The position numbers and the translations under genes are program-made. From Reichenbachiella faecimaris (lineage in GTDB: Bacteria > Bacteroidota > Bacteroidia > Cytophagales > Cyclobacteriaceae): a DNA stretch of 64,000 bases. Within the stretch, counting starts at the first letter, position 1. Every line of letters starts with the position of its first letter. Where the stretch lies: contig NZ_FWYF01000002.1 of assembly GCF_900176375.1 (NCBI RefSeq), forward strand, positions 904,161 through 968,160, read 5' to 3'. Below the pieces are notes generated by a model. The model was not told the DNA's origin, searched no databases, and saw nothing but the letters and a program-made list of their open reading frames with translations. This document shows positions 1 through 64,000 of this stretch, in pieces.

Positions 1-1733
1 AAATACTCCTCTGCTTCCCCGAAATCTCCCATAGCTCTATTGATTACACCAAGATTGCTAAGCGTATATCCCTTGGATACGTCATCAAAATCTTTTGAAG
101 CGGTTTTGGTCTGATGCACAGCTACTAAAATCTCCTTTGATTTGGAATATTTCCCCAGCGTAAGGTACAATACACCCAAGTTTTCGAATGATGACAGGTA
201 AGTGGGGCTTTCTGCTCCAAAAAGCCTTTTTTTAGTTTCCATGGACTGAATCAGCATTTTTTCTGCTAGTGCAAAATCACTGTTTGCCTGTAGGAAGGCC
301 GCATAGTTACCTAGGAAATTGACATATTCTAATTCAGCTATTTGTGACTGAGATTCATAGAATGGTGTGATTTCTTTATAAAGAGCCTCTGCTTTGGAGA
401 GTTGATTCATACTGGTATATAGGGAGGCCAATCGAGCCTTTACATCCATGGTCTCACTTTGATGATGAAGGGCCAGTGGAAGTATTTGTTTCAATGTGTT
501 TTCTGCTTCTGCATATTGACCCATGGCTATTTGTGCTGAAGCTTTTGATTTCAGAAGTGGGACGAGTTGTGGTGTATTGTTTCCGGCCTGAGTGATGGCT
601 TTTTTGCTCGTATCGAGCGCATCTGCATACAAGCCTTTACCAACCTTGATTAAGGCGATTCCATTCATTGCCAGTAAGTAAGGCTTTAGTGCTGTTGTCT
701 CTGACAAGTCAGCGTGTTTTATGATTTTATCAAAAGTAGATTGAGCTAAATCAAAGTTCTCATTCATAAAGTAGATGCTGCCGAGATTTGCCATAGCGAT
801 TAGATAGGCTGGATCACTGGGGTCAGGGTTTTTGTCTACTACTTGGGACATCAAGTTCTCAGCCTTTTGGAGTTGTCCAGTTCGCTGGTAAAGAAGAGAC
901 AAATTATTTAGAGCAATCAAATAATCTTCATGATCACTGGCACTTAAATTCTCGAATATGCTGATGGCTGCCTCATAATATTTAACCGCATGATTCATCT
1001 CACCATTTTCTTCGTATGCAGATGCAATTTTGACTTCAATACTAGCTAATTGCTCTGATGAACCTTGCTCTTTGTAAGCTTCATCTAAGGGAAGAAGCGC
1101 CTCAATGGCTTCTTTTGGTTGACCGCTGACCAAACAATAGTCGCCATAGGTATAAAGAATATTTGCATATTCAGGAGATTGTTCTTCAGAACGATCCATG
1201 GTGGAAAGGGCCGATTTGAATAGTGGCTGGCATGCTTCCCATTCCAAAAGGTAGTAATGGGTAATGGCTAAATTGCCATCTACTTCTGCTATTTCCAAAT
1301 CGTCAAGAGTATGAAATTGCAGCAACAAGACTTTAGCTTCTTCTAATGTTTTTTGTGCTAGTTGGAAATTCCCACTGGCAGAGTAGAGCAATCCAATATT
1401 ATAGAGCGTAATGGCATAATTCTCATCTCCAGTTTTTTGTAGTTTGATCAGTAGTTCTTTTTCTTGAGTTGCGTAGCCCAGACCTTCTTCAAAAGTCCCT
1501 TCATCATAGCATATTAGGGCTAATTGACGAAGAATAGGAGCTACGTTTGGGTGATCTGCAGACTCAACCTGCGTGAGTAAATCTAGTGACTTGAGGCAGT
1601 TTTCTTTAGCAGCTGTAAGATTGTAGTTATTATAATCATCTACGCTCTGATTGTATAGGCTATGCCAATCCTGCTGTGCCATGGACATAGTGATCGAACC
1701 ACAAAGAATGATTAAGAAGCAAAAAAATTTCAA
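1..1733 (-). CDS. Secreted TPR-repeat protein, C-terminus cut off by window edge
   Basis: The reading frame stays open for 577 codons from a TTG at 1733 to the left edge. An in-frame TAG lies nine codons upstream of the TTG, and no ATG lies between them. The first ATG is codon 16, but starting there would remove the signal peptide. The N-terminus (LKFFCFLIILCGSITMSMA-QQ) is a typical signal peptide. The rest is helical and tetratricopeptide-like, with recurring A-x-Y/N-x-x-G and YxxALxxxE patterns. The arrangement matches the first half of the TPR-CHAT protein at 22107-25262, so a C-terminal CHAT domain beyond the window is likely but not seen. It follows the C2-like gene by 54 bases on the same strand. 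TPR assignment is firm; function is unknown. Confidence 0.75.
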   Translation of the reverse strand, partial: MKFFCFLIILCGSITMSMAQQDWHSLYNQSVDDYNNYNLTAAKENCLKSLDLLTQVESADHPNVAPILRQLALICYDEGTFEEGLGYATQEKELLIKLQKTGDENYAITLYNIGLLYSASGNFQLAQKTLEEAKVLLLQFHTLDDLEIAEVDGNLAITHYYLLEWEACQPLFKSALSTMDRSEEQSPEYANILYTYGDYCLVSGQPKEAIEALLPLDEAYKEQGSSEQLASIEVKIASAYEENGEMNHAVKYYEAAISIFENLSASDHEDYLIALNNLSLLYQRTGQLQKAENLMSQVVDKNPDPSDPAYLIAMANLGSIYFMNENFDLAQSTFDKIIKHADLSETTALKPYLLAMNGIALIKVGKGLYADALDTSKKAITQAGNNTPQLVPLLKSKASAQIAMGQYAEAENTLKQILPLALHHQSETMDVKARLASLYTSMNQLSKAEALYKEITPFYESQSQIAELEYVNFLGNYAAFLQANSDFALAEKMLIQSMETKKRLFGAESPTYLSSFENLGVLYLTLGKYSKSKEILVAVHQTKTASKDFDDVSKGYTLSNLGVINRAMGDFGEAEEY

Positions 1734-1787
1734 GGCGTTCTTCTTTAAAAAGTTAAAATCCTATTTGTGGGTAATGTTGCATTGTCT

Positions 1788-2144
1788 CTAAAAGAGAATT
1801 TCCCAGTCTATACTATATCGTGCAGTTTCTTTATCATTTATTGGTCGCATATCTACTGTATATGGGCCTCCAGGTTTGTCGGGTACTATGTAGGCTGTGC
1901 CTAGGAGATCATTTGGAGAAAGCACGTCGTGATCCCAGATTTCTATGGCTGCTTGTTCATTGGCGGCTATGCCTGACAATTCCACCTCTAATTCATGTTT
2001 GGTATTGACCCTCACATCTTCATGTTTTTTGTCTTTTGGCCAAATCTTTTTTCCATTGAATTTTAAGAATATGTCGTCAAATTTTTCTTCATCGTTTTGA
2101 AAACAATGCAGTGTTTTTAGTCTGACAGTTAGTTTTTCGTTCAT
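1788..2144 (-). CDS. Small C2-domain-like protein
   Basis: 118 residues, no signal peptide or membrane segment, acidic and beta-rich. The segment IEIWDHDVLSPNDLLGTAYI (residues about 67-86) resembles the Ca2+-binding loop of C2 domains: Asp at the DHD positions, then D-L-L-G. The N-terminal strand with LTVRLKTLHCFQNDE also fits a C2 sandwich, and the length equals a single C2 domain. C2 domains bind phospholipid or protein, often with calcium; no enzymatic motif is present. It precedes the TPR gene on the same strand with a 54-base gap, so the two may be cotranscribed and work together. Fold assignment is by motif only. Confidence 0.65.
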   Translation of the reverse strand: MNEKLTVRLKTLHCFQNDEEKFDDIFLKFNGKKIWPKDKKHEDVRVNTKHELEVELSGIAANEQAAIEIWDHDVLSPNDLLGTAYIVPDKPGGPYTVDMRPINDKETARYSIDWEILF

Positions 2145-2220
2145 ACCCAGAGTAATTTAGTAGAAGGTTGCTAATTGAGAATTATACGAAAATAGCAAAT
2201 TCCAAACGGAAATTTGATCA

Positions 2221-3393
2221 TTGAAAATATTATACATACACCAGTATTTCAAAACGCCTACAGATGGAGGTAGCCTGAGGTCATTCTATTTGGCAAAGGA
2301 GCTGGTGAAAAAGGGGCATCATGTGATCATGCTCACTACTCATAACCAACCTTCTAAAGCAAGAGGCTATGTAGAGGGGATAGAAGTTATTTATCTTCCA
2401 GTTGAGTATAATAATTTGATGGGTTTTTCTCAAAGAGCAAAAGCTTTTTTGAAATATATGATACTTGCTGCCATTGAGTCTACCAAGTACAGAGGCATTG
2501 ATCTTTGCTATGTGATGACCACACCACTTTCCACTGGTATAGTTGCCTGGTTCAATAAACTATTTTTGGGCAGGCCCTACATTTTTGAAGTTGGTGATCT
2601 CTGGCCTAAAGTTCCAATAGAAATGGGCTTATTGAGAGGCAAATGGAAACAAAAATTGTTGATCTGGCTAGAAGGAATTTTTTATAGAAATGCCAGAGGA
2701 CTCGTGGGATTGTCGGAGCCTATTACCAGACATCTACAACAGATTGCGCCAAAAGTCCCTGTCGAAACAGTCTTTAATATTTCTGATTGTGAGTGGTTTG
2801 TTCCCGCTAAGAAAGAAATTATTTGGATCGAAAAATATAAAGTTCAAAAACAGTTCGTCATTACCTATACAGGCACTTTTGGTTTGGCCAACTGCCTTTC
2901 TCAGGTTATAGATTTGGCTAAAGAAGTTAGAGATCTTCCAATTAAATTCATATTAGTTGGAGAGGGCGCAGAGAAAGAAAAAATTAGTGCTCTAGTACAG
3001 CAGAATGATTCGAAAAATATTCAAGTCTATGATTCAATGACTAAGTCTCAGCTTTTGGAGGTCGTAAATATCACGGATGCTATGTTGGTGTCTTTTGCTC
3101 CTTATGATTCACTCCACACGGGTAGCCCTAATAAGTTTTTTGACGCATTGGCGGCTGGAAAATTGGTCATCACCAATTTTGGAGGGTGGATTGGTGATTT
3201 GATTTCAGACGAGCAGTGTGGCTTTTATGCTGAAAAACCATCATCCTTTCGAAAGCAGATTCAGGAGTTTTTAAATAGCCCAGAATTGTTGCAGGTTTAT
3301 CAATCCAATGCCAGACGTTTGGCAGAGGAAAGGTTTGATCTCAGCATGCAGGCTAAAAAGCAGCAAGAATTTATGACCCAACTTTTCAGTTAG
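2221..3393 (+). CDS. Glycosyltransferase family 4 (WbuB-like)
   Basis: 390 residues, full length for a GT-B, family 4 enzyme. The start is TTG: it gives the canonical N-terminus MKILYIHQYFKTPTDGGS, with the glycine-rich acceptor loop immediately after, and no ATG is nearby. The C-terminal half carries the nucleotide-sugar region: a TYTGTFG strand-loop (about 215) and GSPNKFFDALAAGKLVI (about 302-318), matching the SPxKxFEYLAxGxPV motif with Asp for Glu. Closest named relatives are WbuB-type transferases of cell-surface polysaccharide synthesis. No other polysaccharide genes lie nearby, so the sugar and acceptor cannot be named. Its 3' end overlaps gldB, convergent, by 8 bases. Confidence 0.85.
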   Translation: MKILYIHQYFKTPTDGGSLRSFYLAKELVKKGHHVIMLTTHNQPSKARGYVEGIEVIYLPVEYNNLMGFSQRAKAFLKYMILAAIESTKYRGIDLCYVMTTPLSTGIVAWFNKLFLGRPYIFEVGDLWPKVPIEMGLLRGKWKQKLLIWLEGIFYRNARGLVGLSEPITRHLQQIAPKVPVETVFNISDCEWFVPAKKEIIWIEKYKVQKQFVITYTGTFGLANCLSQVIDLAKEVRDLPIKFILVGEGAEKEKISALVQQNDSKNIQVYDSMTKSQLLEVVNITDAMLVSFAPYDSLHTGSPNKFFDALAAGKLVITNFGGWIGDLISDEQCGFYAEKPSSFRKQIQEFLNSPELLQVYQSNARRLAEERFDLSMQAKKQQEFMTQLFS

Positions 3394-4411
3394 CCTCATT
3401 TTTTGGTTTATAATTTGATTGTTGAAAGATTTTATGCGCATTCCTTTCTGCCATCAAATCCGTAAAGGACACCTCTGGGTTTTCTTCCATATATTTTCTT
3501 ACAATTTGCCAGCCAATCCAAGCACCCACTCTTCCAGGACAGTTTTCACTGATCTCCGCAATATTAGGTCGTTCGCCAATAAATTTATTCTTCAGAAAAT
3601 GGCTGGTTTCATAAAGCATTTCATTCTCAATGATGTTTGCCCAAATAATCTCTTGATTGGATATGACAGCTTGTAATTCCTCTGTACTGTACCCTATAAT
3701 CAGTGAATCGGCCTTGCAAGGAAGCGCCTGCTCAACGAAATAATAAGATTTTCCCAGATTAACCATGTCGGCTAGCAAAGTGCCATGCGACTGGTCTGCG
3801 AGGTTAAATTCATTGGAAACAAAGCTCAAGAGAATGGGGGAAAGGCTTTCTTTCATGTATCGTTTGACGATATACCTTGGTATGTCATTTGGAAAATACC
3901 TTCCGTTCTCCCCAGCAAAATAATCTAGCCCCAGCACAATCAAGGAGTCGGAAATATACATGTCGTTGTAAAAGCCAGTAATTATGGTTTGAATTTTTGG
4001 TATTCGTGCCTCTGGATAATGATACTTAATGAATTGATAGGCAGAGGTCAGCTCATCTATGTTTTTACTGAAATCTGAAAAGTACGACTTAGAGTCCGTT
4101 ATCAAAGTATCAATGGAGGGTTGCCGAAGCAATTTGAACAAGCGTCTGGCCAGTATGGTGTCATTGGGGTATTGACTGGCGTCAAGAAAAAAATCAGCCA
4201 TCACCCTATTTTCCCGAAAGAACAGAAGCACCTGATCAACGTCCTTGAGGCTAACCAATTTATCCTCAAGTCTTTCCACTTCAATATTTACGGTTATGCC
4301 TTTATATTGCTCAACGTGCCCGCAGGTATCACTTTCGCACGAAGCTAGGGTTAGTATTCCGAGAGCACTGACAGATATTATTAGAATAAATTGATAAATT
4401 GTTCGCTGCAT
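3386..4411 (-). CDS. gldB: Gliding motility lipoprotein GldB
   Basis: 341 residues from the ATG at 4411. This start gives MQRTIYQFILIISVSALG followed by a lipobox ending L-A-S-C, the expected lipoprotein signal. An ATG at 4465 is also in frame, but it would add 18 residues before the signal peptide and sits only a few bases from the promoter's expected start point, so it was rejected. Family features: a VERLEDKL strand after the lipobox, a YPEARIPKIQT segment, and the C-terminal ENCPGRVGAWIGWQIVRKYM block shared by GldB proteins. In Flavobacterium, GldB is a lipoprotein needed for gliding and chitin use. gldC, often adjacent in Flavobacteria, is not here. Confidence 0.82.
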   Translation of the reverse strand: MQRTIYQFILIISVSALGILTLASCESDTCGHVEQYKGITVNIEVERLEDKLVSLKDVDQVLLFFRENRVMADFFLDASQYPNDTILARRLFKLLRQPSIDTLITDSKSYFSDFSKNIDELTSAYQFIKYHYPEARIPKIQTIITGFYNDMYISDSLIVLGLDYFAGENGRYFPNDIPRYIVKRYMKESLSPILLSFVSNEFNLADQSHGTLLADMVNLGKSYYFVEQALPCKADSLIIGYSTEELQAVISNQEIIWANIIENEMLYETSHFLKNKFIGERPNIAEISENCPGRVGAWIGWQIVRKYMEENPEVSFTDLMAERNAHKIFQQSNYKPKNEAN

Positions 4412-4426
4412 CAAGTCTATGGACTT

Positions 4427-4434
4427 TAGATTTG
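4427..4434 (+). promoter_or_regulatory. Candidate promoter -7 element for PorT-like gene
   Basis: TAGATTTG matches the Bacteroidota -7 consensus TAnnTTTG exactly. It lies 70 bases upstream of the ATG at 4505, inside the 5' region of the divergent gldB. No clear -33 TTG at ideal spacing. Confidence 0.4.
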
Positions 4435-4476
4435 TATTGGATTTAAACCCTAGTTGGGGAATCATTTAAAGAATGA

Positions 4477-4484
4477 CAAAACTA
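4477..4484 (-). promoter_or_regulatory. Candidate promoter -7 element for gldB
   Basis: On the minus strand this reads TAGTTTTG, matching TAnnTTTG. Transcription would begin near 4470, giving about 60 bases of leader before the ATG at 4411 but almost none before the ATG at 4465. This supports the shorter GldB. Confidence 0.45.
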
Positions 4485-4504
4485 TTTATTTATTTTAATT
4501 TCTC

Positions 4505-5140
4505 ATGAAGAAAATTGTTCCTGCACTGCTTTTAGTATCGATTGCATTTTTGGGCTATGCACAGCCAAAGCTCGGCTTGATTGTCGGACCCAGTCTTTCG
4601 ATGAATCAGGTAAAATATATAGACGATGGCAATTTCGATTATTCGAATGATGGCGCCGCATTCAAATTTAGGTTTGGCTTGGAAGCAGACTTTATGTTGT
4701 CTGAGACTTATGCATTTAGTACGGGCGCAATATTTGCACCCAAAAGGGCAGGTTTTTCAATTAACCCAACAGACGGATCAGCGCCTAGCACACAAGATTA
4801 TAAAGTTCACTATTTACAATTGCCAGTCACTTTAAAGTTATTCACGAGCGAAATCCAACCAGACCTTAAGCTCTTTTTCCAGTTGGGATTCAAAGGGGAA
4901 ATCAAATTATTTGATGAACCTTTCAAAGAAGACTATGACTTAATAGAAAAGTTTCATCTGTTCGACTGTTCGTTTACTGGAGGCGTAGGTGTAGAATATG
5001 GCGCTGGAATCAATACTGTACTTTTTGGAGGGATTTTTTATGATCGAGGATTGGTAAATATTGTGAAATCCTCCATAGCCGACAATTCCCTGACTTCCAA
5101 AATGCATACTTTGGATTTAAAATTGGGGCTTAAATTTTAG
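4505..5140 (+). CDS. Outer-membrane beta-barrel protein, PorT-like
   Basis: 211 residues. A signal peptide (about 1-19, ending GYA-QP) is followed by alternating amphipathic strands typical of an eight-stranded barrel (LGLIVGPSLSMNQVKY, FRFGLEADFML, YLQLPVTLKLF) and a final aromatic residue in LKLGLKF. The YLQLPVTLK strand is characteristic of the PorT/OMP_b-brl_2 family. PorT is an outer-membrane part of the type IX secretion apparatus, but the family contains many paralogues, so orthology is not proven. It is divergent from gldB, in a motility/secretion neighbourhood. Confidence 0.7.
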   Translation: MKKIVPALLLVSIAFLGYAQPKLGLIVGPSLSMNQVKYIDDGNFDYSNDGAAFKFRFGLEADFMLSETYAFSTGAIFAPKRAGFSINPTDGSAPSTQDYKVHYLQLPVTLKLFTSEIQPDLKLFFQLGFKGEIKLFDEPFKEDYDLIEKFHLFDCSFTGGVGVEYGAGINTVLFGGIFYDRGLVNIVKSSIADNSLTSKMHTLDLKLGLKF

Positions 5141-5149
5141 ACAAAAAAA

Positions 5150-5172
5150 AGATCGAACTTAAAGTTCGATCT
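5150..5172 (-). terminator. Intrinsic terminator of the rng operon
   Basis: A perfect 11-bp palindrome (AGATCGAACTT, one-base centre, AAGTTCGATCT) is followed on the minus strand by eight Ts. It overlaps the last codons and stop of rng. Confidence 0.8.
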
Positions 5173-6709
5173 CTTCTCCTAATCCATTAAGGAAATTATA
5201 TTGTGTAATTGGTACTGAGGAATCTTCCACCAGATTCACCCACCTTCTATACTTGAAGTACCATTTCCATTGCCTTGAAATGAGGCCTTTCGTAAAAAAG
5301 GCGTACAAGTATGGGTGCAAAGAAATAGTCAGCTTCTTCTCATTTTGCTTCATGAGCAAATGTTCCAAATCTTTTTCGACTTGATCAGTTACTAAGATAG
5401 AAGCTGTGATTTTGCCAGTGCCATCACAGGTAGGACAAACTTCACGAGTTTTAATATCTACCTCTGGTCTCACACGTTGTCGCGTGATTTGCATTAAGCC
5501 AAATTTGGATAATGGAAGAACAGTAAATTTCGAACGATCTGTCTTCATCTCGTCCTTCATCTTTTGGAAGAGCAGTTTTTTATTCTCTGCTTTTCGCATG
5601 TCAATAAAGTCGACCACGATGATGCCTCCCATGTCACGTAAACGCAATTGACGAGCAATTTCTTTGGCAGCATCAAGATTCACCTTCAAGGCAGTATTCT
5701 CCTGATTGTCTTCAGCATTAGATTTATTGCCACTGTTTACGTCCACCACGTGCAACGCTTCAGTATGCTCAATGATCAAATAACCACCACCATCTATACT
5801 TACCGACTGTCCAAACAACCCTTTGAGCTGTTTTTCAATACCATAAGATTCAAACATCTTGACTCTTCCAGTATATAATTTTACAATCTTCTCTTTTTCA
5901 GGAGCAATGTCATGAATGAAGCTTTTTACATCTTTGTATAGCTCTTTATCGTCTACAACTATACTGTCGAACGATTCATTCAATACGTCTCTAAGAATAG
6001 AATTGGCGCGATTCATTTCGCCAATGACTTTTTCGTTTGGCTTTACTTTCTTCAGTTTTTGCATTCCTGAAGACCATTTTTCCACCAATCCGCTTAGATC
6101 TCTGTCTAATTCAGCTACGTCTTTGCCAGATGCTACTGTTCGAATAATGACTCCGAAATTCTCTGGCTTAATAGAGGTGATTAGTCGAAGCAAACGCTTC
6201 CTTTCATTACTGTCTCCAATCTTTTTGGAAACACTGACAGCATCGGAGAATGGTACGAGTACCAAATATCTTCCGGCTATCGACAACTCACTGGATAGTC
6301 TAGGCCCTTTTGTTGATATAGGTTCTTTAACAACCTGTACGAGAACTCGTTGGTTTTTCGTTAAAACCTGATTCATTTTCCCCAACTTGTTAATATCGGG
6401 CAATCTTTTGAATCCATTCAAGTTCTTTCCGGTGATTTTTCCGGAGAGCACCTGCTTGGTACACTTCATTAAGGATTGCAATTGGGGGCCGAGATCTAAA
6501 TAATGCAGGAAGGCATCTTTTTCATATCCAATGTCTACAAATGCGGCATTAAGCCCAGGAACTACTTTTTTAACAGATCCCAAGTATATGTCGCCTACAT
6601 TGAATTGATGCCCATCATCGTCCTGATGGAACTCGGCTAATTTTTTATCTTTTAATAGGGCTATTCGACATCCGTTCTGAGTTGAATTGATTATTAATTC
6701 GTTACTCAA
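5159..6709 (-). CDS. rng: Ribonuclease G (Rne/Rng family)
   Basis: 516 residues, the usual length of bacterial RNase G. An S1-like RNA-binding region spans about residues 35-125 (VGDIYLGSVKKVVPGLNAAFVDIG). The DNase I-like catalytic region contains the two metal-binding aspartates in HVVDVNSGNK and GIIVVDFIDMRKAENKKLL. The zinc-link CPTCDGTGK lies near residue 423. The enzyme is a 5'-end-dependent endoribonuclease that matures rRNA and decays mRNA. It lies 55 bases downstream of a tiny basic protein gene, under what looks like one promoter at 7052-7059, and ends in a strong terminator. There is no RNase E-type scaffold tail. Confidence 0.95.
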   Translation of the reverse strand: MSNELIINSTQNGCRIALLKDKKLAEFHQDDDGHQFNVGDIYLGSVKKVVPGLNAAFVDIGYEKDAFLHYLDLGPQLQSLMKCTKQVLSGKITGKNLNGFKRLPDINKLGKMNQVLTKNQRVLVQVVKEPISTKGPRLSSELSIAGRYLVLVPFSDAVSVSKKIGDSNERKRLLRLITSIKPENFGVIIRTVASGKDVAELDRDLSGLVEKWSSGMQKLKKVKPNEKVIGEMNRANSILRDVLNESFDSIVVDDKELYKDVKSFIHDIAPEKEKIVKLYTGRVKMFESYGIEKQLKGLFGQSVSIDGGGYLIIEHTEALHVVDVNSGNKSNAEDNQENTALKVNLDAAKEIARQLRLRDMGGIIVVDFIDMRKAENKKLLFQKMKDEMKTDRSKFTVLPLSKFGLMQITRQRVRPEVDIKTREVCPTCDGTGKITASILVTDQVEKDLEHLLMKQNEKKLTISLHPYLYAFFTKGLISRQWKWYFKYRRWVNLVEDSSVPITQYNFLNGLGEEIEL

Positions 6710-6764
6710 AATTGATATGTTTTATAGGTTCAAATATTAATTCAAACAACCCAAGAAAGCACAA

Positions 6765-6854
6765 TTATTTTTTCTTGTGTCTGTTCTTTCTTAGCCTCTT
6801 TTTTCTTTTGTGAGTAGATATCTTATGTCTCTTTCTTTTCTTACCGCAAGGCAT
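6765..6854 (-). CDS. 29-residue very basic AURKAIP1/COX24-like protein
   Basis: Reading from the ATG at 6854 gives MPCGKKRKRHKISTHKRKKR followed by LRKNRHKKK and TAA. Over half of the residues are Lys or Arg. The pattern K-R-H-K-x-x-T-H-K-R-K-K-R-x-R-K-N-R-H-K-K matches the short bacterial AURKAIP1/COX24-domain proteins common in Bacteroidota, whose mitochondrial relative is a small-ribosomal-subunit protein. A ribosome-associated role is therefore inferred. It is too short for ordinary gene-calling cut-offs. It sits between the rng promoter and rng, so translation and RNA processing genes are probably coexpressed. An unusually long leader of about 190 bases precedes it. Confidence 0.85.
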   Translation of the reverse strand: MPCGKKRKRHKISTHKRKKRLRKNRHKKK

Positions 6855-6954
6855 AATCTAATTCGTTAAATGTTCTAAATTCGTTTAATTTCTTCGCTTT
6901 GACGCTGAAGATTAATTCATCATCTCGGCATTCCTTATATTTTCAAATTACCGT

Positions 6955-7023
6955 TTACGATCTTAAATCAGGGCAATTCTTAAATTCCTTTCTTGGGGTA
7001 CTTCTGGCACTGCCCTTATTCAT
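6955..7023 (-). other. Possible 22-codon leader ORF in the rng-operon 5' region
   Basis: The 6855-7173 gap holds a promoter and a leader of about 190 bases. Within the leader, an ATG at 7023 opens 22 codons (MNKGSARSTPRKEFKNCPDL, then RS and stop). It is Arg/Lys-rich, and no homologue is recognised. It could be a regulatory leader peptide or chance. Nothing else is seen in this gap. Confidence 0.2.
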
Positions 7024-7051
7024 TAAGGATAGCACCTCCCCAAATAGTCCG

Positions 7052-7059
7052 CAAAGATA
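7052..7059 (-). promoter_or_regulatory. Promoter -7 element for the COX24-like gene and rng
   Basis: The minus strand reads TATCTTTG, a perfect TAnnTTTG match, in an AT-rich stretch with an A-tract immediately upstream. Predicted start near 7045, giving a long 5' leader. Confidence 0.6.
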
Positions 7060-7173
7060 GTACTTTTTTTAATCTTAAAAAGAAATAATTTCAATTCGGA
7101 AAGTGCTTGAAATACATGACGTAAAATCAAGCTAAATCAGTGACCAATTTGGGGTCAGCAAAAAGTGAGCTAT

Positions 7174-7464
7174 TTACCCTATTTTCTTGCTGCCTTTGAT
7201 CTTCTCTATAAATACCTTGGAAGGCTTGAAACTAGGAATGTAGTGCTCGTCAATAATGATAGCGGTATTTTTTGAGATATTTCTAGCAATTTTCTTCGCT
7301 CGCTTTTTATTGATAAAACTGCCAAATCCACGAACGTAGATGTTTTCTCCATCAGCCATTGAATTTTTTACTACAGAAAAAAAAGCTTCCACTGATGCCT
7401 GAACGTCCAATCGGTCAATTCCTGTCTTTTCTGCTATCTCGTTGATCACATCTGCCTTTGTCAC
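7174..7464 (-). CDS. HU family DNA-binding protein
   Basis: 96 residues from the GTG at 7464, which gives the family-typical beginning (M/V)TKADVINEIAEKTGIDRLDV. A longer frame back to 7566 adds 34 hydrophobic, low-quality residues that run through the promoter region, so it was rejected. The HU/IHF fold is clear: an N-terminal helical dimerisation part, then IYVRGFGSFINKKRAKKIARN, the beta-arm with its conserved Gly-Phe-Gly, and the P-S-F-K-P-S-K segment. HU proteins bend and compact DNA. The gene is divergent from mutY and lies upstream of the COX24-like/rng unit. Confidence 0.92.
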   Translation of the reverse strand: MTKADVINEIAEKTGIDRLDVQASVEAFFSVVKNSMADGENIYVRGFGSFINKKRAKKIARNISKNTAIIIDEHYIPSFKPSKVFIEKIKGSKKIG

Positions 7465-7504
7465 CTCTAATTTTTTAGGTATAAATAATAGGATAAATAA
7501 ATTA

Positions 7505-7512
7505 CAAAGTAA
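7505..7512 (-). promoter_or_regulatory. Candidate promoter -7 element for the HU gene
   Basis: The minus strand reads TTACTTTG, one mismatch from TAnnTTTG, 41 bases before the GTG at 7464. Its position supports the short HU start. Confidence 0.35.
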
Positions 7513-7521
7513 TTTAGTTGC

Positions 7522-7541
7522 CTGAAATTCAGCGATTTCAG
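7522..7541. promoter_or_regulatory. Perfect dyad between HU and mutY genes
   Basis: CTGAAAT, six-base spacer, ATTTCAG: a 7-bp perfect inverted repeat in the divergent intergenic region, just upstream of the HU promoter candidate. It could be an operator for either gene. No named regulator matches it. Confidence 0.35.
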
Positions 7542-7569
7542 AGGGCAAATAAACACAAAAAATCATTTA

Positions 7570-8652
7570 TTGAGAAATATTAATAAGCCTTTAAAGGTAG
7601 ATCAGCGACATTCAAAAGAAGATTGGTTTTCACGACAACTATTAGAATGGTATCATATCCATAAACGTGACCTACCGTGGAGAGAAACCAAAGACCCATT
7701 CAAAGTCTGGTTATCGGAGATTATTTTGCAACAAACGAGGGTGAGTCAAGGCTTGCCTTATTACGTCAAATTTACTGAGGCATTCAATACCATTGAAGAA
7801 TTTGCTCATGCTGATCTTGATGAAATACTAAAGTTATGGCAGGGGCTTGGGTACTATTCTCGGGCAAGAAATATGCACAAATGTGCTGAAATGGTAGTGG
7901 CTGATTATTCTGGTCGCTTCCCTGACAATTTTCAGGAATTGCAAAAACTCAAAGGTGTGGGAAAGTATACTGCGGCTGCGATTGCATCTATTTGCTTTGA
8001 TCAGGCGGTGCCTACGATTGACGGAAATGTCTTTAGGGTGATGTCAAGGCTTTTTGGCATCAGTGATGATATTGCTAAAGCTAGCAGTTTCAAGGTCTTT
8101 TTCAATAGTGCTTTAAGGCTCATCTCTCAGAAAGAGCCTGGAAATTTTAACCAAGCGATGATGGAGTTTGGAGCTACAATCTGCGTACCTAAGGCACCCG
8201 ACTGTGGTGAATGTATGTTCTCAAGCCAATGCTTTGCCAAGCGAAAGGATATGATAGAAGTGCTGCCCATTAAATCCAAAAACATTAAAATAAAATACAG
8301 GTATTTCAACTATCATGTTTTTGCCTTTAAAAATCAGTTGTTGATCAGGCAGCGGTCATCTGGAGATATTTGGACAGGGTTATTCGAATTCGATTTGCAA
8401 GAGACGGAAAAGAGTCTAAAAAGCAGTAACTTTGAAAATGCAAAACTGCAGTATTCGTCTGAAGAAATAGTTCACCAATTGACACATCAGAAGTTGCACA
8501 TACAGTTTCATGTTTATGAATTGGACAATAGGAAGGTTTTCGAACAATTGGGAAAGGATAAAATGATGAAGATTGTTTCGGTAAATGATTTAAGTGATTA
8601 TGCTGTTCCAAAACCGATTGAATTGTTTTTGAATAAGGAGTTTTGTCAGTAA
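7570..8652 (+). CDS. mutY: A/G-specific adenine DNA glycosylase MutY
   Basis: 360 residues with a TTG start. The conserved region begins 30 residues later (RDLPWRETKDPFKVWLSEII), with no nearer ATG or GTG that would retain it. Catalytic Glu lies in LSEIILQQTRV; the helix-hairpin-helix LKGVGKYTAAAIASI is followed by catalytic Asp in PTIDGNVFRV. The [4Fe-4S] ligands are spaced C-x6-C-x2-C-x5-C near residue 197. The C-terminal part (about 240-355) is the NUDIX-like domain that recognises 8-oxoguanine. It removes adenine opposite 8-oxoG. It heads the mutY-ssb-gldE-gldD-recG run. Confidence 0.95.
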   Translation: MRNINKPLKVDQRHSKEDWFSRQLLEWYHIHKRDLPWRETKDPFKVWLSEIILQQTRVSQGLPYYVKFTEAFNTIEEFAHADLDEILKLWQGLGYYSRARNMHKCAEMVVADYSGRFPDNFQELQKLKGVGKYTAAAIASICFDQAVPTIDGNVFRVMSRLFGISDDIAKASSFKVFFNSALRLISQKEPGNFNQAMMEFGATICVPKAPDCGECMFSSQCFAKRKDMIEVLPIKSKNIKIKYRYFNYHVFAFKNQLLIRQRSSGDIWTGLFEFDLQETEKSLKSSNFENAKLQYSSEEIVHQLTHQKLHIQFHVYELDNRKVFEQLGKDKMMKIVSVNDLSDYAVPKPIELFLNKEFCQ

Positions 8653-8688
8653 ATTCAAGATTAGAATCAACCTTAATAACAACAAAAG

Positions 8689-9132
8689 ATGGCAGGAGTA
8701 AATAAAGTAATCCTTTTAGGAAATTTGGGGAAAGACCCAGAAGTAAGACATTTGGAAAACGGCAGAGCTGTAGCGAATTTTTCAATCGCTACGAGTGAAA
8801 CCTATAAAAACAAACAAGGCGAAAAAGTAACCAACACAGAGTGGCACAACGTAGTGCTTTGGACACCTTTGGCCGAAATTGCTGAAAAGTATTTAAACAA
8901 AGGGAATCAGGTTTACATAGAAGGGAAATTGACCTCTCGTTCTTATGAAGACAAAGATGGCGTGACCAAATATATCACTGAAGTGGTTGGGCGCGAAATG
9001 ACGTTGCTTGGTGGGCCGTCTAGACCAGAAGGTGCTTCACCTGCCGCAGATAATAGTACAAGTAACAATCAGGCATCAAGTGATCCGGCCCCTGTTGAAG
9101 AATCCAACGAAATCGACGATTTACCGTTCTAA
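8689..9132 (+). CDS. ssb: Single-stranded DNA-binding protein
   Basis: 147 residues. The OB-fold occupies about 1-108 ([20 protein letters not shown] at the start, WHNVVLW in the middle), followed by a flexible Ser/Asn/Pro-rich linker. It ends in the acidic tip IDDLPF that recruits repair and replication partners. It lies 36 bases after mutY and 22 bases before gldE, so readthrough is likely. This mutY-ssb-gldE-gldD order recurs in Bacteroidota, coupling a housekeeping gene with the gliding genes. Confidence 0.96.
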
Positions 9133-9154
9133 TCAAAAATTGTAATATACGCTA

Positions 9155-10477
9155 ATGGACGACCCACTCCCGGGAAATTTTGTATTGACAGCCTTACTTA
9201 CCAGTGGTGAAATTTACCTATTGGTTTTTAGTCTTATTGGCATTGGTCTCTTGTTCTTGGGGTCTGCCCTAGTTTCAGGATCTGAGGTGGCCTATTTCTC
9301 TCTTTCACATGATCAGCTGCTAGATACAGAGCAGGCACAAACAAAGGCTAGAAAAAAGATTGGACAACTGCTGAGACACCCCAAGCAGCTATTAGCCACT
9401 ATTTTGATATTGAATAATTTTATCAATATCTCGATAGTTATGCTATCCACTTACGTGACAGCTGCCTTACTGGGTGATGTACTTTCGGGTGGCGCGATTA
9501 TAGTTGCCCTGACTGTGGTCATCACTTTTTTAATGGTTTTCTTGGGTGAAATTGTGCCTAAGGTATATGCCAATCAAAATAATATGGCTTTCGCCAAAAG
9601 AACGGCTACTTTGTTGTCACTTTCATTTAAGGTTTTTCATCCTTTGGCATGGCTACTGATTAAAGTGAGTAATGTCATTGAGCGAAGAATAGAAAGAAAG
9701 GGTTATAGAGTGTCAGTAGATGATCTGAATCAGGCTTTAGATCTGGCTGCTGAGGACGAAACCACAGAAGAAGAAAAAGGGATTTTAAAAGGAATTGTAA
9801 ATTTTGGAACGCTATCTGTGAAGCAGATAATGAAATCTCGAATGGATATCACGGCCATAGATTTGGAAACTGATTTTCATGAATTGATGAATCAAATCAA
9901 TAAGACTGGTTATTCCAGAATACCTGTCTTTAAGGAAACCATTGATAAAATAGAAGGTATTCTCTATATCAAAGACCTGTTGCCGCATGTAAGCGAGGAA
10001 GATAATTTCAAATGGCAGGATTTGCTGAGGCCGGGCTTTTTTGTGCCAGAAACCAAAAAAATAGATACACTTTTTAAAGATTTTCAAGAAAAGCGAATCC
10101 ATATCGCCATAGTAGTAGATGAGTATGGAGGGACTTCAGGCTTGATTACCATGGAGGATGTGATTGAAGAAATTGTCGGCGAAATCAATGATGAGTTTGA
10201 CGAAGACTCAGATGTAGCCTACAGTAAATTAGATAGCAATACTTTTATTTTTGAAGGCAAGACGTCACTGATGGACTTTTGTAAATTAGCTGGAGTAGAT
10301 CACAAGACTTTTGATAAAGTGAAAGGTGAGAGTGAGTCGCTAGGTGGTTTATTATTAGAGATCAATTCCATGCTGCCAAATGCAGGTGAGAAGATCGTAT
10401 TTGAGAAATTCTTATTCACCACAGTGGCTGTAAATGATAAAAGAATTAAGAAAATAAGAGTACATATTACAAGATGA
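9155..10477 (+). CDS. gldE: Gliding motility-associated membrane protein GldE
   Basis: 440 residues. A DUF21-type membrane domain spans about 15-180 with hydrophobic segments such as LLVFSLIGIGLLFLGSALV and ALTVVITFLMVFLGEIVPK. A CBS pair spans about 205-325 (IMKSRMDITAID; HIAIVVDEYGGTSGLITMED), followed by a CorC/HlyC C-terminal domain (about 345-435). This CorC-like order is the GldE architecture, and gldD follows directly with a 4-base ATGA overlap, as in other gliding Bacteroidota. GldE is an accessory gliding and T9SS factor; whether it moves ions like CorC is not established. Orthology rests on context as well as domains. Confidence 0.9.
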   Translation: MDDPLPGNFVLTALLTSGEIYLLVFSLIGIGLLFLGSALVSGSEVAYFSLSHDQLLDTEQAQTKARKKIGQLLRHPKQLLATILILNNFINISIVMLSTYVTAALLGDVLSGGAIIVALTVVITFLMVFLGEIVPKVYANQNNMAFAKRTATLLSLSFKVFHPLAWLLIKVSNVIERRIERKGYRVSVDDLNQALDLAAEDETTEEEKGILKGIVNFGTLSVKQIMKSRMDITAIDLETDFHELMNQINKTGYSRIPVFKETIDKIEGILYIKDLLPHVSEEDNFKWQDLLRPGFFVPETKKIDTLFKDFQEKRIHIAIVVDEYGGTSGLITMEDVIEEIVGEINDEFDEDSDVAYSKLDSNTFIFEGKTSLMDFCKLAGVDHKTFDKVKGESESLGGLLLEINSMLPNAGEKIVFEKFLFTTVAVNDKRIKKIRVHITR

Positions 10478-11049
10478 GGAGGAGATGGCCTGTGATGTTA
10501 ATGTTGGTGATTGTTGGATGTGGAAATAATAACTTCAATCCCAAACCCAAAGGTTTTAATAGGATTGACTTAAATCCATCAGCCTATCAAGTGCTGGCAG
10601 ACTCTTTTCCATTCCAAATGGAGTATTCCACACAAGCGAAGATTTTAAAGGACAGTTCTTGGATCGCGGAACGATACTGGTTTGATCTTTACTATGAAAA
10701 ATTAGGCGCAAATATTCAAGTAACTTATAAGCCTGTAAAAAATGATCGCGACCTTCTGGAAGAGTATTTGATGGATTCGTACAGGCTGACATCTGAGCAC
10801 AAGGTGAAAGCGTATGCCATTGATGAAAGTGTAATCACATTGAATAATGGAATTAAGGCTACTATTATGGAACTTTCAGGTGAAGTGCCTACTCAGTTTC
10901 AGTTTCATGTCACCGACTCCGCTCAGCACTTCTTGAGGTGTGCCCTATATTTCAAGACGGCTACACAGAATGACTCGCTTCGACCAGTGATCAATTATGT
11001 GAAAATGGATATGTTGCACATGCTCAACACACTTACTTGGGATCAATAA
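10474..11049 (+). CDS. gldD: Gliding motility lipoprotein GldD
   Basis: 191 residues. A short signal (RRRWPVMLMLVIVG) ends in a lipobox cysteine at residue 16 (VGCG). The mature part starts with the family signature PKPKGFNRIDLN, then YQVLADSFPFQMEYS, and contains WFDLYYEKLGANIQVTYKPV. Length is normal for GldD. It overlaps gldE by 4 bases, a sign of translational coupling. In Flavobacterium, GldD is a lipoprotein essential for gliding and T9SS function. gldB lies about 6 kb away on the other strand. Confidence 0.93.
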   Translation: MRRRWPVMLMLVIVGCGNNNFNPKPKGFNRIDLNPSAYQVLADSFPFQMEYSTQAKILKDSSWIAERYWFDLYYEKLGANIQVTYKPVKNDRDLLEEYLMDSYRLTSEHKVKAYAIDESVITLNNGIKATIMELSGEVPTQFQFHVTDSAQHFLRCALYFKTATQNDSLRPVINYVKMDMLHMLNTLTWDQ

Positions 11050-11058
11050 TCCATAGGC

Positions 11059-13155
11059 ATGTCAAGCTTCATGGATACAAAAATAGAGTTTCTAAAAGGA
11101 GTAGGCCCAGCCAAGGCCAGGCTACTAAATGAAGAACTGAGTATCCAGACCTATCACGACCTTATTCATTATTTTCCTTTCAGATATGAGGATCGTTCGC
11201 AATTTCATACCATTGACCAGATTGGACCAGATAGCGAAAATGTTCAGATCAAAGGAGTATTAGATCGAGTGGAGGTCGTTGGAGGAGCAAGGAAACAGCG
11301 GCTTACAGCTGTATTTAGAGACCCTACAGGTCAAATTGAATTGATTTGGTTCAAGGGTGTGAAATGGATGAAAAGTAAGCTGAAACTCGGGATTCCATAT
11401 ATTGTTTATGGTAAACCTTCACTCTTTCAAACAAAATTTTCAATTAGTCATCCTGAGATAGAAATCATGACGCCTGCGAATGAGGTGGGTAAAAAAACCA
11501 TGCTTCCCGTGTACTCTACCACGGAAAAGCTCAAAAGAAAATTTGTAGACAGTAAAGCTATCGCTAAGCTTCAGTTGGAGCTGATTAGCACTAGAGGGTT
11601 TAGTGTAGTAGAGATTGTGGACAAAGCAGTACTGAACGAAATGAATTTGGTCGATTTGACTACCGCGTTGCGAAATATTCATTTTCCTACGGATGCGCTT
11701 GTAAAAAATAAAGCACTTGAACGACTCAAATTTGATGAACTTTTTTTTATTCAACTTAAAATATTCAGAGAGAAGTCAGATCAGAAAGAAGTTCATAAAG
11801 GGATCATTTTTCAAAAGAGCCATTTAGTGCATGAGTTTTATGAAAAGCACATTCCCTTTGAGTTAACGGGTTCTCAAAAGCAGGTAATCAAAGAAATATA
11901 CTCAGATCTGCAATCTGGCTATCAAATGAATAGGCTCTTGCAGGGTGACGTAGGTAGTGGGAAGACCATTACAGCATTTGTTTGCATGCTGATTGCGATA
12001 GGTAGTGGTTTTCAAACCACCATCATGGCGCCAACAGAAATACTGGCCATTCAGCATTATCAGGGGCTTTCTGAGTACTGTGATAAGCTTGGACTCACCA
12101 TTCGGCTGATTACTGGTTCCACGAAAAAGAGTGATCGTAAAAAATACCTGGATGAGTTGGTTTCTGGTGAAATGAATATTCTCGTAGGCACTCATGCACT
12201 GATCGAAAATGATGTACAGTTTAATCGCCTAGGCCTGGCAGTAATTGATGAGCAGCACAGGTTTGGTGTGGCTCAGCGTGCCAAACTTTGGCAAAAAAAC
12301 AAACATGTCTATCCACACGTGCTAGTGATGACAGCTACACCTATTCCACGGACATTGGCTATGACACTATATGGAGATTTGGAAGTTTCTACCATTCGTG
12401 AATTGCCCAAAGGCAGAAAGCCCATTAAAACCTCTCATCTCTACGACTCTTCCAGGTTGAAATTATTTGGATTTATCCAAAGAGAAATTGATCTGGGCAG
12501 GCAGGTGTATATCGTCTATCCATTGATTGAAGAGTCGAGCACCTTGGATTACAAAGATTTGATGGATGGCTACGAAAGCATTTCTAGAGCATTTCCAAAA
12601 GTACCCTTAAGCATACTTCATGGAAGAATGAAGGCCAAGGACAAAGATTTTGAAATGGATCGTTTTGTACGTGGAGAAGCTAAAATCATGGTAGCAACTA
12701 CTGTCATAGAAGTGGGCGTAAACGTACCCAATGCCTCTGTCATGGTGATTGAAAATGCAGAAAGATTTGGCTTGTCCCAGTTGCATCAGCTAAGAGGCAG
12801 GGTTGGTCGTGGAGCTGATCAATCTTACTGTATCTTGATGACAAAGAAGAAAATATCAAAAGAGGCTAGGGCACGAATAGGCTGCATGGTGGCCACTACT
12901 GATGGTTTTGAAATAGCGGAAAAGGATTTGGAGCTAAGAGGGCCAGGAGACTTGATGGGCACACAGCAGAGTGGGTTACTTGATCTTAAAGTGGCAGACC
13001 TGACCACAGATGGAGTACTCTTGAAACGAGCCAGATTGCTGGCAGAGAGGATTATTGCTGATGATCCAGAATTAACCAGTCCAGCACATGCTCGAATGTC
13101 ACGTCATCTTAACAAAAATCAGATAGCTACACTAAAGTGGAGTGCCATTTCTTAG
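11059..13155 (+). CDS. recG: ATP-dependent DNA helicase RecG
   Basis: 698 residues, full length. An N-terminal wedge/OB region lies about 50-160; Walker A is in LLQGDVGSGKTITAF (about 294-308); the DExH box reads DEQH in VIDEQHRFGV; motif III is MTATPIPRTLAMTLYGDL; motif VI is QLRGRVGRG. RecG reverses stalled replication forks and processes recombination intermediates. The next ATG at 11071 (MDTKIEFLKGVG) is an equally reasonable start. The gene begins 9 bases after gldD, so it probably belongs to the same transcript, which ends at a strong hairpin just downstream. Confidence 0.95.
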   Translation: MSSFMDTKIEFLKGVGPAKARLLNEELSIQTYHDLIHYFPFRYEDRSQFHTIDQIGPDSENVQIKGVLDRVEVVGGARKQRLTAVFRDPTGQIELIWFKGVKWMKSKLKLGIPYIVYGKPSLFQTKFSISHPEIEIMTPANEVGKKTMLPVYSTTEKLKRKFVDSKAIAKLQLELISTRGFSVVEIVDKAVLNEMNLVDLTTALRNIHFPTDALVKNKALERLKFDELFFIQLKIFREKSDQKEVHKGIIFQKSHLVHEFYEKHIPFELTGSQKQVIKEIYSDLQSGYQMNRLLQGDVGSGKTITAFVCMLIAIGSGFQTTIMAPTEILAIQHYQGLSEYCDKLGLTIRLITGSTKKSDRKKYLDELVSGEMNILVGTHALIENDVQFNRLGLAVIDEQHRFGVAQRAKLWQKNKHVYPHVLVMTATPIPRTLAMTLYGDLEVSTIRELPKGRKPIKTSHLYDSSRLKLFGFIQREIDLGRQVYIVYPLIEESSTLDYKDLMDGYESISRAFPKVPLSILHGRMKAKDKDFEMDRFVRGEAKIMVATTVIEVGVNVPNASVMVIENAERFGLSQLHQLRGRVGRGADQSYCILMTKKKISKEARARIGCMVATTDGFEIAEKDLELRGPGDLMGTQQSGLLDLKVADLTTDGVLLKRARLLAERIIADDPELTSPAHARMSRHLNKNQIATLKWSAIS

Positions 13156-13162
13156 GCATAAA

Positions 13163-13188
13163 AAAACCATTCCTTTTGGAATGGTTTT
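13163..13188. terminator. Bidirectional terminator after recG
   Basis: An 11-bp perfect stem (AAAACCATTCC / GGAATGGTTTT) with a TTTT loop. T-rich on both strands, it sits between the convergent ends of recG and the zinc-ribbon membrane protein gene. Confidence 0.85.
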
Positions 13189-13210
13189 GATTTCTTGAGC
13201 TCACTGGCAA

Positions 13211-13948
13211 TTATGAACCAGCCTCAGTTGGTGCCTTTAAGCGAGCAATAGTAAATGATTTTTTCTCCTTGTGACCACAATATCCACAAGTGAAATATTT
13301 CACCAATTCCCCATCAGATTCGGCAGTAGCCGATTGTATGATTTCTTCCTTGTTGACTCTCAACGTTTGGTAATTGCACTCATTGCATTTGAGTGCATGA
13401 AGTCTGCCATTATACTTTTCGATTTTAGTATATCCTGTCTCTTCATCGATCCATACATCATAGTCCACTGAGAATGCATCTTCTTCAGCCTGCATACCCT
13501 CGTCTAGATAAACATCTTCCTCCTCCTCACTCAATAATTTCATCTGGCGGCCTTCAGGAGAAATCCTGGGAGAGAATCTCAAAAGCTTTAATCTCTTTTC
13601 AATATAAAATGGGTAATAGAATTTCAAAATGTTTTGAACAATAACACCAGCAATAATGGCGAACATGGTGCTTACAAATAGTCGTACAAAGAACCACATC
13701 ATGCCAGATTCGGCTACCAGTGTATTGGCATATACGGCCAATGCGATGATGATCAACAGCGCACTGTACCATAGTAAGTTGATTTCATACATGTTGATGT
13801 AGTCATACTTTTCTTTATGGTCTTTGGTGATCATCAGTTTGAATAGATGACCGACAAGGATCAATAAACCGACAGCCGCAATCGCATACGAAACATAATT
13901 TCCGTACAGATTCCAGGTATCTAGTAGGCCTTGATCAATTTTATTCAT
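13211..13948 (-). CDS. Membrane protein with C-terminal zinc ribbon, unknown function
   Basis: 245 residues. Three hydrophobic helices (about 18-40, 57-78, 85-108) are followed by an acidic linker (LLSEEEEDVYLDEG). A compact metal-binding module comes last, with two CxxC pairs (CNEC near 188, CGYC near 221) separated by about 30 residues. The cysteine spacing suggests a treble-clef or rubredoxin-like zinc ribbon on the cytoplasmic face. No catalytic motif is seen and the family is not recognised. It may be a membrane-tethered nucleic-acid or protein-binding factor; that is inference. It is convergent with recG and downstream of rho, but separated from rho by a terminator and 275 bases. Confidence 0.75.
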   Translation of the reverse strand: MNKIDQGLLDTWNLYGNYVSYAIAAVGLLILVGHLFKLMITKDHKEKYDYINMYEINLLWYSALLIIIALAVYANTLVAESGMMWFFVRLFVSTMFAIIAGVIVQNILKFYYPFYIEKRLKLLRFSPRISPEGRQMKLLSEEEEDVYLDEGMQAEEDAFSVDYDVWIDEETGYTKIEKYNGRLHALKCNECNYQTLRVNKEEIIQSATAESDGELVKYFTCGYCGHKEKKSFTIARLKAPTEAGS

Positions 13949-14168
13949 AGCGTTAAGCTTTAAGTAAAGTGGATTCTAATATTCTTTGCCTTCAAAATTC
14001 AACAAATGATTCTGGTCATGAGTTGCTCCAGCTTATTTCCAAATATAGATAAAATGATCTTCTGTAGGAGTTAAGCGGAATTAAATTTATAAAAAAAATC
14101 AATCAGTTCAAACGATTAATTAAGCGGCACTCTTGTTGGAATATTATAATTGTGACTGAATAAAATGC

Positions 14169-14202
14169 AAAAAGCCATTCCGATAATTCGGAATGGCTTT
14201 TT
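14169..14202 (-). terminator. Rho-independent terminator of rho
   Basis: A perfect 15-bp stem (AAAAAGCCATTCCGA / TCGGAATGGCTTTTT) with a TAAT loop, 22 bases after the rho stop. The remainder of 13949-14223 is AT-rich and shows no gene. Confidence 0.88.
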
Positions 14203-14223
14203 CATGTATTTTGTCTAACGGTT

Positions 14224-15843
14224 TTAGCCGTTCATGGAAACCAAAAATTCTTGGTTGTTTCTTGTGCCTTTCATTTTGCCAAGCAAGAATTCCATGGCTT
14301 CGTTTGAGTTCATGTCGTCCATGAATTTTCTCAGAATCCAGATACGAGCCAACTCCTCTTTGTCGATCAATAGATCTTCTCTCCTCGTACCAGAAGCAGG
14401 AATATCGATAGCAGGATAAACTCGCTTGTTGGAAAGTTTTCTGTCCAGCTGAAGTTCCATATTACCCGTACCTTTGAATTCTTCAAAGATCACTTCATCC
14501 ATTTTAGAGCCCGTCTCAATCAATGCTGTTGCAAGGATAGTCAGCGAACCGCCGTTTTCCACGTTTCTGGCTGCTCCAAAAAATCTCTTTGGTTTGTGTA
14601 GTGCATTAGCATCCACCCCACCAGAAAGAATTTTGCCACTGGATGGTACCACTGTGTTGTGCGCTCTTGCGAGTCGAGTGATGGAATCCAAAAGGATTAC
14701 TACGTCGTGTCCACATTCTACCATTCTTTTGGCTTTCTCCAAAACAATGTTGGCAACCTTTACGTGTCTTTCAGCTTGCTCATCAAAAGTAGAAGCAATC
14801 ACTTCAGCTTTTACACTTCTTGCCATGTCTGTTACTTCCTCAGGTCTTTCATCGATCAATAAGATCATTAGATAAACCTCTGGATGATTTTCAGCGATAG
14901 CGTTAGCTACATTTTTAAGTAAAACGGTTTTACCTGTTTTAGGCTGAGCTACGATCATACCTCTTTGGCCTTTCCCAATAGGAGAGAACATGTCCATTAC
15001 TCTAGTAGAGTAATCACTGGCTTTGTAGCACAAGTTTAGTTTCTCCTCAGGGAAGAGTGGAGTTAGGTATTCGAAAGGAACTCTATCTCTGATTTCTTCA
15101 GTAGTCTTTCCGTTTACAGAACTTACTCTAAGCAGAGCGAAGTATTTTTCACCATCTTTTGGTGGACGAATCTGACCTAAAACAGAGTCTCCAGTTTTTA
15201 AACCAAACAATTTGATTTGTGAAGGAGACACATAAATATCATCTGGGCTGGCCAGGTAGTTGTAGTCACCAGATCTCAAGAAGCCATAGCCATCTTGCAT
15301 GATCTCCAACACACCACCATTTTCGATGACACCGTCAAATTCTTTCACTTTTTCGTTGTACTCGGCTCTCTTAGATTTTTGATCAGGCCTTCTGTCCCTT
15401 CTCTCTCCTCTATCGTTGCGATCACCTTTGTCTTTTCTTTCTTCCTTATCTTTTGGTGCTCTGTCCTTAGATTCTGGTTTGGCATCGTCTTTCTTTTCTC
15501 CTTTGGGTTTGTCAGACTTTTCAGTTCTGTCTTTAGCCTCTGGTTTTTTTGATTTAGACTCAGCTTCCAGATTGAAGTCACTCAAAAGATCGTCAGACGA
15601 CTTTGATTTTGTCTTCTCTGGTTTTGATTCTTTTTTGTTTTCTGCATTTTCAGCAGGCTGTTCTTTCTTTTGCTCTTCAGCCTTTCTATCAGCGGCAGGC
15701 TTTGGGTTGATTGCCTGCTCGTCAAGAATTTTGTATATCAGATCCTTCTTCGCAGCTTTCTTGTAGTTTTTGATGCCCAGACTCTCAGCAATTTCTTTAA
15801 GCTCAGATAGCAGTCTGTCATTCAATTCTTCAATTTTATACAT
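14224..15843 (-). CDS. rho: Transcription termination factor Rho
   Basis: 539 residues, about 120 longer than E. coli Rho. Rho_N helices occupy residues 1-45. Residues about 46-165 are a highly charged Lys/Glu/Asp/Arg low-complexity insertion. The cold-shock-like RNA-binding domain follows ([20 protein letters not shown]), then the hexameric ATPase with Walker A in [16 protein letters not shown] and Walker B in [16 protein letters not shown]. Long insertions here are common in Bacteroidota Rho; they may add RNA contacts or phase behaviour. The gene is monocistronic with its own terminator. The upstream 15844-16142 gap is AT-rich and holds only the divergent serS promoter candidate. Confidence 0.96.
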
Positions 15844-16111
15844 GATAATTAATTAGTAGAAATTGTGCTTAATGATATAAGCGTATTGAAATGAAATATT
15901 TTTGAAATATTATAGTAATGAAGATTGGCCTATTGTGATTAGCTGGATGGCTATCTAAGCCCAAATGCATATAAGTGCCACAATTATATGACAACAAATA
16001 TTATAACACAAATTTACTCAAAAATATTTGTATTGCCCTTAAATAAGCAAAAAGTACATTTTTATTACCTGATTCTTTGTGGTTCTATAGCTTTCGTCTC
16101 AACTGATCGTA

Positions 16112-16119
16112 TAAATTTG
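16112..16119 (+). promoter_or_regulatory. Candidate promoter -7 element for serS
   Basis: TAAATTTG is a perfect TAnnTTTG match 24 bases before the serS ATG. A TTTCG near 16092 could serve as a degenerate -33 box. Confidence 0.5.
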
Positions 16120-16142
16120 CCCTTTCAAAAAATCAGAATACT

Positions 16143-17417
16143 ATGCTAATTGTTTCAGACATTAGAGAAAACAGGCCTGAATTCATCGCAGGATTAGAAA
16201 AGAGAGGCATGGCTGACGCCACCGCCTTACTGGATGAGGTGTTGGCTTTGGACGAAAAAAGGAAAAGTACGCAAACCAAACTTGATGAGCTACTTGCCGA
16301 GTCCAATAAAATTTCTAAGTCGATTGGCTTGTTGATGAAAGAAGGGAAGCAGGACGAGGCAAACCAAGCAAAGGCCAAAACTTCTGAACTAAAGTCCCAA
16401 ACCAAAGAGCTGGGACAGGTACTAGAAGAAACAAAACAGGAACTTGATGATAAATTGTATCAAATTCCGAATATCCCAAACGAAGAAGTACCAGCTGGTA
16501 ACAGTGAAGATGACAATGAGGTATTGTACACAGTTGACCAATTACCTGAATTGGGAGATGACGCCCTGCCTCACTGGGAATTGATAAAAAATTATGACAT
16601 TATTGATTTCGACCTTGGCGTCAAAATTACTGGAGCAGGATTTCCTGTATACAAAGGCAAAGGTGCTCGACTACAGCGTGCATTGGTCAATTTCTTTTTG
16701 GATGAGGCTGATCACCAGGGCTATGATGAAGTACAACCACCAGTAGTGATCAATGAAGCTTCAGGCCGTGGGACTGGTCAGCTGCCAGATAAAGAGGGGC
16801 AGATGTATCACATTACTGATTCTGACTTGTACCTGATCCCAACTGCTGAGGTGCCTATCACCAACCTTTACCGAGATGTGATTGTGGATGAAAAAGATTT
16901 GCCGATTAAGAACGTAGGATTTACGCCTTGTTTTAGAAGGGAAGCAGGTTCTTGGGGCGCGCATGTGAGGGGGTTAAACAGATTACATCAATTTGATAAA
17001 GTGGAGATCGTACAGGTACAGCATCCTGATAAGTCTTTCGATACATTGATAGAAATGAGAGATCATGTAGAAGGACTTTTGAAACGTCTAGAATTACCTT
17101 ATAGAATATTGAAGCTTTGCGCGGGTGATTTAGGCTTTACTTCTAATATCACTTATGACTTTGAAGTATATTCTGCTGCTCAGAAAAGGTGGTTGGAAGT
17201 GAGTTCTGTGAGTAATTTCAAAACGTACCAAGCCAATCGTTTGAAATTGAGATATAGGGATGCGGACAATAACAAACACCTGCTTCACACTTTGAATGGC
17301 AGTGCCCTGGCTCTCCCTAGGATCATTGCTGCAATTTTAGAAAACGGACAAACTCCTGAAGGCATCAAAATTCCAGCTGCTTTGCATCAATATGCTGGAT
17401 TCGAAACTATTTCGTAG
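16143..17417 (+). CDS. serS: Seryl-tRNA synthetase
   Basis: 424 residues, full length. The N-terminal antiparallel coiled coil (about 28-105) binds the long variable arm of tRNA-Ser. The class II core has motif 2 in FRREAGSWGAHVRGLNRLHQ and motif 3 in NGSALALPRIIAAILEN. It charges tRNA-Ser with serine and can charge tRNA-Sec. A GNAT gene follows 18 bases later on the same strand, so the two are probably cotranscribed. The start gives the normal N-terminus MLIVSDIRENRPEF. Confidence 0.97.
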   Translation: MLIVSDIRENRPEFIAGLEKRGMADATALLDEVLALDEKRKSTQTKLDELLAESNKISKSIGLLMKEGKQDEANQAKAKTSELKSQTKELGQVLEETKQELDDKLYQIPNIPNEEVPAGNSEDDNEVLYTVDQLPELGDDALPHWELIKNYDIIDFDLGVKITGAGFPVYKGKGARLQRALVNFFLDEADHQGYDEVQPPVVINEASGRGTGQLPDKEGQMYHITDSDLYLIPTAEVPITNLYRDVIVDEKDLPIKNVGFTPCFRREAGSWGAHVRGLNRLHQFDKVEIVQVQHPDKSFDTLIEMRDHVEGLLKRLELPYRILKLCAGDLGFTSNITYDFEVYSAAQKRWLEVSSVSNFKTYQANRLKLRYRDADNNKHLLHTLNGSALALPRIIAAILENGQTPEGIKIPAALHQYAGFETIS

Positions 17418-17435
17418 GATATACGAACAATAGGC

Positions 17436-17882
17436 ATGAATCTAAGAAAAGGAACAGAAGCAGATCTGCCAAGACTCTATGAACTGATCATGGAGCTTGC
17501 CATTTATGAAAAGGGCGAGGATCAGGTATCTAATACAGTGGAAAGAATGAAGCAGGAAGGTTTCGGACCTTCTCCTGTTTTTGGCTTTTGGGTGATTGAG
17601 CTGGATGGTAAGGTAGTAGGAGCTGCCGTGTACTACTGGCGCTATTCTACTTGGAAAGGTAAGCGCTTATACCTGGAGGATTTAATCGTAACAGAAGCCC
17701 TCAGAGGTCGAGGTGGAGGAAAAATACTTTTTGACAAAATGATTGAATTCGGGAAGTCAGAAGGCGCTAGTGGCATGATGTGGCAAGTGCTTGATTGGAA
17801 CGAACCAGCCATCAATTTCTATAAAAAATACAACACCTCCTTTGATGAAGAGTGGCTCAATTGCCATATTGATTTCAGTTAA
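17436..17882 (+). CDS. GNAT family N-acetyltransferase
   Basis: 148 residues, one complete GNAT domain. Motif A binds acetyl-CoA: LEDLIVTEALRGRGGGKILF, matching V-x-x-x-x-R-G-x-G-x-G/A. The C-terminal WNEPAINFYKKYN is motif B with the conserved Tyr. The sequence is closest to the diamine or spermidine/spermine acetyltransferase-like branch (A-x-Y-E at 27-30, S-T-W-K-G-K-x-L-Y-L-E-D-L). A polyamine or thialysine-type substrate is likely but not proven. It sits 18 bases after serS and overlaps the convergent DUF4286 gene by 4 bases. Confidence 0.9.
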   Translation: MNLRKGTEADLPRLYELIMELAIYEKGEDQVSNTVERMKQEGFGPSPVFGFWVIELDGKVVGAAVYYWRYSTWKGKRLYLEDLIVTEALRGRGGGKILFDKMIEFGKSEGASGMMWQVLDWNEPAINFYKKYNTSFDEEWLNCHIDFS

Positions 17883-18184
17883 TCAACATGCTCTAGCATG
17901 GTACGAAAGGCCACAAACTTGTCTTTAAATTTTTCTGTATGCTGTGCCTGTAGCGCTTCGGCATACTTTTCCTGATATTCATGGATGTGATTGATACTAT
18001 CAGCAAAGTATTGGATGGCATAAGTGATGGCTCCCTCTTGTTCGTGCGATAGTAGCTTGAAGATTTTTCGGTCTACAAACATACCTGTGTCCATTACTTT
18101 TGGAATATGATCTTCCTTCATCCATTGCAGCCAATCAGCCTCAATGTTTTCGTCTAGGCTTACCGTTACGTTGTATAATATCAT
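17879..18184 (-). CDS. DUF4286 family protein
   Basis: 101 residues. Begins MILYNVTVSLDENIEADWLQ and includes MKEDHIPKVMDTGMF, the family's recognisable W-x-x-W-M-x-x-x-H-I-P segment. No signal peptide or membrane span. The size and pattern suggest a small ferredoxin-like (dimeric alpha-beta barrel) fold, as in monooxygenase-like and EthD-like proteins; this is inference. No function is known for the family. The gene is convergent with, and overlaps, the GNAT gene. Confidence 0.85.
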   Translation of the reverse strand: MILYNVTVSLDENIEADWLQWMKEDHIPKVMDTGMFVDRKIFKLLSHEQEGAITYAIQYFADSINHIHEYQEKYAEALQAQHTEKFKDKFVAFRTMLEHVD

Positions 18185-18268
18185 GGGGCAAATTTAGGTA
18201 GATTTTGATTCCTATAACTGCATCAAGCATTCGCTTTTAGTTATTATATTGACGGATAAAAAAGTTAG

Positions 18269-19768
18269 ATGCTTCGGAAAGGGTTTCTTAGACAGAGTGA
18301 TGTGATCAGGACAGAAAGACTAGCTGGTTGGGTCATACTTTGGATCACTATCTCCTATATATTTTATGCTTTTTTTTACATGTTGAGAGAAACTTTTAGA
18401 TTTCTCTCTGGTGATATGGGAGGTCAGATGCTCATTATTTTATCTGACAATGAAATTTATCTTTATAACCTATTCTATGCAGGAATTGCAACTGCCATAG
18501 GGTTTTCGTTCACCTTAAAGTTTATATTTTCAGGTGGTTTAGGAAGAGCAACGAAACAACGATTTCGTGTAAGGAATGTCGTAAATAATCAAAATTTCTT
18601 CAGATGGTCATTTCTGTTCTGGTTTGGCAAAATGACTGTAATTCTCGGAATTTGGTACTTGGTTTTTCCTCTTCAGTTTGATATCGATTTTCTAAAAGAT
18701 GCATCATTTTTTCTATTAGTTCTTCCGATTGTAGTTTTTACGAATTCCTGGCTTGGTTTACATCTAATCTTAGGCAAAAAATCAATTTTGTATTTCTTTG
18801 CTTCATTTGTCATTTTCCTAATATTGAGTTCCATTTTTGCCCTTAAGCATTTTATCCCTAAAGGAACCATTGAAGAAAAGTACAAAGTAACTTCAGTAGA
18901 GTATGCCTATGATCTAGAATTGCCGAGGACGGAGTATTTAGATAGAATAAGAAGAATATCTTTGGCGATTGATTTGTATGTTGTATTAGACTTTGAACAA
19001 AATAATAAGACCAAAATCTTTTTTGGAGATGAACGAAATGAAATCGATCTGGACCAACTTAAAGTCCTAATAGAGCGAAAAAAGGAAGAGTATTCTAGTG
19101 TAGAAGGCAGTATTCTAACTTATAACTTAATTGTTGACAAGAGAGTAAAATTAAAATATGTAAAGGACATAGTTCATAATATTAGAAAATGTGGATACTG
19201 GGGAGTTCAATATTCTACTGGGGTCAAGCACTCAAAATATCCTTCATATTATTCAGGTTTTAAAAATCTTGGTATTCATGAATACTTGCCACCTTATGAT
19301 CCTAAATTGGAAGTTTTTTTGGACTCGATAGAGTCATTAGACTTTATTAAATATAAAATTTCGCCAACAGCATCAGATTATTTTAGGGTACCACACGTAC
19401 AAAAGGTAAATAGGGTTGTTGTTAGAAGGGATGCTCATGGAGTTCTTATTAACAATGAATCAATTGAGATTGATGAAATACAAAATGTTATCAAGCTATT
19501 TATCAAAAAATACTCTCCTAATTGTGTAATAGTTTATATGCCAGATTACAATATCTCATATGGAGACTATATAGAAATTAAGGATATCCTTTATACTCAA
19601 ATTGAAAAATTGCGAAATGAATATTCAATCGTCCAATTTGGAAAGCCTTATAATAAAAATTTCAGAGGAGATCTTTACGATTCAGCAAGGCGAAAATTTC
19701 CACTAAATGTGGTTGAATGGACGAAAGAAGAGCAACGCCTCATAAAACTTCTCAATCGAAAAAATTAA
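18269..19768 (+). CDS. Membrane protein with two ExbD/TolR-like domains (putative)
   Basis: 499 residues. The first 200 hold about five transmembrane helices (about 20-40, 65-90, 112-138, 148-168, 172-195). Two soluble units follow. Unit 1 (about 228-325) reads as strand, short turn, strand FFGDERNEIDLDQLKVLIE, then a strand ending in IVDKRVKLKYVKDIVHNIR and a final GVQYST strand. Unit 2 (about 378-470) repeats the plan: RVVVRRDAHGVLINNESIEI, then VIVYMPDYNISYGDYIEIKD. This order resembles the periplasmic domain of ExbD/TolR, twice. The single N-terminal helix with catalytic Asp of true ExbD is absent. AT-rich. No recognised family; the domain call is pattern-based. Confidence 0.6.
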   Translation: MLRKGFLRQSDVIRTERLAGWVILWITISYIFYAFFYMLRETFRFLSGDMGGQMLIILSDNEIYLYNLFYAGIATAIGFSFTLKFIFSGGLGRATKQRFRVRNVVNNQNFFRWSFLFWFGKMTVILGIWYLVFPLQFDIDFLKDASFFLLVLPIVVFTNSWLGLHLILGKKSILYFFASFVIFLILSSIFALKHFIPKGTIEEKYKVTSVEYAYDLELPRTEYLDRIRRISLAIDLYVVLDFEQNNKTKIFFGDERNEIDLDQLKVLIERKKEEYSSVEGSILTYNLIVDKRVKLKYVKDIVHNIRKCGYWGVQYSTGVKHSKYPSYYSGFKNLGIHEYLPPYDPKLEVFLDSIESLDFIKYKISPTASDYFRVPHVQKVNRVVVRRDAHGVLINNESIEIDEIQNVIKLFIKKYSPNCVIVYMPDYNISYGDYIEIKDILYTQIEKLRNEYSIVQFGKPYNKNFRGDLYDSARRKFPLNVVEWTKEEQRLIKLLNRKN

Positions 19769-21435
19769 AACAACCCCTCAATCGTACCGTCATCCGTAAT
19801 ATCAATTTTTTCAGAAGCAGGATGCTCTGGCAGCCCAGGCATTCGCATGATGTCTCCAGTGATAGGTACCAAGAACCCTGCGCCAGCGGCAATTTCAATC
19901 TCACGCACAGTCACCACAAAATCCTTGGGCCTTCCTAATAACGCTGGATTGTCTGATAGCGATTTTTGTGTCTTGGCAATACAAACGGGTAATCCAGAAA
20001 GACCAAGCCGTTCTATTTTCCTTAGGTTGGCTCTGGCTTTTGACGTATAATCAATAGCTTTAGCTCCATAGATTTTTTTGGCAATGATATCAATCTTCTC
20101 TTCTACAGGTAGAGACCAGTCATACATGGGTGTGAATTTCACATGATTAGCTTCGACCGTAGCCACTACATCTTTAGCGAGTGCTATGGCTCCCTCTCCT
20201 CCATGAGCCCAGACATCAGCTACTTCTACTGTGACACCTAATTTTTCACATCTCTTTCTTATCAAATCAATTTCTCCGTCCGTGTCAGAAGTGAATTTGT
20301 TGATGGCTACCACGGGCAGAATATTAAACAAGCCAATATTTTCTATGTGCTTTTCCAGGTTGGCAAGTCCTTTTTCGAGCGCCTCAAGATTTTCTATTTG
20401 CAAATCTGCAACAGCTATACCCCCATGATATTTGAGCGCACGAACAGTAGCTACGAGCACCACGGCCTTTGGCGAAAGCCTACCTGATACACACTTGATA
20501 TCAAAAAACTTTTCAGCACCCAAGTCAAAACCAAAGCCTGCTTCTGTCACCACATAATCTGATAATGATAATCCAGTCTTAGTTGCTATAATCGAATTTG
20601 TACCTTGGGCAATGTTGGCGAACGGCCCGCCATGGATAATGGCTGGGTTGCCTTCCATGGTTTGAACCAAATTGGGCATGATGGCATCTTTGAGTAAGGC
20701 TGCCATGGCACCATGGGCTTTTAAGTCGCGGGCATAGATGGGTTCCTTGTTGTAGGTGAAGCCAATGAAAATGTTACCCAATCGTTTTTTGAGGTCAGAA
20801 AAATTTTCAGCCAGACAAAGGATGGCCATGATTTCTGAGGCGGCTGTGATATCAAAACCAGTTTCTCTGGGAACTCCTGACGTAGTACCCCCAAGCCCTA
20901 CAATCATGTTTCTCAACGAACGATCGTTCATGTCCATCACTCGCTTCCATGTCACCGTTCTTGGGTCAATACCCAGCGAGTTATTTTTATTTTGAACGTT
21001 GTTGTCGATAAGGGCTGCCAAAAGATTGTTGGACTTTTCTATGGCAGAAAAATCACCAGTGAAGTGGAGATTGATGTCCTCCATGGGAAGTACTTGTGAA
21101 TAGCCCCCACCTGTCGCACCTCCTTTGATGCCGAAAACTGGACCCAGAGAAGGTTCTCTTAGTACTACCGTGGTTTTCTTTCCGATTTTATTGAGCGCTT
21201 CAGTCAGTCCAATTGACATGGTGGTTTTCCCTTCACCAGCTGGTGTAGGGGAAATGGCAGATACCAAAATGAGATTGTTCTTGCTATACTTTTCCTTGTC
21301 TATATACGTGAGGGGAATTTTGGCTTTGGTTTTCCCGTAAGGGATCAGGTCCTCAGCATTGATATTCAGTTTTTTGCCAATTTCGGCGATAGGCAAAAGG
21401 GGAGCCTTTTTAGAAATTTCTAAATCAGTATGCAT
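19765..21435 (-). CDS. fhs: Formate-tetrahydrofolate ligase
   Basis: 556 residues, full length. The ATP-binding loop lies in SAISPTPAGEGKTTMSIGLT (about 60-79), and later conserved stretches include PSLGPVFGIKGGATGGGYSQ and HGGPFANIAQGTNSI. The enzyme joins formate to THF with ATP to give 10-formyl-THF, feeding purine and initiator formylmethionine synthesis. It is monocistronic; its 3' end overlaps the convergent membrane protein gene by 4 bases. Confidence 0.97.
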   Translation of the reverse strand: MHTDLEISKKAPLLPIAEIGKKLNINAEDLIPYGKTKAKIPLTYIDKEKYSKNNLILVSAISPTPAGEGKTTMSIGLTEALNKIGKKTTVVLREPSLGPVFGIKGGATGGGYSQVLPMEDINLHFTGDFSAIEKSNNLLAALIDNNVQNKNNSLGIDPRTVTWKRVMDMNDRSLRNMIVGLGGTTSGVPRETGFDITAASEIMAILCLAENFSDLKKRLGNIFIGFTYNKEPIYARDLKAHGAMAALLKDAIMPNLVQTMEGNPAIIHGGPFANIAQGTNSIIATKTGLSLSDYVVTEAGFGFDLGAEKFFDIKCVSGRLSPKAVVLVATVRALKYHGGIAVADLQIENLEALEKGLANLEKHIENIGLFNILPVVAINKFTSDTDGEIDLIRKRCEKLGVTVEVADVWAHGGEGAIALAKDVVATVEANHVKFTPMYDWSLPVEEKIDIIAKKIYGAKAIDYTSKARANLRKIERLGLSGLPVCIAKTQKSLSDNPALLGRPKDFVVTVREIEIAAGAGFLVPITGDIMRMPGLPEHPASEKIDITDDGTIEGLF

Positions 21436-21607
21436 GGGTAATGTTGCTTGTTCCTATTAAACAGTGGGTTTCGAGCTAATTCTCAAAACCCTTTGTCTTC
21501 TATAGAAACCAAGTTATCATATTTTTCCAGAGGTTCATCGAACTTTTTTACAATTGGCATTTGTGGGATTTACATTTAATCAAGTAAAATCTAAATCCCA
21601 CCCTATT

Positions 21608-22105
21608 ATGGAAGCGCACAAGATCGAACGAATAGAAGAAGTTTGGAAAACCATTGAAGGTTATTCCAATTATGAAGTATCTAACTTAGGAAGGATTCGA
21701 AGAAAGGGGAGAAAGACATTTCATGCTGGTTCAAATAAGGATATCACTCTCAAAGAAAAGGTGATGAAGCAGCGTTGGAACAAAACCTGTAAATGTTATT
21801 TCATGGATTTGCTAAATGATGAAGGGAAAAGAAAAACAGTTTACCCTCATCGTGAAGTGGCTTCAGCCTTTTGTATTAATATTCTGCCAGAAGAGTTTAC
21901 TATGATTGTTCATTTGGATAATGATCCTATGAACAATGACAGTTCAAACCTTGAATGGGTATCGCCTTCTGAGCACATGGCTTTTCAGTTTGAAGTGGGT
22001 AACAAGAATAACTTCAAGGTTTGGAGAACCCGTAAAGAAAAGTATGAAAATGGCTTCAAAGCAGGTACCATTTTCAAAGGCCGTCCAAGAAAAGTATTGG
22101 CTTAG
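21608..22105 (+). CDS. NUMOD4 / HNH-like protein
   Basis: 165 residues from the ATG at 21608 (MEAHKIERIEEVWKTIEGYS). An upstream in-frame ATG at 21554 adds 18 residues unlike the family. The first part matches NUMOD4: EEVWKTIEGYSNYEVSNLGRIRR. The second half contains an HNH_3-like finger: VHLDNDPMNNDSSNLEWVSP. The first catalytic His of the HNH signature appears weak or shifted, so nuclease activity is uncertain. These proteins are homing-endonuclease-like and often stand alone in genomes or phages. Here it is isolated, convergent with the CHAT gene, which ends 1 base after it. No intron or mobile element is seen. Confidence 0.85.
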   Translation: MEAHKIERIEEVWKTIEGYSNYEVSNLGRIRRKGRKTFHAGSNKDITLKEKVMKQRWNKTCKCYFMDLLNDEGKRKTVYPHREVASAFCINILPEEFTMIVHLDNDPMNNDSSNLEWVSPSEHMAFQFEVGNKNNFKVWRTRKEKYENGFKAGTIFKGRPRKVLA

Positions 22106-22106
22106 T

Positions 22107-25100
22107 CTATTTTCCAATCAGGACAAAAGGAGACCAATAATAGGGGTGCGCAAATTGACCTCCTTGCTCAATCATATTAAGCTTGGCCTTCTTCAAGGCG
22201 TATGCATAGCTCAAACTTTCGTGCAAATCCTTAGGCACATCATAAGGCAAAAAGTTGTCGTAGTAGTCGATCATCAACCGTTTGGTAGACTCATCTGAAA
22301 CCTTCCAAAGCGAAACTGTAATATTTTTAGCACCAGCGTATATCAACGCCCTGGTCAATCCAATAATACCTTCGCCATTAGATATTTTTCCAAGGCCTGT
22401 TTCGCAGGCGGAAAGAGAAACCAGCTCTGCATTCAAGTTGATGTTATACACTTCACCAGAGAATAGAATGCCGTCCTGAGCCTTTGTCAAGGTATCACGA
22501 GTCATGAATATACCCGAGAACTCTGGTTCTTCTTGATTGACAAAACCATGCGAGGCAATGTGAATGTATTGGTATTCATCCATGGTGCCTGATTTGGCGA
22601 TTTCCTCCTGAGCATTGTAGTACATGTATTTGTCAACCTTTTTTCCATTCTTGACAAAAAGTGTATCAATTTCCTCTACTTCTATCTCTGTACCAGGTAG
22701 CGATTTGAGCTCTTCTGCTGATATTGAAATGCCTTTCCTGAGATTTTTGGCTTTGTCAACTTTGTCGTATGACAATTTCTTTGCCTCCTTCAATGCCTGA
22801 AACGAGTGCTCAAAATCAACTGGCGCAATGATCATGCCTTCTTTGGGTGCTTTGGGTCGAGAAATTTTATCATTCATAAAAGTCTTGTAGATCAGGTTGG
22901 CAGAGAAAGTATAGGAAATATTATAATCCCTGACCAAATAGGGTAGTGTGGCATAATCTACATTATTGTGATCCACATCAGCAGAGAGCAATACTTCGAA
23001 TGGAATTGTGGCCATGATGCCGTCTTGCACCACAATGATGTTTTTGATATGATCCGGAATTTCCATGGGGAAGAGCTGCTCATACAACATGCGGGCATAA
23101 GTGGTGTATATTTTATCACTTTTATAAAGCACTCCTTTTCTTACTGCTTTTACGGCTTTTTCATAATCTCGCTTTTTATATACTTTGTCGATTTTCATGC
23201 CCGATTGATCTATTTGTGTAACGTAGATACTATCTGTAGTTAAGAAGTAGGACAGCATCATGGTCGAGTCATTTAGAAATTTTTGAATGTCGTCTAACTT
23301 TGTGATCTGTACGTCATACTTGAGGTCGTAATATTTAGGATACTCTGTTTCGAATTTTTCGATTAGTCCTTCATATTCTCTATTGGCTTTGAAGAGTTCT
23401 CTTTGATAGAACTCTATCATGTCTGGGTCAGGATTGGCTGCCAGTTCTTGAGTGTAGCTATTGATAAGTGTTTTTAATTCTTTCTCTCGGTCTAGCAAAG
23501 TATCAGGGATTCCTCCAAAAGAGTTTGCATTTGATTCTGCTAAAGAAGAAAAGAGAATGGCTCCTTTGTTTTTCTCAGTAAAAAAGAAAAAACGGTCTTC
23601 ATACTCTCTTTTTTTGCCCTTGTAGGTAGCGTCCACACCTAGATATTTGACATTTTCTTCATTAATCAAATTGATCAATGAGTAGGCGGCGTTTACAGAG
23701 GACTCATATATTTTGCTCGACATTTCACTTAGTTCGATTTGGTCTCTACGGTCTGTATAAGATTGTCTGATTTGCTCTACCAAACTATCACTCAATACAA
23801 AACTGTGGAGGGAAATATCTAGCCCTTTTACATTTTCACTTCTTCTAAAGCCCTCTTCCAATAGTTGCCCTTTGAACTGCAAATACCAGAGTAAATCCTT
23901 GTTGTCAAAGAAATTCACCAATACAGGATTCATGAAAACATTTTTGTCGTCGAAGTCAATGATACTGGCATTGATAGCTTCCTGACAATATTCCAGGGCT
24001 GTTCGGATATCTCCTTTTTCACCATATACCCTGGATAGGTTGTAGTAGCCATTGGCCACATTTGGGTGCTCATCTCCATGAATGTTTTTATCTATGGCCA
24101 AGGCTTTTTCGAAGTACCGAATGGCCAGCTCGAAATCCCCAAAAAAGTAGTAAATGCTACCCAAATTGTTATTGGCTGCTGAGGAGTTGACATGATTTTC
24201 GCCTACTAGATTAAAGTTGATATCCATCACCTTATTGTAGTAGTCCAGTGCATCTCTAAACTTCTCTTGATACATGTAAGTATTGCCAATGCCTAAGTAA
24301 CTTCTCACACTGTTTTGATGCTCTAAGCCAATGGTTTGTTCGAATAGATCTAATGACTTCTGATAGTATTCCAAGGCCTTAACGTAATTGCCTTGATTTT
24401 TATACACGTCTGCAAAACCCAGATAAATCGTCCCAAATTTTGGATTCTTCTCATGAAGAAACTTCTGATAGATGACCAATGCTTGTCGGTAATATTGCAT
24501 AGCCAGATCATAGGCGCTTCTGTTTTTGTAGATGTCGCCAATGCCTACATAGGTGGTAGCTACATCTGGATGATTTTCTCCAAAAACAGATATGTTTATT
24601 GCCAATGCTTTTTCGTAATATTCAGTGGCCAGGTTATAGGAGCCTTTGTTTCTATAAAGGTTACCCAAACTCAAATAGGAGTTGGCTACGTAGGGGTGAT
24701 TTTCTCCCAGAATTTTACGATTTGCTTCAAGGGCAGCTTTAAAATGTTTGAAGGCTTCTTCATATTGGTGTTTGCCGAAATAGACGTTTCCAATACCCAA
24801 ACTGGTAGGTGCAGAAAACAAAACCTCTTCGTGTACTTCATGATTGGCTAATTCGAGCGCTTTTTCGTATTCCTCAAGAGCTAATTCATGCTGACCAGTG
24901 AGGTAATGAATGTTGCCAATGTTATTCATTGCATTGGCTTTTTCGATATCCCATTCACCTAGTTTTTCATGCGCCATATTATAGGCTTCTTCGGCAATTT
25001 CCATGGCTTTCTTGAGCTCAAAGGTGCCGCAAAGGTTTTCTGCGATTTTATTGTCACTGGCAACCACACCTCTCCAATATTGAGATTTTAAGTAAAGATC

Positions 25101-25262
25101 TTTTGCTTTTTCAAAGTGCATGATTGAACTATCATGTCTGTTGAAAAGAAGAAATGTATCTCCCTGATGAAAATGATAATCAGCTAATTCTTTCTGAGCG
25201 TGAAGTACATGACTTAGTGACCCTAAAAGCAAGGTTAGAACGATTACAATATTGAATTTCAT
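22107..25262 (-). CDS. Secreted TPR-CHAT domain protein
   Basis: 1051 residues. Signal peptide 1-22 (ending VLHAQ). At least ten tandem TPRs fill about 30-430 with the repeating pattern A-x-x-Y-x-x-x-G-N-x-Y-x-x-x-G. A helical middle follows (about 500-650), then a CHAT domain (about 760-1050). CHAT is a caspase/separase-like peptidase fold; the expected dyad is present: His905 in HIASHG and Cys953 in SACETG. Both residues look intact, so proteolysis is plausible. TPRs would bind partners or substrate. The export signal suggests a periplasmic or surface role rather than cytosolic immunity. A sister TPR protein starts at 1733. Confidence 0.92.
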   Translation of the reverse strand: MKFNIVIVLTLLLGSLSHVLHAQKELADYHFHQGDTFLLFNRHDSSIMHFEKAKDLYLKSQYWRGVVASDNKIAENLCGTFELKKAMEIAEEAYNMAHEKLGEWDIEKANAMNNIGNIHYLTGQHELALEEYEKALELANHEVHEEVLFSAPTSLGIGNVYFGKHQYEEAFKHFKAALEANRKILGENHPYVANSYLSLGNLYRNKGSYNLATEYYEKALAINISVFGENHPDVATTYVGIGDIYKNRSAYDLAMQYYRQALVIYQKFLHEKNPKFGTIYLGFADVYKNQGNYVKALEYYQKSLDLFEQTIGLEHQNSVRSYLGIGNTYMYQEKFRDALDYYNKVMDINFNLVGENHVNSSAANNNLGSIYYFFGDFELAIRYFEKALAIDKNIHGDEHPNVANGYYNLSRVYGEKGDIRTALEYCQEAINASIIDFDDKNVFMNPVLVNFFDNKDLLWYLQFKGQLLEEGFRRSENVKGLDISLHSFVLSDSLVEQIRQSYTDRRDQIELSEMSSKIYESSVNAAYSLINLINEENVKYLGVDATYKGKKREYEDRFFFFTEKNKGAILFSSLAESNANSFGGIPDTLLDREKELKTLINSYTQELAANPDPDMIEFYQRELFKANREYEGLIEKFETEYPKYYDLKYDVQITKLDDIQKFLNDSTMMLSYFLTTDSIYVTQIDQSGMKIDKVYKKRDYEKAVKAVRKGVLYKSDKIYTTYARMLYEQLFPMEIPDHIKNIIVVQDGIMATIPFEVLLSADVDHNNVDYATLPYLVRDYNISYTFSANLIYKTFMNDKISRPKAPKEGMIIAPVDFEHSFQALKEAKKLSYDKVDKAKNLRKGISISAEELKSLPGTEIEVEEIDTLFVKNGKKVDKYMYYNAQEEIAKSGTMDEYQYIHIASHGFVNQEEPEFSGIFMTRDTLTKAQDGILFSGEVYNINLNAELVSLSACETGLGKISNGEGIIGLTRALIYAGAKNITVSLWKVSDESTKRLMIDYYDNFLPYDVPKDLHESLSYAYALKKAKLNMIEQGGQFAHPYYWSPFVLIGK

Positions 25263-25386
25263 TATTTGTATATTTCGATGAATTAGCAGTCTGAAATGCT
25301 AATTTGATAGAATTTATTTGATATTACGTCCTTAATGCATTTATATTGAATTAGTTATTCACAAAAAAAATTAAATATCCGTTACT

Positions 25387-27120
25387 ATGAGAAAGGCGCT
25401 TTTAATGTTAATCCTATGTCCACTTGCTGCCTTATCCCAACAAAAACCTGTCCTACAAGAGCAATATTACATCAACGAAGATGGTAAGCTTTATTGGCAT
25501 GGTAAAAACCCTGTTTACTTATTTATTTCTGAAAGTCCAGATGGTAAAAATCTTCATAGACTGAAAAGTGAAATCCATGAAGACTATACGAATCCTATGT
25601 ATTTGGATACTGAAGGTGTCAATTACATTAGATCGAATTGGGCGGCTGATTCTACATTGAAGCAAATTCAGCCCAGGTTTGAATTGCTTTTTGAAGTTTA
25701 TCGAGACAGCGAAGCACCTAGAACCACCGTGTCTTTTGAGGAATCTCCTAGGTACAAAAATGCTGAAGGGGAGCAATATTATGGACAAGGACTAAAATTT
25801 AAAAGTAAGGCTATAGATAATCAGTCTGGCGTACAGAAGACGTTCTATTCTGTTGATAACAATAATTTTTTGGCTTTCACCCAAGATCAGGATTTGAATC
25901 AGGACAAAGCGTATGATATTAAAATTTATTCTGCTGATAACACTGGCAATGTAGAGCCCATTCAGATGTATCAATTCCGAGTGGATCTCACCAGCCCAGT
26001 TTCTGAATATACGGTACATAATGATCGCAGTGGGATGATCTTCTCTCCCCGAACGTATATTAAACTACAGTCTGTGGATGCTAGTTCAGGACTGAATCGT
26101 GTAGGATATAAGATTGACGACGGCCCAGAAAAAATATTTGGGGATCAAATCAATCTTTCTGGTTTGGCTGATGGTGCTCATACTATTAAATATTATGGTT
26201 ATGACAATGTGAAAAATAAAGAAGTGGATAAGGTGATCGAATTTTACTTAGATAAGACGGTACCTGCTGTGGAGGCTACCATAGTAGGTGATCAGTATCA
26301 GAATAGGGGTCGCGTTTTTGTGTCTACGAGAACCAAAGTAAAATTGACTGCAGAAGACAATAAGGCTGGTGTGAAGACGATCAAGTATTCCATTGATGGT
26401 GCAGACCACGAAACGTATTATGAACCATTTATTCTTGATAAAACAGGTGGCAATCATGTGATTACCTATTATGCGATTGACAAAGTGAACAATAGATTTG
26501 ATGGCAAATTGGAGGAATCTAACTTGAGTAGATCTTCGCTTGACATTGACATGGAAGCTCCAGAAATCAAGTACGAGTTTACAGGTAGTCAATACCACTC
26601 AAGAGACACAGCATTTGTGACAAGCAATTCAGAGATTGCTTTAGCCGCTATAGATGGAGAAAGTGGAGTGAAAGACCTGGGTTATAAAATTAATGGAGGA
26701 ACTGGCCAGCAATATACTGGGCCAATAAAGCTTGAAGAAGAGGGTTTCTATACTATTGACTTCTATGGTACCGATCAGGTGAATAACAGAAACACCAAAT
26801 CATTCTTCTTTGTGGTGGACAACACTGGACCTAAAGTTGAGCACATCTTGAGCATGGAGGCAGTTGGGAAGATTATCCTTGATGAAAAGGATGGGCAACC
26901 CATTGGTGTGTATTCCAAGGGGGTTAAGCTTTTTCTTGGAGCAACAGACCATGTGGTAGATACAGATAAAGTATTTTATTCGCTCAATGGAGCACCAGAA
27001 GTGGAATACACCAGACCAGTCAAAATCGATACACGTGGTTTGGTTACGTACAAAGTTAGAGCCACAGATAAGCTAGGCAACTCAACTACATCTGATGAAG
27101 TGGAGATTTTTGTGAAGTAG
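25387..27120 (+). CDS. Secreted repeat protein with OmpL47-type domains
   Basis: 577 residues. Signal peptide 1-17 (MRKALLMLILCPLAALS). From residue about 115 the protein contains four to five beta-sandwich repeats of about 90 residues. Each has a D-x-x-x-P start, an A-x-D-x-x-S-G-V core (AIDNQSGVQKTFYSVD; AEDNKAGVKTIKYSIDG; AIDGESGVKDLGYKING), and a closing Y-A-x-D-x-x-x-N strand. This is the OmpL47-type beta-domain repeat. No T9SS C-terminal tag and no barrel are seen. Likely a periplasmic or surface structural protein. Divergent from the TPR-CHAT gene with a 124-base shared upstream region. Confidence 0.85.
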   Translation: MRKALLMLILCPLAALSQQKPVLQEQYYINEDGKLYWHGKNPVYLFISESPDGKNLHRLKSEIHEDYTNPMYLDTEGVNYIRSNWAADSTLKQIQPRFELLFEVYRDSEAPRTTVSFEESPRYKNAEGEQYYGQGLKFKSKAIDNQSGVQKTFYSVDNNNFLAFTQDQDLNQDKAYDIKIYSADNTGNVEPIQMYQFRVDLTSPVSEYTVHNDRSGMIFSPRTYIKLQSVDASSGLNRVGYKIDDGPEKIFGDQINLSGLADGAHTIKYYGYDNVKNKEVDKVIEFYLDKTVPAVEATIVGDQYQNRGRVFVSTRTKVKLTAEDNKAGVKTIKYSIDGADHETYYEPFILDKTGGNHVITYYAIDKVNNRFDGKLEESNLSRSSLDIDMEAPEIKYEFTGSQYHSRDTAFVTSNSEIALAAIDGESGVKDLGYKINGGTGQQYTGPIKLEEEGFYTIDFYGTDQVNNRNTKSFFFVVDNTGPKVEHILSMEAVGKIILDEKDGQPIGVYSKGVKLFLGATDHVVDTDKVFYSLNGAPEVEYTRPVKIDTRGLVTYKVRATDKLGNSTTSDEVEIFVK

Positions 27121-27139
27121 AATAAATAAAGAATAATAA

Positions 27140-27165
27140 AAAGGCCGAGAATGTTCTCGGCCTTT
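27140..27165. terminator. Bidirectional terminator
   Basis: A 12-bp stem (AAAGGCCGAGAA / TTCTCGGCCTTT) with a tiny loop and T-rich flanks on both strands. Lies between the OmpL47-type gene and the ABC permease gene, which are convergent. Confidence 0.85.
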
Positions 27166-27171
27166 CTTGTT

Positions 27172-28479
27172 TTATATCTTCATCACAAACCATTTGGCTA
27201 AGGTTTTGTAATTCACCTTGGTGCCATGCATGAAGATACCAATGCGATAGATTCTTCCTGCCATCCAAGTTGTACTACAAAATCCAGCAATTAAAAGCAA
27301 AATCGACAAAGCCAATTCCCACATGGGTACATCAAATGGCAATCGCATCATCATGATCACTGGAGAGGTGAAAGGAATTATAGAAAGCCAAAAAGCCATG
27401 GTACCATGTGGTTCTTGAATGACAATCGAAATCATCATCATGGAGAATATGAGTGGCAGTGTAATGGGCAGCATAAATTGTTGAGAATCCGCTTCACTGT
27501 CTACGGCAGAGCCTACTGCTGCGAGCAACGCCCCATAAAGTAAATATCCGCCTAAAAAGTAAATCAAGAAACTTCCAAGAATTATTGGGATGTCAATTTT
27601 GTCCGTAATGCTATAGATATCAAAAGCTTCGTTTTGAGCCTCCATTTGCTCGGCATCTACCCCTGCTTGAAAGGCCATTTGTTCAGTAGCTGTGGGTTGA
27701 TCCAGAATCAGAGATGAGGTTACCGAGGTCAAAGCAGTGGTCATTACAGCCCAAAGTACAAACTGGGTCAGTCCCACGGCAGCAATTCCTATGATCTTGC
27801 CCATCATCAATTCAAAGGGACGAACAGAAGCAATCATTACTTCTATGATTCTGCTTGTCTTTTCCTGAGTTACGCCACGCATGATTTGCATGCCGTAAAT
27901 GAAAATGAACATGTACAACAAGAAGGAAGAGACATATCCAACACCAAAAGCAATTCCTGAATTACTTTCACTTTCATCACCCGAATCAGATAAATTGATT
28001 GTTTGAATATCGACATGCGCTCTGAGGTTGTCAATGAGTTCTTGATCTAGGCCAGAGTTGGCTAGTTTTTCATCTTCTATGATTCCTCGAATTATTTTTT
28101 CTATTCCTCCTTCTACGGCGATGCCCGGGCTTTGCGTAGAATAAAACTTAATCCCCTTTGGGTTGTCCAGATCTAATTTTGGAATGTGTAATAGACCAAA
28201 AATGGCGTCACTATTTAAAAGCGATTCTTTAGTCTCTTCCACATCTGCCTGAATAAACTGATAAGTGATGGTTTCCGTGTTTTCAATATTATTTTCAAAC
28301 CAGCCACTTTCATCTATTACCTGAATTAGCTTTTGATCACCTTCCCGTGTGGCCGACCAAAAGACAATGCCCATCATGCCTGCAAACAAAATGGGACCCA
28401 GGATGGTCATGATGATAAATGATTTCTTTTTTACTCTGGCAATGTATTCGCGTGCAATGATGAGTCCGATTTTATTCAT
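27172..28479 (-). CDS. ABC transporter permease (NatB/ABC-2 type)
   Basis: 435 residues. One N-terminal helix (about 24-44) is followed by a large extracytoplasmic loop (about 45-180) and a cluster of five or six helices (about 185-410). The hydrophobic segment GYVSSFLLYMFIFIYGMQIM leads into TQEKTSRIIEVMIASVRPFE, a coupling motif typical of ABC-2 permeases that work with a NatA-like ATPase. The start overlaps the ATPase gene's end by 8 bases. Likely an exporter of a small molecule or sodium; substrate unknown. Confidence 0.9.
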   Translation of the reverse strand: MNKIGLIIAREYIARVKKKSFIIMTILGPILFAGMMGIVFWSATREGDQKLIQVIDESGWFENNIENTETITYQFIQADVEETKESLLNSDAIFGLLHIPKLDLDNPKGIKFYSTQSPGIAVEGGIEKIIRGIIEDEKLANSGLDQELIDNLRAHVDIQTINLSDSGDESESNSGIAFGVGYVSSFLLYMFIFIYGMQIMRGVTQEKTSRIIEVMIASVRPFELMMGKIIGIAAVGLTQFVLWAVMTTALTSVTSSLILDQPTATEQMAFQAGVDAEQMEAQNEAFDIYSITDKIDIPIILGSFLIYFLGGYLLYGALLAAVGSAVDSEADSQQFMLPITLPLIFSMMMISIVIQEPHGTMAFWLSIIPFTSPVIMMMRLPFDVPMWELALSILLLIAGFCSTTWMAGRIYRIGIFMHGTKVNYKTLAKWFVMKI

Positions 28480-29386
28480 GGCTAGTAGGCTTTACAGTGG
28501 AAATAAAAATGTCGTTGATGGAAGGGATTTTTTCGTTGATAGAAACAATTTTTGTTTTGGAAGTAATAAAATCGACCAGATCATTCACGGAGTGATTGTC
28601 GGCAATTTTCACTTCTGATCGAACGATACCATCTTCCAAAGACTTGGTTTTGAGAACGTCAAACCCATTGTCCGAAATAGGAATATCTCCCTGATATTCA
28701 GCTATGAAAGTATTGTTTCGGTATTGATTTTTGATGTCCTTTTTGGCTCCATGAATTAATATTTTTGAATGATGAATTAGGGTAATTTGATCGCATAATT
28801 CCTCTACAGATTCCATCCTATGTGTAGAAAAGATAATAGTTGCGCCGTTTTCTTTTAGTTCTAAAATTTCATCTTTAATCAGATTGGCATTCACAGGATC
28901 AAAACCAGAAAATGGTTCGTCCAAAATGATTAGCGATGGTTTGTGAACCACTGTGGCTATGAACTGAATTTTTTGCTGCATGCCTTTGGAGAGGTCTTCC
29001 ACATTTTTATTGTGCCATGCCATGATGTCCAGTTTTTCCATCCAGTGCTTGATAGATGCCACTGCATCAGGTCTACTCATACCTTTCAAGCGAGCTAGAA
29101 AGATCAACTGATCAGAGACTTTCATTTTTTTGTACAGTCCACGCTCTTCGGGTAAGTAGCCAATTTTTCTTACATCCTCTGCGAGCATAGGTACCTCTTT
29201 GAAGAGCACTTGTCCGCTGTCTGGCATAATGATTTGAGTAATGATTCGAATCAGTGTGGTTTTACCAGCACCATTAGGGCCAAGTAATCCGAAAACACTA
29301 TTTTCTGGGATGCCGAATGCTATGTTGTCTAGGGCTTGATGGTCTCCATAGGATTTAGAGACCCCGTTGATTTTTACTAAGTTCAA
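28472..29386 (-). CDS. ABC transporter ATP-binding protein (NatA-like)
   Basis: 304 residues. Walker A lies in LLGPNGAGKTTLIRI (about 34-48), the signature in VEDLSKGMQQKIQF (about 128-141), and Walker B in LIILDEPFSGFDPVN (about 152-166). A C-terminal DUF4162-type domain (about 210-300) is typical of ATPases paired with NatB-like permeases. It powers the permease encoded just downstream, with which it overlaps by 8 bases, so the two genes are an operon. Confidence 0.95.
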   Translation of the reverse strand: MNLVKINGVSKSYGDHQALDNIAFGIPENSVFGLLGPNGAGKTTLIRIITQIIMPDSGQVLFKEVPMLAEDVRKIGYLPEERGLYKKMKVSDQLIFLARLKGMSRPDAVASIKHWMEKLDIMAWHNKNVEDLSKGMQQKIQFIATVVHKPSLIILDEPFSGFDPVNANLIKDEILELKENGATIIFSTHRMESVEELCDQITLIHHSKILIHGAKKDIKNQYRNNTFIAEYQGDIPISDNGFDVLKTKSLEDGIVRSEVKIADNHSVNDLVDFITSKTKIVSINEKIPSINDIFISTVKPTSHE

Positions 29387-29451
29387 TACGATTGATTTTG
29401 ATTTGCTACATAGGTAGCTAAAGGTATTGAAATATTACAGAGGGAAGAAAA

Positions 29452-30342
29452 TTACTTCACGTATTCAAATATGATATTACCTAGGGCAACGTCTACATTG
29501 AATTCCATCAGGTTTTTAGCGCTAGCTGAATAGCTTCTGTTGACATATACATTTTCAGAAACTTCTTCGAAAGATTGGCTGAGAGAGAGATTGCAAAGAG
29601 GGGAACTTTTGAAATAGATGATAGCAGGGTAATCATTTTCGGGGACTATAATCTTGAGCTTACCGGCCCCTACACTCACGTTGACTTTGCAGTATTCTGT
29701 AACACCTTCGCTAAAATCTAGCACAGCTGTACCAAATCCAACGTCGGCAATTACCACTTTGGCTTTTGATTTATTTACATTTTTGGTCATGAGATTCCCC
29801 ACATCTACATTGACAGAAAACGTATCCATGACGCACTTATTCATGGAGTTGTCGTCATACATGATTTTGACATTGGCACTTCCAGACTCGATCTTAAATT
29901 TTGAAACAGGTAGATCAGATAAGTTGACATAAGCATCACCCACTCCATATTTTAAATCCAGGTCATAGACTTTTTGATCCGCTAAGAAAATCTTCCAGAA
30001 ATTCTTTTCGGACTTTTCATTACCAAACATGCTATAGGAAATGGCCTGACTGAGTCCTTTTTGATTGTAATCTTCTAGGAAAAGATTGACTTGGTTTCTG
30101 TTGTTTTTGATTTCGGTATGGAAGGTAGGGTTGACTTCTGAAAAGGAGGGATTGCCATAGATGGTGACAGGGTCGTTATTGTCGGCTGGGTTAATAAAAC
30201 AGGTGCCCGAGGTGGCTTTTAATGAAAAAGCGACCGTGTCAAAAGAGGCTTCATCCTTTACCGTATAAAATTTTTTTAACTGGCAATGCCCCTTCAACCC
30301 ACAAACCAATGTTGCTAGTACAACAATATAAACCCTTAGCAT
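29452..30342 (-). CDS. Secreted beta-rich protein of unknown function
   Basis: 296 residues. Signal peptide about 1-20 (MLRVYIVVLATLVCGLKGHC); the cysteine at its end could be a lipidation site but the box is not ideal. The rest is a series of short strands with regular hydrophobic/Gly/Asp spacing: LKYGVGDAYVNLSDLPVSKF, VNVDVGNLMTK, VSVGAGKLKIIVP. Such G-x-G-x-V-x-L-S steps resemble the toastrack or adhesin-like folds of DUF4097/LiaF-type proteins; this is a loose comparison. Downstream, 65 bases separate it from the ABC ATPase start, so cotranscription is possible. No catalytic motif seen. Confidence 0.7.
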   Translation of the reverse strand: MLRVYIVVLATLVCGLKGHCQLKKFYTVKDEASFDTVAFSLKATSGTCFINPADNNDPVTIYGNPSFSEVNPTFHTEIKNNRNQVNLFLEDYNQKGLSQAISYSMFGNEKSEKNFWKIFLADQKVYDLDLKYGVGDAYVNLSDLPVSKFKIESGSANVKIMYDDNSMNKCVMDTFSVNVDVGNLMTKNVNKSKAKVVIADVGFGTAVLDFSEGVTEYCKVNVSVGAGKLKIIVPENDYPAIIYFKSSPLCNLSLSQSFEEVSENVYVNRSYSASAKNLMEFNVDVALGNIIFEYVK

Positions 30343-30382
30343 GTCCCTACGTACGGAATTTTTCTCATTCTGGTTCGATTCG

Positions 30383-30412
30383 TTCGACGATTGCCATTAT
30401 TCAAACGTCGAA
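30383..30412. promoter_or_regulatory. Dyad upstream of the secreted beta-rich gene
   Basis: TTCGACG, 16-base spacer, CGTCGAA: a perfect 7-bp inverted repeat 40 bases upstream of the start at 30342, with an extra GTTCGA copy alongside at 30373-30378. The arm spacing places both halves on one DNA face, as expected for a dimeric regulator. Regulator unknown. Confidence 0.35.
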
Positions 30413-30458
30413 AATAGATGGTTTAAGTGGAAATCAAAAATTTAAACCGTTATGTACC

Positions 30459-30502
30459 AAAAAAGACCTCTTACTATTCGATGATTGTAAGAGGTCTTTT
30501 TT
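30459..30502 (-). terminator. Terminator of grpE-dnaJ
   Basis: A perfect 16-bp stem (AAAAAAGACCTCTTAC / GTAAGAGGTCTTTTTT) with a 12-base loop, 24 bases after the dnaJ stop, with T-runs on either strand. Confidence 0.88.
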
Positions 30503-30525
30503 GCTTGTTATGACTTTTAAAGATC

Positions 30526-31656
30526 CTAAAAGAATTCTTTAATCTTTTCGAAGAATCCTTTTTCGCCTTTACCAGGGTTTGGTGCGAAGTTGTCAGATTC
30601 TCTCATGCTTTCGAGTTTTTCCTTTTCGTCTTTCGACAAAGTCTTTGGCGTCCAGATGTTCACATGGATCAGCTGATCTCCTTTGCCATAGCCATTGATG
30701 TCTTTGATGCCTTTGCCTCTTAATCGCAAGATTTTACCACTTTGGGTACCTTGATCGATCTTGATCTTTACTTTGCCATCTATAGTTGGCACCTCTACGG
30801 ATGTGCCTAAGACTGCATCTACAAAATTGAGATACAAGTCAAAAACAATGTTGTTGCCCTCGCGCTTCAACTCATCTCCTTCCTGTTCTTCAATTACGAT
30901 CAACAAATCTCCTGGCATTCCTCCACCTGGGGCTTCGTTTCCTTTGCCAGACATAGACAACTGCATACCATCCACTACTCCTGCAGGTATTTTTACAGGG
31001 ATCACTTCGTCTTTGTATGTCAATCCAGAATTATCAACACCATGTGGTTTTTTATCAATGCTCTGGCCAGCTCCGTTACAGGTAGGGCAAGTAGAAGCCG
31101 AAACCATTTGGCCCAGCATGGTGTTGACCACTTTTTTTACTTGACCGCTGCCATTACAAGACTGACAAGTTCTGAAGGTTACTCCTTCAGCTACAACCAG
31201 ACGATTAACTTTTATTTTCTTTTCTACACCATGAGCAATATCCTCGAGTGTCAACTTGAGTTTGATGCGAAGATTCGTGCCTTTTCTGGCTCTTCCACGG
31301 CCGCCTCCACCGCCTCCGAAAAAGCTATCGAATGGACTTCCTCCTCCACCTCCGAAGATGTCTCCAAACTGCGAGAAGATGTCGTCCATAGACATGCCTC
31401 CGCCGCCAAATCCGCCACCGCCAGCTGCTCCGCCCATGCCCGCATGACCAAATTGATCATAGCGCTGCTTTTTCTGGGCATCACTCAAAACCTCATAGGC
31501 TTCAGCAGCCTCCTTGAAGTTTTCTTCAGCTTGCTTATCATCAGGGTTTTTATCCGGATGGTACTTGATTGCTAGCTTTCTGTATGCTTTTTTGATCTCA
31601 TCTGCTGCAGCAGATTTCGAGACACCTAGTACTTCGTAATAATCTCTTTTTGCCAT
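30526..31656 (-). CDS. dnaJ: Chaperone DnaJ with a reduced zinc domain
   Basis: 376 residues. The J domain (1-70) has the HPD tripeptide in [11 protein letters not shown] Gly/Phe-rich stretch follows (about 75-120). The zinc domain is unusual: only two CxxCxGxG motifs are present, CQSCNGSG and CPTCNGAG. By spacing these are motifs 2 and 3. Motif 1 is replaced by a stretch reading [12 protein letters not shown] and motif 4 by PHGVDNSG. Thus zinc centre 2 remains and centre 1 is lost. The C-terminal substrate-binding domains look complete. It is 2 bases downstream of grpE. DnaJ delivers unfolded proteins to DnaK; dnaK itself is not in the window. Confidence 0.95.
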
Positions 31657-31658
31657 AA

Positions 31659-32237
31659 TTATGCTCCGGTTACTACTTTCGCAAATCTGATCACCTTGTC
31701 ATTGAGTTGGTATCCCTTCTCAATTACATCTACCACTTTTCCTTTCAGCCCTTCTTCAGGTGCAGGAATTTGTGTGATGGCTTCGTGATACTCCACATCA
31801 AATTCGGAACCTTTATCGGCCTCGATTTTTTTCACTCCTTTTTGCTCAAGGATGCCTTTAAATTTATTGTAAATCAAATCAACTCCTTCTTTCACAGATT
31901 TAACATCTGCATCTTCAGTCATTGATTGGTCTGCTCTCTCGAAATCGTCTAAAACAGGCAGCAATGCTTTGATCAAACCTTCGCTTGCAGAGTTGATTAA
32001 CTCCAGCTTTTCTTTTGAGGTTCTTCTTCTGAAGTTTTCAAATTCAGAATACAGTCTGAGGTATTTGTCTTTGGACTCTGCTACCTCTGCTTGAAGTTTT
32101 TCTTCAGCACTTAATTCCTCCTGTGGTTCTTCTTTTTGCTCCTCTTTTTCTTCGACAGTTTCTTCGTTCTTCACCTGTGGCTCCTCCACTACTGTCTCTT
32201 CCGACTTCTTGTCAGCTTTTTTATTATTTTTTGCCAT
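31659..32237 (-). CDS. grpE: Nucleotide exchange factor GrpE
   Basis: 192 residues. A Lys/Glu-rich disordered N-terminus (about 1-55) is followed by the long dimerising helix (about 58-110, with [20 protein letters not shown]). The beta domain is close to the C-terminus ([29 protein letters not shown]). It exchanges ADP for ATP on DnaK. dnaJ starts 2 bases later. A double dyad at 32279-32306 lies in its upstream region and may carry heat-shock control. Confidence 0.96.
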
Positions 32238-32278
32238 TAGTATTCACAATTAAATGCTTCATTGGTTTGACAATTACT

Positions 32279-32306
32279 TTGCCAATGGGCAATCTGTGAC
32301 AGATTG
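32279..32306. promoter_or_regulatory. Overlapping dyads upstream of grpE (heat-shock operator candidate)
   Basis: CAATCTG-TGA-CAGATTG (32290-32306) is a perfect 7-bp palindrome. Overlapping it is TTGCC-AATG-GGCAA (32279-32292). The element is about 45-70 bases upstream of the grpE start. It is not a CIRCE element (TTAGCACTC-N9-GAGTGCTAA). A dedicated heat-shock regulator site is plausible. Confidence 0.4.
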
Positions 32307-32342
32307 TCCTAAATTTTTTTATTACAATAAAATCGTGTCAGG

Positions 32343-33335
32343 TTAGGTGTTGATACTTTGCCAAATCATATCTTTCAGTGGATCCAGGTTTTTTTGAGCC
32401 ACACTAGATATGAAAATGGAAGGTAGCTCCGTAGGTACTTCTTTTTTCATTTCCTCCATCAGTTCGTCATCCAGCATATCCGACTTGGTGACGGCCAACA
32501 TTCTTTGTTTGTCCAAAAGTTCTGGATTGTATTTGGTTAATTCCTTTAGCAGGATTTCATATTCCTTCCTGATGTCATCTGCATCTGCTGGCACCATAAA
32601 CAATAGAATAGAGTTCCTCTCGATGTGCCTTAAAAATCGAATACCCAATCCCTTTCCCTCTGCTGCTCCTTCAATGATCCCTGGGATATCAGCCATCACA
32701 AAAGACTTATGGTCTCGATAAGCTACTACTCCAAGGTTAGGGACAAGTGTAGTAAATGGATAATTGGCTATTTCCGGCTTGGCTTCTGACAGGACTGAAA
32801 GGAGCGTTGACTTTCCTGCATTAGGGAAGCCTACCAAACCTACATCAGCTAAAACTTTCAGTTCTAGAATGATCCACTCTTCTATGCCGTCTTCTCCGGG
32901 CTGTGCGTAATGAGGAGTTTGGTTTGTTGCATTCTTGAAATTGTCATTGCCAAGGCCGCCACGTCCGCCTGGAGTCAGGATAATTTCCTGACCCTCTTCA
33001 AGAATTTCTACTCTTTTTTCTCCAGTTTCAGCGTCTTTGGCAATAGTTCCTAGTGGCACTTCGAGAATAATATCCTTGCCTTCTGACCCGCTTCTATTAC
33101 CTCCTTCACCTGGTTTGCCATCTTCGGCAATGGCGTGTTTTTTATAGCGCAAATGAAGCAATGTCCAAAGTTGACGATTACCACGTAGTATTATATGCCC
33201 CCCACGGCCACCATTTCCACCATCAGGGCCACCTTTAGGCACGTGTTTTTCTCTACGAAAGTGTACCGAACCTGGCCCACCATTTCCCGAACGGGAGCAA
33301 AACCTTACGTGATCAATGAAGTTTGAAGATGCCAC
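32343..33335 (-). CDS. obg: GTPase Obg/CgtA
   Basis: 330 residues. The glycine-rich OBG fold spans about 1-158 ([34 protein letters not shown]). The G domain starts with [18 protein letters not shown] (G1), followed by FTTLVPNLG (G2), DIPGIIEGA (G3) and TKSD (G4). Obg is a ribosome-associated GTPase linking 50S assembly with stringent control and replication. The gene has its own promoter (33416-33423). The optional C-terminal OCT domain is missing, giving the short form. Confidence 0.96.
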
Positions 33336-33415
33336 TTGTTTGTTTTTTATTTTGTTATATCGACAGAGGAGGTATCTTCCTTATCTTGTTAAGATTTCTC
33401 CTTTCGTCGAAGTGA

Positions 33416-33423
33416 CAAAAGTA
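33416..33423 (-). promoter_or_regulatory. Candidate promoter -7 element for obg
   Basis: The minus strand reads TACTTTTG, a perfect TAnnTTTG match. The leader would be about 75 bases and purine-rich. Confidence 0.45.
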
Positions 33424-33478
33424 CATTGTTTCTTTATTAGGGTTATAAAAACCCCTCTTTACCATTGTTCAAACAAAA

Positions 33479-33520
33479 AAATGACAAAACCCAGATCGCG
33501 TCTTTCGGATTTTGTCATTT
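33479..33520 (-). terminator. Terminator of adk
   Basis: An 11-bp perfect stem (AAATGACAAAA / TTTTGTCATTT) around a 20-base loop. On the minus strand it is followed by a run of Ts, 22 bases after the adk stop and before the obg promoter. Confidence 0.7.
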
Positions 33521-33541
33521 GAGATTTGTGAATTGGTTTTT

Positions 33542-34114
33542 TTACAGCCCGTCCATCACTCGGCGAATGGCCAAGTAGATTTCCTCGATAGCTCCTACAC
33601 CATGAATTTTGTTGTATTTGCCTTGATTCTCGTAAAACTCAGCTACAGGTAGCGTTTCGTTTTTATAAACCTGAATGCGGTTGTCGATTTTAGATTCATC
33701 TTGGTCATCAGACCTACCTGAAGTTTTACCTCTTTCGAGTAACCTTGTTTTTAGTTCTTCATCGGGTACATCAAGGGCAATCATTCCACTGATGGAGGTG
33801 TCAAAATCATTGAGCATATCTTCAAGCGCAACTGCTTGTGCTACAGTTCTTGGAAAACCGTCAAAAATGAATCCTTGAGGATCTATAGTAGTAGCAATCT
33901 TGTCCTTTACCATTCCGATAACTACTTCATCTGGCACAAGATTTCCTTCATCCATGTATTTCTGAGCTAGCTTGCCTAGTTCAGTTCCTTCGCCCAAATG
34001 CTTTCTAAATAAATCACCAGTTGATAGGTGTACCAAATTATATTGATCTATTATTTTTTCACTCTGAGTGCCTTTACCAGCACCTGGAGGGCCGAATAAT
34101 ACGATGTTTAGCAT
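33542..34114 (-). CDS. adk: Adenylate kinase
   Basis: 190 residues: the short type without the zinc/LID insertion. P-loop GPPGAGKGTQSEKII at 7-21; AMP-binding STGDLFRKHL; FDGFPRTVAQA near 84; LID arginines in LLERGKTSGRSDD. It interconverts ATP, AMP and ADP. The gene has a promoter (34161-34168) and terminator of its own. Confidence 0.96.
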   Translation of the reverse strand: MLNIVLFGPPGAGKGTQSEKIIDQYNLVHLSTGDLFRKHLGEGTELGKLAQKYMDEGNLVPDEVVIGMVKDKIATTIDPQGFIFDGFPRTVAQAVALEDMLNDFDTSISGMIALDVPDEELKTRLLERGKTSGRSDDQDESKIDNRIQVYKNETLPVAEFYENQGKYNKIHGVGAIEEIYLAIRRVMDGL

Positions 34115-34160
34115 GATTTATATATTAGTGAGTATTACTTAGTATTCTACAAAAAAGGGG

Positions 34161-34168
34161 CAAATATA
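34161..34168 (-). promoter_or_regulatory. Candidate promoter -7 element for adk
   Basis: The minus strand reads TATATTTG, a perfect TAnnTTTG match, 47 bases upstream of the adk ATG. Confidence 0.5.
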
Positions 34169-34188
34169 ATAAATTAATTGGGGTGAAA

Positions 34189-34719
34189 TCAGGGCTTTAA
34201 TTGATACAATCCAGTAAGATTTCGACCCTTGCCTTGATAGTCCATCCCGTAGCCAACCACAAATACGTTGGGAATCTCTTTCCCAACGTATTGAAGCTCT
34301 ATATTTTGCTTGTAGGCCTCTGGTTTAAAAAAGAGAGTTGCGGTACTAATGGAAGCCGTTTTTTTATTCTTCAAAAGTTCCAGAATATGACCTAAAGTGG
34401 TGCCACTGTCCACTATGTCTTCTACGATTAAAATGTGTTTGTCTGTTAAATCTTCATTGATGCCTATCAAATCTTTTACCTCGCCTTTGGAGGACGTTCC
34501 TTCGTAAGAAGCAAACTTGAGAAAGCTGATTTCAGGGTCTATGGTCATATACTTGACCAAGTCAGCCACAAACATGAAGGAGCCATTCAGGATGCCAAGG
34601 ATCAGCAAATTTTTATCCGCAAAGTCTTTATCTAGTTGCTGTGCCAATTGTCTAACGCAAGACTGAATTTGATCTGCAGTCAGATACTCTTCGAAATGTT
34701 TGTCTGCAACTTTGATCAT
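34189..34719 (-). CDS. hpt: Hypoxanthine phosphoribosyltransferase
   Basis: 176 residues, standard size. The PRPP-binding loop is in ILIVEDIVDSGTTLGHILEL (about 94-113), with the two acidic residues E-D then D-S-G-T-T. The N-terminal LGILNGSFMFVADLV and the C-terminal FVVGYGMDYQGKGRNL are typical. It converts hypoxanthine and guanine to IMP and GMP in purine salvage. Its ATG overlaps the M42 peptidase stop by 4 bases, so it is the second gene of that operon. The functional link between the two is unclear. Confidence 0.95.
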   Translation of the reverse strand: MIKVADKHFEEYLTADQIQSCVRQLAQQLDKDFADKNLLILGILNGSFMFVADLVKYMTIDPEISFLKFASYEGTSSKGEVKDLIGINEDLTDKHILIVEDIVDSGTTLGHILELLKNKKTASISTATLFFKPEAYKQNIELQYVGKEIPNVFVVGYGMDYQGKGRNLTGLYQLKP

Positions 34720-35639
34720 AAGTGTTTCATTAGATATGTGTAAAGGCTGATCATGGCATTTATATCATCCTTGTAGACGATTTCATCTGGTGAGTGGACG
34801 TGATCTTCTGGTGCACCAACAAAACACCAGTCTATAGGATAGGGGGAGAGTTGAATTTCACGACCATCGCTACCACCACTTCTCTCAACTTCTATTTGAT
34901 AATTCACTCCTGAGTTTTCTGCTAGCGCGACTATTTTATCAACATACTCTCTTCTGGGAATACTCATGTCTCTTAATGAAATGGCTACACCATTGCCATG
35001 AGTTACTCCTTCAGTTACCCAAGTAATGTCAGAAACAAGTGCTTGCTTGATTTGATGATTTTCATACATCCATTTACAAAGGAAGGGAACCGTACCGCCT
35101 CCATGTTCTTCCAAACAAGAGAAAATGATGAGTCCATCTTCGAGTGTTTCGGCAACTTTTAGTGCATTCAACACGCCCAAGCGATTATCCATGTAGCAGG
35201 ATTGTACGTAGTCATCAGTTTCCCTAAAATCCGATTTAAAAACCAAATCTGTTCCTGATTCTATCCCCCGGCCAAAATCATAGAACAAGTGCCCATCTTC
35301 ATCTTTGAGCTTACAATCTATAAGTCCCATGGAATCCTGACCTACCAGCTGATAACCAGATTCAGTTTCTGGCCCACCAATCGGAATCAATTGATTTTCG
35401 TAACGGACAGTAAATCCAATAGAATCTATATGCGCAAAAATGGCTGTTCTGGGGTTACCAAATTTTAGGATCAAACAATCCTGAAATTCATCTCCATAAA
35501 TGAGCGCTGGCTGTACTTTCCAATTAGCCTTGTTCTTATTGACATAATCAATTAGAAATTCGGTCATAGCGGACTCATTACCAGAAGGGGCAAAAATGCC
35601 GCAAAGGGTTTTTAATAATTCTATATCTGCAGGCTGCAT
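34716..35639 (-). CDS. M42 family metallopeptidase
   Basis: 307 residues from the ATG at 35639 (MQPADIELLKTLCGIFAPSG). An upstream ATG at 35672 would add 11 residues before the conserved start. Likely metal ligands and catalytic residues in order: His in IFAHIDSIGF, Asp in CYMDNRLGVLNAL, the EE pair in FSCLEEHGGGTVPF, Asp in VSDITWV, and His in EDHVHSPDE. These fit the dinuclear-zinc aminopeptidase/endoglucanase-like M42 family; it probably trims peptides in the cytosol. It precedes hpt with a 4-base overlap. Confidence 0.88.
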   Translation of the reverse strand: MQPADIELLKTLCGIFAPSGNESAMTEFLIDYVNKNKANWKVQPALIYGDEFQDCLILKFGNPRTAIFAHIDSIGFTVRYENQLIPIGGPETESGYQLVGQDSMGLIDCKLKDEDGHLFYDFGRGIESGTDLVFKSDFRETDDYVQSCYMDNRLGVLNALKVAETLEDGLIIFSCLEEHGGGTVPFLCKWMYENHQIKQALVSDITWVTEGVTHGNGVAISLRDMSIPRREYVDKIVALAENSGVNYQIEVERSGGSDGREIQLSPYPIDWCFVGAPEDHVHSPDEIVYKDDINAMISLYTYLMKHL

Positions 35640-35730
35640 GTATTCTTTTGAAAATCGAAGCACAAAAATCATTGTTTTTCGTCTAAATCAAATAGGCGCG
35701 CGTAATTTTACCGCTGAATCCAATAATTCT

Positions 35731-36186
35731 ATGCTCGAAGAAATCCTGAAGTACTTATTAATTTATGGCTCTAGTGGCGTGAAGTTTGTTTTTGGGCCTG
35801 TCTTTGGCGCTTCCTTTGGCTATAGTGTTTTCTTCACGGGTACGTTGACCATTCTGGGGATGATGACGACAGTTTACGTTTTCACCTATTTTGGTGCACA
35901 CATTAGACATTTTTCTCAGCGTGTGTTCCGATCTAGGGACAAAAAGGTATTTACAAAAAAAAACAGAAAGTACGTCCAGCTTTGGCTCAAGTATGGTGTG
36001 GCAGGCATGTCTTTCCTCACTCCTGTATTGCTGTCTCCTTTGGGAGGAGCTATTTTGGTCAATGCTTTTGGTGGGCGTAAAAATGACATTATCAAATACA
36101 TGTGGATGAGCAGTATCTTTTGGGGATATCCCATGACCTGGGCTGTGAAGTTTGCCGGGCACATGCTTCCTTTTCTTGATCTTTGA
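35731..36186 (+). CDS. Small three- or four-helix membrane protein, unknown
   Basis: 151 residues from the ATG at 35731 (MLEEILKYLLIYGSSGVKFV). A frame open from 35596 would add 45 poor residues read antisense to the peptidase gene. Hydrophobic segments lie about 15-35, 38-62, 95-120 and 130-148, with a basic cytoplasmic loop (RSRDKKVFTKKNRK). The second half, AGMSFLTPVLLSPLGGAILV, loosely resembles small DedA/SNARE-associated-like membrane proteins. Divergent from the M42 gene by 91 bases. Function unknown. Confidence 0.75.
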   Translation: MLEEILKYLLIYGSSGVKFVFGPVFGASFGYSVFFTGTLTILGMMTTVYVFTYFGAHIRHFSQRVFRSRDKKVFTKKNRKYVQLWLKYGVAGMSFLTPVLLSPLGGAILVNAFGGRKNDIIKYMWMSSIFWGYPMTWAVKFAGHMLPFLDL

Positions 36187-36192
36187 TGCGGA

Positions 36193-36290
36193 GTGGAGGC
36201 ACGACTTGATGGGATTCCACTATAGACAGCAATTCAGATTGCTATAATTTTTCATAACATGCGATTGAATCAAGTGAGTCGTACCTCCAC
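36193..36290. repeat. Long imperfect inverted repeat with nested hairpin
   Basis: Outer arms GTGGAGGCACGACT (36193-36206) and AGTCGTACCTCCAC (36277-36290) pair over 14 positions with one mismatch. An inner perfect hairpin AGCAAT-TCAG-ATTGCT sits at 36228-36243. The structure is about 98 bases, starts 7 bases after a stop codon and ends 30 bases before polA. No T-run follows the right arm, so it is a poor intrinsic terminator. Possible REP/MITE-like element or structured RNA. Confidence 0.6.
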
Positions 36291-36320
36291 TGTTCCGATC
36301 ATTTTCTTACCTTTACTCAC

Positions 36321-39131
36321 ATGAGTAAACCTGAGAAAAAACTGTTCCTTCTAGACGCATTTGCCCTGATCTATCGCGCCCATTTTGCCTTTAGCAAAAA
36401 TCCAAGAATCAATTCCAAAGGCATGAATACAAGTGCAGTATTTGGGTTTATGAATTCGTTGTTGGAGATTCTAAAAAAAGAAAAACCTACTCACATAGGC
36501 GTGGCGTTCGACACAAGTGCCCCCACTTTTAGACATGTCCAGTTTCCCGAATACAAGGCGCATAGGGAAGAAACGCCTGAAGACATTAGGACAGCGACCC
36601 CTATCATTAAAGACATTTTGAAAGCCTTCAATATTCCCATATTGCAAATGGATGGTTTTGAAGCAGATGATGTGATAGGTACTTTGGCGAAAGCCGCCGC
36701 ACGCGATGGCTTCGAAGTGTTTATGATGACCCCAGACAAGGATTATGCGCAGTTGGTGGAAGAACATATCTACCTCTACAAACCTGCATATATGGGCAAT
36801 GGTGTGGATGTACTTGGCATTCCTGAAGTATTAGCCAAGTTTGAAATTGAGAATGTAGATCAAGTTCGTGATATATTGGGGCTAGAAGGAGATGCTGCTG
36901 ATAACATTCCGGGTATACCTGGAGTAGGTAAGAAAACGGCCATCAAATTTTTGCAGTCCTATGGAACGGTTGAAGGTTTGCTAGAAAATACGGCTGACCT
37001 GAAGGGTAAGATGAAAGAAAAGGTAGAGGAGTTTGGACAGCAAGGCATTCTTTCGAAAGAATTGGCCACCATCAAAATTGATGTGCCTATTGAATTTAAT
37101 GCTGAAGACTTAGAACATTGTGACCCAAATGAGGCCAAAGTCAAAGAAATATTTGAAGAGTTGGAATTTCGTACAATGCTCAAGCGAATCTTTGATATAG
37201 ATGATGCTTCAGCTCCTGCGGCAAAGGCACCTGCAAAAAAGAAAGCACCAGCTCCCTCCCAACTTGGGCTGTTTGGTGATGCTGCGACAGAAGTGTCTGT
37301 TCAGCCAGTCATTCAAGAAAAGAAAAATGCCAAGAATCACAAACACGATTATCATTGCATTGATACCCCAGCGCTGAGGAAATCATTGGTAAAATATTTA
37401 TCACTTCAGGAAGAGTATTGTTTTGATACTGAAACCACCAGTGTAAATCCTGAAGAGGCTGAATTAGTAGGAATTGCCTTTGCCTATGTGCCAGGAGAGG
37501 CTTATTACGTGCCAATACCAGCCGATCAAAAAGAGGCTCAAGTCATTGTGGAAGAATTCCGACTTGTGTTAGAGAATGATGATATACTTAAAATTGGTCA
37601 GAACCTGAAATATGATATTCAGGTGATGAAAAACTATGGGGTGGAGGTGAAAGGCAAAATGTTCGACACCATGCTGGCGCATTACCTTATTGACCCTGAG
37701 TCCAGACACAAGATGGATGTATTGGCCGAAAATTATTTGAACTATACGGCCATTCCAATAGAGGATTTAATTGGTAAGGGCAAGTCACAAAAGAACATGC
37801 GTGATATACCTGTAGCAGATGTGGTGGATTATGCTTGCGAAGATGCGGATATCACTTTGCAGCTAAAGCTCAAACTAGAAGAAGAAATTAAAGAAAGAGG
37901 GCTGGAGAAGTTATTGCACGAGGTAGAAGAGCCACTGAGCATTGTATTGGCAGATGTGGAGTACGCTGGGGTTAAAATAGATACTGATGTACTTGGAGAA
38001 ATGTCCAAAGATCTCAACGAACTAAGTGTAATCGCTCAGGATAAGATTTTTGAATTGGCTGGTCAGGAATTCAATATTAATTCACCTAAACAAATGGGTG
38101 AAATTTTATTTGATAAGATGCAGCTGGTAGATAAACCAAAGAAAACCAAAACAGGTCAGTATGCTACTGGAGAAGAAATTTTATCCAAATTGGCACCCGA
38201 ACATGAGATTGCTGAAAGAATTCTGGAATTCAGAGAATACCAAAAACTTAAATCCACTTACGTGGATGCCTTGCCACTTTTGATTAGCAAAAAGGATGGG
38301 TTGATCCATACGGATTATCGGCAAGCTGTTGCCGCTACAGGCAGATTGAGTTCGAACAACCCAAACCTTCAGAATATCCCTATTCGTACGGCTAAAGGAC
38401 GAGAAATAAGAAAGGCCTTTATTTCCAGAAGCAAAGATTACACGATGTTTGCGGCTGATTATTCACAAATCGAGCTAAGAATCATTGCCGCTTTTGCTAG
38501 GGATGAGAGTATGATCAAGGCTTTTAAAGACGGACAGGACATTCATTCCACCACAGCTTCAAAGGTTTTTGATGTACCTATGGCCGAAATGACTCCTGAC
38601 ATTCGACGCAAGGCCAAGGAGGTAAACTTTGGTTTGATCTATGGGATTTCGGCATTTGGATTGTCTCAAAATATCGGAATCTCACGCACAGAAGCGGCGG
38701 AGATTATAGACTCTTACTTTACCCAATTCCCGAATATCAAAAGATATATGGATGATCAGGTGAATTTTGCTAAGGAGCATGAATATGTAGAAACGATTCT
38801 GGGGAGACGTCGTTACTTGCGCGACATCAACTCTCGCAATGCTACCGTGAGAGGATTTGCAGAACGAAATGCAGTAAATGCGCCTATTCAGGGAAGTGCC
38901 GCTGATATCATTAAAGTGGCCATGATCAACATTCATGACTGGATGAAAAAGGAAAAACTCCAATCCAAGATGATTATGCAAGTGCATGATGAATTGGTCT
39001 TTGATGCACATAAGGATGAACTCCCAATGCTCCAAAAGAAGGTAGAAGAGCTCATGAAAAATGCCATTCCGCTAGATGTACCCATGGAAGTGGGTATGGG
39101 CACAGGGGTGAATTGGTTGGAGGCGCATTGA
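36321..39131 (+). CDS. polA: DNA polymerase I
   Basis: 936 residues with all three activities. The 5'-nuclease (about 1-300) has FLLDAFALIYRAHFA and GDAADNIPGIPGVGKKTA. A low-complexity Ala/Lys/Pro linker lies about 296-315. The 3'-5' exonuclease (about 345-530) retains acidic residues in CFDTETTSVNPEEAELVGIA and DYACEDADITLQL, so proofreading looks intact. The polymerase domain has motif A (FAADYSQIELRIIAAFARDE), motif B (RRKAKEVNFGLIYGISAFGL) and motif C (MIMQVHDELVFDA). Monocistronic, downstream of the inverted repeat at 36193. Confidence 0.97.
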   Translation: MSKPEKKLFLLDAFALIYRAHFAFSKNPRINSKGMNTSAVFGFMNSLLEILKKEKPTHIGVAFDTSAPTFRHVQFPEYKAHREETPEDIRTATPIIKDILKAFNIPILQMDGFEADDVIGTLAKAAARDGFEVFMMTPDKDYAQLVEEHIYLYKPAYMGNGVDVLGIPEVLAKFEIENVDQVRDILGLEGDAADNIPGIPGVGKKTAIKFLQSYGTVEGLLENTADLKGKMKEKVEEFGQQGILSKELATIKIDVPIEFNAEDLEHCDPNEAKVKEIFEELEFRTMLKRIFDIDDASAPAAKAPAKKKAPAPSQLGLFGDAATEVSVQPVIQEKKNAKNHKHDYHCIDTPALRKSLVKYLSLQEEYCFDTETTSVNPEEAELVGIAFAYVPGEAYYVPIPADQKEAQVIVEEFRLVLENDDILKIGQNLKYDIQVMKNYGVEVKGKMFDTMLAHYLIDPESRHKMDVLAENYLNYTAIPIEDLIGKGKSQKNMRDIPVADVVDYACEDADITLQLKLKLEEEIKERGLEKLLHEVEEPLSIVLADVEYAGVKIDTDVLGEMSKDLNELSVIAQDKIFELAGQEFNINSPKQMGEILFDKMQLVDKPKKTKTGQYATGEEILSKLAPEHEIAERILEFREYQKLKSTYVDALPLLISKKDGLIHTDYRQAVAATGRLSSNNPNLQNIPIRTAKGREIRKAFISRSKDYTMFAADYSQIELRIIAAFARDESMIKAFKDGQDIHSTTASKVFDVPMAEMTPDIRRKAKEVNFGLIYGISAFGLSQNIGISRTEAAEIIDSYFTQFPNIKRYMDDQVNFAKEHEYVETILGRRRYLRDINSRNATVRGFAERNAVNAPIQGSAADIIKVAMINIHDWMKKEKLQSKMIMQVHDELVFDAHKDELPMLQKKVEELMKNAIPLDVPMEVGMGTGVNWLEAH

Positions 39132-39470
39132 TGATGAACCTACCCATTTTTAGGAATTAATCATACGATTTGTTCTCCTCGCAGGGAGTCTAAAATCTCT
39201 CCAATATGAGCTTATTCGTACCAAACAATACGCATGTAGCTATATCAACAGGAAATTTATGTTTTATAATTTTATAGCTCTAGTAGTATTAAAATTGTAC
39301 TATTAGAATACAAAGTTGCGTTTATCTCAATTTTAAGTGATATAAATATTATTTATCTGGCAATATATTCATTTCGTCGAAAATTTCTTTTTTTATCATT
39401 CTTTTAAATCTCTTTTGCACTTCCGCTTCGTATGTGCTTCATCTAAGCGGGCAGCAAGTTGAAAAGAATA
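39132..39470. other. AT-rich intergenic stretch without a recognised gene
   Basis: This 339-base region between polA and the T9SS protein has no convincing ORF, tRNA or strong terminator. A short CTCC..GGAG hairpin near 39176-39190 and long A/T runs are all that is seen. It presumably contains the promoter of the downstream gene; no exact TAnnTTTG was found. Confidence 0.5.
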
Positions 39471-40934
39471 ATGAAGAGAAAAATTATATTATGCGCAGGC
39501 ATACTTATTATAGGTATGCGTGTGTCTGCACAATGCCCAACAAGTGGTACTATCTCAGCAGATTGTACTACAGTTGGTGATTTGACAGTTAGTGGTACTT
39601 TGAATATTAACCCAGGGGTAACTTATGAAGTCACAGGTAGAATTACATACACGGGTCGTACCATTAATGCTTCTGGTGCGATAATAGAGGCAGGTTCGAT
39701 GCGTGAGCAATGGGCTTCTAGTACTTTAAATGGAGGCACATACAACGTCGCTGGAGATTTCACAACTGCTGGAGATTTTTTTGCTATCGACATCACAGCC
39801 AACATTGGCGGAGATTTACCTATAGGTGGGAATTCAACTTCTCACACCAATTCAAATTACAATGTGGAAGGGGATTTAAGTTTTGGAAGTGGTCCTCATG
39901 AACTCAATGGAACATCATTTGATGTGGGGATTGGTTATGCAGGTACTACGGGTACGTTTGTAGTAAGCCTCAATGGTAGTTCTGTTTTAAATTTTTCTAA
40001 TGGCGCTTCTATGGATGTAAGAGGAGATGTAGATGCAGGAAGTGGTGCAGAAATAAACATTAATGCCTCTGATGTATATGTTACTGGAAACTTTGATAAT
40101 TCTGGAACTGGTAGCGTGACCGTAACTAACGGGGGGACATTTAGGGTAGATGGTGATTATGACAACTCTGGAACGGGTCATACCACAGTTGAGGATGGGG
40201 GAACTCTGGAAGTCGGGGGCGACTTTGACAATAATGGAGGAGGGTCTGAACTCATTGTTGATGGCGGAGGTGTAGTGGTAGGAGGTGATTTTGAAGGAAA
40301 TGAACCTGATGTAAGTGGCGGCGCAGACGAAGGTTGTAGTGGCGGAGGTGGTGGATGTTGCGGCGCGGCATGCTCATCCTTGCCAGTCGAGCTGATTTCT
40401 TTTAACGTCAAAAGAGGAATTGGCCATGTTACTTTGCGTTGGACGACTGCCACAGAGTTAAACAATGATCATTTTAATATCCATCGTTCTACCAATGGCG
40501 TGGATTTTGAAATCATAGATTGGGTGCCAGGAAATGGGACTACAGATGAGCAAAAAAGTTATGAGATAAAGGACTACCTCTCTCAGAAAGGCATTTACTA
40601 TTATCAACTGGAGCAAGTGGATTATGATGGAAAGAATGAATTTTTTCCTGTCAAGCAGATCAATTATAATTTGAGTCAAAACTACGAGCTGGATATTTAT
40701 CCAGTGCCTTTGGCCATCGGGGCCGATTTTTATATATCGTTGGATGAGGAGAAAATAATTACAGCATCAATTTACGATCTATCTGGAAGAACTAATATGG
40801 ATTTGCCCTACGAAGAACAATTGGAAAGGGTCAAAGTCAACTCGTCTTTACTTGGTCTACAGCCAGGTATTTATGTGATAAAAATTACTACAGCGTTAGG
40901 TCAATATACACAAAAGTTGAGGCTCTACGAGTAA
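39471..40934 (+). CDS. T9SS-sorted beta-helix repeat protein
   Basis: 487 residues from the ATG at 39471; a TTG at 39459 would add four residues. Signal peptide ends VSA-Q. Residues about 30-285 are short repeats of 20-22 residues with a G-G-T-x-x-V-x-G-D-F/Y-D-N-S/N-G core, expected to form a right-handed beta-helix. A Gly/Cys patch with five cysteines (CSGGGGGCCGAAC) follows. A linker domain starts SLPVELISFNVKR with LRWTTATELNNDHFNIHRS, common before T9SS tags. The C-terminal type A sorting domain (about 400-487) starts at YELDIYPVPL and ends KLRLYE. The protein is therefore expected on the surface or outside the cell. Confidence 0.88.
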   Translation: MKRKIILCAGILIIGMRVSAQCPTSGTISADCTTVGDLTVSGTLNINPGVTYEVTGRITYTGRTINASGAIIEAGSMREQWASSTLNGGTYNVAGDFTTAGDFFAIDITANIGGDLPIGGNSTSHTNSNYNVEGDLSFGSGPHELNGTSFDVGIGYAGTTGTFVVSLNGSSVLNFSNGASMDVRGDVDAGSGAEININASDVYVTGNFDNSGTGSVTVTNGGTFRVDGDYDNSGTGHTTVEDGGTLEVGGDFDNNGGGSELIVDGGGVVVGGDFEGNEPDVSGGADEGCSGGGGGCCGAACSSLPVELISFNVKRGIGHVTLRWTTATELNNDHFNIHRSTNGVDFEIIDWVPGNGTTDEQKSYEIKDYLSQKGIYYYQLEQVDYDGKNEFFPVKQINYNLSQNYELDIYPVPLAIGADFYISLDEEKIITASIYDLSGRTNMDLPYEEQLERVKVNSSLLGLQPGIYVIKITTALGQYTQKLRLYE

Positions 40935-40936
40935 TT

Positions 40937-41359
40937 TTATTCTCCTAAAACGGTAAGCATAACCTTTCTAGATCCACCATAATCTCTATGCTCACAGAGA
41001 TATATGCCCTGCCAGGTACCTAGATTTAGTCGCCCATTGGTGACTGGGACAGACACTGAACTTCCGAGCATTGACGCTTTGATATGAGCTGGCATATCAT
41101 CCGAACCTTCGTAGGTGTGACGGTAGTAACTGGCATTTTCTGGAACAAATTCATTGAAATGACTTTCGAAATCCTGACGTACTGTGGGGTCAGCATTTTC
41201 ATTGATCGTAAGACTTGCAGAGGTGTGTTTGATGAAAATCTGTAATATGCCAATCTGCACATTTCTAAGTTCTGGAATGCCATCCAAAATTTCATCTGTT
41301 ATCAGATGAAAACCTCTTGGTCTTGGGTTGAGTGAGATTTCTTTTTGAAAACTTGCCAT
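40937..41359 (-). CDS. yjbQ: YjbQ family protein (secondary thiamine-phosphate synthase)
   Basis: 140 residues, complete. Conserved stretches: IFIKHTSASLTINENADPTV (about 46-65) with the His-Thr-Ser-Ala-Ser signature, and GTWQGIYLCEHRDYGGSRKV near the end. YjbQ proteins have weak thiamine-phosphate synthase activity in E. coli; the physiological role is unclear. The gene ends 3 bases from the T9SS protein's stop, convergent. Confidence 0.93.
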   Translation of the reverse strand: MASFQKEISLNPRPRGFHLITDEILDGIPELRNVQIGILQIFIKHTSASLTINENADPTVRQDFESHFNEFVPENASYYRHTYEGSDDMPAHIKASMLGSSVSVPVTNGRLNLGTWQGIYLCEHRDYGGSRKVMLTVLGE

Positions 41360-41579
41360 GCCCTAAATTCCGTCTTTCCCGCGATTTATCAAAATAGCTT
41401 TATAAAAGAATAATTGAAATGGGGAACGAACACTTCTTATAATTTCTACGTAAATTGAAGCTTCAAAAAGCACGTTTTATTTCAATCAGCGTATCAGGTC
41501 ATAAGTGAATCAAGCGCCTCACTTTATTGATTAGATACTCTCGTTGAATTTGTCAAAGTCAATTTGAATTTAAACGACA

Positions 41580-43007
41580 GTGAAAAACTACTACGGGCTT
41601 TTGATTATTCTTTGCTTGTCTTACCCATCTTTTGGTCAGATCAAGTTCGTTATTGAATCACTTCCTGAAACCACTCCTGCACAAGATTCTATTTTTATCA
41701 CTGGGACTTTCAACAACTGGAATACGACAGACCCAAAATATCTTTTGCGAAAGCAGCCAAACGGTCAACTGGCTGTTGTTTTAAACTTTACTGAATCCGT
41801 AATTGAATACAAATTCACTAGGGGAGGCTGGTTGAAAGTAGAGACAGGCGATCAGAATGAATACATTCCGAACCGAACACTTGTAAAAAACAGAGCCTCA
41901 AGAACCATACTTATTCGAATTCAGAACTGGCAGGATTTAGGTGGTGCACGAAGTTTTGAATATCTCACCTTCTACTATTTCGCCATTGCATTTTTGTCGT
42001 TTATTCTTTTGATACTTTCATTGAGAATATTCAAAAGTGACCAAAAGAAACAGCGAATATTTGCCGTCATGCACGGAATACTTGGGCTGTTGTATCTGGG
42101 AGCAGTAGCTTATTATGTAGTCAATCCTATTTGGCAGACGTATTTACATATTTTAGGGCAGGCACTCATTTTTGCATGGGGGTCAACTTTATACTTGTTT
42201 ATCAATTACATTGGAAAAAAGGAAAATGCACGCATATCCTGGAAATATTTTTTGCCCATAGTTTTAGCTTCCTTGATCGCAGTTTTGAGATTGATGAACA
42301 TTGAACTTATGGCTTTTTTTTCGATTCCGTTAGTTGGTTTGCTGACGTGGGGCAAATTACTGATGGTTGGGACAGGAGGAATGATGACCTGCTGGTTTTT
42401 GGCTAAACTGTTTAGAGAAATTGACTGGAATGTAAAAGGAAGATTACCTTCATTTTTTCGGATCATGATCCTAGTCAATGGTATATGTCTTGCTTTTGTT
42501 TTTGTCAATCTATATATAGATGGCCAGGGTATGGTCACGGAAGATCCTGGAGAATACAAGTGGTTTTTTGTTCTACTCTCTTTTGTGATTTGGACAGAAG
42601 TAGTAGTTCTCTGGAGAGACCCACAATTTTTTAAAGAACGGCCTCAGGTATTGCATATTGATAAGGCGGATGAATTGCTACTGAAACTACGAGAATTGAT
42701 GGAAAAGGAAAAGGTATATCATGAGGCCGAGCTCAATGTGCATCGTCTGGCCGAATTGATGGACACTAAGCCGCATATTCTGTCTAAACTTTTGAATGAA
42801 CACTTTGAGCAAAATTTCAGGGATTATGTAAACGGCTATAGAGTTGATGAATTCATTGACTTGGCCAATACTGGCAAACTTGAAAAACTCACCTATTTGG
42901 GTTTGGCTCACGAGGTTGGCTTCAATTCTAAGTCTACGTTTAACCTAGCCTTTAAAAAAATCACTCAAAAGAGCCCACGTGAGTATTTCAAGTCATACGC
43001 CTTGTAA
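41580..43007 (+). CDS. Membrane AraC-type regulator with periplasmic starch-binding-like domain
   Basis: 475 residues, GTG start giving a normal signal/anchor MKNYYGLLIILCLSYPSFGQ. Residues about 24-105 resemble a CBM20/CBM48 carbohydrate-binding module: DSIFITGTFNNWNTTDPKY and EYKFTRGGWLKVETGD with conserved Trp residues. Seven hydrophobic helices follow (about 128-340), then an AraC helix-turn-helix pair (about 375-470: LNVHRLAELMDTKPHILSKL; LGLAHEVGFNSKSTFNLAFK). The plan is sensor outside, DNA-binding inside, in one chain. The next gene, 175 bases downstream, is a secreted alpha-amylase. It is therefore inferred to sense alpha-glucan and switch on amylase expression. Confidence 0.85.
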   Translation: MKNYYGLLIILCLSYPSFGQIKFVIESLPETTPAQDSIFITGTFNNWNTTDPKYLLRKQPNGQLAVVLNFTESVIEYKFTRGGWLKVETGDQNEYIPNRTLVKNRASRTILIRIQNWQDLGGARSFEYLTFYYFAIAFLSFILLILSLRIFKSDQKKQRIFAVMHGILGLLYLGAVAYYVVNPIWQTYLHILGQALIFAWGSTLYLFINYIGKKENARISWKYFLPIVLASLIAVLRLMNIELMAFFSIPLVGLLTWGKLLMVGTGGMMTCWFLAKLFREIDWNVKGRLPSFFRIMILVNGICLAFVFVNLYIDGQGMVTEDPGEYKWFFVLLSFVIWTEVVVLWRDPQFFKERPQVLHIDKADELLLKLRELMEKEKVYHEAELNVHRLAELMDTKPHILSKLLNEHFEQNFRDYVNGYRVDEFIDLANTGKLEKLTYLGLAHEVGFNSKSTFNLAFKKITQKSPREYFKSYAL

Positions 43008-43122
43008 CTGTTAGTTTATCAGCGAATTAGCGATTGATCTAGTCAGTTTTGAGATTTAATTTCTTGGCTGATTTTAGAAAATAGGACGTTTTTCAAAAGC
43101 CTGAATAGCACATTTGAAGACT

Positions 43123-43139
43123 TGATTAATAGTTAATCA
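43123..43139. promoter_or_regulatory. Perfect dyad upstream of the amylase gene
   Basis: TGATTAA-TAG-TTAATCA, a 7-bp perfect inverted repeat, 43 bases before the amylase ATG at 43183. Candidate operator for the adjacent AraC-type regulator, although AraC proteins more often use direct repeats. Confidence 0.4.
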
Positions 43140-43182
43140 GGCAGCGATCTCAGATGGCTGATACTTTCAAAATCTAATCGAT

Positions 43183-45513
43183 ATGATCAAAAAACTGACA
43201 CTAACGATTTTTTGCACATTTCTGTTTGCCACGGCCAGTCAGGCACAGGATGATGTGATGATGCAGGCATTTTACTGGAATCTGCCAGTAGATGAAACCA
43301 ACCTAGATGGTGACTGGTGGGACAACTTAGCTGATAAGTCAACCTATTTAAAAAATGCTGGATTTACAGGCCTATGGCTCCCTTCCCCATCCAAAGGGAA
43401 TTGGGGTATTGTGGACATGGGTTATGGCATCTATGACCACTATGATCTGGGCAACTACAATCAAAAAGGGTCAACTGAAACGCGGTTCGGAAGTCGTTCT
43501 GAATTGGAGGCCATGATTGCAGACATGCATGATACCAGTGGAGGTCAGCCAAAGATAGAAGTGTATGCAGATATCATATTGAACCACGTGTACTCCAGTG
43601 ATGAAGACGAAGAAGTCAATCCTGCCGTAAAAGCATACACATTTGCAGAGGCTTATACCAATGGTTCACAACACGTGCCATATCCGTCAAACGAAATCAA
43701 ATGGGTGATTCCCAATGCTGGAACAGGCGACTATTATATCAAAATCAAAGGGTTTGAAATGGACTGGGGTAGTTATGACAGTCGTGGATACGAAGTGACC
43801 ATTGATTGGACTGGTTCAGGAGACAATACAACTTATACCTGGGAAAGTGAACCTAATGGGGGCAATGGAGATACGGATGTTTTTCCAGGTTCGGGACAAA
43901 TTATGAGAGGGTTTATTGGCTCTTCATCTGATATTGATGAATATCAGGTGACGCTAACAAGTGCTCATGACATTGTCATTAAACTCAAGGCCATTGACAA
44001 TACCAATGGCTGGAACTGGGGCAACCAAAATCATGGATTGTATCCAGCAGAAGTTTGGTACAATGGGAATAACCTGGCCAGCACAACTTTAGAAGCCAGA
44101 ACCAATACAGGTATCAGTTATGTAACCCATACGGGCACGGGCGAACCTAATCATAGCTGGAACTATTCTCATTTTCATCCAGTGGATGGTAATGACTGGT
44201 TGGGAGACTGGGGAGGAGATGAGATCATCCCTAATACCAAAGGCTTTGGTAATGATTTTAATACTTACAGTGCTGTTGTCCAAGATCGTTTTGAGGATTG
44301 GGGAGAGTGGTTGTCAAATGAAATCGGGTTTGATGGTTACCGACTTGATTTTGTAAGAGGATTTCAGGCTGACTATGCCGCTGATTGGGTCAATAGCTTG
44401 CCATTGCTCAATGGAAACCAAAGGTTTATTGTAGGTGAATACTGGGGTTCAGATTCTCGAATCAATGATTGGGTCAATGATCTGGCTGCAGACGGAGCAG
44501 ATGCGGATGGATTTGATTTTCCATTGAAATCTTCTTTGACTGATATGTGCAATGGTACAAACAGTTATGATATGAGATGGCTGAACAATGCAGGGATGGT
44601 TAGAAATGGAAATGGACATGCACTACCTGGCACTTCTGTGGTGACTTGGCTAGACAATCATGATACAGGCAAGGAACATGACAAATGGGTAACCAAGGAT
44701 TGGAAAATGGGGTACGCCTATATCCTTACTCATGAAGGTCGCCCTTGTGTATTCTATCCGCACTACTACAACGTGACCTTGGTAGACAATCACGATTCGA
44801 ATACGACTGTGACTTCTCCAGCGAGTTTACAAGAGGATATAAACAAATTGATGTTTGTAAGATCCACTTATTTGGGAGGAAGCCTTGAAGTACTCAGTGA
44901 TATAGGCAATCCTTACCCTTCGGGTGATGCAGCTGATGTATATGTAGCCAGACGAGCAGGAAATGGCACTAAAGATGGGGCCATTGTTGTGATCAATAAT
45001 AGTAATTCTACTAAAGGCCTTTGGGTAGATATTACACCTTCTGGCTGGTCTAATTGGGACAATACCGTTTTGGTGAACGCTTTTGATAATGGCCAAACAA
45101 CTCAGGTCTATGGAAGTGGTAGAGCGTGGGTGGAAGCGCCTGCTCGTGGATATGCCGTATATGTAAAACAGGGTGAATATGTAGCCTACTCGGCACCATC
45201 AGCTAGAACTGTGGATTTAGGATTTGAAGGCAAATTGGATAATAAGTTAGCGTTTAATGTTTCTGAAATTTTCCCTAATCCAGTAGTCAATGGCTTCTCT
45301 AATCTCGAAGTTGATTTGCCAGATGACGGAACCGTGTGGATAGAAATTATTGATTTGTGGGGACGTACAGAGCGACAAATTGAAGTTCAGAAATCGGCTG
45401 GTCATCATACCATTCAGCTAGATGTGCAAAACTTAAGAACGGGTTATTACCTCTATAAATTTGCTTACAGAGATCATGTAACACAAACCAAACCATTTTT
45501 GGTAAAGAACTAG
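43183..45513 (+). CDS. Secreted GH13 alpha-amylase with T9SS sorting domain
   Basis: 776 residues. Signal peptide about 1-21. GH13 barrel: region I DIILNHV (about 129), nucleophile Asp in GYRLDFVRGF, acid/base Glu in FIVGEYWG, and the transition-state Asp in TWLDNHDTG, all present. Between region I and the nucleophile an extra beta-rich module of about 150 residues (about 165-330, Gly/Asn/Trp-rich, IDWTGSGDNTTYTWESEP) is inserted, larger than a usual domain B. An all-beta domain C follows. The C-terminal type A T9SS tag (about 695-776) starts FPNPVVNGFSN and ends TKPFLVKN. It should cleave starch or maltodextrin outside the cell. Confidence 0.93.
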   Translation: MIKKLTLTIFCTFLFATASQAQDDVMMQAFYWNLPVDETNLDGDWWDNLADKSTYLKNAGFTGLWLPSPSKGNWGIVDMGYGIYDHYDLGNYNQKGSTETRFGSRSELEAMIADMHDTSGGQPKIEVYADIILNHVYSSDEDEEVNPAVKAYTFAEAYTNGSQHVPYPSNEIKWVIPNAGTGDYYIKIKGFEMDWGSYDSRGYEVTIDWTGSGDNTTYTWESEPNGGNGDTDVFPGSGQIMRGFIGSSSDIDEYQVTLTSAHDIVIKLKAIDNTNGWNWGNQNHGLYPAEVWYNGNNLASTTLEARTNTGISYVTHTGTGEPNHSWNYSHFHPVDGNDWLGDWGGDEIIPNTKGFGNDFNTYSAVVQDRFEDWGEWLSNEIGFDGYRLDFVRGFQADYAADWVNSLPLLNGNQRFIVGEYWGSDSRINDWVNDLAADGADADGFDFPLKSSLTDMCNGTNSYDMRWLNNAGMVRNGNGHALPGTSVVTWLDNHDTGKEHDKWVTKDWKMGYAYILTHEGRPCVFYPHYYNVTLVDNHDSNTTVTSPASLQEDINKLMFVRSTYLGGSLEVLSDIGNPYPSGDAADVYVARRAGNGTKDGAIVVINNSNSTKGLWVDITPSGWSNWDNTVLVNAFDNGQTTQVYGSGRAWVEAPARGYAVYVKQGEYVAYSAPSARTVDLGFEGKLDNKLAFNVSEIFPNPVVNGFSNLEVDLPDDGTVWIEIIDLWGRTERQIEVQKSAGHHTIQLDVQNLRTGYYLYKFAYRDHVTQTKPFLVKN

Positions 45514-45536
45514 AGACTACCAGTTTCAAAAAGGCG

Positions 45537-45572
45537 AGCTCCTCGGGATTATCTCGAGGAGCTTTGTTTTTT
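45537..45572. terminator. Terminator after the amylase gene
   Basis: Nine-bp perfect stem (AGCTCCTCG / CGAGGAGCT), 9-base loop, then TTGTTTTTT on the plus strand. Overlaps the very end of the convergent SPFH gene. Confidence 0.82.
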
Positions 45573-46926
45573 ATTGTGTAAACCCACCTTTCGAATCCAA
45601 AAGTTGCTTCGCCATAGCCGCACCAATCAAAGATTCCAATGGTGTACCGCCTTTTTGGCTCCCTCCTGTGATCATAGTTTGTGGGAATTGTATCTTGGAA
45701 ATTTCTGTAGCCACGCCCACAGAGGTTTTGTACTGCCATTCTGCTTTTTCCTGAGGGGTAAGACCCGCAGAAACCAATTTGGCATTTTCATAGGCCTGAG
45801 CATCTGCAGCTACTTTTCTCTGCTGTGATTTCAAGCGTTCTGTCTCCAATGCAATAGCAGCTAATTCCTTGTTAGTTTTTTCTTGCTTCAACTTGGTTTC
45901 GATCGCGATCAATTGTTTTACTTGCTCTGTTTCCTGCGCTACCCTTTCTGCAGCTTTATCCCTTTCACCTTCTGCTAAAATTCTTTGCTGAGACGATTTT
46001 GCTGTTTCTATTTTCTGCTGTTCGAGCTGTCTTTTTGCTGATTCATCTCGCTGTGCTTCAAGTCGTTCTTTGAATGCACCTTCCAGCACCACGTCATCCA
46101 CAATTACTTGTGACACAATGATGTTGTTTTCTGTAATCTCGTGCGAGATGCGCTTTGGGACGCCATCTATCAAAATCTTGTTTACAGAATAGGAGGTTTG
46201 TATCTCCTTGATTTTCCTAGTTTCGTTCGCCTGCTGGATATCAGCGTACACTGTGTCTCTATTTTCGAGTTTTTCGACTGCATAGGCGCCATCTTTCAGT
46301 TGCTCATCGAGCGTTTGACGAAAGCTCTGGGCTTCTCCTGAGATATAGTCCTGAGCAGCAAACATGTATCCAGTATTGTTTGTCTGCTCTCTGACAGTAG
46401 GTATTAATGTATTGTTAACCAGGTTTGACATACTTCTAAATTTAATAGCCAAAGTTTCAAAACTCTCTTCATCAAGTGGCAATTGAAACCTACAAGAGAT
46501 GTAGACTGTAGCTGTTACCTGATCTATAAACCGGATGGGTATTGGTTTCATTACGCCTTCAATGCCATATTTGCTCCCTTTGTCATCCACGACTTTTACG
46601 TCAATATATTTTTGCCATGGTGTGATTTTAGCAAATCCTCTGAATTTTATGCCCTGACTCGTTACCACACTGGTATTTCCTGTTGGGTAAACCAAAAAAT
46701 ATTGCTCTGTAGCGTCTGCCCAGAAAAATAGATAAGGTAATAGTGCCAACGTGGTGCCTGCACCCATAATAACAGCGCCCATTTTTTTACTGAACATCAA
46801 AAGAAAGGGTGGTGCCTTGGTACGCACTTTTTGCTCTCCTTCAAATACATTTTCTTCAGCCAGTTGAGGCCTCAGTAAATAAATAATAAGGCCAATAATG
46901 GCCAGGATAATTCCAATTGTACTCAT
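45571..46926 (-). CDS. SPFH (band 7/prohibitin-like) membrane protein
   Basis: 451 residues. Two N-terminal hydrophobic stretches (about 3-19 and 49-68) act as anchor. The SPFH core spans about 75-290, with the YPTGNTSVVTSQGIKFRGF strand. A long Glu/Lys/Gln coiled coil (about 285-390, LEQQKIETAKSSQQRILAEG) forms the oligomer shell. It ends with a Gly-rich tail. SPFH proteins build ring- or cage-like membrane microdomains, often with proteases such as FtsH. Which cargo applies here is unknown. No NfeD-like partner is adjacent. Confidence 0.88.
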   Translation of the reverse strand: MSTIGIILAIIGLIIYLLRPQLAEENVFEGEQKVRTKAPPFLLMFSKKMGAVIMGAGTTLALLPYLFFWADATEQYFLVYPTGNTSVVTSQGIKFRGFAKITPWQKYIDVKVVDDKGSKYGIEGVMKPIPIRFIDQVTATVYISCRFQLPLDEESFETLAIKFRSMSNLVNNTLIPTVREQTNNTGYMFAAQDYISGEAQSFRQTLDEQLKDGAYAVEKLENRDTVYADIQQANETRKIKEIQTSYSVNKILIDGVPKRISHEITENNIIVSQVIVDDVVLEGAFKERLEAQRDESAKRQLEQQKIETAKSSQQRILAEGERDKAAERVAQETEQVKQLIAIETKLKQEKTNKELAAIALETERLKSQQRKVAADAQAYENAKLVSAGLTPQEKAEWQYKTSVGVATEISKIQFPQTMITGGSQKGGTPLESLIGAAMAKQLLDSKGGFTQ

Positions 46927-47022
46927 GTTATCGTTAGTTATTTTTTCGGAATATAATAATAAATAATGTTTAGTCTATCCATAAAAAAATGGAGTAGGGT
47001 ATTAAAGCCGCGCAGAGGCGCG

Positions 47023-49185
47023 TTACAAATGCTCCAACAAGAAGTTAGTCATCATGGTGTACAAATGAACCTTGGTCTTTTTGCCCACTAAGGAGTGATT
47101 ATTGTCAGGATAGTAAAAGGAATCGAATTGTTTGCCTTGATTGATTAACTCGTTTTGTAGCGTCACGGCATTCTGAAAATGAACGTTGTCATCTCCCGTC
47201 CCATGAATGAGCAGGTATTCAGAGCGAAGTTTACCAGCATTTCTAATGATCGAATATTCATTGTATCCTTCTAGGTTGTCTTGAGGGCGGCGAAGGTATC
47301 TTTCAGAAAAAATGGTGTCATAGTACTTCCATAAAAATGGAGATACAGCAATTCCCGCCTTGAATACTTCTGGCCCTGTTTCAAGAGCCAATGTAGATAT
47401 ATATCCACCATAGCTCCATCCCCAAATGCCAATTCTACTCTTGTCAACAAACGGAAGTGTGCCTAAATATTTCGCTGCGGCTACTTGGTCTTCGGCTTCC
47501 ATTTTACCCATTTTCAAATAAGTCATTTTTTTGAATTCTTCACTTTTTCCGCCTGTACCTCTGCAGTCTATTCCTACTACGATATAACCTTTTTGTGCCA
47601 ATAATTGATGCCACATAAAGTGTCGGCCTTGCCATTCGTTTTTTACATCTTGTTTACCAGGCCCGCTATACTGATAGATGAGTAGCGGATACTTCTTCGT
47701 GCTGTCCATGTCTGTCGGCTGTACCATGTAGGCGTTGAGCAATTTTTTATCGGCAGCCTCTATTTCGAAAAGTATTTTTTCGGTTAGGCCATACACTGCC
47801 ACTGTTTCTTTCAGCTTAGCATTATCCTTTATCACTTTTACTAATTTGTTGCCTCTTGTTGTCATAAGGGACACTTTCATAGGGCTGGAGGCAGATTCAT
47901 TAAAACTGATATAATATTTGAAGTCTCTACTCATATCGGCCGTGTTCACACCAGACTGGGTACTGAGTTTCAATTTTCCTTTTCCTTTGTAGTCTACCTG
48001 ATATAACTGTCGGTCAAGAGAAGACCCCTCAGTTGAAGTATAATAAAGCACTGGTGTTTTTGAGCGCTGATCCAGCGCAATCAATTTTTCTACATTGAAT
48101 GCTCCTGAAGTGGCTTTGTATTCTAGCTGGCCGTCCATGCGATGAATATAAAAATGCTTGTACCCCTCGCGTTCAGAAGACATCAAAAAGTGGGTGCCAT
48201 TGTCCAAGTAAATCCATTCATTGGTATAAGTAGCGTGGATGTAGGTTTTGGTTTTATCAGTGAGGATGTTTGTAGCTGACTTGAATTTGGTACTGTAATG
48301 AAAGATGTCCTGTTGGTTTTGTAATCTATTCAGTCGCTTGATGGCCAGAATATCAGGGTCTTTCGTCCATTGGATATTTGGGATATATATGTCAGTTTCT
48401 TTACCCAAATCTACAACTTGTGTGGTGTTGTCTTTCAGGTTGTAGACTTTGATGGTGACCGTAGAATTCTTTTCACCTGCCTTAGGATACTTGTATTTGT
48501 AGTCTCTAGGATAGAGTGCACCATTGTCCCAGAATTGAATATTATATTCTTTTACGTCAGTTTCGTCAAACCTGTAATAAGCCAATTTTTCCGAATTGGG
48601 CGACCAGAAAAAGGCTTTGGTAATGTAGAGTTCTTCTTCGTACACCCAGTCTGTAGACCCGTTGATAATACTCCCTTTTTTGCCATCTTTGGTCACTTGA
48701 TGTTCGCTCATATTGGCCAGTTTCACAAAGAAGAGATTGTTGTCGCGTACAAATCCTACATTTTTATTGTCTGGTGAAATGGTCGCATAAGACTGTCGAC
48801 CATTTGGCGAAAGTTTCTTCAGTTCTTCTCCTTTGAAAGAGTAGATGTAATATTCGGCCGTAAAGGATCTTCTATAAATCTTCTGCTTGTCAGTCTGAAG
48901 GAGGAGTTTCGATTCATCAGGGGTGAAATTGTAGTCGTCAATTTTTAGATTCAGTGCCTTTCCATCAATGATTACTGAATCAGGAAGTCCTGTGGTCACA
49001 TCATAGCGTAAAATCTTATTTTCTTCTAGCGCCGTGTAATACTGCCCATCATTCATCCAATTCAGACTTTTCATGGTTTCTTCCTGAAAAAGATCTTTCT
49101 CGTAGATGGCAGAAACTGTGAGTTTCTTTTGTGCGGAAGTGGCTAAAGAAATAAGTAGGAGAAGTAAGGAGAGATTCAGTTTCAT
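47023..49185 (-). CDS. S9 family peptidase (dipeptidyl peptidase IV-like)
   Basis: 720 residues. Signal peptide ends near residue 18 (ATSAQ). An N-terminal beta-propeller (about 40-470) is followed by an alpha/beta-hydrolase (about 480-720). Serine nucleophile: GIWGWSYGGYIS. Asp: HGTGDDNVHF. His: DNNHSLVG. These complete the catalytic triad. An EE pair in DWVYEEELYITKAFFW matches the substrate N-terminus-binding glutamates of DPP-IV, so cleavage after X-Pro or X-Ala is likely. It acts in the periplasm. A short GC hairpin (CGCGC-AGAG-GCGCG, 47009-47022) lies directly after the stop. Confidence 0.93.
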   Translation of the reverse strand: MKLNLSLLLLLISLATSAQKKLTVSAIYEKDLFQEETMKSLNWMNDGQYYTALEENKILRYDVTTGLPDSVIIDGKALNLKIDDYNFTPDESKLLLQTDKQKIYRRSFTAEYYIYSFKGEELKKLSPNGRQSYATISPDNKNVGFVRDNNLFFVKLANMSEHQVTKDGKKGSIINGSTDWVYEEELYITKAFFWSPNSEKLAYYRFDETDVKEYNIQFWDNGALYPRDYKYKYPKAGEKNSTVTIKVYNLKDNTTQVVDLGKETDIYIPNIQWTKDPDILAIKRLNRLQNQQDIFHYSTKFKSATNILTDKTKTYIHATYTNEWIYLDNGTHFLMSSEREGYKHFYIHRMDGQLEYKATSGAFNVEKLIALDQRSKTPVLYYTSTEGSSLDRQLYQVDYKGKGKLKLSTQSGVNTADMSRDFKYYISFNESASSPMKVSLMTTRGNKLVKVIKDNAKLKETVAVYGLTEKILFEIEAADKKLLNAYMVQPTDMDSTKKYPLLIYQYSGPGKQDVKNEWQGRHFMWHQLLAQKGYIVVGIDCRGTGGKSEEFKKMTYLKMGKMEAEDQVAAAKYLGTLPFVDKSRIGIWGWSYGGYISTLALETGPEVFKAGIAVSPFLWKYYDTIFSERYLRRPQDNLEGYNEYSIIRNAGKLRSEYLLIHGTGDDNVHFQNAVTLQNELINQGKQFDSFYYPDNNHSLVGKKTKVHLYTMMTNFLLEHL

Positions 49186-49209
49186 AGTAATTGGTTGTTT
49201 GACGGATCA

Positions 49210-49217
49210 CAAATATA
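49210..49217 (-). promoter_or_regulatory. Candidate promoter -7 element for the S9 peptidase
   Basis: The minus strand reads TATATTTG, a perfect TAnnTTTG match, 25 bases before the ATG. Confidence 0.5.
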
Positions 49218-49289
49218 AAATATTGACTGAAAGTGCCTAAGGGATTGTACTGATCTGGTAGTTTTACGAGGAATCAAACGAAATGACAG

Positions 49290-49751
49290 ATGAAAAAAAT
49301 TCTGATAAGTCTCTTAGTCATTTACTCTCATCAGCTATCTGCACAATCTCCTGAATATGCTGAAAATAAAGCCAAAAAACTGGCCAAAGAATCACCTTTT
49401 ACTAAGATCATCAATCGAGAGCTACCTGCTACCATTGTATATGAGGATGATGAAATTATTGCTTTTGTGCCACTCAGAAAACAAGCGCCTGTTCATTATT
49501 TGATTGTACCTAAAAAGAGAATTCTTACGATCAACAATTTGCAGGAAGAGGACGTGAAGGTAATAGGTCAAATGCATTTAGTAGCTAAGCGACTGGCCTT
49601 AAAAGAAGGAATTTCCGAAACGGGCTATCGCCTAAGTATCAATACCAATGAGGACTCAGGCCAAAGTGTATTTCACCTACACATGCACTTGTTAGGCGGG
49701 ATGAAATTGGGTCCCATGGTAGAGCAGACTTATAGAGAAGAAAGAGAATAA
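49290..49751 (+). CDS. Exported HIT family hydrolase
   Basis: 153 residues. The histidine triad is complete: HLHMHLLGG near residues 131-139, matching H-x-H-x-H-x-x. The upstream FTKIINRELPATIVYEDDEI (about 38-57) is the standard HIT N-terminal block. The odd part is an N-terminal signal peptide (MKKILISLLVIYSHQLSAQS) with a clean A-Q-S junction, so the protein appears exported. Most HIT proteins (Hint type) are cytosolic nucleotide hydrolases or transferases. No cysteine follows the signal, so not a lipoprotein. Confidence 0.9.
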   Translation: MKKILISLLVIYSHQLSAQSPEYAENKAKKLAKESPFTKIINRELPATIVYEDDEIIAFVPLRKQAPVHYLIVPKKRILTINNLQEEDVKVIGQMHLVAKRLALKEGISETGYRLSINTNEDSGQSVFHLHMHLLGGMKLGPMVEQTYREERE

Positions 49752-49762
49752 GACAGCATAGC

Positions 49763-49792
49763 CCTCAGAGTCACTCGTAGAGGACTCTGAGG
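49763..49792. terminator. Hairpin between convergent HIT and LysR genes
   Basis: A 10-bp perfect stem (CCTCAGAGTC / GACTCTGAGG) with a 10-base loop. No T-run follows on either strand, so termination may be weak or Rho-assisted. Confidence 0.5.
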
Positions 49793-49799
49793 AAGCAGA

Positions 49800-50711
49800 T
49801 CAACAATCCCCATCGCACTCGCAAACTCCTCCCACATTGCACTTCAAATGCTCAATGAAATTATTGATGTAAGCAGGTGCCTCAGGCTGATTGAGATGCG
49901 CGGCGTACCAGGTTCTGTATAGTCCTTTTTTAGTGACTGGTACAAGTTCAAGATTGTTGTCAGTCAAATACGGTTTCACCATCCAGCTGGCCATGACCTG
50001 TACACCTAATCCAGCTTTGATCATTTGAAGTACAGCATCAGTGACCTGTATGGGCATCACTTTTTTTGGCTTTACACCTTCTGGCATTAATACCTGATTG
50101 AAAAGAGTTACAGATTCAATAGGGTATGAATGAATGAATACATTCTGCTCTCTGAAATCTTCTGCCTCCACATAAGGCTTTTTAGTCCAGGCATGACCAG
50201 TAGGAACTACTACCATCATTTCATCTCGAAATAGCTCTGTATAAGTCAGTGCCGGATGATCATTGTGATCACTGGTAATGGCCAAATCCAGCTCTCCATC
50301 CAGTATCAATTTGTCTGGATTTTCGGTCACACCAGGAAAAATTTCAATGTCTACTTTGGGGAATTCTTTGTTGAAATCGATCATCAATGTAGGGAGCCAA
50401 TGGTAACAGGTGTAGCATTGGGTAGCGAGACGGACGAGTCCTTTGTCTCCATTCACATATTTTTTTACCGAATTTTCGGTCTTGTCTATTTCACTCAGAA
50501 TCTTCTTGGCTGAATCCAGTACGATTTGACCAGCGCCTGTCAGAATGAGTTTCTTATTGACACGATGAAAGAGCTGAGCACCAAGGTGCGTTTCGATCTC
50601 TTTGAGTTGGTGGCTCAGTGCCGATTGTGATAAATAAAGGTTTTCCATGGCTTTGGTTAAGCTGCCTTTGTCGGCCACTTCCCGTACCAGTTTGAGATGA
50701 CGAAGTTCCAT
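49800..50711 (-). CDS. LysR family regulator (MetR-like) with cysteine-rich tail
   Basis: 303 residues. The winged HTH is at 1-60 (GSLTKAMENLYLSQSALSHQ; ETHLGAQLFHR). The effector domain (about 88-290) is similar to MetR (ATQCYTCYHWLPTLMIDFNK), the homocysteine-responsive methionine regulator. The end is unusual: CNVGGVCECDGDC, four cysteines in the last 13 residues, which could bind metal or sense thiol oxidation. Upstream is a palindromic, repeated operator-like region and a divergent small ORF. No met genes lie nearby. Confidence 0.88.
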   Translation of the reverse strand: MELRHLKLVREVADKGSLTKAMENLYLSQSALSHQLKEIETHLGAQLFHRVNKKLILTGAGQIVLDSAKKILSEIDKTENSVKKYVNGDKGLVRLATQCYTCYHWLPTLMIDFNKEFPKVDIEIFPGVTENPDKLILDGELDLAITSDHNDHPALTYTELFRDEMMVVVPTGHAWTKKPYVEAEDFREQNVFIHSYPIESVTLFNQVLMPEGVKPKKVMPIQVTDAVLQMIKAGLGVQVMASWMVKPYLTDNNLELVPVTKKGLYRTWYAAHLNQPEAPAYINNFIEHLKCNVGGVCECDGDC

Positions 50712-50736
50712 TGGTTTGTTTTGAGGTATTAGTTTT

Positions 50737-50777
50737 ATTCATGGAATTGACTAAATCAATTCATCCAATTCATGGAA
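50737..50777. promoter_or_regulatory. Operator-like repeats upstream of the LysR gene
   Basis: A perfect dyad GAATTGA-CTAAA-TCAATTC (50744-50762) lies between two direct copies of ATTCATGGAA at 50737-50746 and 50768-50777. The copies are 31 bases apart, three helical turns. This suits a tetrameric LysR protein controlling both divergent directions. Confidence 0.45.
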
Positions 50778-50861
50778 CGAAATTTTTAGTCGGGCGTTTC
50801 ATTCCTCATCAATTAAATTTTAAGACGGGAACTTTTCTGTCAAAACTTAAGCATAATCGAT

Positions 50862-51038
50862 ATGGAAACACCAGCACTACATTTGAAAATTGCCAAGCTG
50901 AATGGACATGGGTGCATTCAGATCGAGCAACCAGAGAAACTGCAAAGACGAGTGACCGCGACGAGCGAATTCGATTTGGTAGAATATCTCAAAGAAGTAA
51001 AGACTCCTCATATAGGGTTAATGTCTTTCACCAAATAG
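50862..51038 (+). CDS. Possible 58-residue protein divergent from the LysR gene
   Basis: An ATG at 50862 opens 58 codons (METPALHLKIAKLNGHGCIQ ... KTPHIGLMSFTK). The sequence has a protein-like mix of residues and no low complexity. It is followed immediately by two strong hairpins (51039-51095), as expected for the end of a transcription unit, and preceded by an operator-like region. LysR regulators often control a divergent gene. No family is recognised. An overlapping longer frame (50711-51112) reads through both hairpins and was rejected. Confidence 0.45.
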   Translation: METPALHLKIAKLNGHGCIQIEQPEKLQRRVTATSEFDLVEYLKEVKTPHIGLMSFTK

Positions 51039-51095
51039 CCAACGAAATTCTCGTTGGTGCCATCGCCAGTGGGATTAAACGCTGTTGGCGATGGC
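51039..51095 (+). terminator. Two tandem hairpins after the 58-codon ORF
   Basis: CCAACGA-AATTC-TCGTTGG (51039-51057) and GCCATCGCCA / TGGCGATGGC (51059-51068 with 51086-51095), both perfect. The second hairpin's right arm overlaps the -33 region of the following promoter. No clear T-run, so attenuator or terminator roles are both possible. Confidence 0.5.
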
Positions 51096-51109
51096 CAATA
51101 ACTTTATCT

Positions 51110-51117
51110 TAATTTTG
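51110..51117 (+). promoter_or_regulatory. Promoter -7 element for the DMT transporter
   Basis: TAATTTTG matches TAnnTTTG. TTG at 51085-51087 is a possible -33 box (22-base spacer). Predicted start is within a few bases of the ATG at 51123, so the mRNA may be leaderless. Confidence 0.5.
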
Positions 51118-51122
51118 CACTT

Positions 51123-52031
51123 ATGAAACTAAAAAACCTACTCTTGCTGCTGTTTTTAGCTACCCTTTGGGGGCCGTCTTTTCTTTTTATCAAGATAGCT
51201 GTAGTAGAGATTTCCCCAATCACATTGGCAGCCTTAAGGATAGGACTGGCAGCATTGCTTTTAAATATTTGGCTCTTATTCAAAGGCTATGAGTTTAATA
51301 AATCATGGAAATTCTGGAAGCACGTAGCCATTGCCGGCTTTTTTGCTCATGCCGTACCTTTTGCCCTGATCAACTGGGGTGAGCAGTACATTGATAGCTC
51401 CATTGCCTCTATTTTGAATGGTTTGACTCCCTTGGCTACAGTTTTGATCGCCAACTTCGCAATAGCTGATGAACGCATGACAGTAGAACGAATTGTGGGT
51501 ACAACCCTTGGCTTTATAGGCTTGTTGGTGCTTGTTTCTCCTGAGTTAGTGTCTGGTGTAGACGCATCTGTTTTAGGAATAGTGGCCGTCGCAGTGGCCG
51601 CGATTTCTTATGGAGTAGCCCTGGTGTATTCGAGAATGCATTTGATGAAAGAAAAGCCACTGTATGCACCAAGCTCACAACTTCTGGTCACCTCGATCTA
51701 TTTGATACCTTTTGCCCTGGCAGTAGAGGGGCCAGTGGTTTGGTCAGCACTGTCATGGGAATCCATAGGCTCTTTGATCATTTTAGGCACGCTGGGCACT
51801 GCATTGGCTTTTGTGATTTATTATAGAATATTAGCGAGTGCAAGCGCCTCGTATCTGTCGCTTGTGACCTACTTGATGCCAATATATGGCGTGGCTTTAG
51901 GGGTCATATTTTTGGATGAAATTCTGGCTGTAGAAGCAATTATTGGAGCGGCACTCATATTATCGGGTATTATGATCGCCAACAAAACCATCAGCATTCC
52001 TCTGGGAAGGAAGGCGATAAAAGTGACTTAA
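51123..52031 (+). CDS. EamA family (DMT superfamily) transporter
   Basis: 302 residues, ten hydrophobic helices in two EamA repeats (about 5-135 and 150-287). The first repeat starts LLLFLATLWGPSFLFIKIAV; the second contains AVAVAAISYGVALVYSRMH and later YLMPIYGVALGVIFLDE, typical of the family. Such proteins export amino acids, amines or other metabolites; substrate unknown. It appears to be transcribed from its own near-leaderless promoter and ends at a terminator. Confidence 0.92.
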   Translation: MKLKNLLLLLFLATLWGPSFLFIKIAVVEISPITLAALRIGLAALLLNIWLLFKGYEFNKSWKFWKHVAIAGFFAHAVPFALINWGEQYIDSSIASILNGLTPLATVLIANFAIADERMTVERIVGTTLGFIGLLVLVSPELVSGVDASVLGIVAVAVAAISYGVALVYSRMHLMKEKPLYAPSSQLLVTSIYLIPFALAVEGPVVWSALSWESIGSLIILGTLGTALAFVIYYRILASASASYLSLVTYLMPIYGVALGVIFLDEILAVEAIIGAALILSGIMIANKTISIPLGRKAIKVT

Positions 52032-52061
52032 TTAAGTTTATCTTAGTTTGGTATAGATAGG

Positions 52062-52085
52062 CAGCCGACAAACGAGTCGGCTGCT
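52062..52085. terminator. Terminator between DMT transporter and icmF
   Basis: Nine-bp stem (GCAGCCGAC / GTCGGCTGC) with a 6-base loop, then TGTTTTTTT on the plus strand. The convergent icmF stop is 7 bases further. Confidence 0.82.
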
Positions 52086-52091
52086 GTTTTT

Positions 52092-55000
52092 TTACATATT
52101 TCTCCTGTACTGCCCGCCCACCTCGAATAATGAGTTGGTGATCTGCCCAAGAGAGCAGTGCTTCACACATTCCATCAAGGCTTCAAAGATATTCTCATTG
52201 TGAATGGCGGTTTCTTGCAACTTCCTCAGTGCCTCGTTAGATGCTTTACTGCTAAACTCTTTTAAGTTATTCAGCATTTCGATCTGATATTCTTTTTCCT
52301 CTGAGGTAGCCCTGATAACTTCTTGAGGGATTACAGTAGGAGAACCTTTGGACGATAAGAAAGTGTTCACACCAATGATAGGAAACTCACCAGTATGTTT
52401 TAATGTCTCGTAATACAGGCTTTCCTCTTGGATTTTGCTGCGCTGGTACATGGTTTCCATGGCACCTAATACACCCCCTCTTTCTGTAATTCTGTCAAAC
52501 TCAGTGAGCACAGCTTCTTCAACCAAATCAGTTAATTCTTCAATAATGAATGAGCCTTGGATAGGATTCTCATTTTTAGCTAGTCCAAGTTCTCTATTGA
52601 TGATTAACTGAATCGCCATGGCGCGTCTTACAGATTCCTCAGTTGGGGTGGTAATTGCCTCGTCATAAGCATTGGTATGCAGGGAGTTACAATTGTCGTA
52701 TATCGCATAAAGCGCTTGCAGTGTAGTACGGATATCATTGAAATCAATCTCCTGCGCATGGAGTGATCTGCCACTGGTCTGGATGTGGTATTTCAACATT
52801 TGAGAACGGCTGTCAGCTCCATATTTCAACTTCATGGCTTTCGCCCAAATTCTTCTGGCTACTCGGCCAATGACTGCATATTCAGGATCAATACCATTAG
52901 AGAAAAAGAATGACAAGTTTGGTGCAAACTTGTTGATATTCATGCCTCTGGACACATAGTATTCCACGAAGGTGAAACCATTTGATAGGGTTAATGCCAA
53001 TTGCGTGATTGGATTGGCTCCTGCTTCGGCAATATGATAACCAGAAATGGAAACAGAGTAGAAATTTCTTACATTCTGATCAATGAAGTACTGCTGTACG
53101 TCACCCATTACTCGTAGAGAAAATTCTGTTGAGAAAATACAGGTGTTTTGTGCCTGATCTTCTTTCAAAATATCCGCCTGAACGGTTCCTCTTACTTTGG
53201 TTAAAGTCTCAATTTTAATCTTATTGTAAACATCAAGATCCAAAACTTGATCGCCAGTGACCCCTAGAAGCATCAAGCCAAGTCCATCATTCCCTTCTGG
53301 CAATTCACCATTGTATCTTGGCTGTTTGTCTTCTCTGCCCTTGTAGATGGCAGCAATTTTCTTTTCTACTTCCTTTTCAAGCCGATTTTCTTTGATGTAC
53401 AATTCGCACTGCTGATCGATAGCGGCATTCATGAAAAAGGCACAAATCGTAGCTGCTGGCCCATTGATAGTCATGGACACAGAGGTAGTAGGAGCTGAAA
53501 GATTGAAGCCAGAATATAACTTCTTGGCATCATCCAAACAGCAAATGTTTACGCCAGAGTTTCCAATTTTTCCATAAATATCCGGGCGGTGATCTGGGTC
53601 TTCTCCATATAGGGTTACGGAATCAAAAGCAGTAGACAGTCTGGCTGCTGGAAGGCCCTTAGACACATAGTGAAATCGTCTATTGGTTCTTTCAGGGCCG
53701 CCTTCACCTGCGAACATTCTGGTTGGATCTTCGCCTTGTCTTTTGAATGGAAATACGCCTGCTGTATAAGGGAACTCTCCAGGCACGTTTTCTTGTAAGT
53801 TCCATTTCAAAACATCTCCCCAACCTTCATACTTTGGCAAGGAGACCTTAGGTATTTTAGTATGAGATAATGATTCAGATTTGGTTTGAACTTTGATGTC
53901 TTTTCCTCTTACTTGATAGACAAATTCGTCAGAGTTATAATTGTCTACTTTGGTTTGCCATTCGTCAAGAATTTGTTGATTTCTTGGGTCAAAATCAAGT
54001 GAAGTCTCTTTGTAGAGTTCTTTAAGCCTATGGTTCAAATCTTCGTCTTGCGACAAACGCATGGTTTTATCAATGCCATAAAGATTTTGAGCAATCTGTC
54101 TTTGTTTTTCTACCCAAAGGTCATACTCACGGATGCTGTCAGAAATTTCTGAAAGGTATCTGGTTCTCTTTGGTGGAATAATGAAGACCTTTTCAGACAT
54201 TTCTTCCGAGGCTTCAAAAGAGGATTTCAAGTCGGCGCCTGTTTTTTCCGCAATAGCGTCCATGATCACTCGGTAGAGTTTGTTCATGCCAGGATCATTG
54301 AATTGAGAAGCAATCGTACCGAAAACAGGCAAATCATCTACGTTGGCATCAAAGAGCTGATGGTTTCTTTGGTATTGTTTTTTCACATCGCGAAGCGCAT
54401 CCAGCGCTCCTCTTTTATCGAACTTGTTGAGCGCAATGATATCTGCAAAGTCCAACATATCAATTTTCTCTAGCTGAGTGGCTGCGCCATATTCAGGGGT
54501 CATCACGTAAAGTGAAAGATCAGAATGTTCGATAATCTCTGTGTCAGACTGACCAATACCACTTGTTTCAAGGATGACTAAATCATAGCCTGCCGTTTTT
54601 ACTACATTCACTGCTTCTTGGACATATTTGGATAGTGCCAAATTAGACTGCCTAGTAGCTAATGAGCGCATATAGACTCGCGAATTGTTGATCGCATTCA
54701 TTCTGATACGATCGCCAAGTAGTGCTCCTCCCGTTTTTCGCTTAGAAGGGTCTACGGAAATGATGGCAATACTTTTATCCTCAAAGTCAATCAAAAACCT
54801 TCTGACCAATTCATCGACTAAAGAAGATTTTCCCGCTCCTCCAGTACCAGTGATTCCCAATACAGGCGTTTTTGAAGTTTCTGATTTTTTGTCAATAGCC
54901 TTTAGCAAGTTGGCCGACTGCTCAGGGAAGTTCTCAGCAGCTGAAATAATTCTAGCGATTGATTTGGCGTCTTTTTTATCTATTTCTTTCAACTCACCAT

Positions 55001-55460
55001 TCAGATTTTCACCAATAGCAAAGTCACTCGATTTTACCATATCGTTGATCATGCCTTGTAGGCCCATGGCACGACCGTCATCAGGAGAATAAATTCTCGA
55101 AATTCCATATTGATGAAGTTCGTCTATTTCGGTAGGTAAGATGGTGCCTCCGCCCCCACCAAAAATTTTGATGTGGTTGCTTCCATTCTCTCTCAAGAGG
55201 TCATACATATATTTGAAGTACTCCACGTGCCCACCCTGATATGAGGTAATGGCTATGGCCTGAGCATCTTCCTGGATGGCGCAGTTCACAATTTCATTTA
55301 CTGAACGATTGTGACCCAAATGAATTACTTCTACACCAGTGGATTGGATAATTCTTCGCATAATATTGATAGCGGCATCATGCCCATCGAACAGCGAGGC
55401 TGCGGTTACTATACGAATGTGATTGTTTGGTTGATATGGATTGATTTTATTTTGGGTCAT
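52092..55460 (-). CDS. icmF: Fused isobutyryl-CoA mutase IcmF
   Basis: 1122 residues from the ATG at 55460; a TTG at 55484 would add eight residues but lies within the promoter's -7 element. Domain order is that of IcmF: B12-binding domain (about 15-145, with Asp-Gly-His in [10 protein letters not shown]), then a MeaB-like GTPase chaperone (about 190-410, P-loop [13 protein letters not shown]), then the mutase TIM barrel (about 540-1120, [20 protein letters not shown]). It interconverts isobutyryl-CoA and n-butyryl-CoA with adenosylcobalamin; some IcmFs also act on pivalyl-CoA. The B12 domain at the N-terminus separates it from ordinary methylmalonyl-CoA mutase subunits. Confidence 0.94.
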
Positions 55461-55481
55461 ACCTGTGAATTTTTCAGACCG

Positions 55482-55489
55482 CAAAGCTA
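55482..55489 (-). promoter_or_regulatory. Promoter -7 element for icmF
   Basis: The minus strand reads TAGCTTTG, a perfect TAnnTTTG match. It overlaps an in-frame TTG codon, which cannot then be the translation start; the leader to the ATG at 55460 would be about 15 bases. Confidence 0.6.
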
Positions 55490-55627
55490 AGGAATAAATT
55501 GTTTTTCGCTGATTTTTTTAAATAAAGCGGCCTATCAAATAATTGTATTTATAAGCGATTAGAAGCCTTTTTTGATAAGTATTAGCTGGATAAGCAATTG
55601 CGTTGACTGAGAATTTTCGCTAAAAAA

Positions 55628-56863
55628 TTAGATGTATCGTTCAAGTTTAAAGGAGGTTTTTTGAACTTCTCCATCTCTGATATATCGAACCACAATTTTT
55701 TTCCCTGGTTTCATCCTTAATAGAGAGGAGAATTCGGAAAATTTCAGGCTTTCAAGTGAATAGCCATTGATGGTCTCTATGTGATCGCCTTCGCGTATAC
55801 CAGCTTGAAATGCGGGTGAATCAAATCGTACGGAACTGACTTTTAATTCGTTTAGCTTCTCACCATACGCTACTATATTCATGCCACTCATATCATGCTC
55901 AAACCCTTTGTTGTACATGCTACTCTTTTTGAGGTATAAGTTGCTACTAAAATAGTCGAAAACCACGTTGAATCGAGACAGTAGTTCCCCTCCAATCGTA
56001 CCGTTCCTACTTCCTCTTTTTATTGCAGCACCATAATCTCCTTCAATAGGAAATGTAGCTATAGGCTCTTCAAATTCGAATTTCCCTATTTTTATAGAGG
56101 TCATTCTGCCAAGGTATCCATTTATATTTCCACCAAGGCCTCGGCCGATGACAGAAGTAATATTTTGTTCTGGGATAAGGGATTCATCTTCTGGGTTATC
56201 TACGAGTACGGCGTGACTAGCACCTGAATCAACCATTAGATGCATTCTTCTTCCTTCTTTTTCATTTTTCATGAGAGTGACTTCGATATACGGCTTCGTG
56301 TTGACCACCTTCATCGGGATTTTTTTATAGGCACCTCTAGGTCTGTATTTTCTTGGCTCATGAAGTACGATGTAGCTATCGTCATAATTTATTTCAACAA
56401 TAAATCGGCTAAATATGTCATAGCCGATGACACCAAAAACATCAGTTCCAAGATTATTTTTCAACTCTAAATAATCTTCTTCCAACACCAATAGTGCCTG
56501 ATTGACCCCTGACTCTACTCCTCCTGGAAGGCTTAAAGATACCTGCTGAGCAATTCTAGCTTTTATTGAATCTTGATCTCCAGGCCCTTGAATGGTGATG
56601 TTTCTGGTGTAATCAAGACCTAAGTAATCACCGAATACTTTTTCAGTTAGAATTGGATATTGCACACCAGTATCTAAAATAAATTTAAGTGTAAGTGAAT
56701 GGTTGATAGTGACAGGAATAACGATCAGATTGTTGTATCGCTCAAAAGGGATGTGGGTTTTATGAACATCAGGAGGGAAATCAAAACCCACCTGCTGAGA
56801 CATACTCTGCCTTGTCAGGAGTAAAAGGACAAATAATAAATAGTATGTTCTTAATTGTTTCAT
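55628..56863 (-). CDS. Secreted aspartyl protease with two Asp motifs and a PDZ domain
   Basis: 411 residues. Signal peptide ends near 22 (RQSMSQQ). Two retropepsin-like halves: the first has LKFILDTGVQYPIL (Asp about 64), the second LMVDSGASHAVLV (Asp about 212); each is followed by a conserved hydrophobic-Gly strand (GVIGYDIFSRF; GTIGGELLSRF). Together these resemble a single-chain, pepsin-like pair of lobes rather than a homodimer. A C-terminal PDZ (about 330-410: SPAFQAGIREGDHIETINGY) could bind a substrate terminus. It likely acts in the periplasm. Confidence 0.87.
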   Translation of the reverse strand: MKQLRTYYLLFVLLLLTRQSMSQQVGFDFPPDVHKTHIPFERYNNLIVIPVTINHSLTLKFILDTGVQYPILTEKVFGDYLGLDYTRNITIQGPGDQDSIKARIAQQVSLSLPGGVESGVNQALLVLEEDYLELKNNLGTDVFGVIGYDIFSRFIVEINYDDSYIVLHEPRKYRPRGAYKKIPMKVVNTKPYIEVTLMKNEKEGRRMHLMVDSGASHAVLVDNPEDESLIPEQNITSVIGRGLGGNINGYLGRMTSIKIGKFEFEEPIATFPIEGDYGAAIKRGSRNGTIGGELLSRFNVVFDYFSSNLYLKKSSMYNKGFEHDMSGMNIVAYGEKLNELKVSSVRFDSPAFQAGIREGDHIETINGYSLESLKFSEFSSLLRMKPGKKIVVRYIRDGEVQKTSFKLERYI

Positions 56864-57050
56864 ATCTCTCGCCTCAGTGTCTGAATACTTAACAATCAGG
56901 GACAGAAGAATCCCTTACAGAAAGCAATAATTTACGATAAAAATGCTGGAATAGCTACACGAACGGTAGATAATTAGAATAGATGTCTTCGATAATCATA
57001 ACCAAAATTCGGAAGCTTGGTATTTCAGGATTCATTTGGGTTCATCTTTT

Positions 57051-57058
57051 TACATTTG
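57051..57058 (+). promoter_or_regulatory. Promoter -7 element for hemB
   Basis: TACATTTG is a perfect TAnnTTTG match, 21 bases before the ATG at 57072. It supports that start over the ATG at 57036, which lies upstream of the element. Confidence 0.6.
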
Positions 57059-57071
57059 CAGAAAAAATATC

Positions 57072-58043
57072 ATGCTTAGACGACCAAGAAGAAATAGAAA
57101 AACGGCTACGATAAGAAATATGGTAGAAGAAACAAGGCTTTCTACCCATGATCTGATGTATCCCATGTTTTTACTTGAAGGTAAATCAAAGTCTGTGGCG
57201 GTCGATTCCATGCCTGGCATCAATCGGCTATCAATAGATCTGATGCTCAAGGAAATTGAGACTTGTATGAATCTTGGAATTAATGCGTTTGATATTTTTC
57301 CTGTTGTAGAAGAAAAGCATAAAGATAAATTGGCCTCAAAGAGCCATGATCCTAATTTCTTTTATTTAAAAGCGTTGGAAGAAATAAAGGAAAAATTTCC
57401 TGAGGCTTGTATTATGACTGATGTGGCCATGGATCCTTACAGCACAGATGGTCATGATGGGATTGTGGATGAGTATGGAAATATTCTTAACGACGAATCA
57501 CTTGAGGTTTTAGGTGCCATGGCCTTGGCTCAGGCAGAAACTGGTATTGACATTATAGGCCCGTCAGACATGATGGATGGCCGGGTAGAATACATCAGGG
57601 ATATATTGGACGACAATGGTTTTGAGGATACTTCCATTATGTCCTATACAGCCAAGTATGCAAGTGCTTTCTATGGCCCATTTAGGGATGCTTTGGATTC
57701 GGCACCCAAGTCTGGAGACAAGAAGACATACCAAATGAACCCGGCAAATTTGAGAGAGGCTATAATTGAAGCAGAGCTGGACGAGGAGGAGGGTGCAGAT
57801 TTTCTAATGGTCAAACCAGCTTTGGCTTATTTGGATGTTATTAAGTTACTCAGAGATAATTTTGATCTTCCGATTGCAGCCTATAATGTTTCTGGAGAAT
57901 ATGCCATGATAAAGGCCGCGGCCCAAAAGGGATGGCTGGATAATGATTCGACCATGATGGAAACATTGTTGAGCATGAAACGGGCGGGCGCAAAAGTAAT
58001 ACTCACCTATTTTGCAAAGGAGGCTGCGGAATTGATGAAATAA
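57072..58043 (+). CDS. hemB: Porphobilinogen synthase (5-aminolevulinate dehydratase)
   Basis: 323 residues from the ATG at 57072 (MLRRPRRNRKTATIRNMVEE). The Schiff-base lysines are present in YTAKYASAFYGPFRDA and MVKPALAYLDVI. The metal site reads DVAMDPYSTDGHDG: aspartates instead of the DxCxCx...C cysteines of zinc enzymes, so this is the cysteine-free, Mg2+/K+-dependent or metal-light type. It condenses two 5-aminolevulinates to porphobilinogen in haem and B12 synthesis, relevant to the neighbouring B12-dependent IcmF. Confidence 0.96.
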   Translation: MLRRPRRNRKTATIRNMVEETRLSTHDLMYPMFLLEGKSKSVAVDSMPGINRLSIDLMLKEIETCMNLGINAFDIFPVVEEKHKDKLASKSHDPNFFYLKALEEIKEKFPEACIMTDVAMDPYSTDGHDGIVDEYGNILNDESLEVLGAMALAQAETGIDIIGPSDMMDGRVEYIRDILDDNGFEDTSIMSYTAKYASAFYGPFRDALDSAPKSGDKKTYQMNPANLREAIIEAELDEEEGADFLMVKPALAYLDVIKLLRDNFDLPIAAYNVSGEYAMIKAAAQKGWLDNDSTMMETLLSMKRAGAKVILTYFAKEAAELMK

Positions 58044-58044
58044 A

Positions 58045-58074
58045 AAACACCTCTTCAGAAATGAAGAAGTGTTT
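58045..58074 (+). terminator. Hairpin after hemB
   Basis: AAACAC-c-TCTTC pairs with GAAGA-a-GTGTTT around a 6-base loop (one mismatch), starting 2 bases after the hemB stop. Confidence 0.65.
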
Positions 58075-58161
58075 CAAAATTCCAATTCATACGACCTATT
58101 CCGAATCTTTCCAATAGCTAGTTAATTCGGACCTTATGGTAATTTTTTTAGTTTAAAAGAA

Positions 58162-58190
58162 AACCCAAGTTCTATTCCCGAACTTGGATT
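58162..58190 (-). terminator. Terminator-like hairpin for the 72-residue gene
   Basis: CCAAGTTC / GAACTTGG with a 7-base loop (11 bp counting G-T pairs). On the minus strand it is followed by TTTTCTTTT. The rest of 58075-58364 shows no convincing gene, only a 26-codon ORF at 58264 judged to be chance. Confidence 0.55.
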
Positions 58191-58364
58191 CTCATAAACT
58201 GCGCTTTCTTGATACAAGTATATAAAGTAAAAGCACACCTAAATTTAATATTCGATAGACGTCATGTCTGACTCGATCACCATTGTGAAAAAAACGTTGA
58301 TTCGACAGGATGGAGGTACGCTTCGATCAGTGCGCGAATATTGAGGATAAAGATTTTAAGAAGC

Positions 58365-58583
58365 TTATATAAACTCCATAACGCCTGATTTGCTCATTGA
58401 ATTAAGGAATTTCAATTTGGAAATCAGTTTATTTCTGAAGTCGGCACTTAAATTGGGAAACCTGTCTAAGATGACAAAATTGTGTGACTGATTACTATTT
58501 CTGATAGTATCAATGTATCGTTTTTTGTCTCCGAACTGATATTCCCGTTCTGCGGGATTGTACCAAATAAATTCAGTCTTCAT
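58365..58583 (-). CDS. Small conserved-looking hypothetical protein
   Basis: 72 residues, MKTEFIWYNPAEREYQFGDK at the start. The F-I-W-Y-N-P-x-x-R-x-Y-Q-x-G pattern is one seen in short uncharacterised Bacteroidota proteins. Helical C-terminal half (FRNKLISKLKFLNSM). No signal, no metal site. Stands alone between hemB and the BASS transporter and has its own terminator-like hairpin. Function unknown. Confidence 0.65.
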   Translation of the reverse strand: MKTEFIWYNPAEREYQFGDKKRYIDTIRNSNQSHNFVILDRFPNLSADFRNKLISKLKFLNSMSKSGVMEFI

Positions 58584-58673
58584 CTTACCAGATAGTAGAA
58601 TTAGTAAATGGAATATTCCAAAAGTACAAAAAAGGGGCGAGTTTTAAAAAATACAACAAGACGAAAAAGCATA

Positions 58674-59585
58674 TTATTTCAAGGCGACAGTAGTACGGAC
58701 AGACCATTGCCATGAAAGGATGGCTCCTGAGATTAAATGCCACACCCCCCACCAGGCTGCAATGATGGCCATACCTCCCAATCCATTAAAATATTCAAAT
58801 ATGATCACCAGAGCTAAGCCAGAGTTTTGTATACCTGTTTCGATCGTGATACTTCGCGTTTCTGGCTGCCCTAATTGGAAGAGTTTGGCCAGTGAAAAGC
58901 CAGAAGTTAGGGCCAAGGCGTTATGAACGAGTACAAGAAATAGGAAATTGAAAATGTAATTGACAAAGTGATCAAAATTGGAAGTAAGTGCGCCAACTAC
59001 GAATGCCGCAAAAATGAGAATCGAGAGACGCCTTATGGGCTTGGCAATTTTTAGGGTTGTCTTGGGATATTTCTTATTCACGTACATGCCAAGGATTAAT
59101 GGAATAACCAGAATAAAAACAACAGTTATGATGACCTCCATAAGGTCAAGCTTTACTGCTTGAAGAATCGTAGCAGTGGGACCATATTGGTTTGCCCAAA
59201 AAGTAAAATTTAGTGGAGTAGTTATGAAAGCCAAAGAGGAAGTAATGGCCGTGAGGCTAACAGATAATGCTATATTTCCATTGGACAAACTGGCATAGAA
59301 ATTTGACACATTGCCCCCTGGACAAGCAGCTACTAGCATCATCCCCATGGCCATACTTGGAGACGGCTCTAATACGAGTACTAACACGAAAGTAAGTAGA
59401 GGTAGAAGAATAAGCTGAGACACCAATCCAACGAAAATCGGCTTGGGCGCTTTGATCAGGTACTTAAAATGCTCGATTTTTAGATCTAGTGCAACTCCAA
59501 ACATGATAAGTGCTATGCAAGCATTTAACAATAATAGAGATTCTTTGTTGAAAGAAAGGGTGACGTGATCCAGGTTTTCGTACAT
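58674..59585 (-). CDS. Bile acid:sodium symporter family (BASS) transporter
   Basis: 303 residues with nine or ten hydrophobic helices. Core signatures: AACPGGNVSNFYASLSNGNI (about 85-104), the first crossover motif, and ETGIQNSGLALVII (about 247-260), the second E-x-G-x-Q-N motif, both complete. The family imports organic anions (bile acids, pyruvate, pantoate and others) with sodium; substrate cannot be read from sequence. It begins 46 bases from the upstream protease gene's stop on the same strand, so cotranscription is possible. Confidence 0.92.
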   Translation of the reverse strand: MYENLDHVTLSFNKESLLLLNACIALIMFGVALDLKIEHFKYLIKAPKPIFVGLVSQLILLPLLTFVLVLVLEPSPSMAMGMMLVAACPGGNVSNFYASLSNGNIALSVSLTAITSSLAFITTPLNFTFWANQYGPTATILQAVKLDLMEVIITVVFILVIPLILGMYVNKKYPKTTLKIAKPIRRLSILIFAAFVVGALTSNFDHFVNYIFNFLFLVLVHNALALTSGFSLAKLFQLGQPETRSITIETGIQNSGLALVIIFEYFNGLGGMAIIAAWWGVWHLISGAILSWQWSVRTTVALK

Positions 59586-59631
59586 ATCAAATGGAGTAGG
59601 CTTGCAATATATCTGAAAGCAAAGACATATT

Positions 59632-61290
59632 TTAGCCCTTCAGTTTGGCAGCGTAGGTATTGGCGTCATCAAGAATTTTACGCGCCTCCTTGATTTCCTC
59701 ATCTTTATTGAGTGCAGCTTCCACTTGCCCTGATGTATAGTAGTATCTTAATATGATCTGCTTTTCCAGCAAGTCTTTTATCTCTGGTTTGAAAGTCATG
59801 AGTCCGTTCGACTTTATTTTTTCTACCGAGGTGCCTATGTCTTCAATTTCTGCAATCAACTTGTTATAAACATCATCTTCTGTTGCGGCTTCTTTTAGAA
59901 GTTCAAGTGTGTTTTCTACCTGAGATGGGTTGTCAAAGCTTTTCGTTTCCATCCATTTTACGAATGCTTGATATTCAATATCTGATAATTCAAATACTTG
60001 AGGTGAAGCAATGCTGTCATGAGCGTAATAATATTTAGTAGCATATTCGAATATCAAACCACTTTCGGATAGATTTTCCGAATAGGAAGAAGGCGTCGAT
60101 TTTGTTACAAAAATATCTGGGTCGATACCTCCGCCGTCGTAGACCACTCTGTTGTTTGTCGTGCGAAATTCTGTTTTTAACGAATCCGGTACTTTAGTGG
60201 CGCTGCCATCTGCTTTTCGCTGGGCGTAGTCGAGTGCCTGTATGCATCTCCCACTTGGGATATAGTATTTAGCGGTAGTTACTTTGAGCTGTGAGTTAAA
60301 GGATAACTTTCTGGATACTTGTACCAGCCCTTTGCCGTACGACTTTTGGCCTATAATGATGGCTCTGTCATAATCTTGAAGTACACCAGATACAATCTCA
60401 GAGGCAGAAGCACTGCCATCATTGATCACTACTGCTATTGGGATGTTTAGATCTAAGGGCTCAGACTTGGCTTGGTAAGAATGACTTTGCGCGTCAATCT
60501 TGCCTTTGGTATCTACTATTTTGGATCCCTTTGGTACAAATAGGTTACAAATATCAACTGCTTCATTGAGCAACCCTCCTGGATTTTCCCTCAAATCAAT
60601 AATCAGTTTTGTTGCTCCTTTTTCCTTTAGTTCCAAGACCGTTTTTTTGACGTCTTCTGCGGCATCTCTGGTGAATTCACTTAAGCGAAGATAGCCAGTA
60701 GAATTTCCGAGTAGGGTACTATAGCTGATGTTGGGAATTACTATTTTTTCTCTTGTTGTTAGGAAACTCAATTTTTCAGTTCCGTTGCGAAGTACCTCTA
60801 CTTGAATGTCAGACCCAGATTGGCCTTTCATCAATTTGCCTGCCTGATCATCAGAAAGATTGGTCAATGGCACGCCATCCACTTCAGTGATTACATCTCC
60901 TATTTTTATACCAGCACTCATGGCAGGAGAATTTTCATACAGGTTCAGAACAATATGTTGATCGTTGATTTTGTTGGACTGGATGCCTAGCCCCCCATAT
61001 TCTCCAGTGGCATTGGTTCTGAAGTCCTCAATATCATCTTCAGGAATGTAGACAGTATATGGATCCAATTTTTCCAGCATAGCATCTATGCTTGTTTTAA
61101 TCAACGTGTTCGGGTTTACATCATCAACGTAGTACTTATTGATTTCAGAATAGAGTGAAGCGAAAATCTCCAAGTTCTTAGCCATTTCGAAGTGTTTGTC
61201 ATCATTCGAAAATGAAAAAATGCCGAACAGGAAAATCGGAAGTAGAATCCCACTAATCAATATATTTTTTGCTTTGCCCTTCAATTTCAT
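59632..61290 (-). CDS. C-terminal processing peptidase (S41)
   Basis: 552 residues. An N-terminal hydrophobic segment (about 9-28) serves as signal or anchor. A PDZ domain spans about 95-180 (AGIKIGDVITEVDGVPL). The S41 core spans about 185-400: LIIDLRENPGGLLNEAVDIC, catalytic Ser in NDGSASASEIVSG, and catalytic Lys in IGQKSYGKGLVQ. A helical C-terminal extension (about 430-552) is longer than in E. coli-type short CTPs. It cuts proteins near their C-terminus in the periplasm. Confidence 0.93.
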   Translation of the reverse strand: MKLKGKAKNILISGILLPIFLFGIFSFSNDDKHFEMAKNLEIFASLYSEINKYYVDDVNPNTLIKTSIDAMLEKLDPYTVYIPEDDIEDFRTNATGEYGGLGIQSNKINDQHIVLNLYENSPAMSAGIKIGDVITEVDGVPLTNLSDDQAGKLMKGQSGSDIQVEVLRNGTEKLSFLTTREKIVIPNISYSTLLGNSTGYLRLSEFTRDAAEDVKKTVLELKEKGATKLIIDLRENPGGLLNEAVDICNLFVPKGSKIVDTKGKIDAQSHSYQAKSEPLDLNIPIAVVINDGSASASEIVSGVLQDYDRAIIIGQKSYGKGLVQVSRKLSFNSQLKVTTAKYYIPSGRCIQALDYAQRKADGSATKVPDSLKTEFRTTNNRVVYDGGGIDPDIFVTKSTPSSYSENLSESGLIFEYATKYYYAHDSIASPQVFELSDIEYQAFVKWMETKSFDNPSQVENTLELLKEAATEDDVYNKLIAEIEDIGTSVEKIKSNGLMTFKPEIKDLLEKQIILRYYYTSGQVEAALNKDEEIKEARKILDDANTYAAKLKG

Positions 61291-61365
61291 ATTTATCTAT
61301 ACGGAAAAATGAATTTTTGTTGCCATTCAATTGGTCAGAAGACCATTCTAAATAGATGACAAGTT

Positions 61366-61373
61366 CAAAAGTA
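61366..61373 (-). promoter_or_regulatory. Candidate promoter -7 element for the S41 protease
   Basis: The minus strand reads TACTTTTG, a perfect TAnnTTTG match, 75 bases before the ATG. A TGGTC-AGAA-GACCA hairpin lies in the leader at 61332-61345. Confidence 0.45.
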
Positions 61374-61484
61374 AGAATAATTTGGTTAAGTAACTTTCTC
61401 ACCTGATCGTGAATTGTCCTTATAATGGATTAAAATAATCCAGATATGTTTTAAATTCAGGGGCTCAATAAAAATGCTCAAACC

Positions 61485-62177
61485 ATGGTAAAAATTAACA
61501 TGACCAATAAGCTTCTTGTCGTTTCACTTTTCTTGATTTTCTTTGCCCATAACGTGAATGCCCAAGAGACTATTGCCACTGCCAGGCCAACTTTATCTAT
61601 AGGTCCGTGGGTGCTTCCCGAACATAGTTTTCAATGGGAACAAGGGGCACAGTATTCAGATATTGAAGGAGAAGAATGGGGATATGACGCTTTTTTTAGA
61701 GCGGCCCTGTCAAGATCAATGGAGATAAGAATATTGATCCCAACCCTTGAAAGTCGTGCAGCAGTGTTTGGCGTAAAATGGATGATGCTTCAGCCTGAAG
61801 GCAACAAACCTGGAGTAGGGGTTTCGATGAATTTAGCGAATCAGAACGGAGAGCTTAAGGTGGTCGGCTATCGGGTAGCGGTAAACAAAAAATTAACGGA
61901 TAATCTTATAGGTTTTGTAAACGCAGGGTATGCTTCTGGGGGATACTTTGGAGATGTTACACTGGCCTATGCGCTGGCAGATAAAATCACAATAACAGGA
62001 GAATATTGGCATCACGAAGATTGGAAGCAATTACATGCTTCGTTCATCTATTTGATCAATTCCGAAACCCAAATTGATTTGAACGGTGGATATTTGATAG
62101 ACGCGGGAAACGATTATACTTTTGGACTGGGGTTTTCGCGGAGATTCAAGTATAACGGACCTAGAAATGACGGCTAA
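61485..62177 (+). CDS. Putative outer-membrane beta-barrel protein
   Basis: 230 residues. A signal peptide ends NVNA-QE; the ATG at 61500 (MTNKLLVVSLFLIFFAHNVN) is an equally good start. The mature part is a series of amphipathic strands (FRAALSRSMEIRILIPTL, ITITGEYWHHE, FGLGFSRRFKY) ending near an aromatic-rich strand. The pattern is like small barrel proteins of the MetA/phenol-degradation or transporter-like group; this is a weak assignment. It precedes the Cache-channel gene by 30 bases on the same strand and may be coexpressed with it. Confidence 0.7.
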   Translation: MVKINMTNKLLVVSLFLIFFAHNVNAQETIATARPTLSIGPWVLPEHSFQWEQGAQYSDIEGEEWGYDAFFRAALSRSMEIRILIPTLESRAAVFGVKWMMLQPEGNKPGVGVSMNLANQNGELKVVGYRVAVNKKLTDNLIGFVNAGYASGGYFGDVTLAYALADKITITGEYWHHEDWKQLHASFIYLINSETQIDLNGGYLIDAGNDYTFGLGFSRRFKYNGPRNDG

Positions 62178-62207
62178 TTTTATTTCACTCCCAGCTGGCT
62201 AACTTTG

Positions 62208-64000
62208 ATGATAAATCTTCAAAATAAGACTTTCATATTTTTTGCGGTCGTTTTCTTAGGCCTAAGCGCATTTTTCATATATGACCTATGGAATTATATG
62301 AATGTACGCGAAAAGAAGAGTATTGAGATAGGAACGGAATCTCTTCTGAAAGTTCAAAATGAAATCGAAGAAATTTTAGATGAAGTCATTGCCGAGGGAG
62401 ATCAAATTAAGAAAATCGTAGAAGGCCAGCGTCTTACAAAAAAAGAAGTCATTGCTCTTGCAGAAAAGAGTAGTCGGGATCTGTTTTACCTCCAGGCGGT
62501 GGCAATTGCCTATGAACCTTACGCCTTTGATAGCCTAACGACCCGATTTGCACCTTTTTATGATAAGCGCCAAGGACGAGTGATTCAACTGGAAGACCGC
62601 TACGACTATACAGTAGATACAGCTTCTTCTAATATATGGTACCATGGACCGCTTCAAAGCAGAGCCCCGGAATGGAGTGATCCTTTTTTCGGTACAGCAG
62701 CTAAAGTGTTGGTAGCAGATTACGGATTGCCATTTTATCTTAAAGGCTCAAGTAAGCCATCCGGAGTGATTTCACTTGTCATGGATCTAAAGAAATTGGG
62801 TGCAAAAATGGATTCACTAGCCATCGGAACTACTGGTACGGCTATGATATTTTCTGAGAGCGGGCACGTGGTAGCACATCCGATCTCAGAGTACATTTTG
62901 GATGTCTCTCTCCAGTCTATAGCCCAAGAGTTGGGACTAGAAAACATGGTGGATGTGATGTTGCTCACAAAGGAAGGGTATCTGGATTACAGCCGATATT
63001 TAGGAAAAAAAGCATATGCCTTCTATGCCGAGATTCCTCATGTGCAATGGAAGACCTTAATCGTTTTCAATTCGGCCGATTTGCTAGGAAATGCAGACCT
63101 CCTTCATAATAAACTTGTAAAAATTTGCCATGGTCTTTCTGCACTCTTTTTTATGGTCGTCTTATTTTTGATTGGTAAAAAGGCAAATACAAAAAGAAAA
63201 TTGTGGTCTGTATCTGTCTACGCATCTCTCATTATTGTGTCCAATATCATGGTCATGTGGTATCTCAATTTAAACTTCAACTATTCTCAAGGCACGGAGA
63301 AGGAAGTATTTATTGATAATCGGACCAGTTTGGCATCCTTTATCAACAGTGAAAATCTGCGAGTTTCAAAGTTGGGATTGCAGAAATTCATACCTGTATC
63401 TACCGGAATTTTTGTGGAAGAGTTTGAGTTTCGGGATGCGTATAATGTAACTATTAGAGGGCAGGTTTGGCAGAAATGGCCTAAACATTTGGCGAGGTTT
63501 TATGAAGCAGGCATTAGATTTCCCCAAGAGGCACTAGGGGCACTCACTATTATCAATAAGATTTCCGAAAAGGAAGATAAAAATTTTGTTACTCATACCT
63601 GGACAGTCAAGGTCATGCTAAAAATGCCCTTTGATTATTCAAAGTACCCTTTTGATGTACGTGATGTAAAAATTGAAATCATGTACCCAGATGTTGACTC
63701 CGGAGTCTTGCTGGTACCTGATGTGGACGGGTATTCTGATATTCTTCCATACAGTTCTCCAGGCATCAACAAGGACATTTTTCTAAACGACTCGAAATTG
63801 TTGTCTACACAATTTTCATTTAATCTAGTCAATTTTCAAGATCGATTTGGAAACAAAAAATTTACAGGATTGAATCAGTTTCCAATCATGAAATATTCAA
63901 TTAATCTCAAGCGAAGATTGTTGAATGTGATGGTGATGAACATCATACCTATCATAGTGGTGGCCTCCATGATTTTCTTGATATTTTATAGTATTACTAA
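62208..64000 (+). CDS. Cache sensor fused to a pentameric ligand-gated ion channel-like domain, C-terminus cut off
   Basis: 597 codons open to the right edge. TM1 spans about 8-27. A periplasmic double-Cache-like domain follows (about 30-300: LQAVAIAYEP; SGVISLVMDLKKLG; GTTGTAMIFSESGHVVAHP). TM2 (about 305-325), a basic cytoplasmic loop and TM3 (about 333-356) come next. Residues about 360-565 resemble the extracellular domain of pLGICs: the Pro-loop reads FDYSKYPFDVRDVKIEIM (Pro481), close to GLIC's LDFRRYPFDSQTLHIYL. M1 follows (about 571-595) with its conserved proline (NIIPII, Pro581). Topology is consistent: Cache and channel domain both face out. M2-M4 lie beyond the window. The Cache call is moderate; the channel call rests on two strong motifs. 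Confidence 0.82.
   Translation, partial: MINLQNKTFIFFAVVFLGLSAFFIYDLWNYMNVREKKSIEIGTESLLKVQNEIEEILDEVIAEGDQIKKIVEGQRLTKKEVIALAEKSSRDLFYLQAVAIAYEPYAFDSLTTRFAPFYDKRQGRVIQLEDRYDYTVDTASSNIWYHGPLQSRAPEWSDPFFGTAAKVLVADYGLPFYLKGSSKPSGVISLVMDLKKLGAKMDSLAIGTTGTAMIFSESGHVVAHPISEYILDVSLQSIAQELGLENMVDVMLLTKEGYLDYSRYLGKKAYAFYAEIPHVQWKTLIVFNSADLLGNADLLHNKLVKICHGLSALFFMVVLFLIGKKANTKRKLWSVSVYASLIIVSNIMVMWYLNLNFNYSQGTEKEVFIDNRTSLASFINSENLRVSKLGLQKFIPVSTGIFVEEFEFRDAYNVTIRGQVWQKWPKHLARFYEAGIRFPQEALGALTIINKISEKEDKNFVTHTWTVKVMLKMPFDYSKYPFDVRDVKIEIMYPDVDSGVLLVPDVDGYSDILPYSSPGINKDIFLNDSKLLSTQFSFNLVNFQDRFGNKKFTGLNQFPIMKYSINLKRRLLNVMVMNIIPIIVVASMIFLIFYSIT

Follow-up and report, generated by a model that had tools for sequence, protein, structure and literature searches.

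Does a single chain encoded by Reichenbachiella faecimaris join a chemoreceptor-type Cache sensor to a pentameric ligand-gated ion channel (pLGIC), and could such a protein gate an ion flux on binding a small molecule? The question was raised by an earlier note on a gene, here called beta1, that lies at the end of the 64,000-nucleotide stretch of DNA analysed (the window). Its forward-strand reading frame is open from 62205 to 63998 and continues past the window edge; in the full genome it is a 703-codon frame (C6:966365-968476 including the stop codon, or window position 62205 to about 64316). The first start codon, TTG at 62205, is followed immediately by ATG at 62208, the start taken in the earlier note; the orthologue in a second genome of the genus (G198) starts at the position aligned with this ATG. 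From the open frame, its continuation and the orthologue start, we place the gene at 62208-64000 in the window (+), continuing to about 64316. Counted from the ATG, the product has 702 amino acids; residue numbers given here count from the TTG.

Hydropathy peaks of the full product mark seven membrane helices (residues 10-28, 305-323, 333-351, 575-593, 607-625, 645-663, and 683-701), so M2, M3, and M4, the three further helices that the earlier note proposed to look for past M1, are present beyond the window; they also appear in the model of a homologue described below. The order along the chain is TM1, a periplasmic dCache domain, TM2, TM3, a pLGIC ligand-binding domain with a YPFD Pro-loop, and M1 to M4, all encoded on the forward strand. 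We modelled the 598 amino acids encoded in the window with AlphaFold (pLDDT 80.7, pTM 0.57). In the model, a long helix at the N terminus is followed by a sensor region of mixed alpha/beta structure, by long helices at 297-324 and 330-357 and, on the C-terminal side, by a beta-rich domain (367-570) and M1 (572-597). TM1 (62232-62288, residues 10-28) is placed by hydropathy and falls within helix 2-72 of the model. The dCache sensor with its N-terminal stalk helix (62292-63092, about residues 30-296) is placed by Pfam, a family profile, and Foldseek. TM2 (63111-63176, about residues 303-324) and, after a short basic loop, TM3 (63195-63275, about residues 331-357) are placed by the model and hydropathy; they are the two additional membrane helices that the earlier note had described after the sensor. 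The loop between them has nine residues, of which five are lysine or arginine and none is aspartate or glutamate. By the positive-inside rule, this composition should put the loop in the cytoplasm and both the Cache and the ligand-binding domain in the periplasm, in agreement with the prediction of that note that the two sensing domains share one side of the membrane.

What kind of sensor is the N-terminal region? Pfam MCP-like_PDC_1 matches beta1 at 41.2 bits (cut-off 27), which, with TM1, bears out the description of a membrane-anchored Cache-like sensor. The dCache_1 model scores 37.2 bits on beta1 (E 3e-9), below its cut-off of 45, and 55.5 bits on the tandem copy of the gene. A profile built from 10 Cache regions matches solved dCache structures (3li8, E 2.8e-23; the uracil receptor 9hvj, 1.2e-13; PctA, 5.4e-13). 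Foldseek with the window model returned chemoreceptor dCache domains (best E 7.9e-13), and apart from dCache sensors its best 50 rows held two integrative chemoreceptor models and one chimera that serves as a lactate biosensor. Thus, model, structure search, and profile all show the double alpha/beta fold of Cache domains, carried by a long helix at the N terminus, and its core contains 10 columns that are invariant across 10 members. With regard to the ligand, the shared Trp-Tyr pair is kept in beta1 (W145, Y146). The conserved aspartate of the dCache_1AA and dCache_1AM motifs (D173 in PctA) is absent, being valine in the first copy and threonine in the second, as judged by eye in an alignment to Mlp24 with the motif taken from the available parts of the literature; we therefore rejected the amino-acid/amine motif for beta1. 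By eye, we also saw no purine motif in beta1.

We examined the C-terminal part in an alignment of 23 members (A2) representing 20 of the 28 loci found by a scan of genome contigs, with two copies each from the source genome (G000) and from L005. A2 excludes the Okeania loci L032, L033, L036, and L040 (near ones are included), the fragments L037 and L039, and L019 and L024. None of the 23 members matches the Pfam channel models (Neur_chan_LBD and Neur_chan_memb) at E ≤ 0.01, and no Pfam channel model is listed for beta1 even at E ≤ 10. The Pfam search recommended in the earlier note therefore fails to detect this family, which we read as reflecting the limits of the models. The NCBIfam model LGIC_1 gives E 2.1e-5 on beta1 (24 bits, far short of the cut-off of 500) and 1.9e-5 on the tandem copy, and matches only two of the 23 aligned members at E ≤ 0.01. 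A profile of nine relatives (A1) matches GLIC chains (E 6.6e-7) over profile positions 119-316, that is, from before the Pro-loop into M3.

Structure comparison points the same way through a homologue. The window model, which ends before M2, found no pLGIC among its best 50 Foldseek rows. For the channel part, we rely on the AlphaFold model of the full-length protein from Cytophaga aurantiaca (L013; 711 amino acids, pLDDT 79.2, pTM 0.65), which has the same overall plan as beta1 and C-terminal helices at 582-606, 619-643, 650-674, and 688-710. It matched the dCache structure 3li9 (E 4.5e-13), ELIC (6ssi_E, 2.3e-11), and GLIC (4hfb_A, 3.2e-11); the pLGIC rows listed span 326-347 columns with TM-scores by target of 0.62-0.70 at 12-18% identity, and L013 is itself 25-29% identical to beta1. 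The placement of the domains relative to one another is unsure because the pTM of the models is only 0.57-0.65. The plan of a ligand-binding domain built as a beta-sandwich, with four helices after it, is seen in the models of the window part and of the homologue, in the Foldseek search with the homologue, and in the hydropathy of beta1.

Within the ligand-binding domain (63285-63917, about residues 361-571; placed by LGIC_1, the GLIC profile match, the model, and Foldseek with the homologue), the Pro-loop FDYSKYPFDVRDVKIEI lies at 63630-63680 (residues 476-492, with YPFD from 481). The pre-M1 arginine R570 (63912-63914) falls in the region aligned with the pre-M1 arginine of GLIC and precedes M1 (63918-63995, about residues 572-597; model and hydropathy). 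Y481, P482, F483, D484, and R570 are invariant in all 23 members, and an acidic Pro-loop residue together with a basic pre-M1 residue has been described as a conserved pair in the available text of Tasneem et al. 2004 (PMC549065). The M1 proline that the earlier note took as typical of these channels is present (P582) and invariant across the nine rows of A1, but it is not invariant across the 23 rows of A2. Together, the GLIC profile match, the dCache, ELIC, and GLIC matches of the homologue, and the conserved gating-interface residues support the assignment of the C-terminal part of beta1 to the pLGIC family, as first proposed from the Pro-loop, and place residues 360-597 with channels rather than in a non-channel family. 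Two by-eye registers of M2 against GLIC differ, and the charges near M2 therefore allow no clear call on ion selectivity.

We favour a reading in which beta1 encodes a Cache-gated pLGIC, in which a periplasmic small molecule acting on the Cache domain would open or close an ion path; from the sequence and models we give this a probability of about 0.72. In such a protein, a channel of five chains would form around M2, made up of beta1, of the tandem copy, or of both, and a small periplasmic molecule would bind the Cache domain. The resulting change would travel through the stalk helix, a collar formed by TM1 to TM3, and contacts with the ligand-binding domain, and would shift the gating interface of YPFD and the pre-M1 residue, so that the ion path opens or closes and the membrane potential or ion content changes. 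The two folds, the seven-helix layout, the conserved gating residues, and (see below) purifying selection and the tandem arrangement are directly supported. We infer the pentamer, conduction, the Cache domain as gate, the ligand, and the direction of gating; that a metabolite does the gating and that the channel is tied to gliding, both suggested in the earlier note, would be inference only. Chemoreceptor dCache domains are thought to function as dimers, which makes for no simple fit to a pentamer; we speculate that a channel of two kinds of subunit might ease the mismatch in symmetry.

An alternative is that the pLGIC ligand-binding domain itself takes up the agonist and the Cache domain is a structural or ion-sensitive accessory that tunes gating. 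Such a role has some precedent in DeCLIC, whose unrelated N-terminal domain appears, in the available text of PMC12664993, to speed gating and to bind calcium, and six of the 23 members of A2 have the channel with no Cache match. However, the invariant columns of the Cache core and its similarity to sensor domains, the nearest relatives with solved structures, speak against this, and we consider the accessory role possible though unlikely.

How the Cache domain and the channel came together can be approached through the distribution of the family. dCache_1 matches 17 of the 23 members of A2, from several phyla. Relatives lacking the Cache domain (L021, L025, L027, L029, L034, L030, and L024) occur in Cytophagales and Thermomicrobiales, and by hydropathy two of them, L021 and L030, have three helices ahead of the ligand-binding domain. 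Because these two relatives share them, the extra helices TM1 to TM3 seem to be a trait of the channel branch, within which a Cache domain has been gained or lost at a site between TM1 and TM2; the tree behind this suggestion is unrooted. Genome searches found relatives in seven of eight genomes of the genus (no match in G200), in 5/98 of the family (one of them, G214, by a 35-residue match at E 9.9e-4), and in 8/194 of the order, where three have the long form (G000, G015, and G076) and five have frames of 471-493 amino acids. A single-protein scan of viral contigs found no relative. One Bacteroidales MAG carries two different Cache-pLGICs on separate contigs (L018 and L038), so that multiple copies per genome extend beyond the genus.

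Across Bacteroidota, profile A1 finds relatives in 23 of 395 genomes. By the profile of A5, the Cache form occurs in 15 of these (15/395 Bacteroidota); the other eight have Cache-free frames of 321-398 amino acids, which we take for ordinary channels, or one 156-amino-acid fragment. PF02931, for comparison, is found in 2/395 genomes; A1 picks up the two PF02931 places in G550 and misses the strong PF02931 match in G425. In the same sample, A1 finds 14 shorter Cache-free channel-like frames (L083-L090 and L092-L097). PF02931 matches just two of these 14 places, and bacterial pLGICs may therefore be undercounted by that model. Since the Pfam channel models miss every aligned member, annotation of the branch probably stops at the Cache domain, and the size of the branch is likely to be underestimated.

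The tandem copy begins 16 nucleotides after the beta1 stop codon (701 amino acids; L003:8333-10438, about 64333-66438 in window numbering) and is 74% identical to beta1 across nearly the whole query. In a tree of 33 rows, the 11 proteins of the genus form two clades, alpha (n = 4, support 100/99) and beta (n = 7, support 100/100). An alpha-beta pair is found in G196 and G197, alpha alone in G194 and G195, beta alone in G199, and a tandem beta1-beta2 pair in G000 and G198. Both copies in the source genome fall in the beta clade, so the pair there arose by a second duplication within beta, and on this tree the alpha/beta duplication is the older of the two. The tree places the beta duplication before the split of G196 (support 96/92, short branch), a timing that is uncertain. 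For five orthologue pairs, whole-gene dN is 0.12-0.15 with dS saturated, and both beta copies and alpha are therefore under purifying selection.

Divergence between alpha and beta is uneven along the chain. Mean identity is 37% in the Cache domain, 40% in the ligand-binding domain, 75% in M1, 95% in M2, 68% in M3, and 59% in M4. We considered gene conversion as the cause of the near-identical M2 and do not favour it, because a comparison of the two G000 copies gives saturated dS for each domain and recent conversion is therefore not visible. M2 is also the most conserved helix in the genus, with 22 of 26 columns invariant over the 11 proteins, as would be the case for a working pore. This conservation tells against a protein that keeps the pLGIC fold without conducting and signals by conformation alone. 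By eye, neither of the selectivity motifs described before M2 is evident in beta1, and the literature searched shows no recording from a Cache-pLGIC, two points in favour of such a protein; nevertheless, we regard it as quite improbable and retain a conducting, Cache-gated channel as our reading.

A shared pore with different sensors fits hetero-pentamers, and it also fits two homopentamers that perform one ion task in response to two ligands. It is plausible from the sequences that alpha with beta, or beta1 with beta2, form two-subunit channels. Adjacent co-directional pairs in four of eight genomes of the genus, the near-identity of M2 between alpha and beta, and the recurrence of the paired state with different partners all argue for joint assembly. 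On the other hand, alpha and beta diverge most in the domains outside the membrane, three genomes of the genus (G194, G195, and G199) carry a single copy, so that one copy can function alone, and homopentamers were expected for related proteins in the available text of Tasneem et al. (PMC549065). In light of these observations, we give separate homopentameric receptors with different ligands about an even chance. A stronger proposal, that in this genus two subunits encoded in one operon form the Cache channel as a hetero-pentamer, obligately or by preference, with one pore and two different Cache sensors, the alpha subunit being served by a dedicated periplasmic binding protein, seems doubtful to us. 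If it were true, this would be a channel by which bacteria combine several chemical signals and which arose independently of the heteromeric Cys-loop receptors of animals, and the loss of alpha and second duplication of beta in G000 and G198 would have kept or restored the two-subunit state. We found no bacterial heteromeric pLGIC in the literature searched (titles and the starts of abstracts, mostly non-subscription).

Do the neighbouring genes inform function? Directly upstream (61485-62177, +), 30 nucleotides before the beta1 ATG, is a gene for a 230-amino-acid secreted protein whose sequence suggests an outer-membrane barrel and which matches no Pfam family above cut-off. It occurs in three of eight genomes of the genus, always directly upstream of the channel gene or genes, and has no match in the other five. 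Because the gaps are short (30 and 16 nucleotides), this gene, beta1, and the tandem copy look like an operon, and the 230-amino-acid protein gene is a likely operon partner of beta1. A porin-like protein of 365 amino acids (Porin_O_P E 0.006, below cut-off) adjoins the channel in G195, G196, and G197 and has a 43% identical relative elsewhere in G194. A gene for an SBP_bac_3 binding protein (E 1.9e-32) with an OmpA-type neighbour is present at the locus in G194 to G197, exactly the four alpha genomes (SBP_bac_3 with OmpA-domain protein at L049:14106-15937, L048:3362-5203, L051:12880-14703, and L052:5593-7479), and in none of G000, G198, G199, or G200. SBP_bac_3 paralogues (49-52% identity) occur elsewhere in six genomes, G198 and G199 included. 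In eight related genomes, this gives only a hint of a link between alpha and the SBP_bac_3 (PBP-II) protein; PBP-II neighbours of such channels were reported in 2004 in the available text of Tasneem et al. (PMC549065).

Convergent with the Cache-pLGIC pair lies a gene for a Kv-like potassium channel (Ion_trans E 5.7e-34; L003:10531-11370, about 66531-67370, -), the C terminus of which gives a weak zinc-ribbon match below cut-off. It stands beside the Cache-pLGIC gene or genes in all seven genomes of the genus that have one, directly adjacent in G000, G194, G198, and G199 and with the porin-like gene alone intervening in G195, G196, and G197. We considered that the two channels might depolarise and repolarise the membrane as a pair and rejected this, as the Kv-like gene is present in all eight genomes and occupies the same conserved locus in G200, which lacks a Cache-pLGIC. 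A tblastn search of 35 distant loci (L005-L040 less L012, with flanks of at most 5 kb) found no Kv-like relative. We conclude that the Kv-like channel is a bystander. A second voltage-sensor-type channel of 244 amino acids is encoded nearby (L003:15356-16090, -; Ion_trans E 4.4e-20), with the filter region TVGFLQD in place of the TVGYGD of the Kv-like channel.

Prokaryotic pLGICs serve as structural models for nerve receptors, yet few of them have a known stimulus in the cell. A built-in sensor of the chemoreceptor type would offer a direct handle on what is sensed, and the tandem pairs could show whether heteromeric assembly also occurs outside animals. We found no functional study of a Cache-pLGIC in the literature searched (again titles and the starts of abstracts, mostly non-subscription), and the terms cache, fused, periplasmic, and N-terminal domain are absent from the available text of Jaiteh 2016. 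Cache-pLGICs apparently are functionally unexplored, a view we base on a 2025 paper according to which no pLGIC other than DeCLIC has an N-terminal domain that has been characterised in part (PMC12664993, available text).

How does beta1 compare with known systems? GLIC and ELIC share with it the ligand-binding domain and four helices, the Pro-loop, and the pre-M1 arginine, and are not known to have an N-terminal sensor or extra helices. The dCache sensors MkcA, TlpQ, PctD, mmHK1S-Z2/Z3, and the uracil receptor 9hvj share its sensor fold; they are sensors of chemoreceptors or kinases, whereas the output of beta1 would be a channel, and the available parts of the published lists of receptor types with dCache_1PU or dCache_1AM domains name no ion channel. 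DeCLIC, like beta1, is a bacterial pLGIC and carries a large N-terminal domain in the periplasm, but the two lobes of that domain are likened to jelly-roll domains in the available text (PMC12664993), whereas the N-terminal domain of beta1 is a dCache placed between two membrane helices. The closest precedents are the Cache-fused ART-LGICs of Cytophaga, Methanosarcina, and Microbulbifer, which, in the available text of Tasneem et al. (PMC549065), have a Cache domain ahead of the pLGIC ligand-binding domain and the channel of four helices, as in beta1, and were proposed to be chemoreceptor channels. The fusion itself has thus been known since 2004, and the full-length Cytophaga aurantiaca homologue is 27% identical to beta1. 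The layout described there is a signal peptide, MCP-N, Cache, and then the channel; beta1 differs in its predicted helices TM1 to TM3 and in its tandem duplication. New here are the helix layout, the invisibility of the branch to the Pfam channel models, and the history of alpha and beta.
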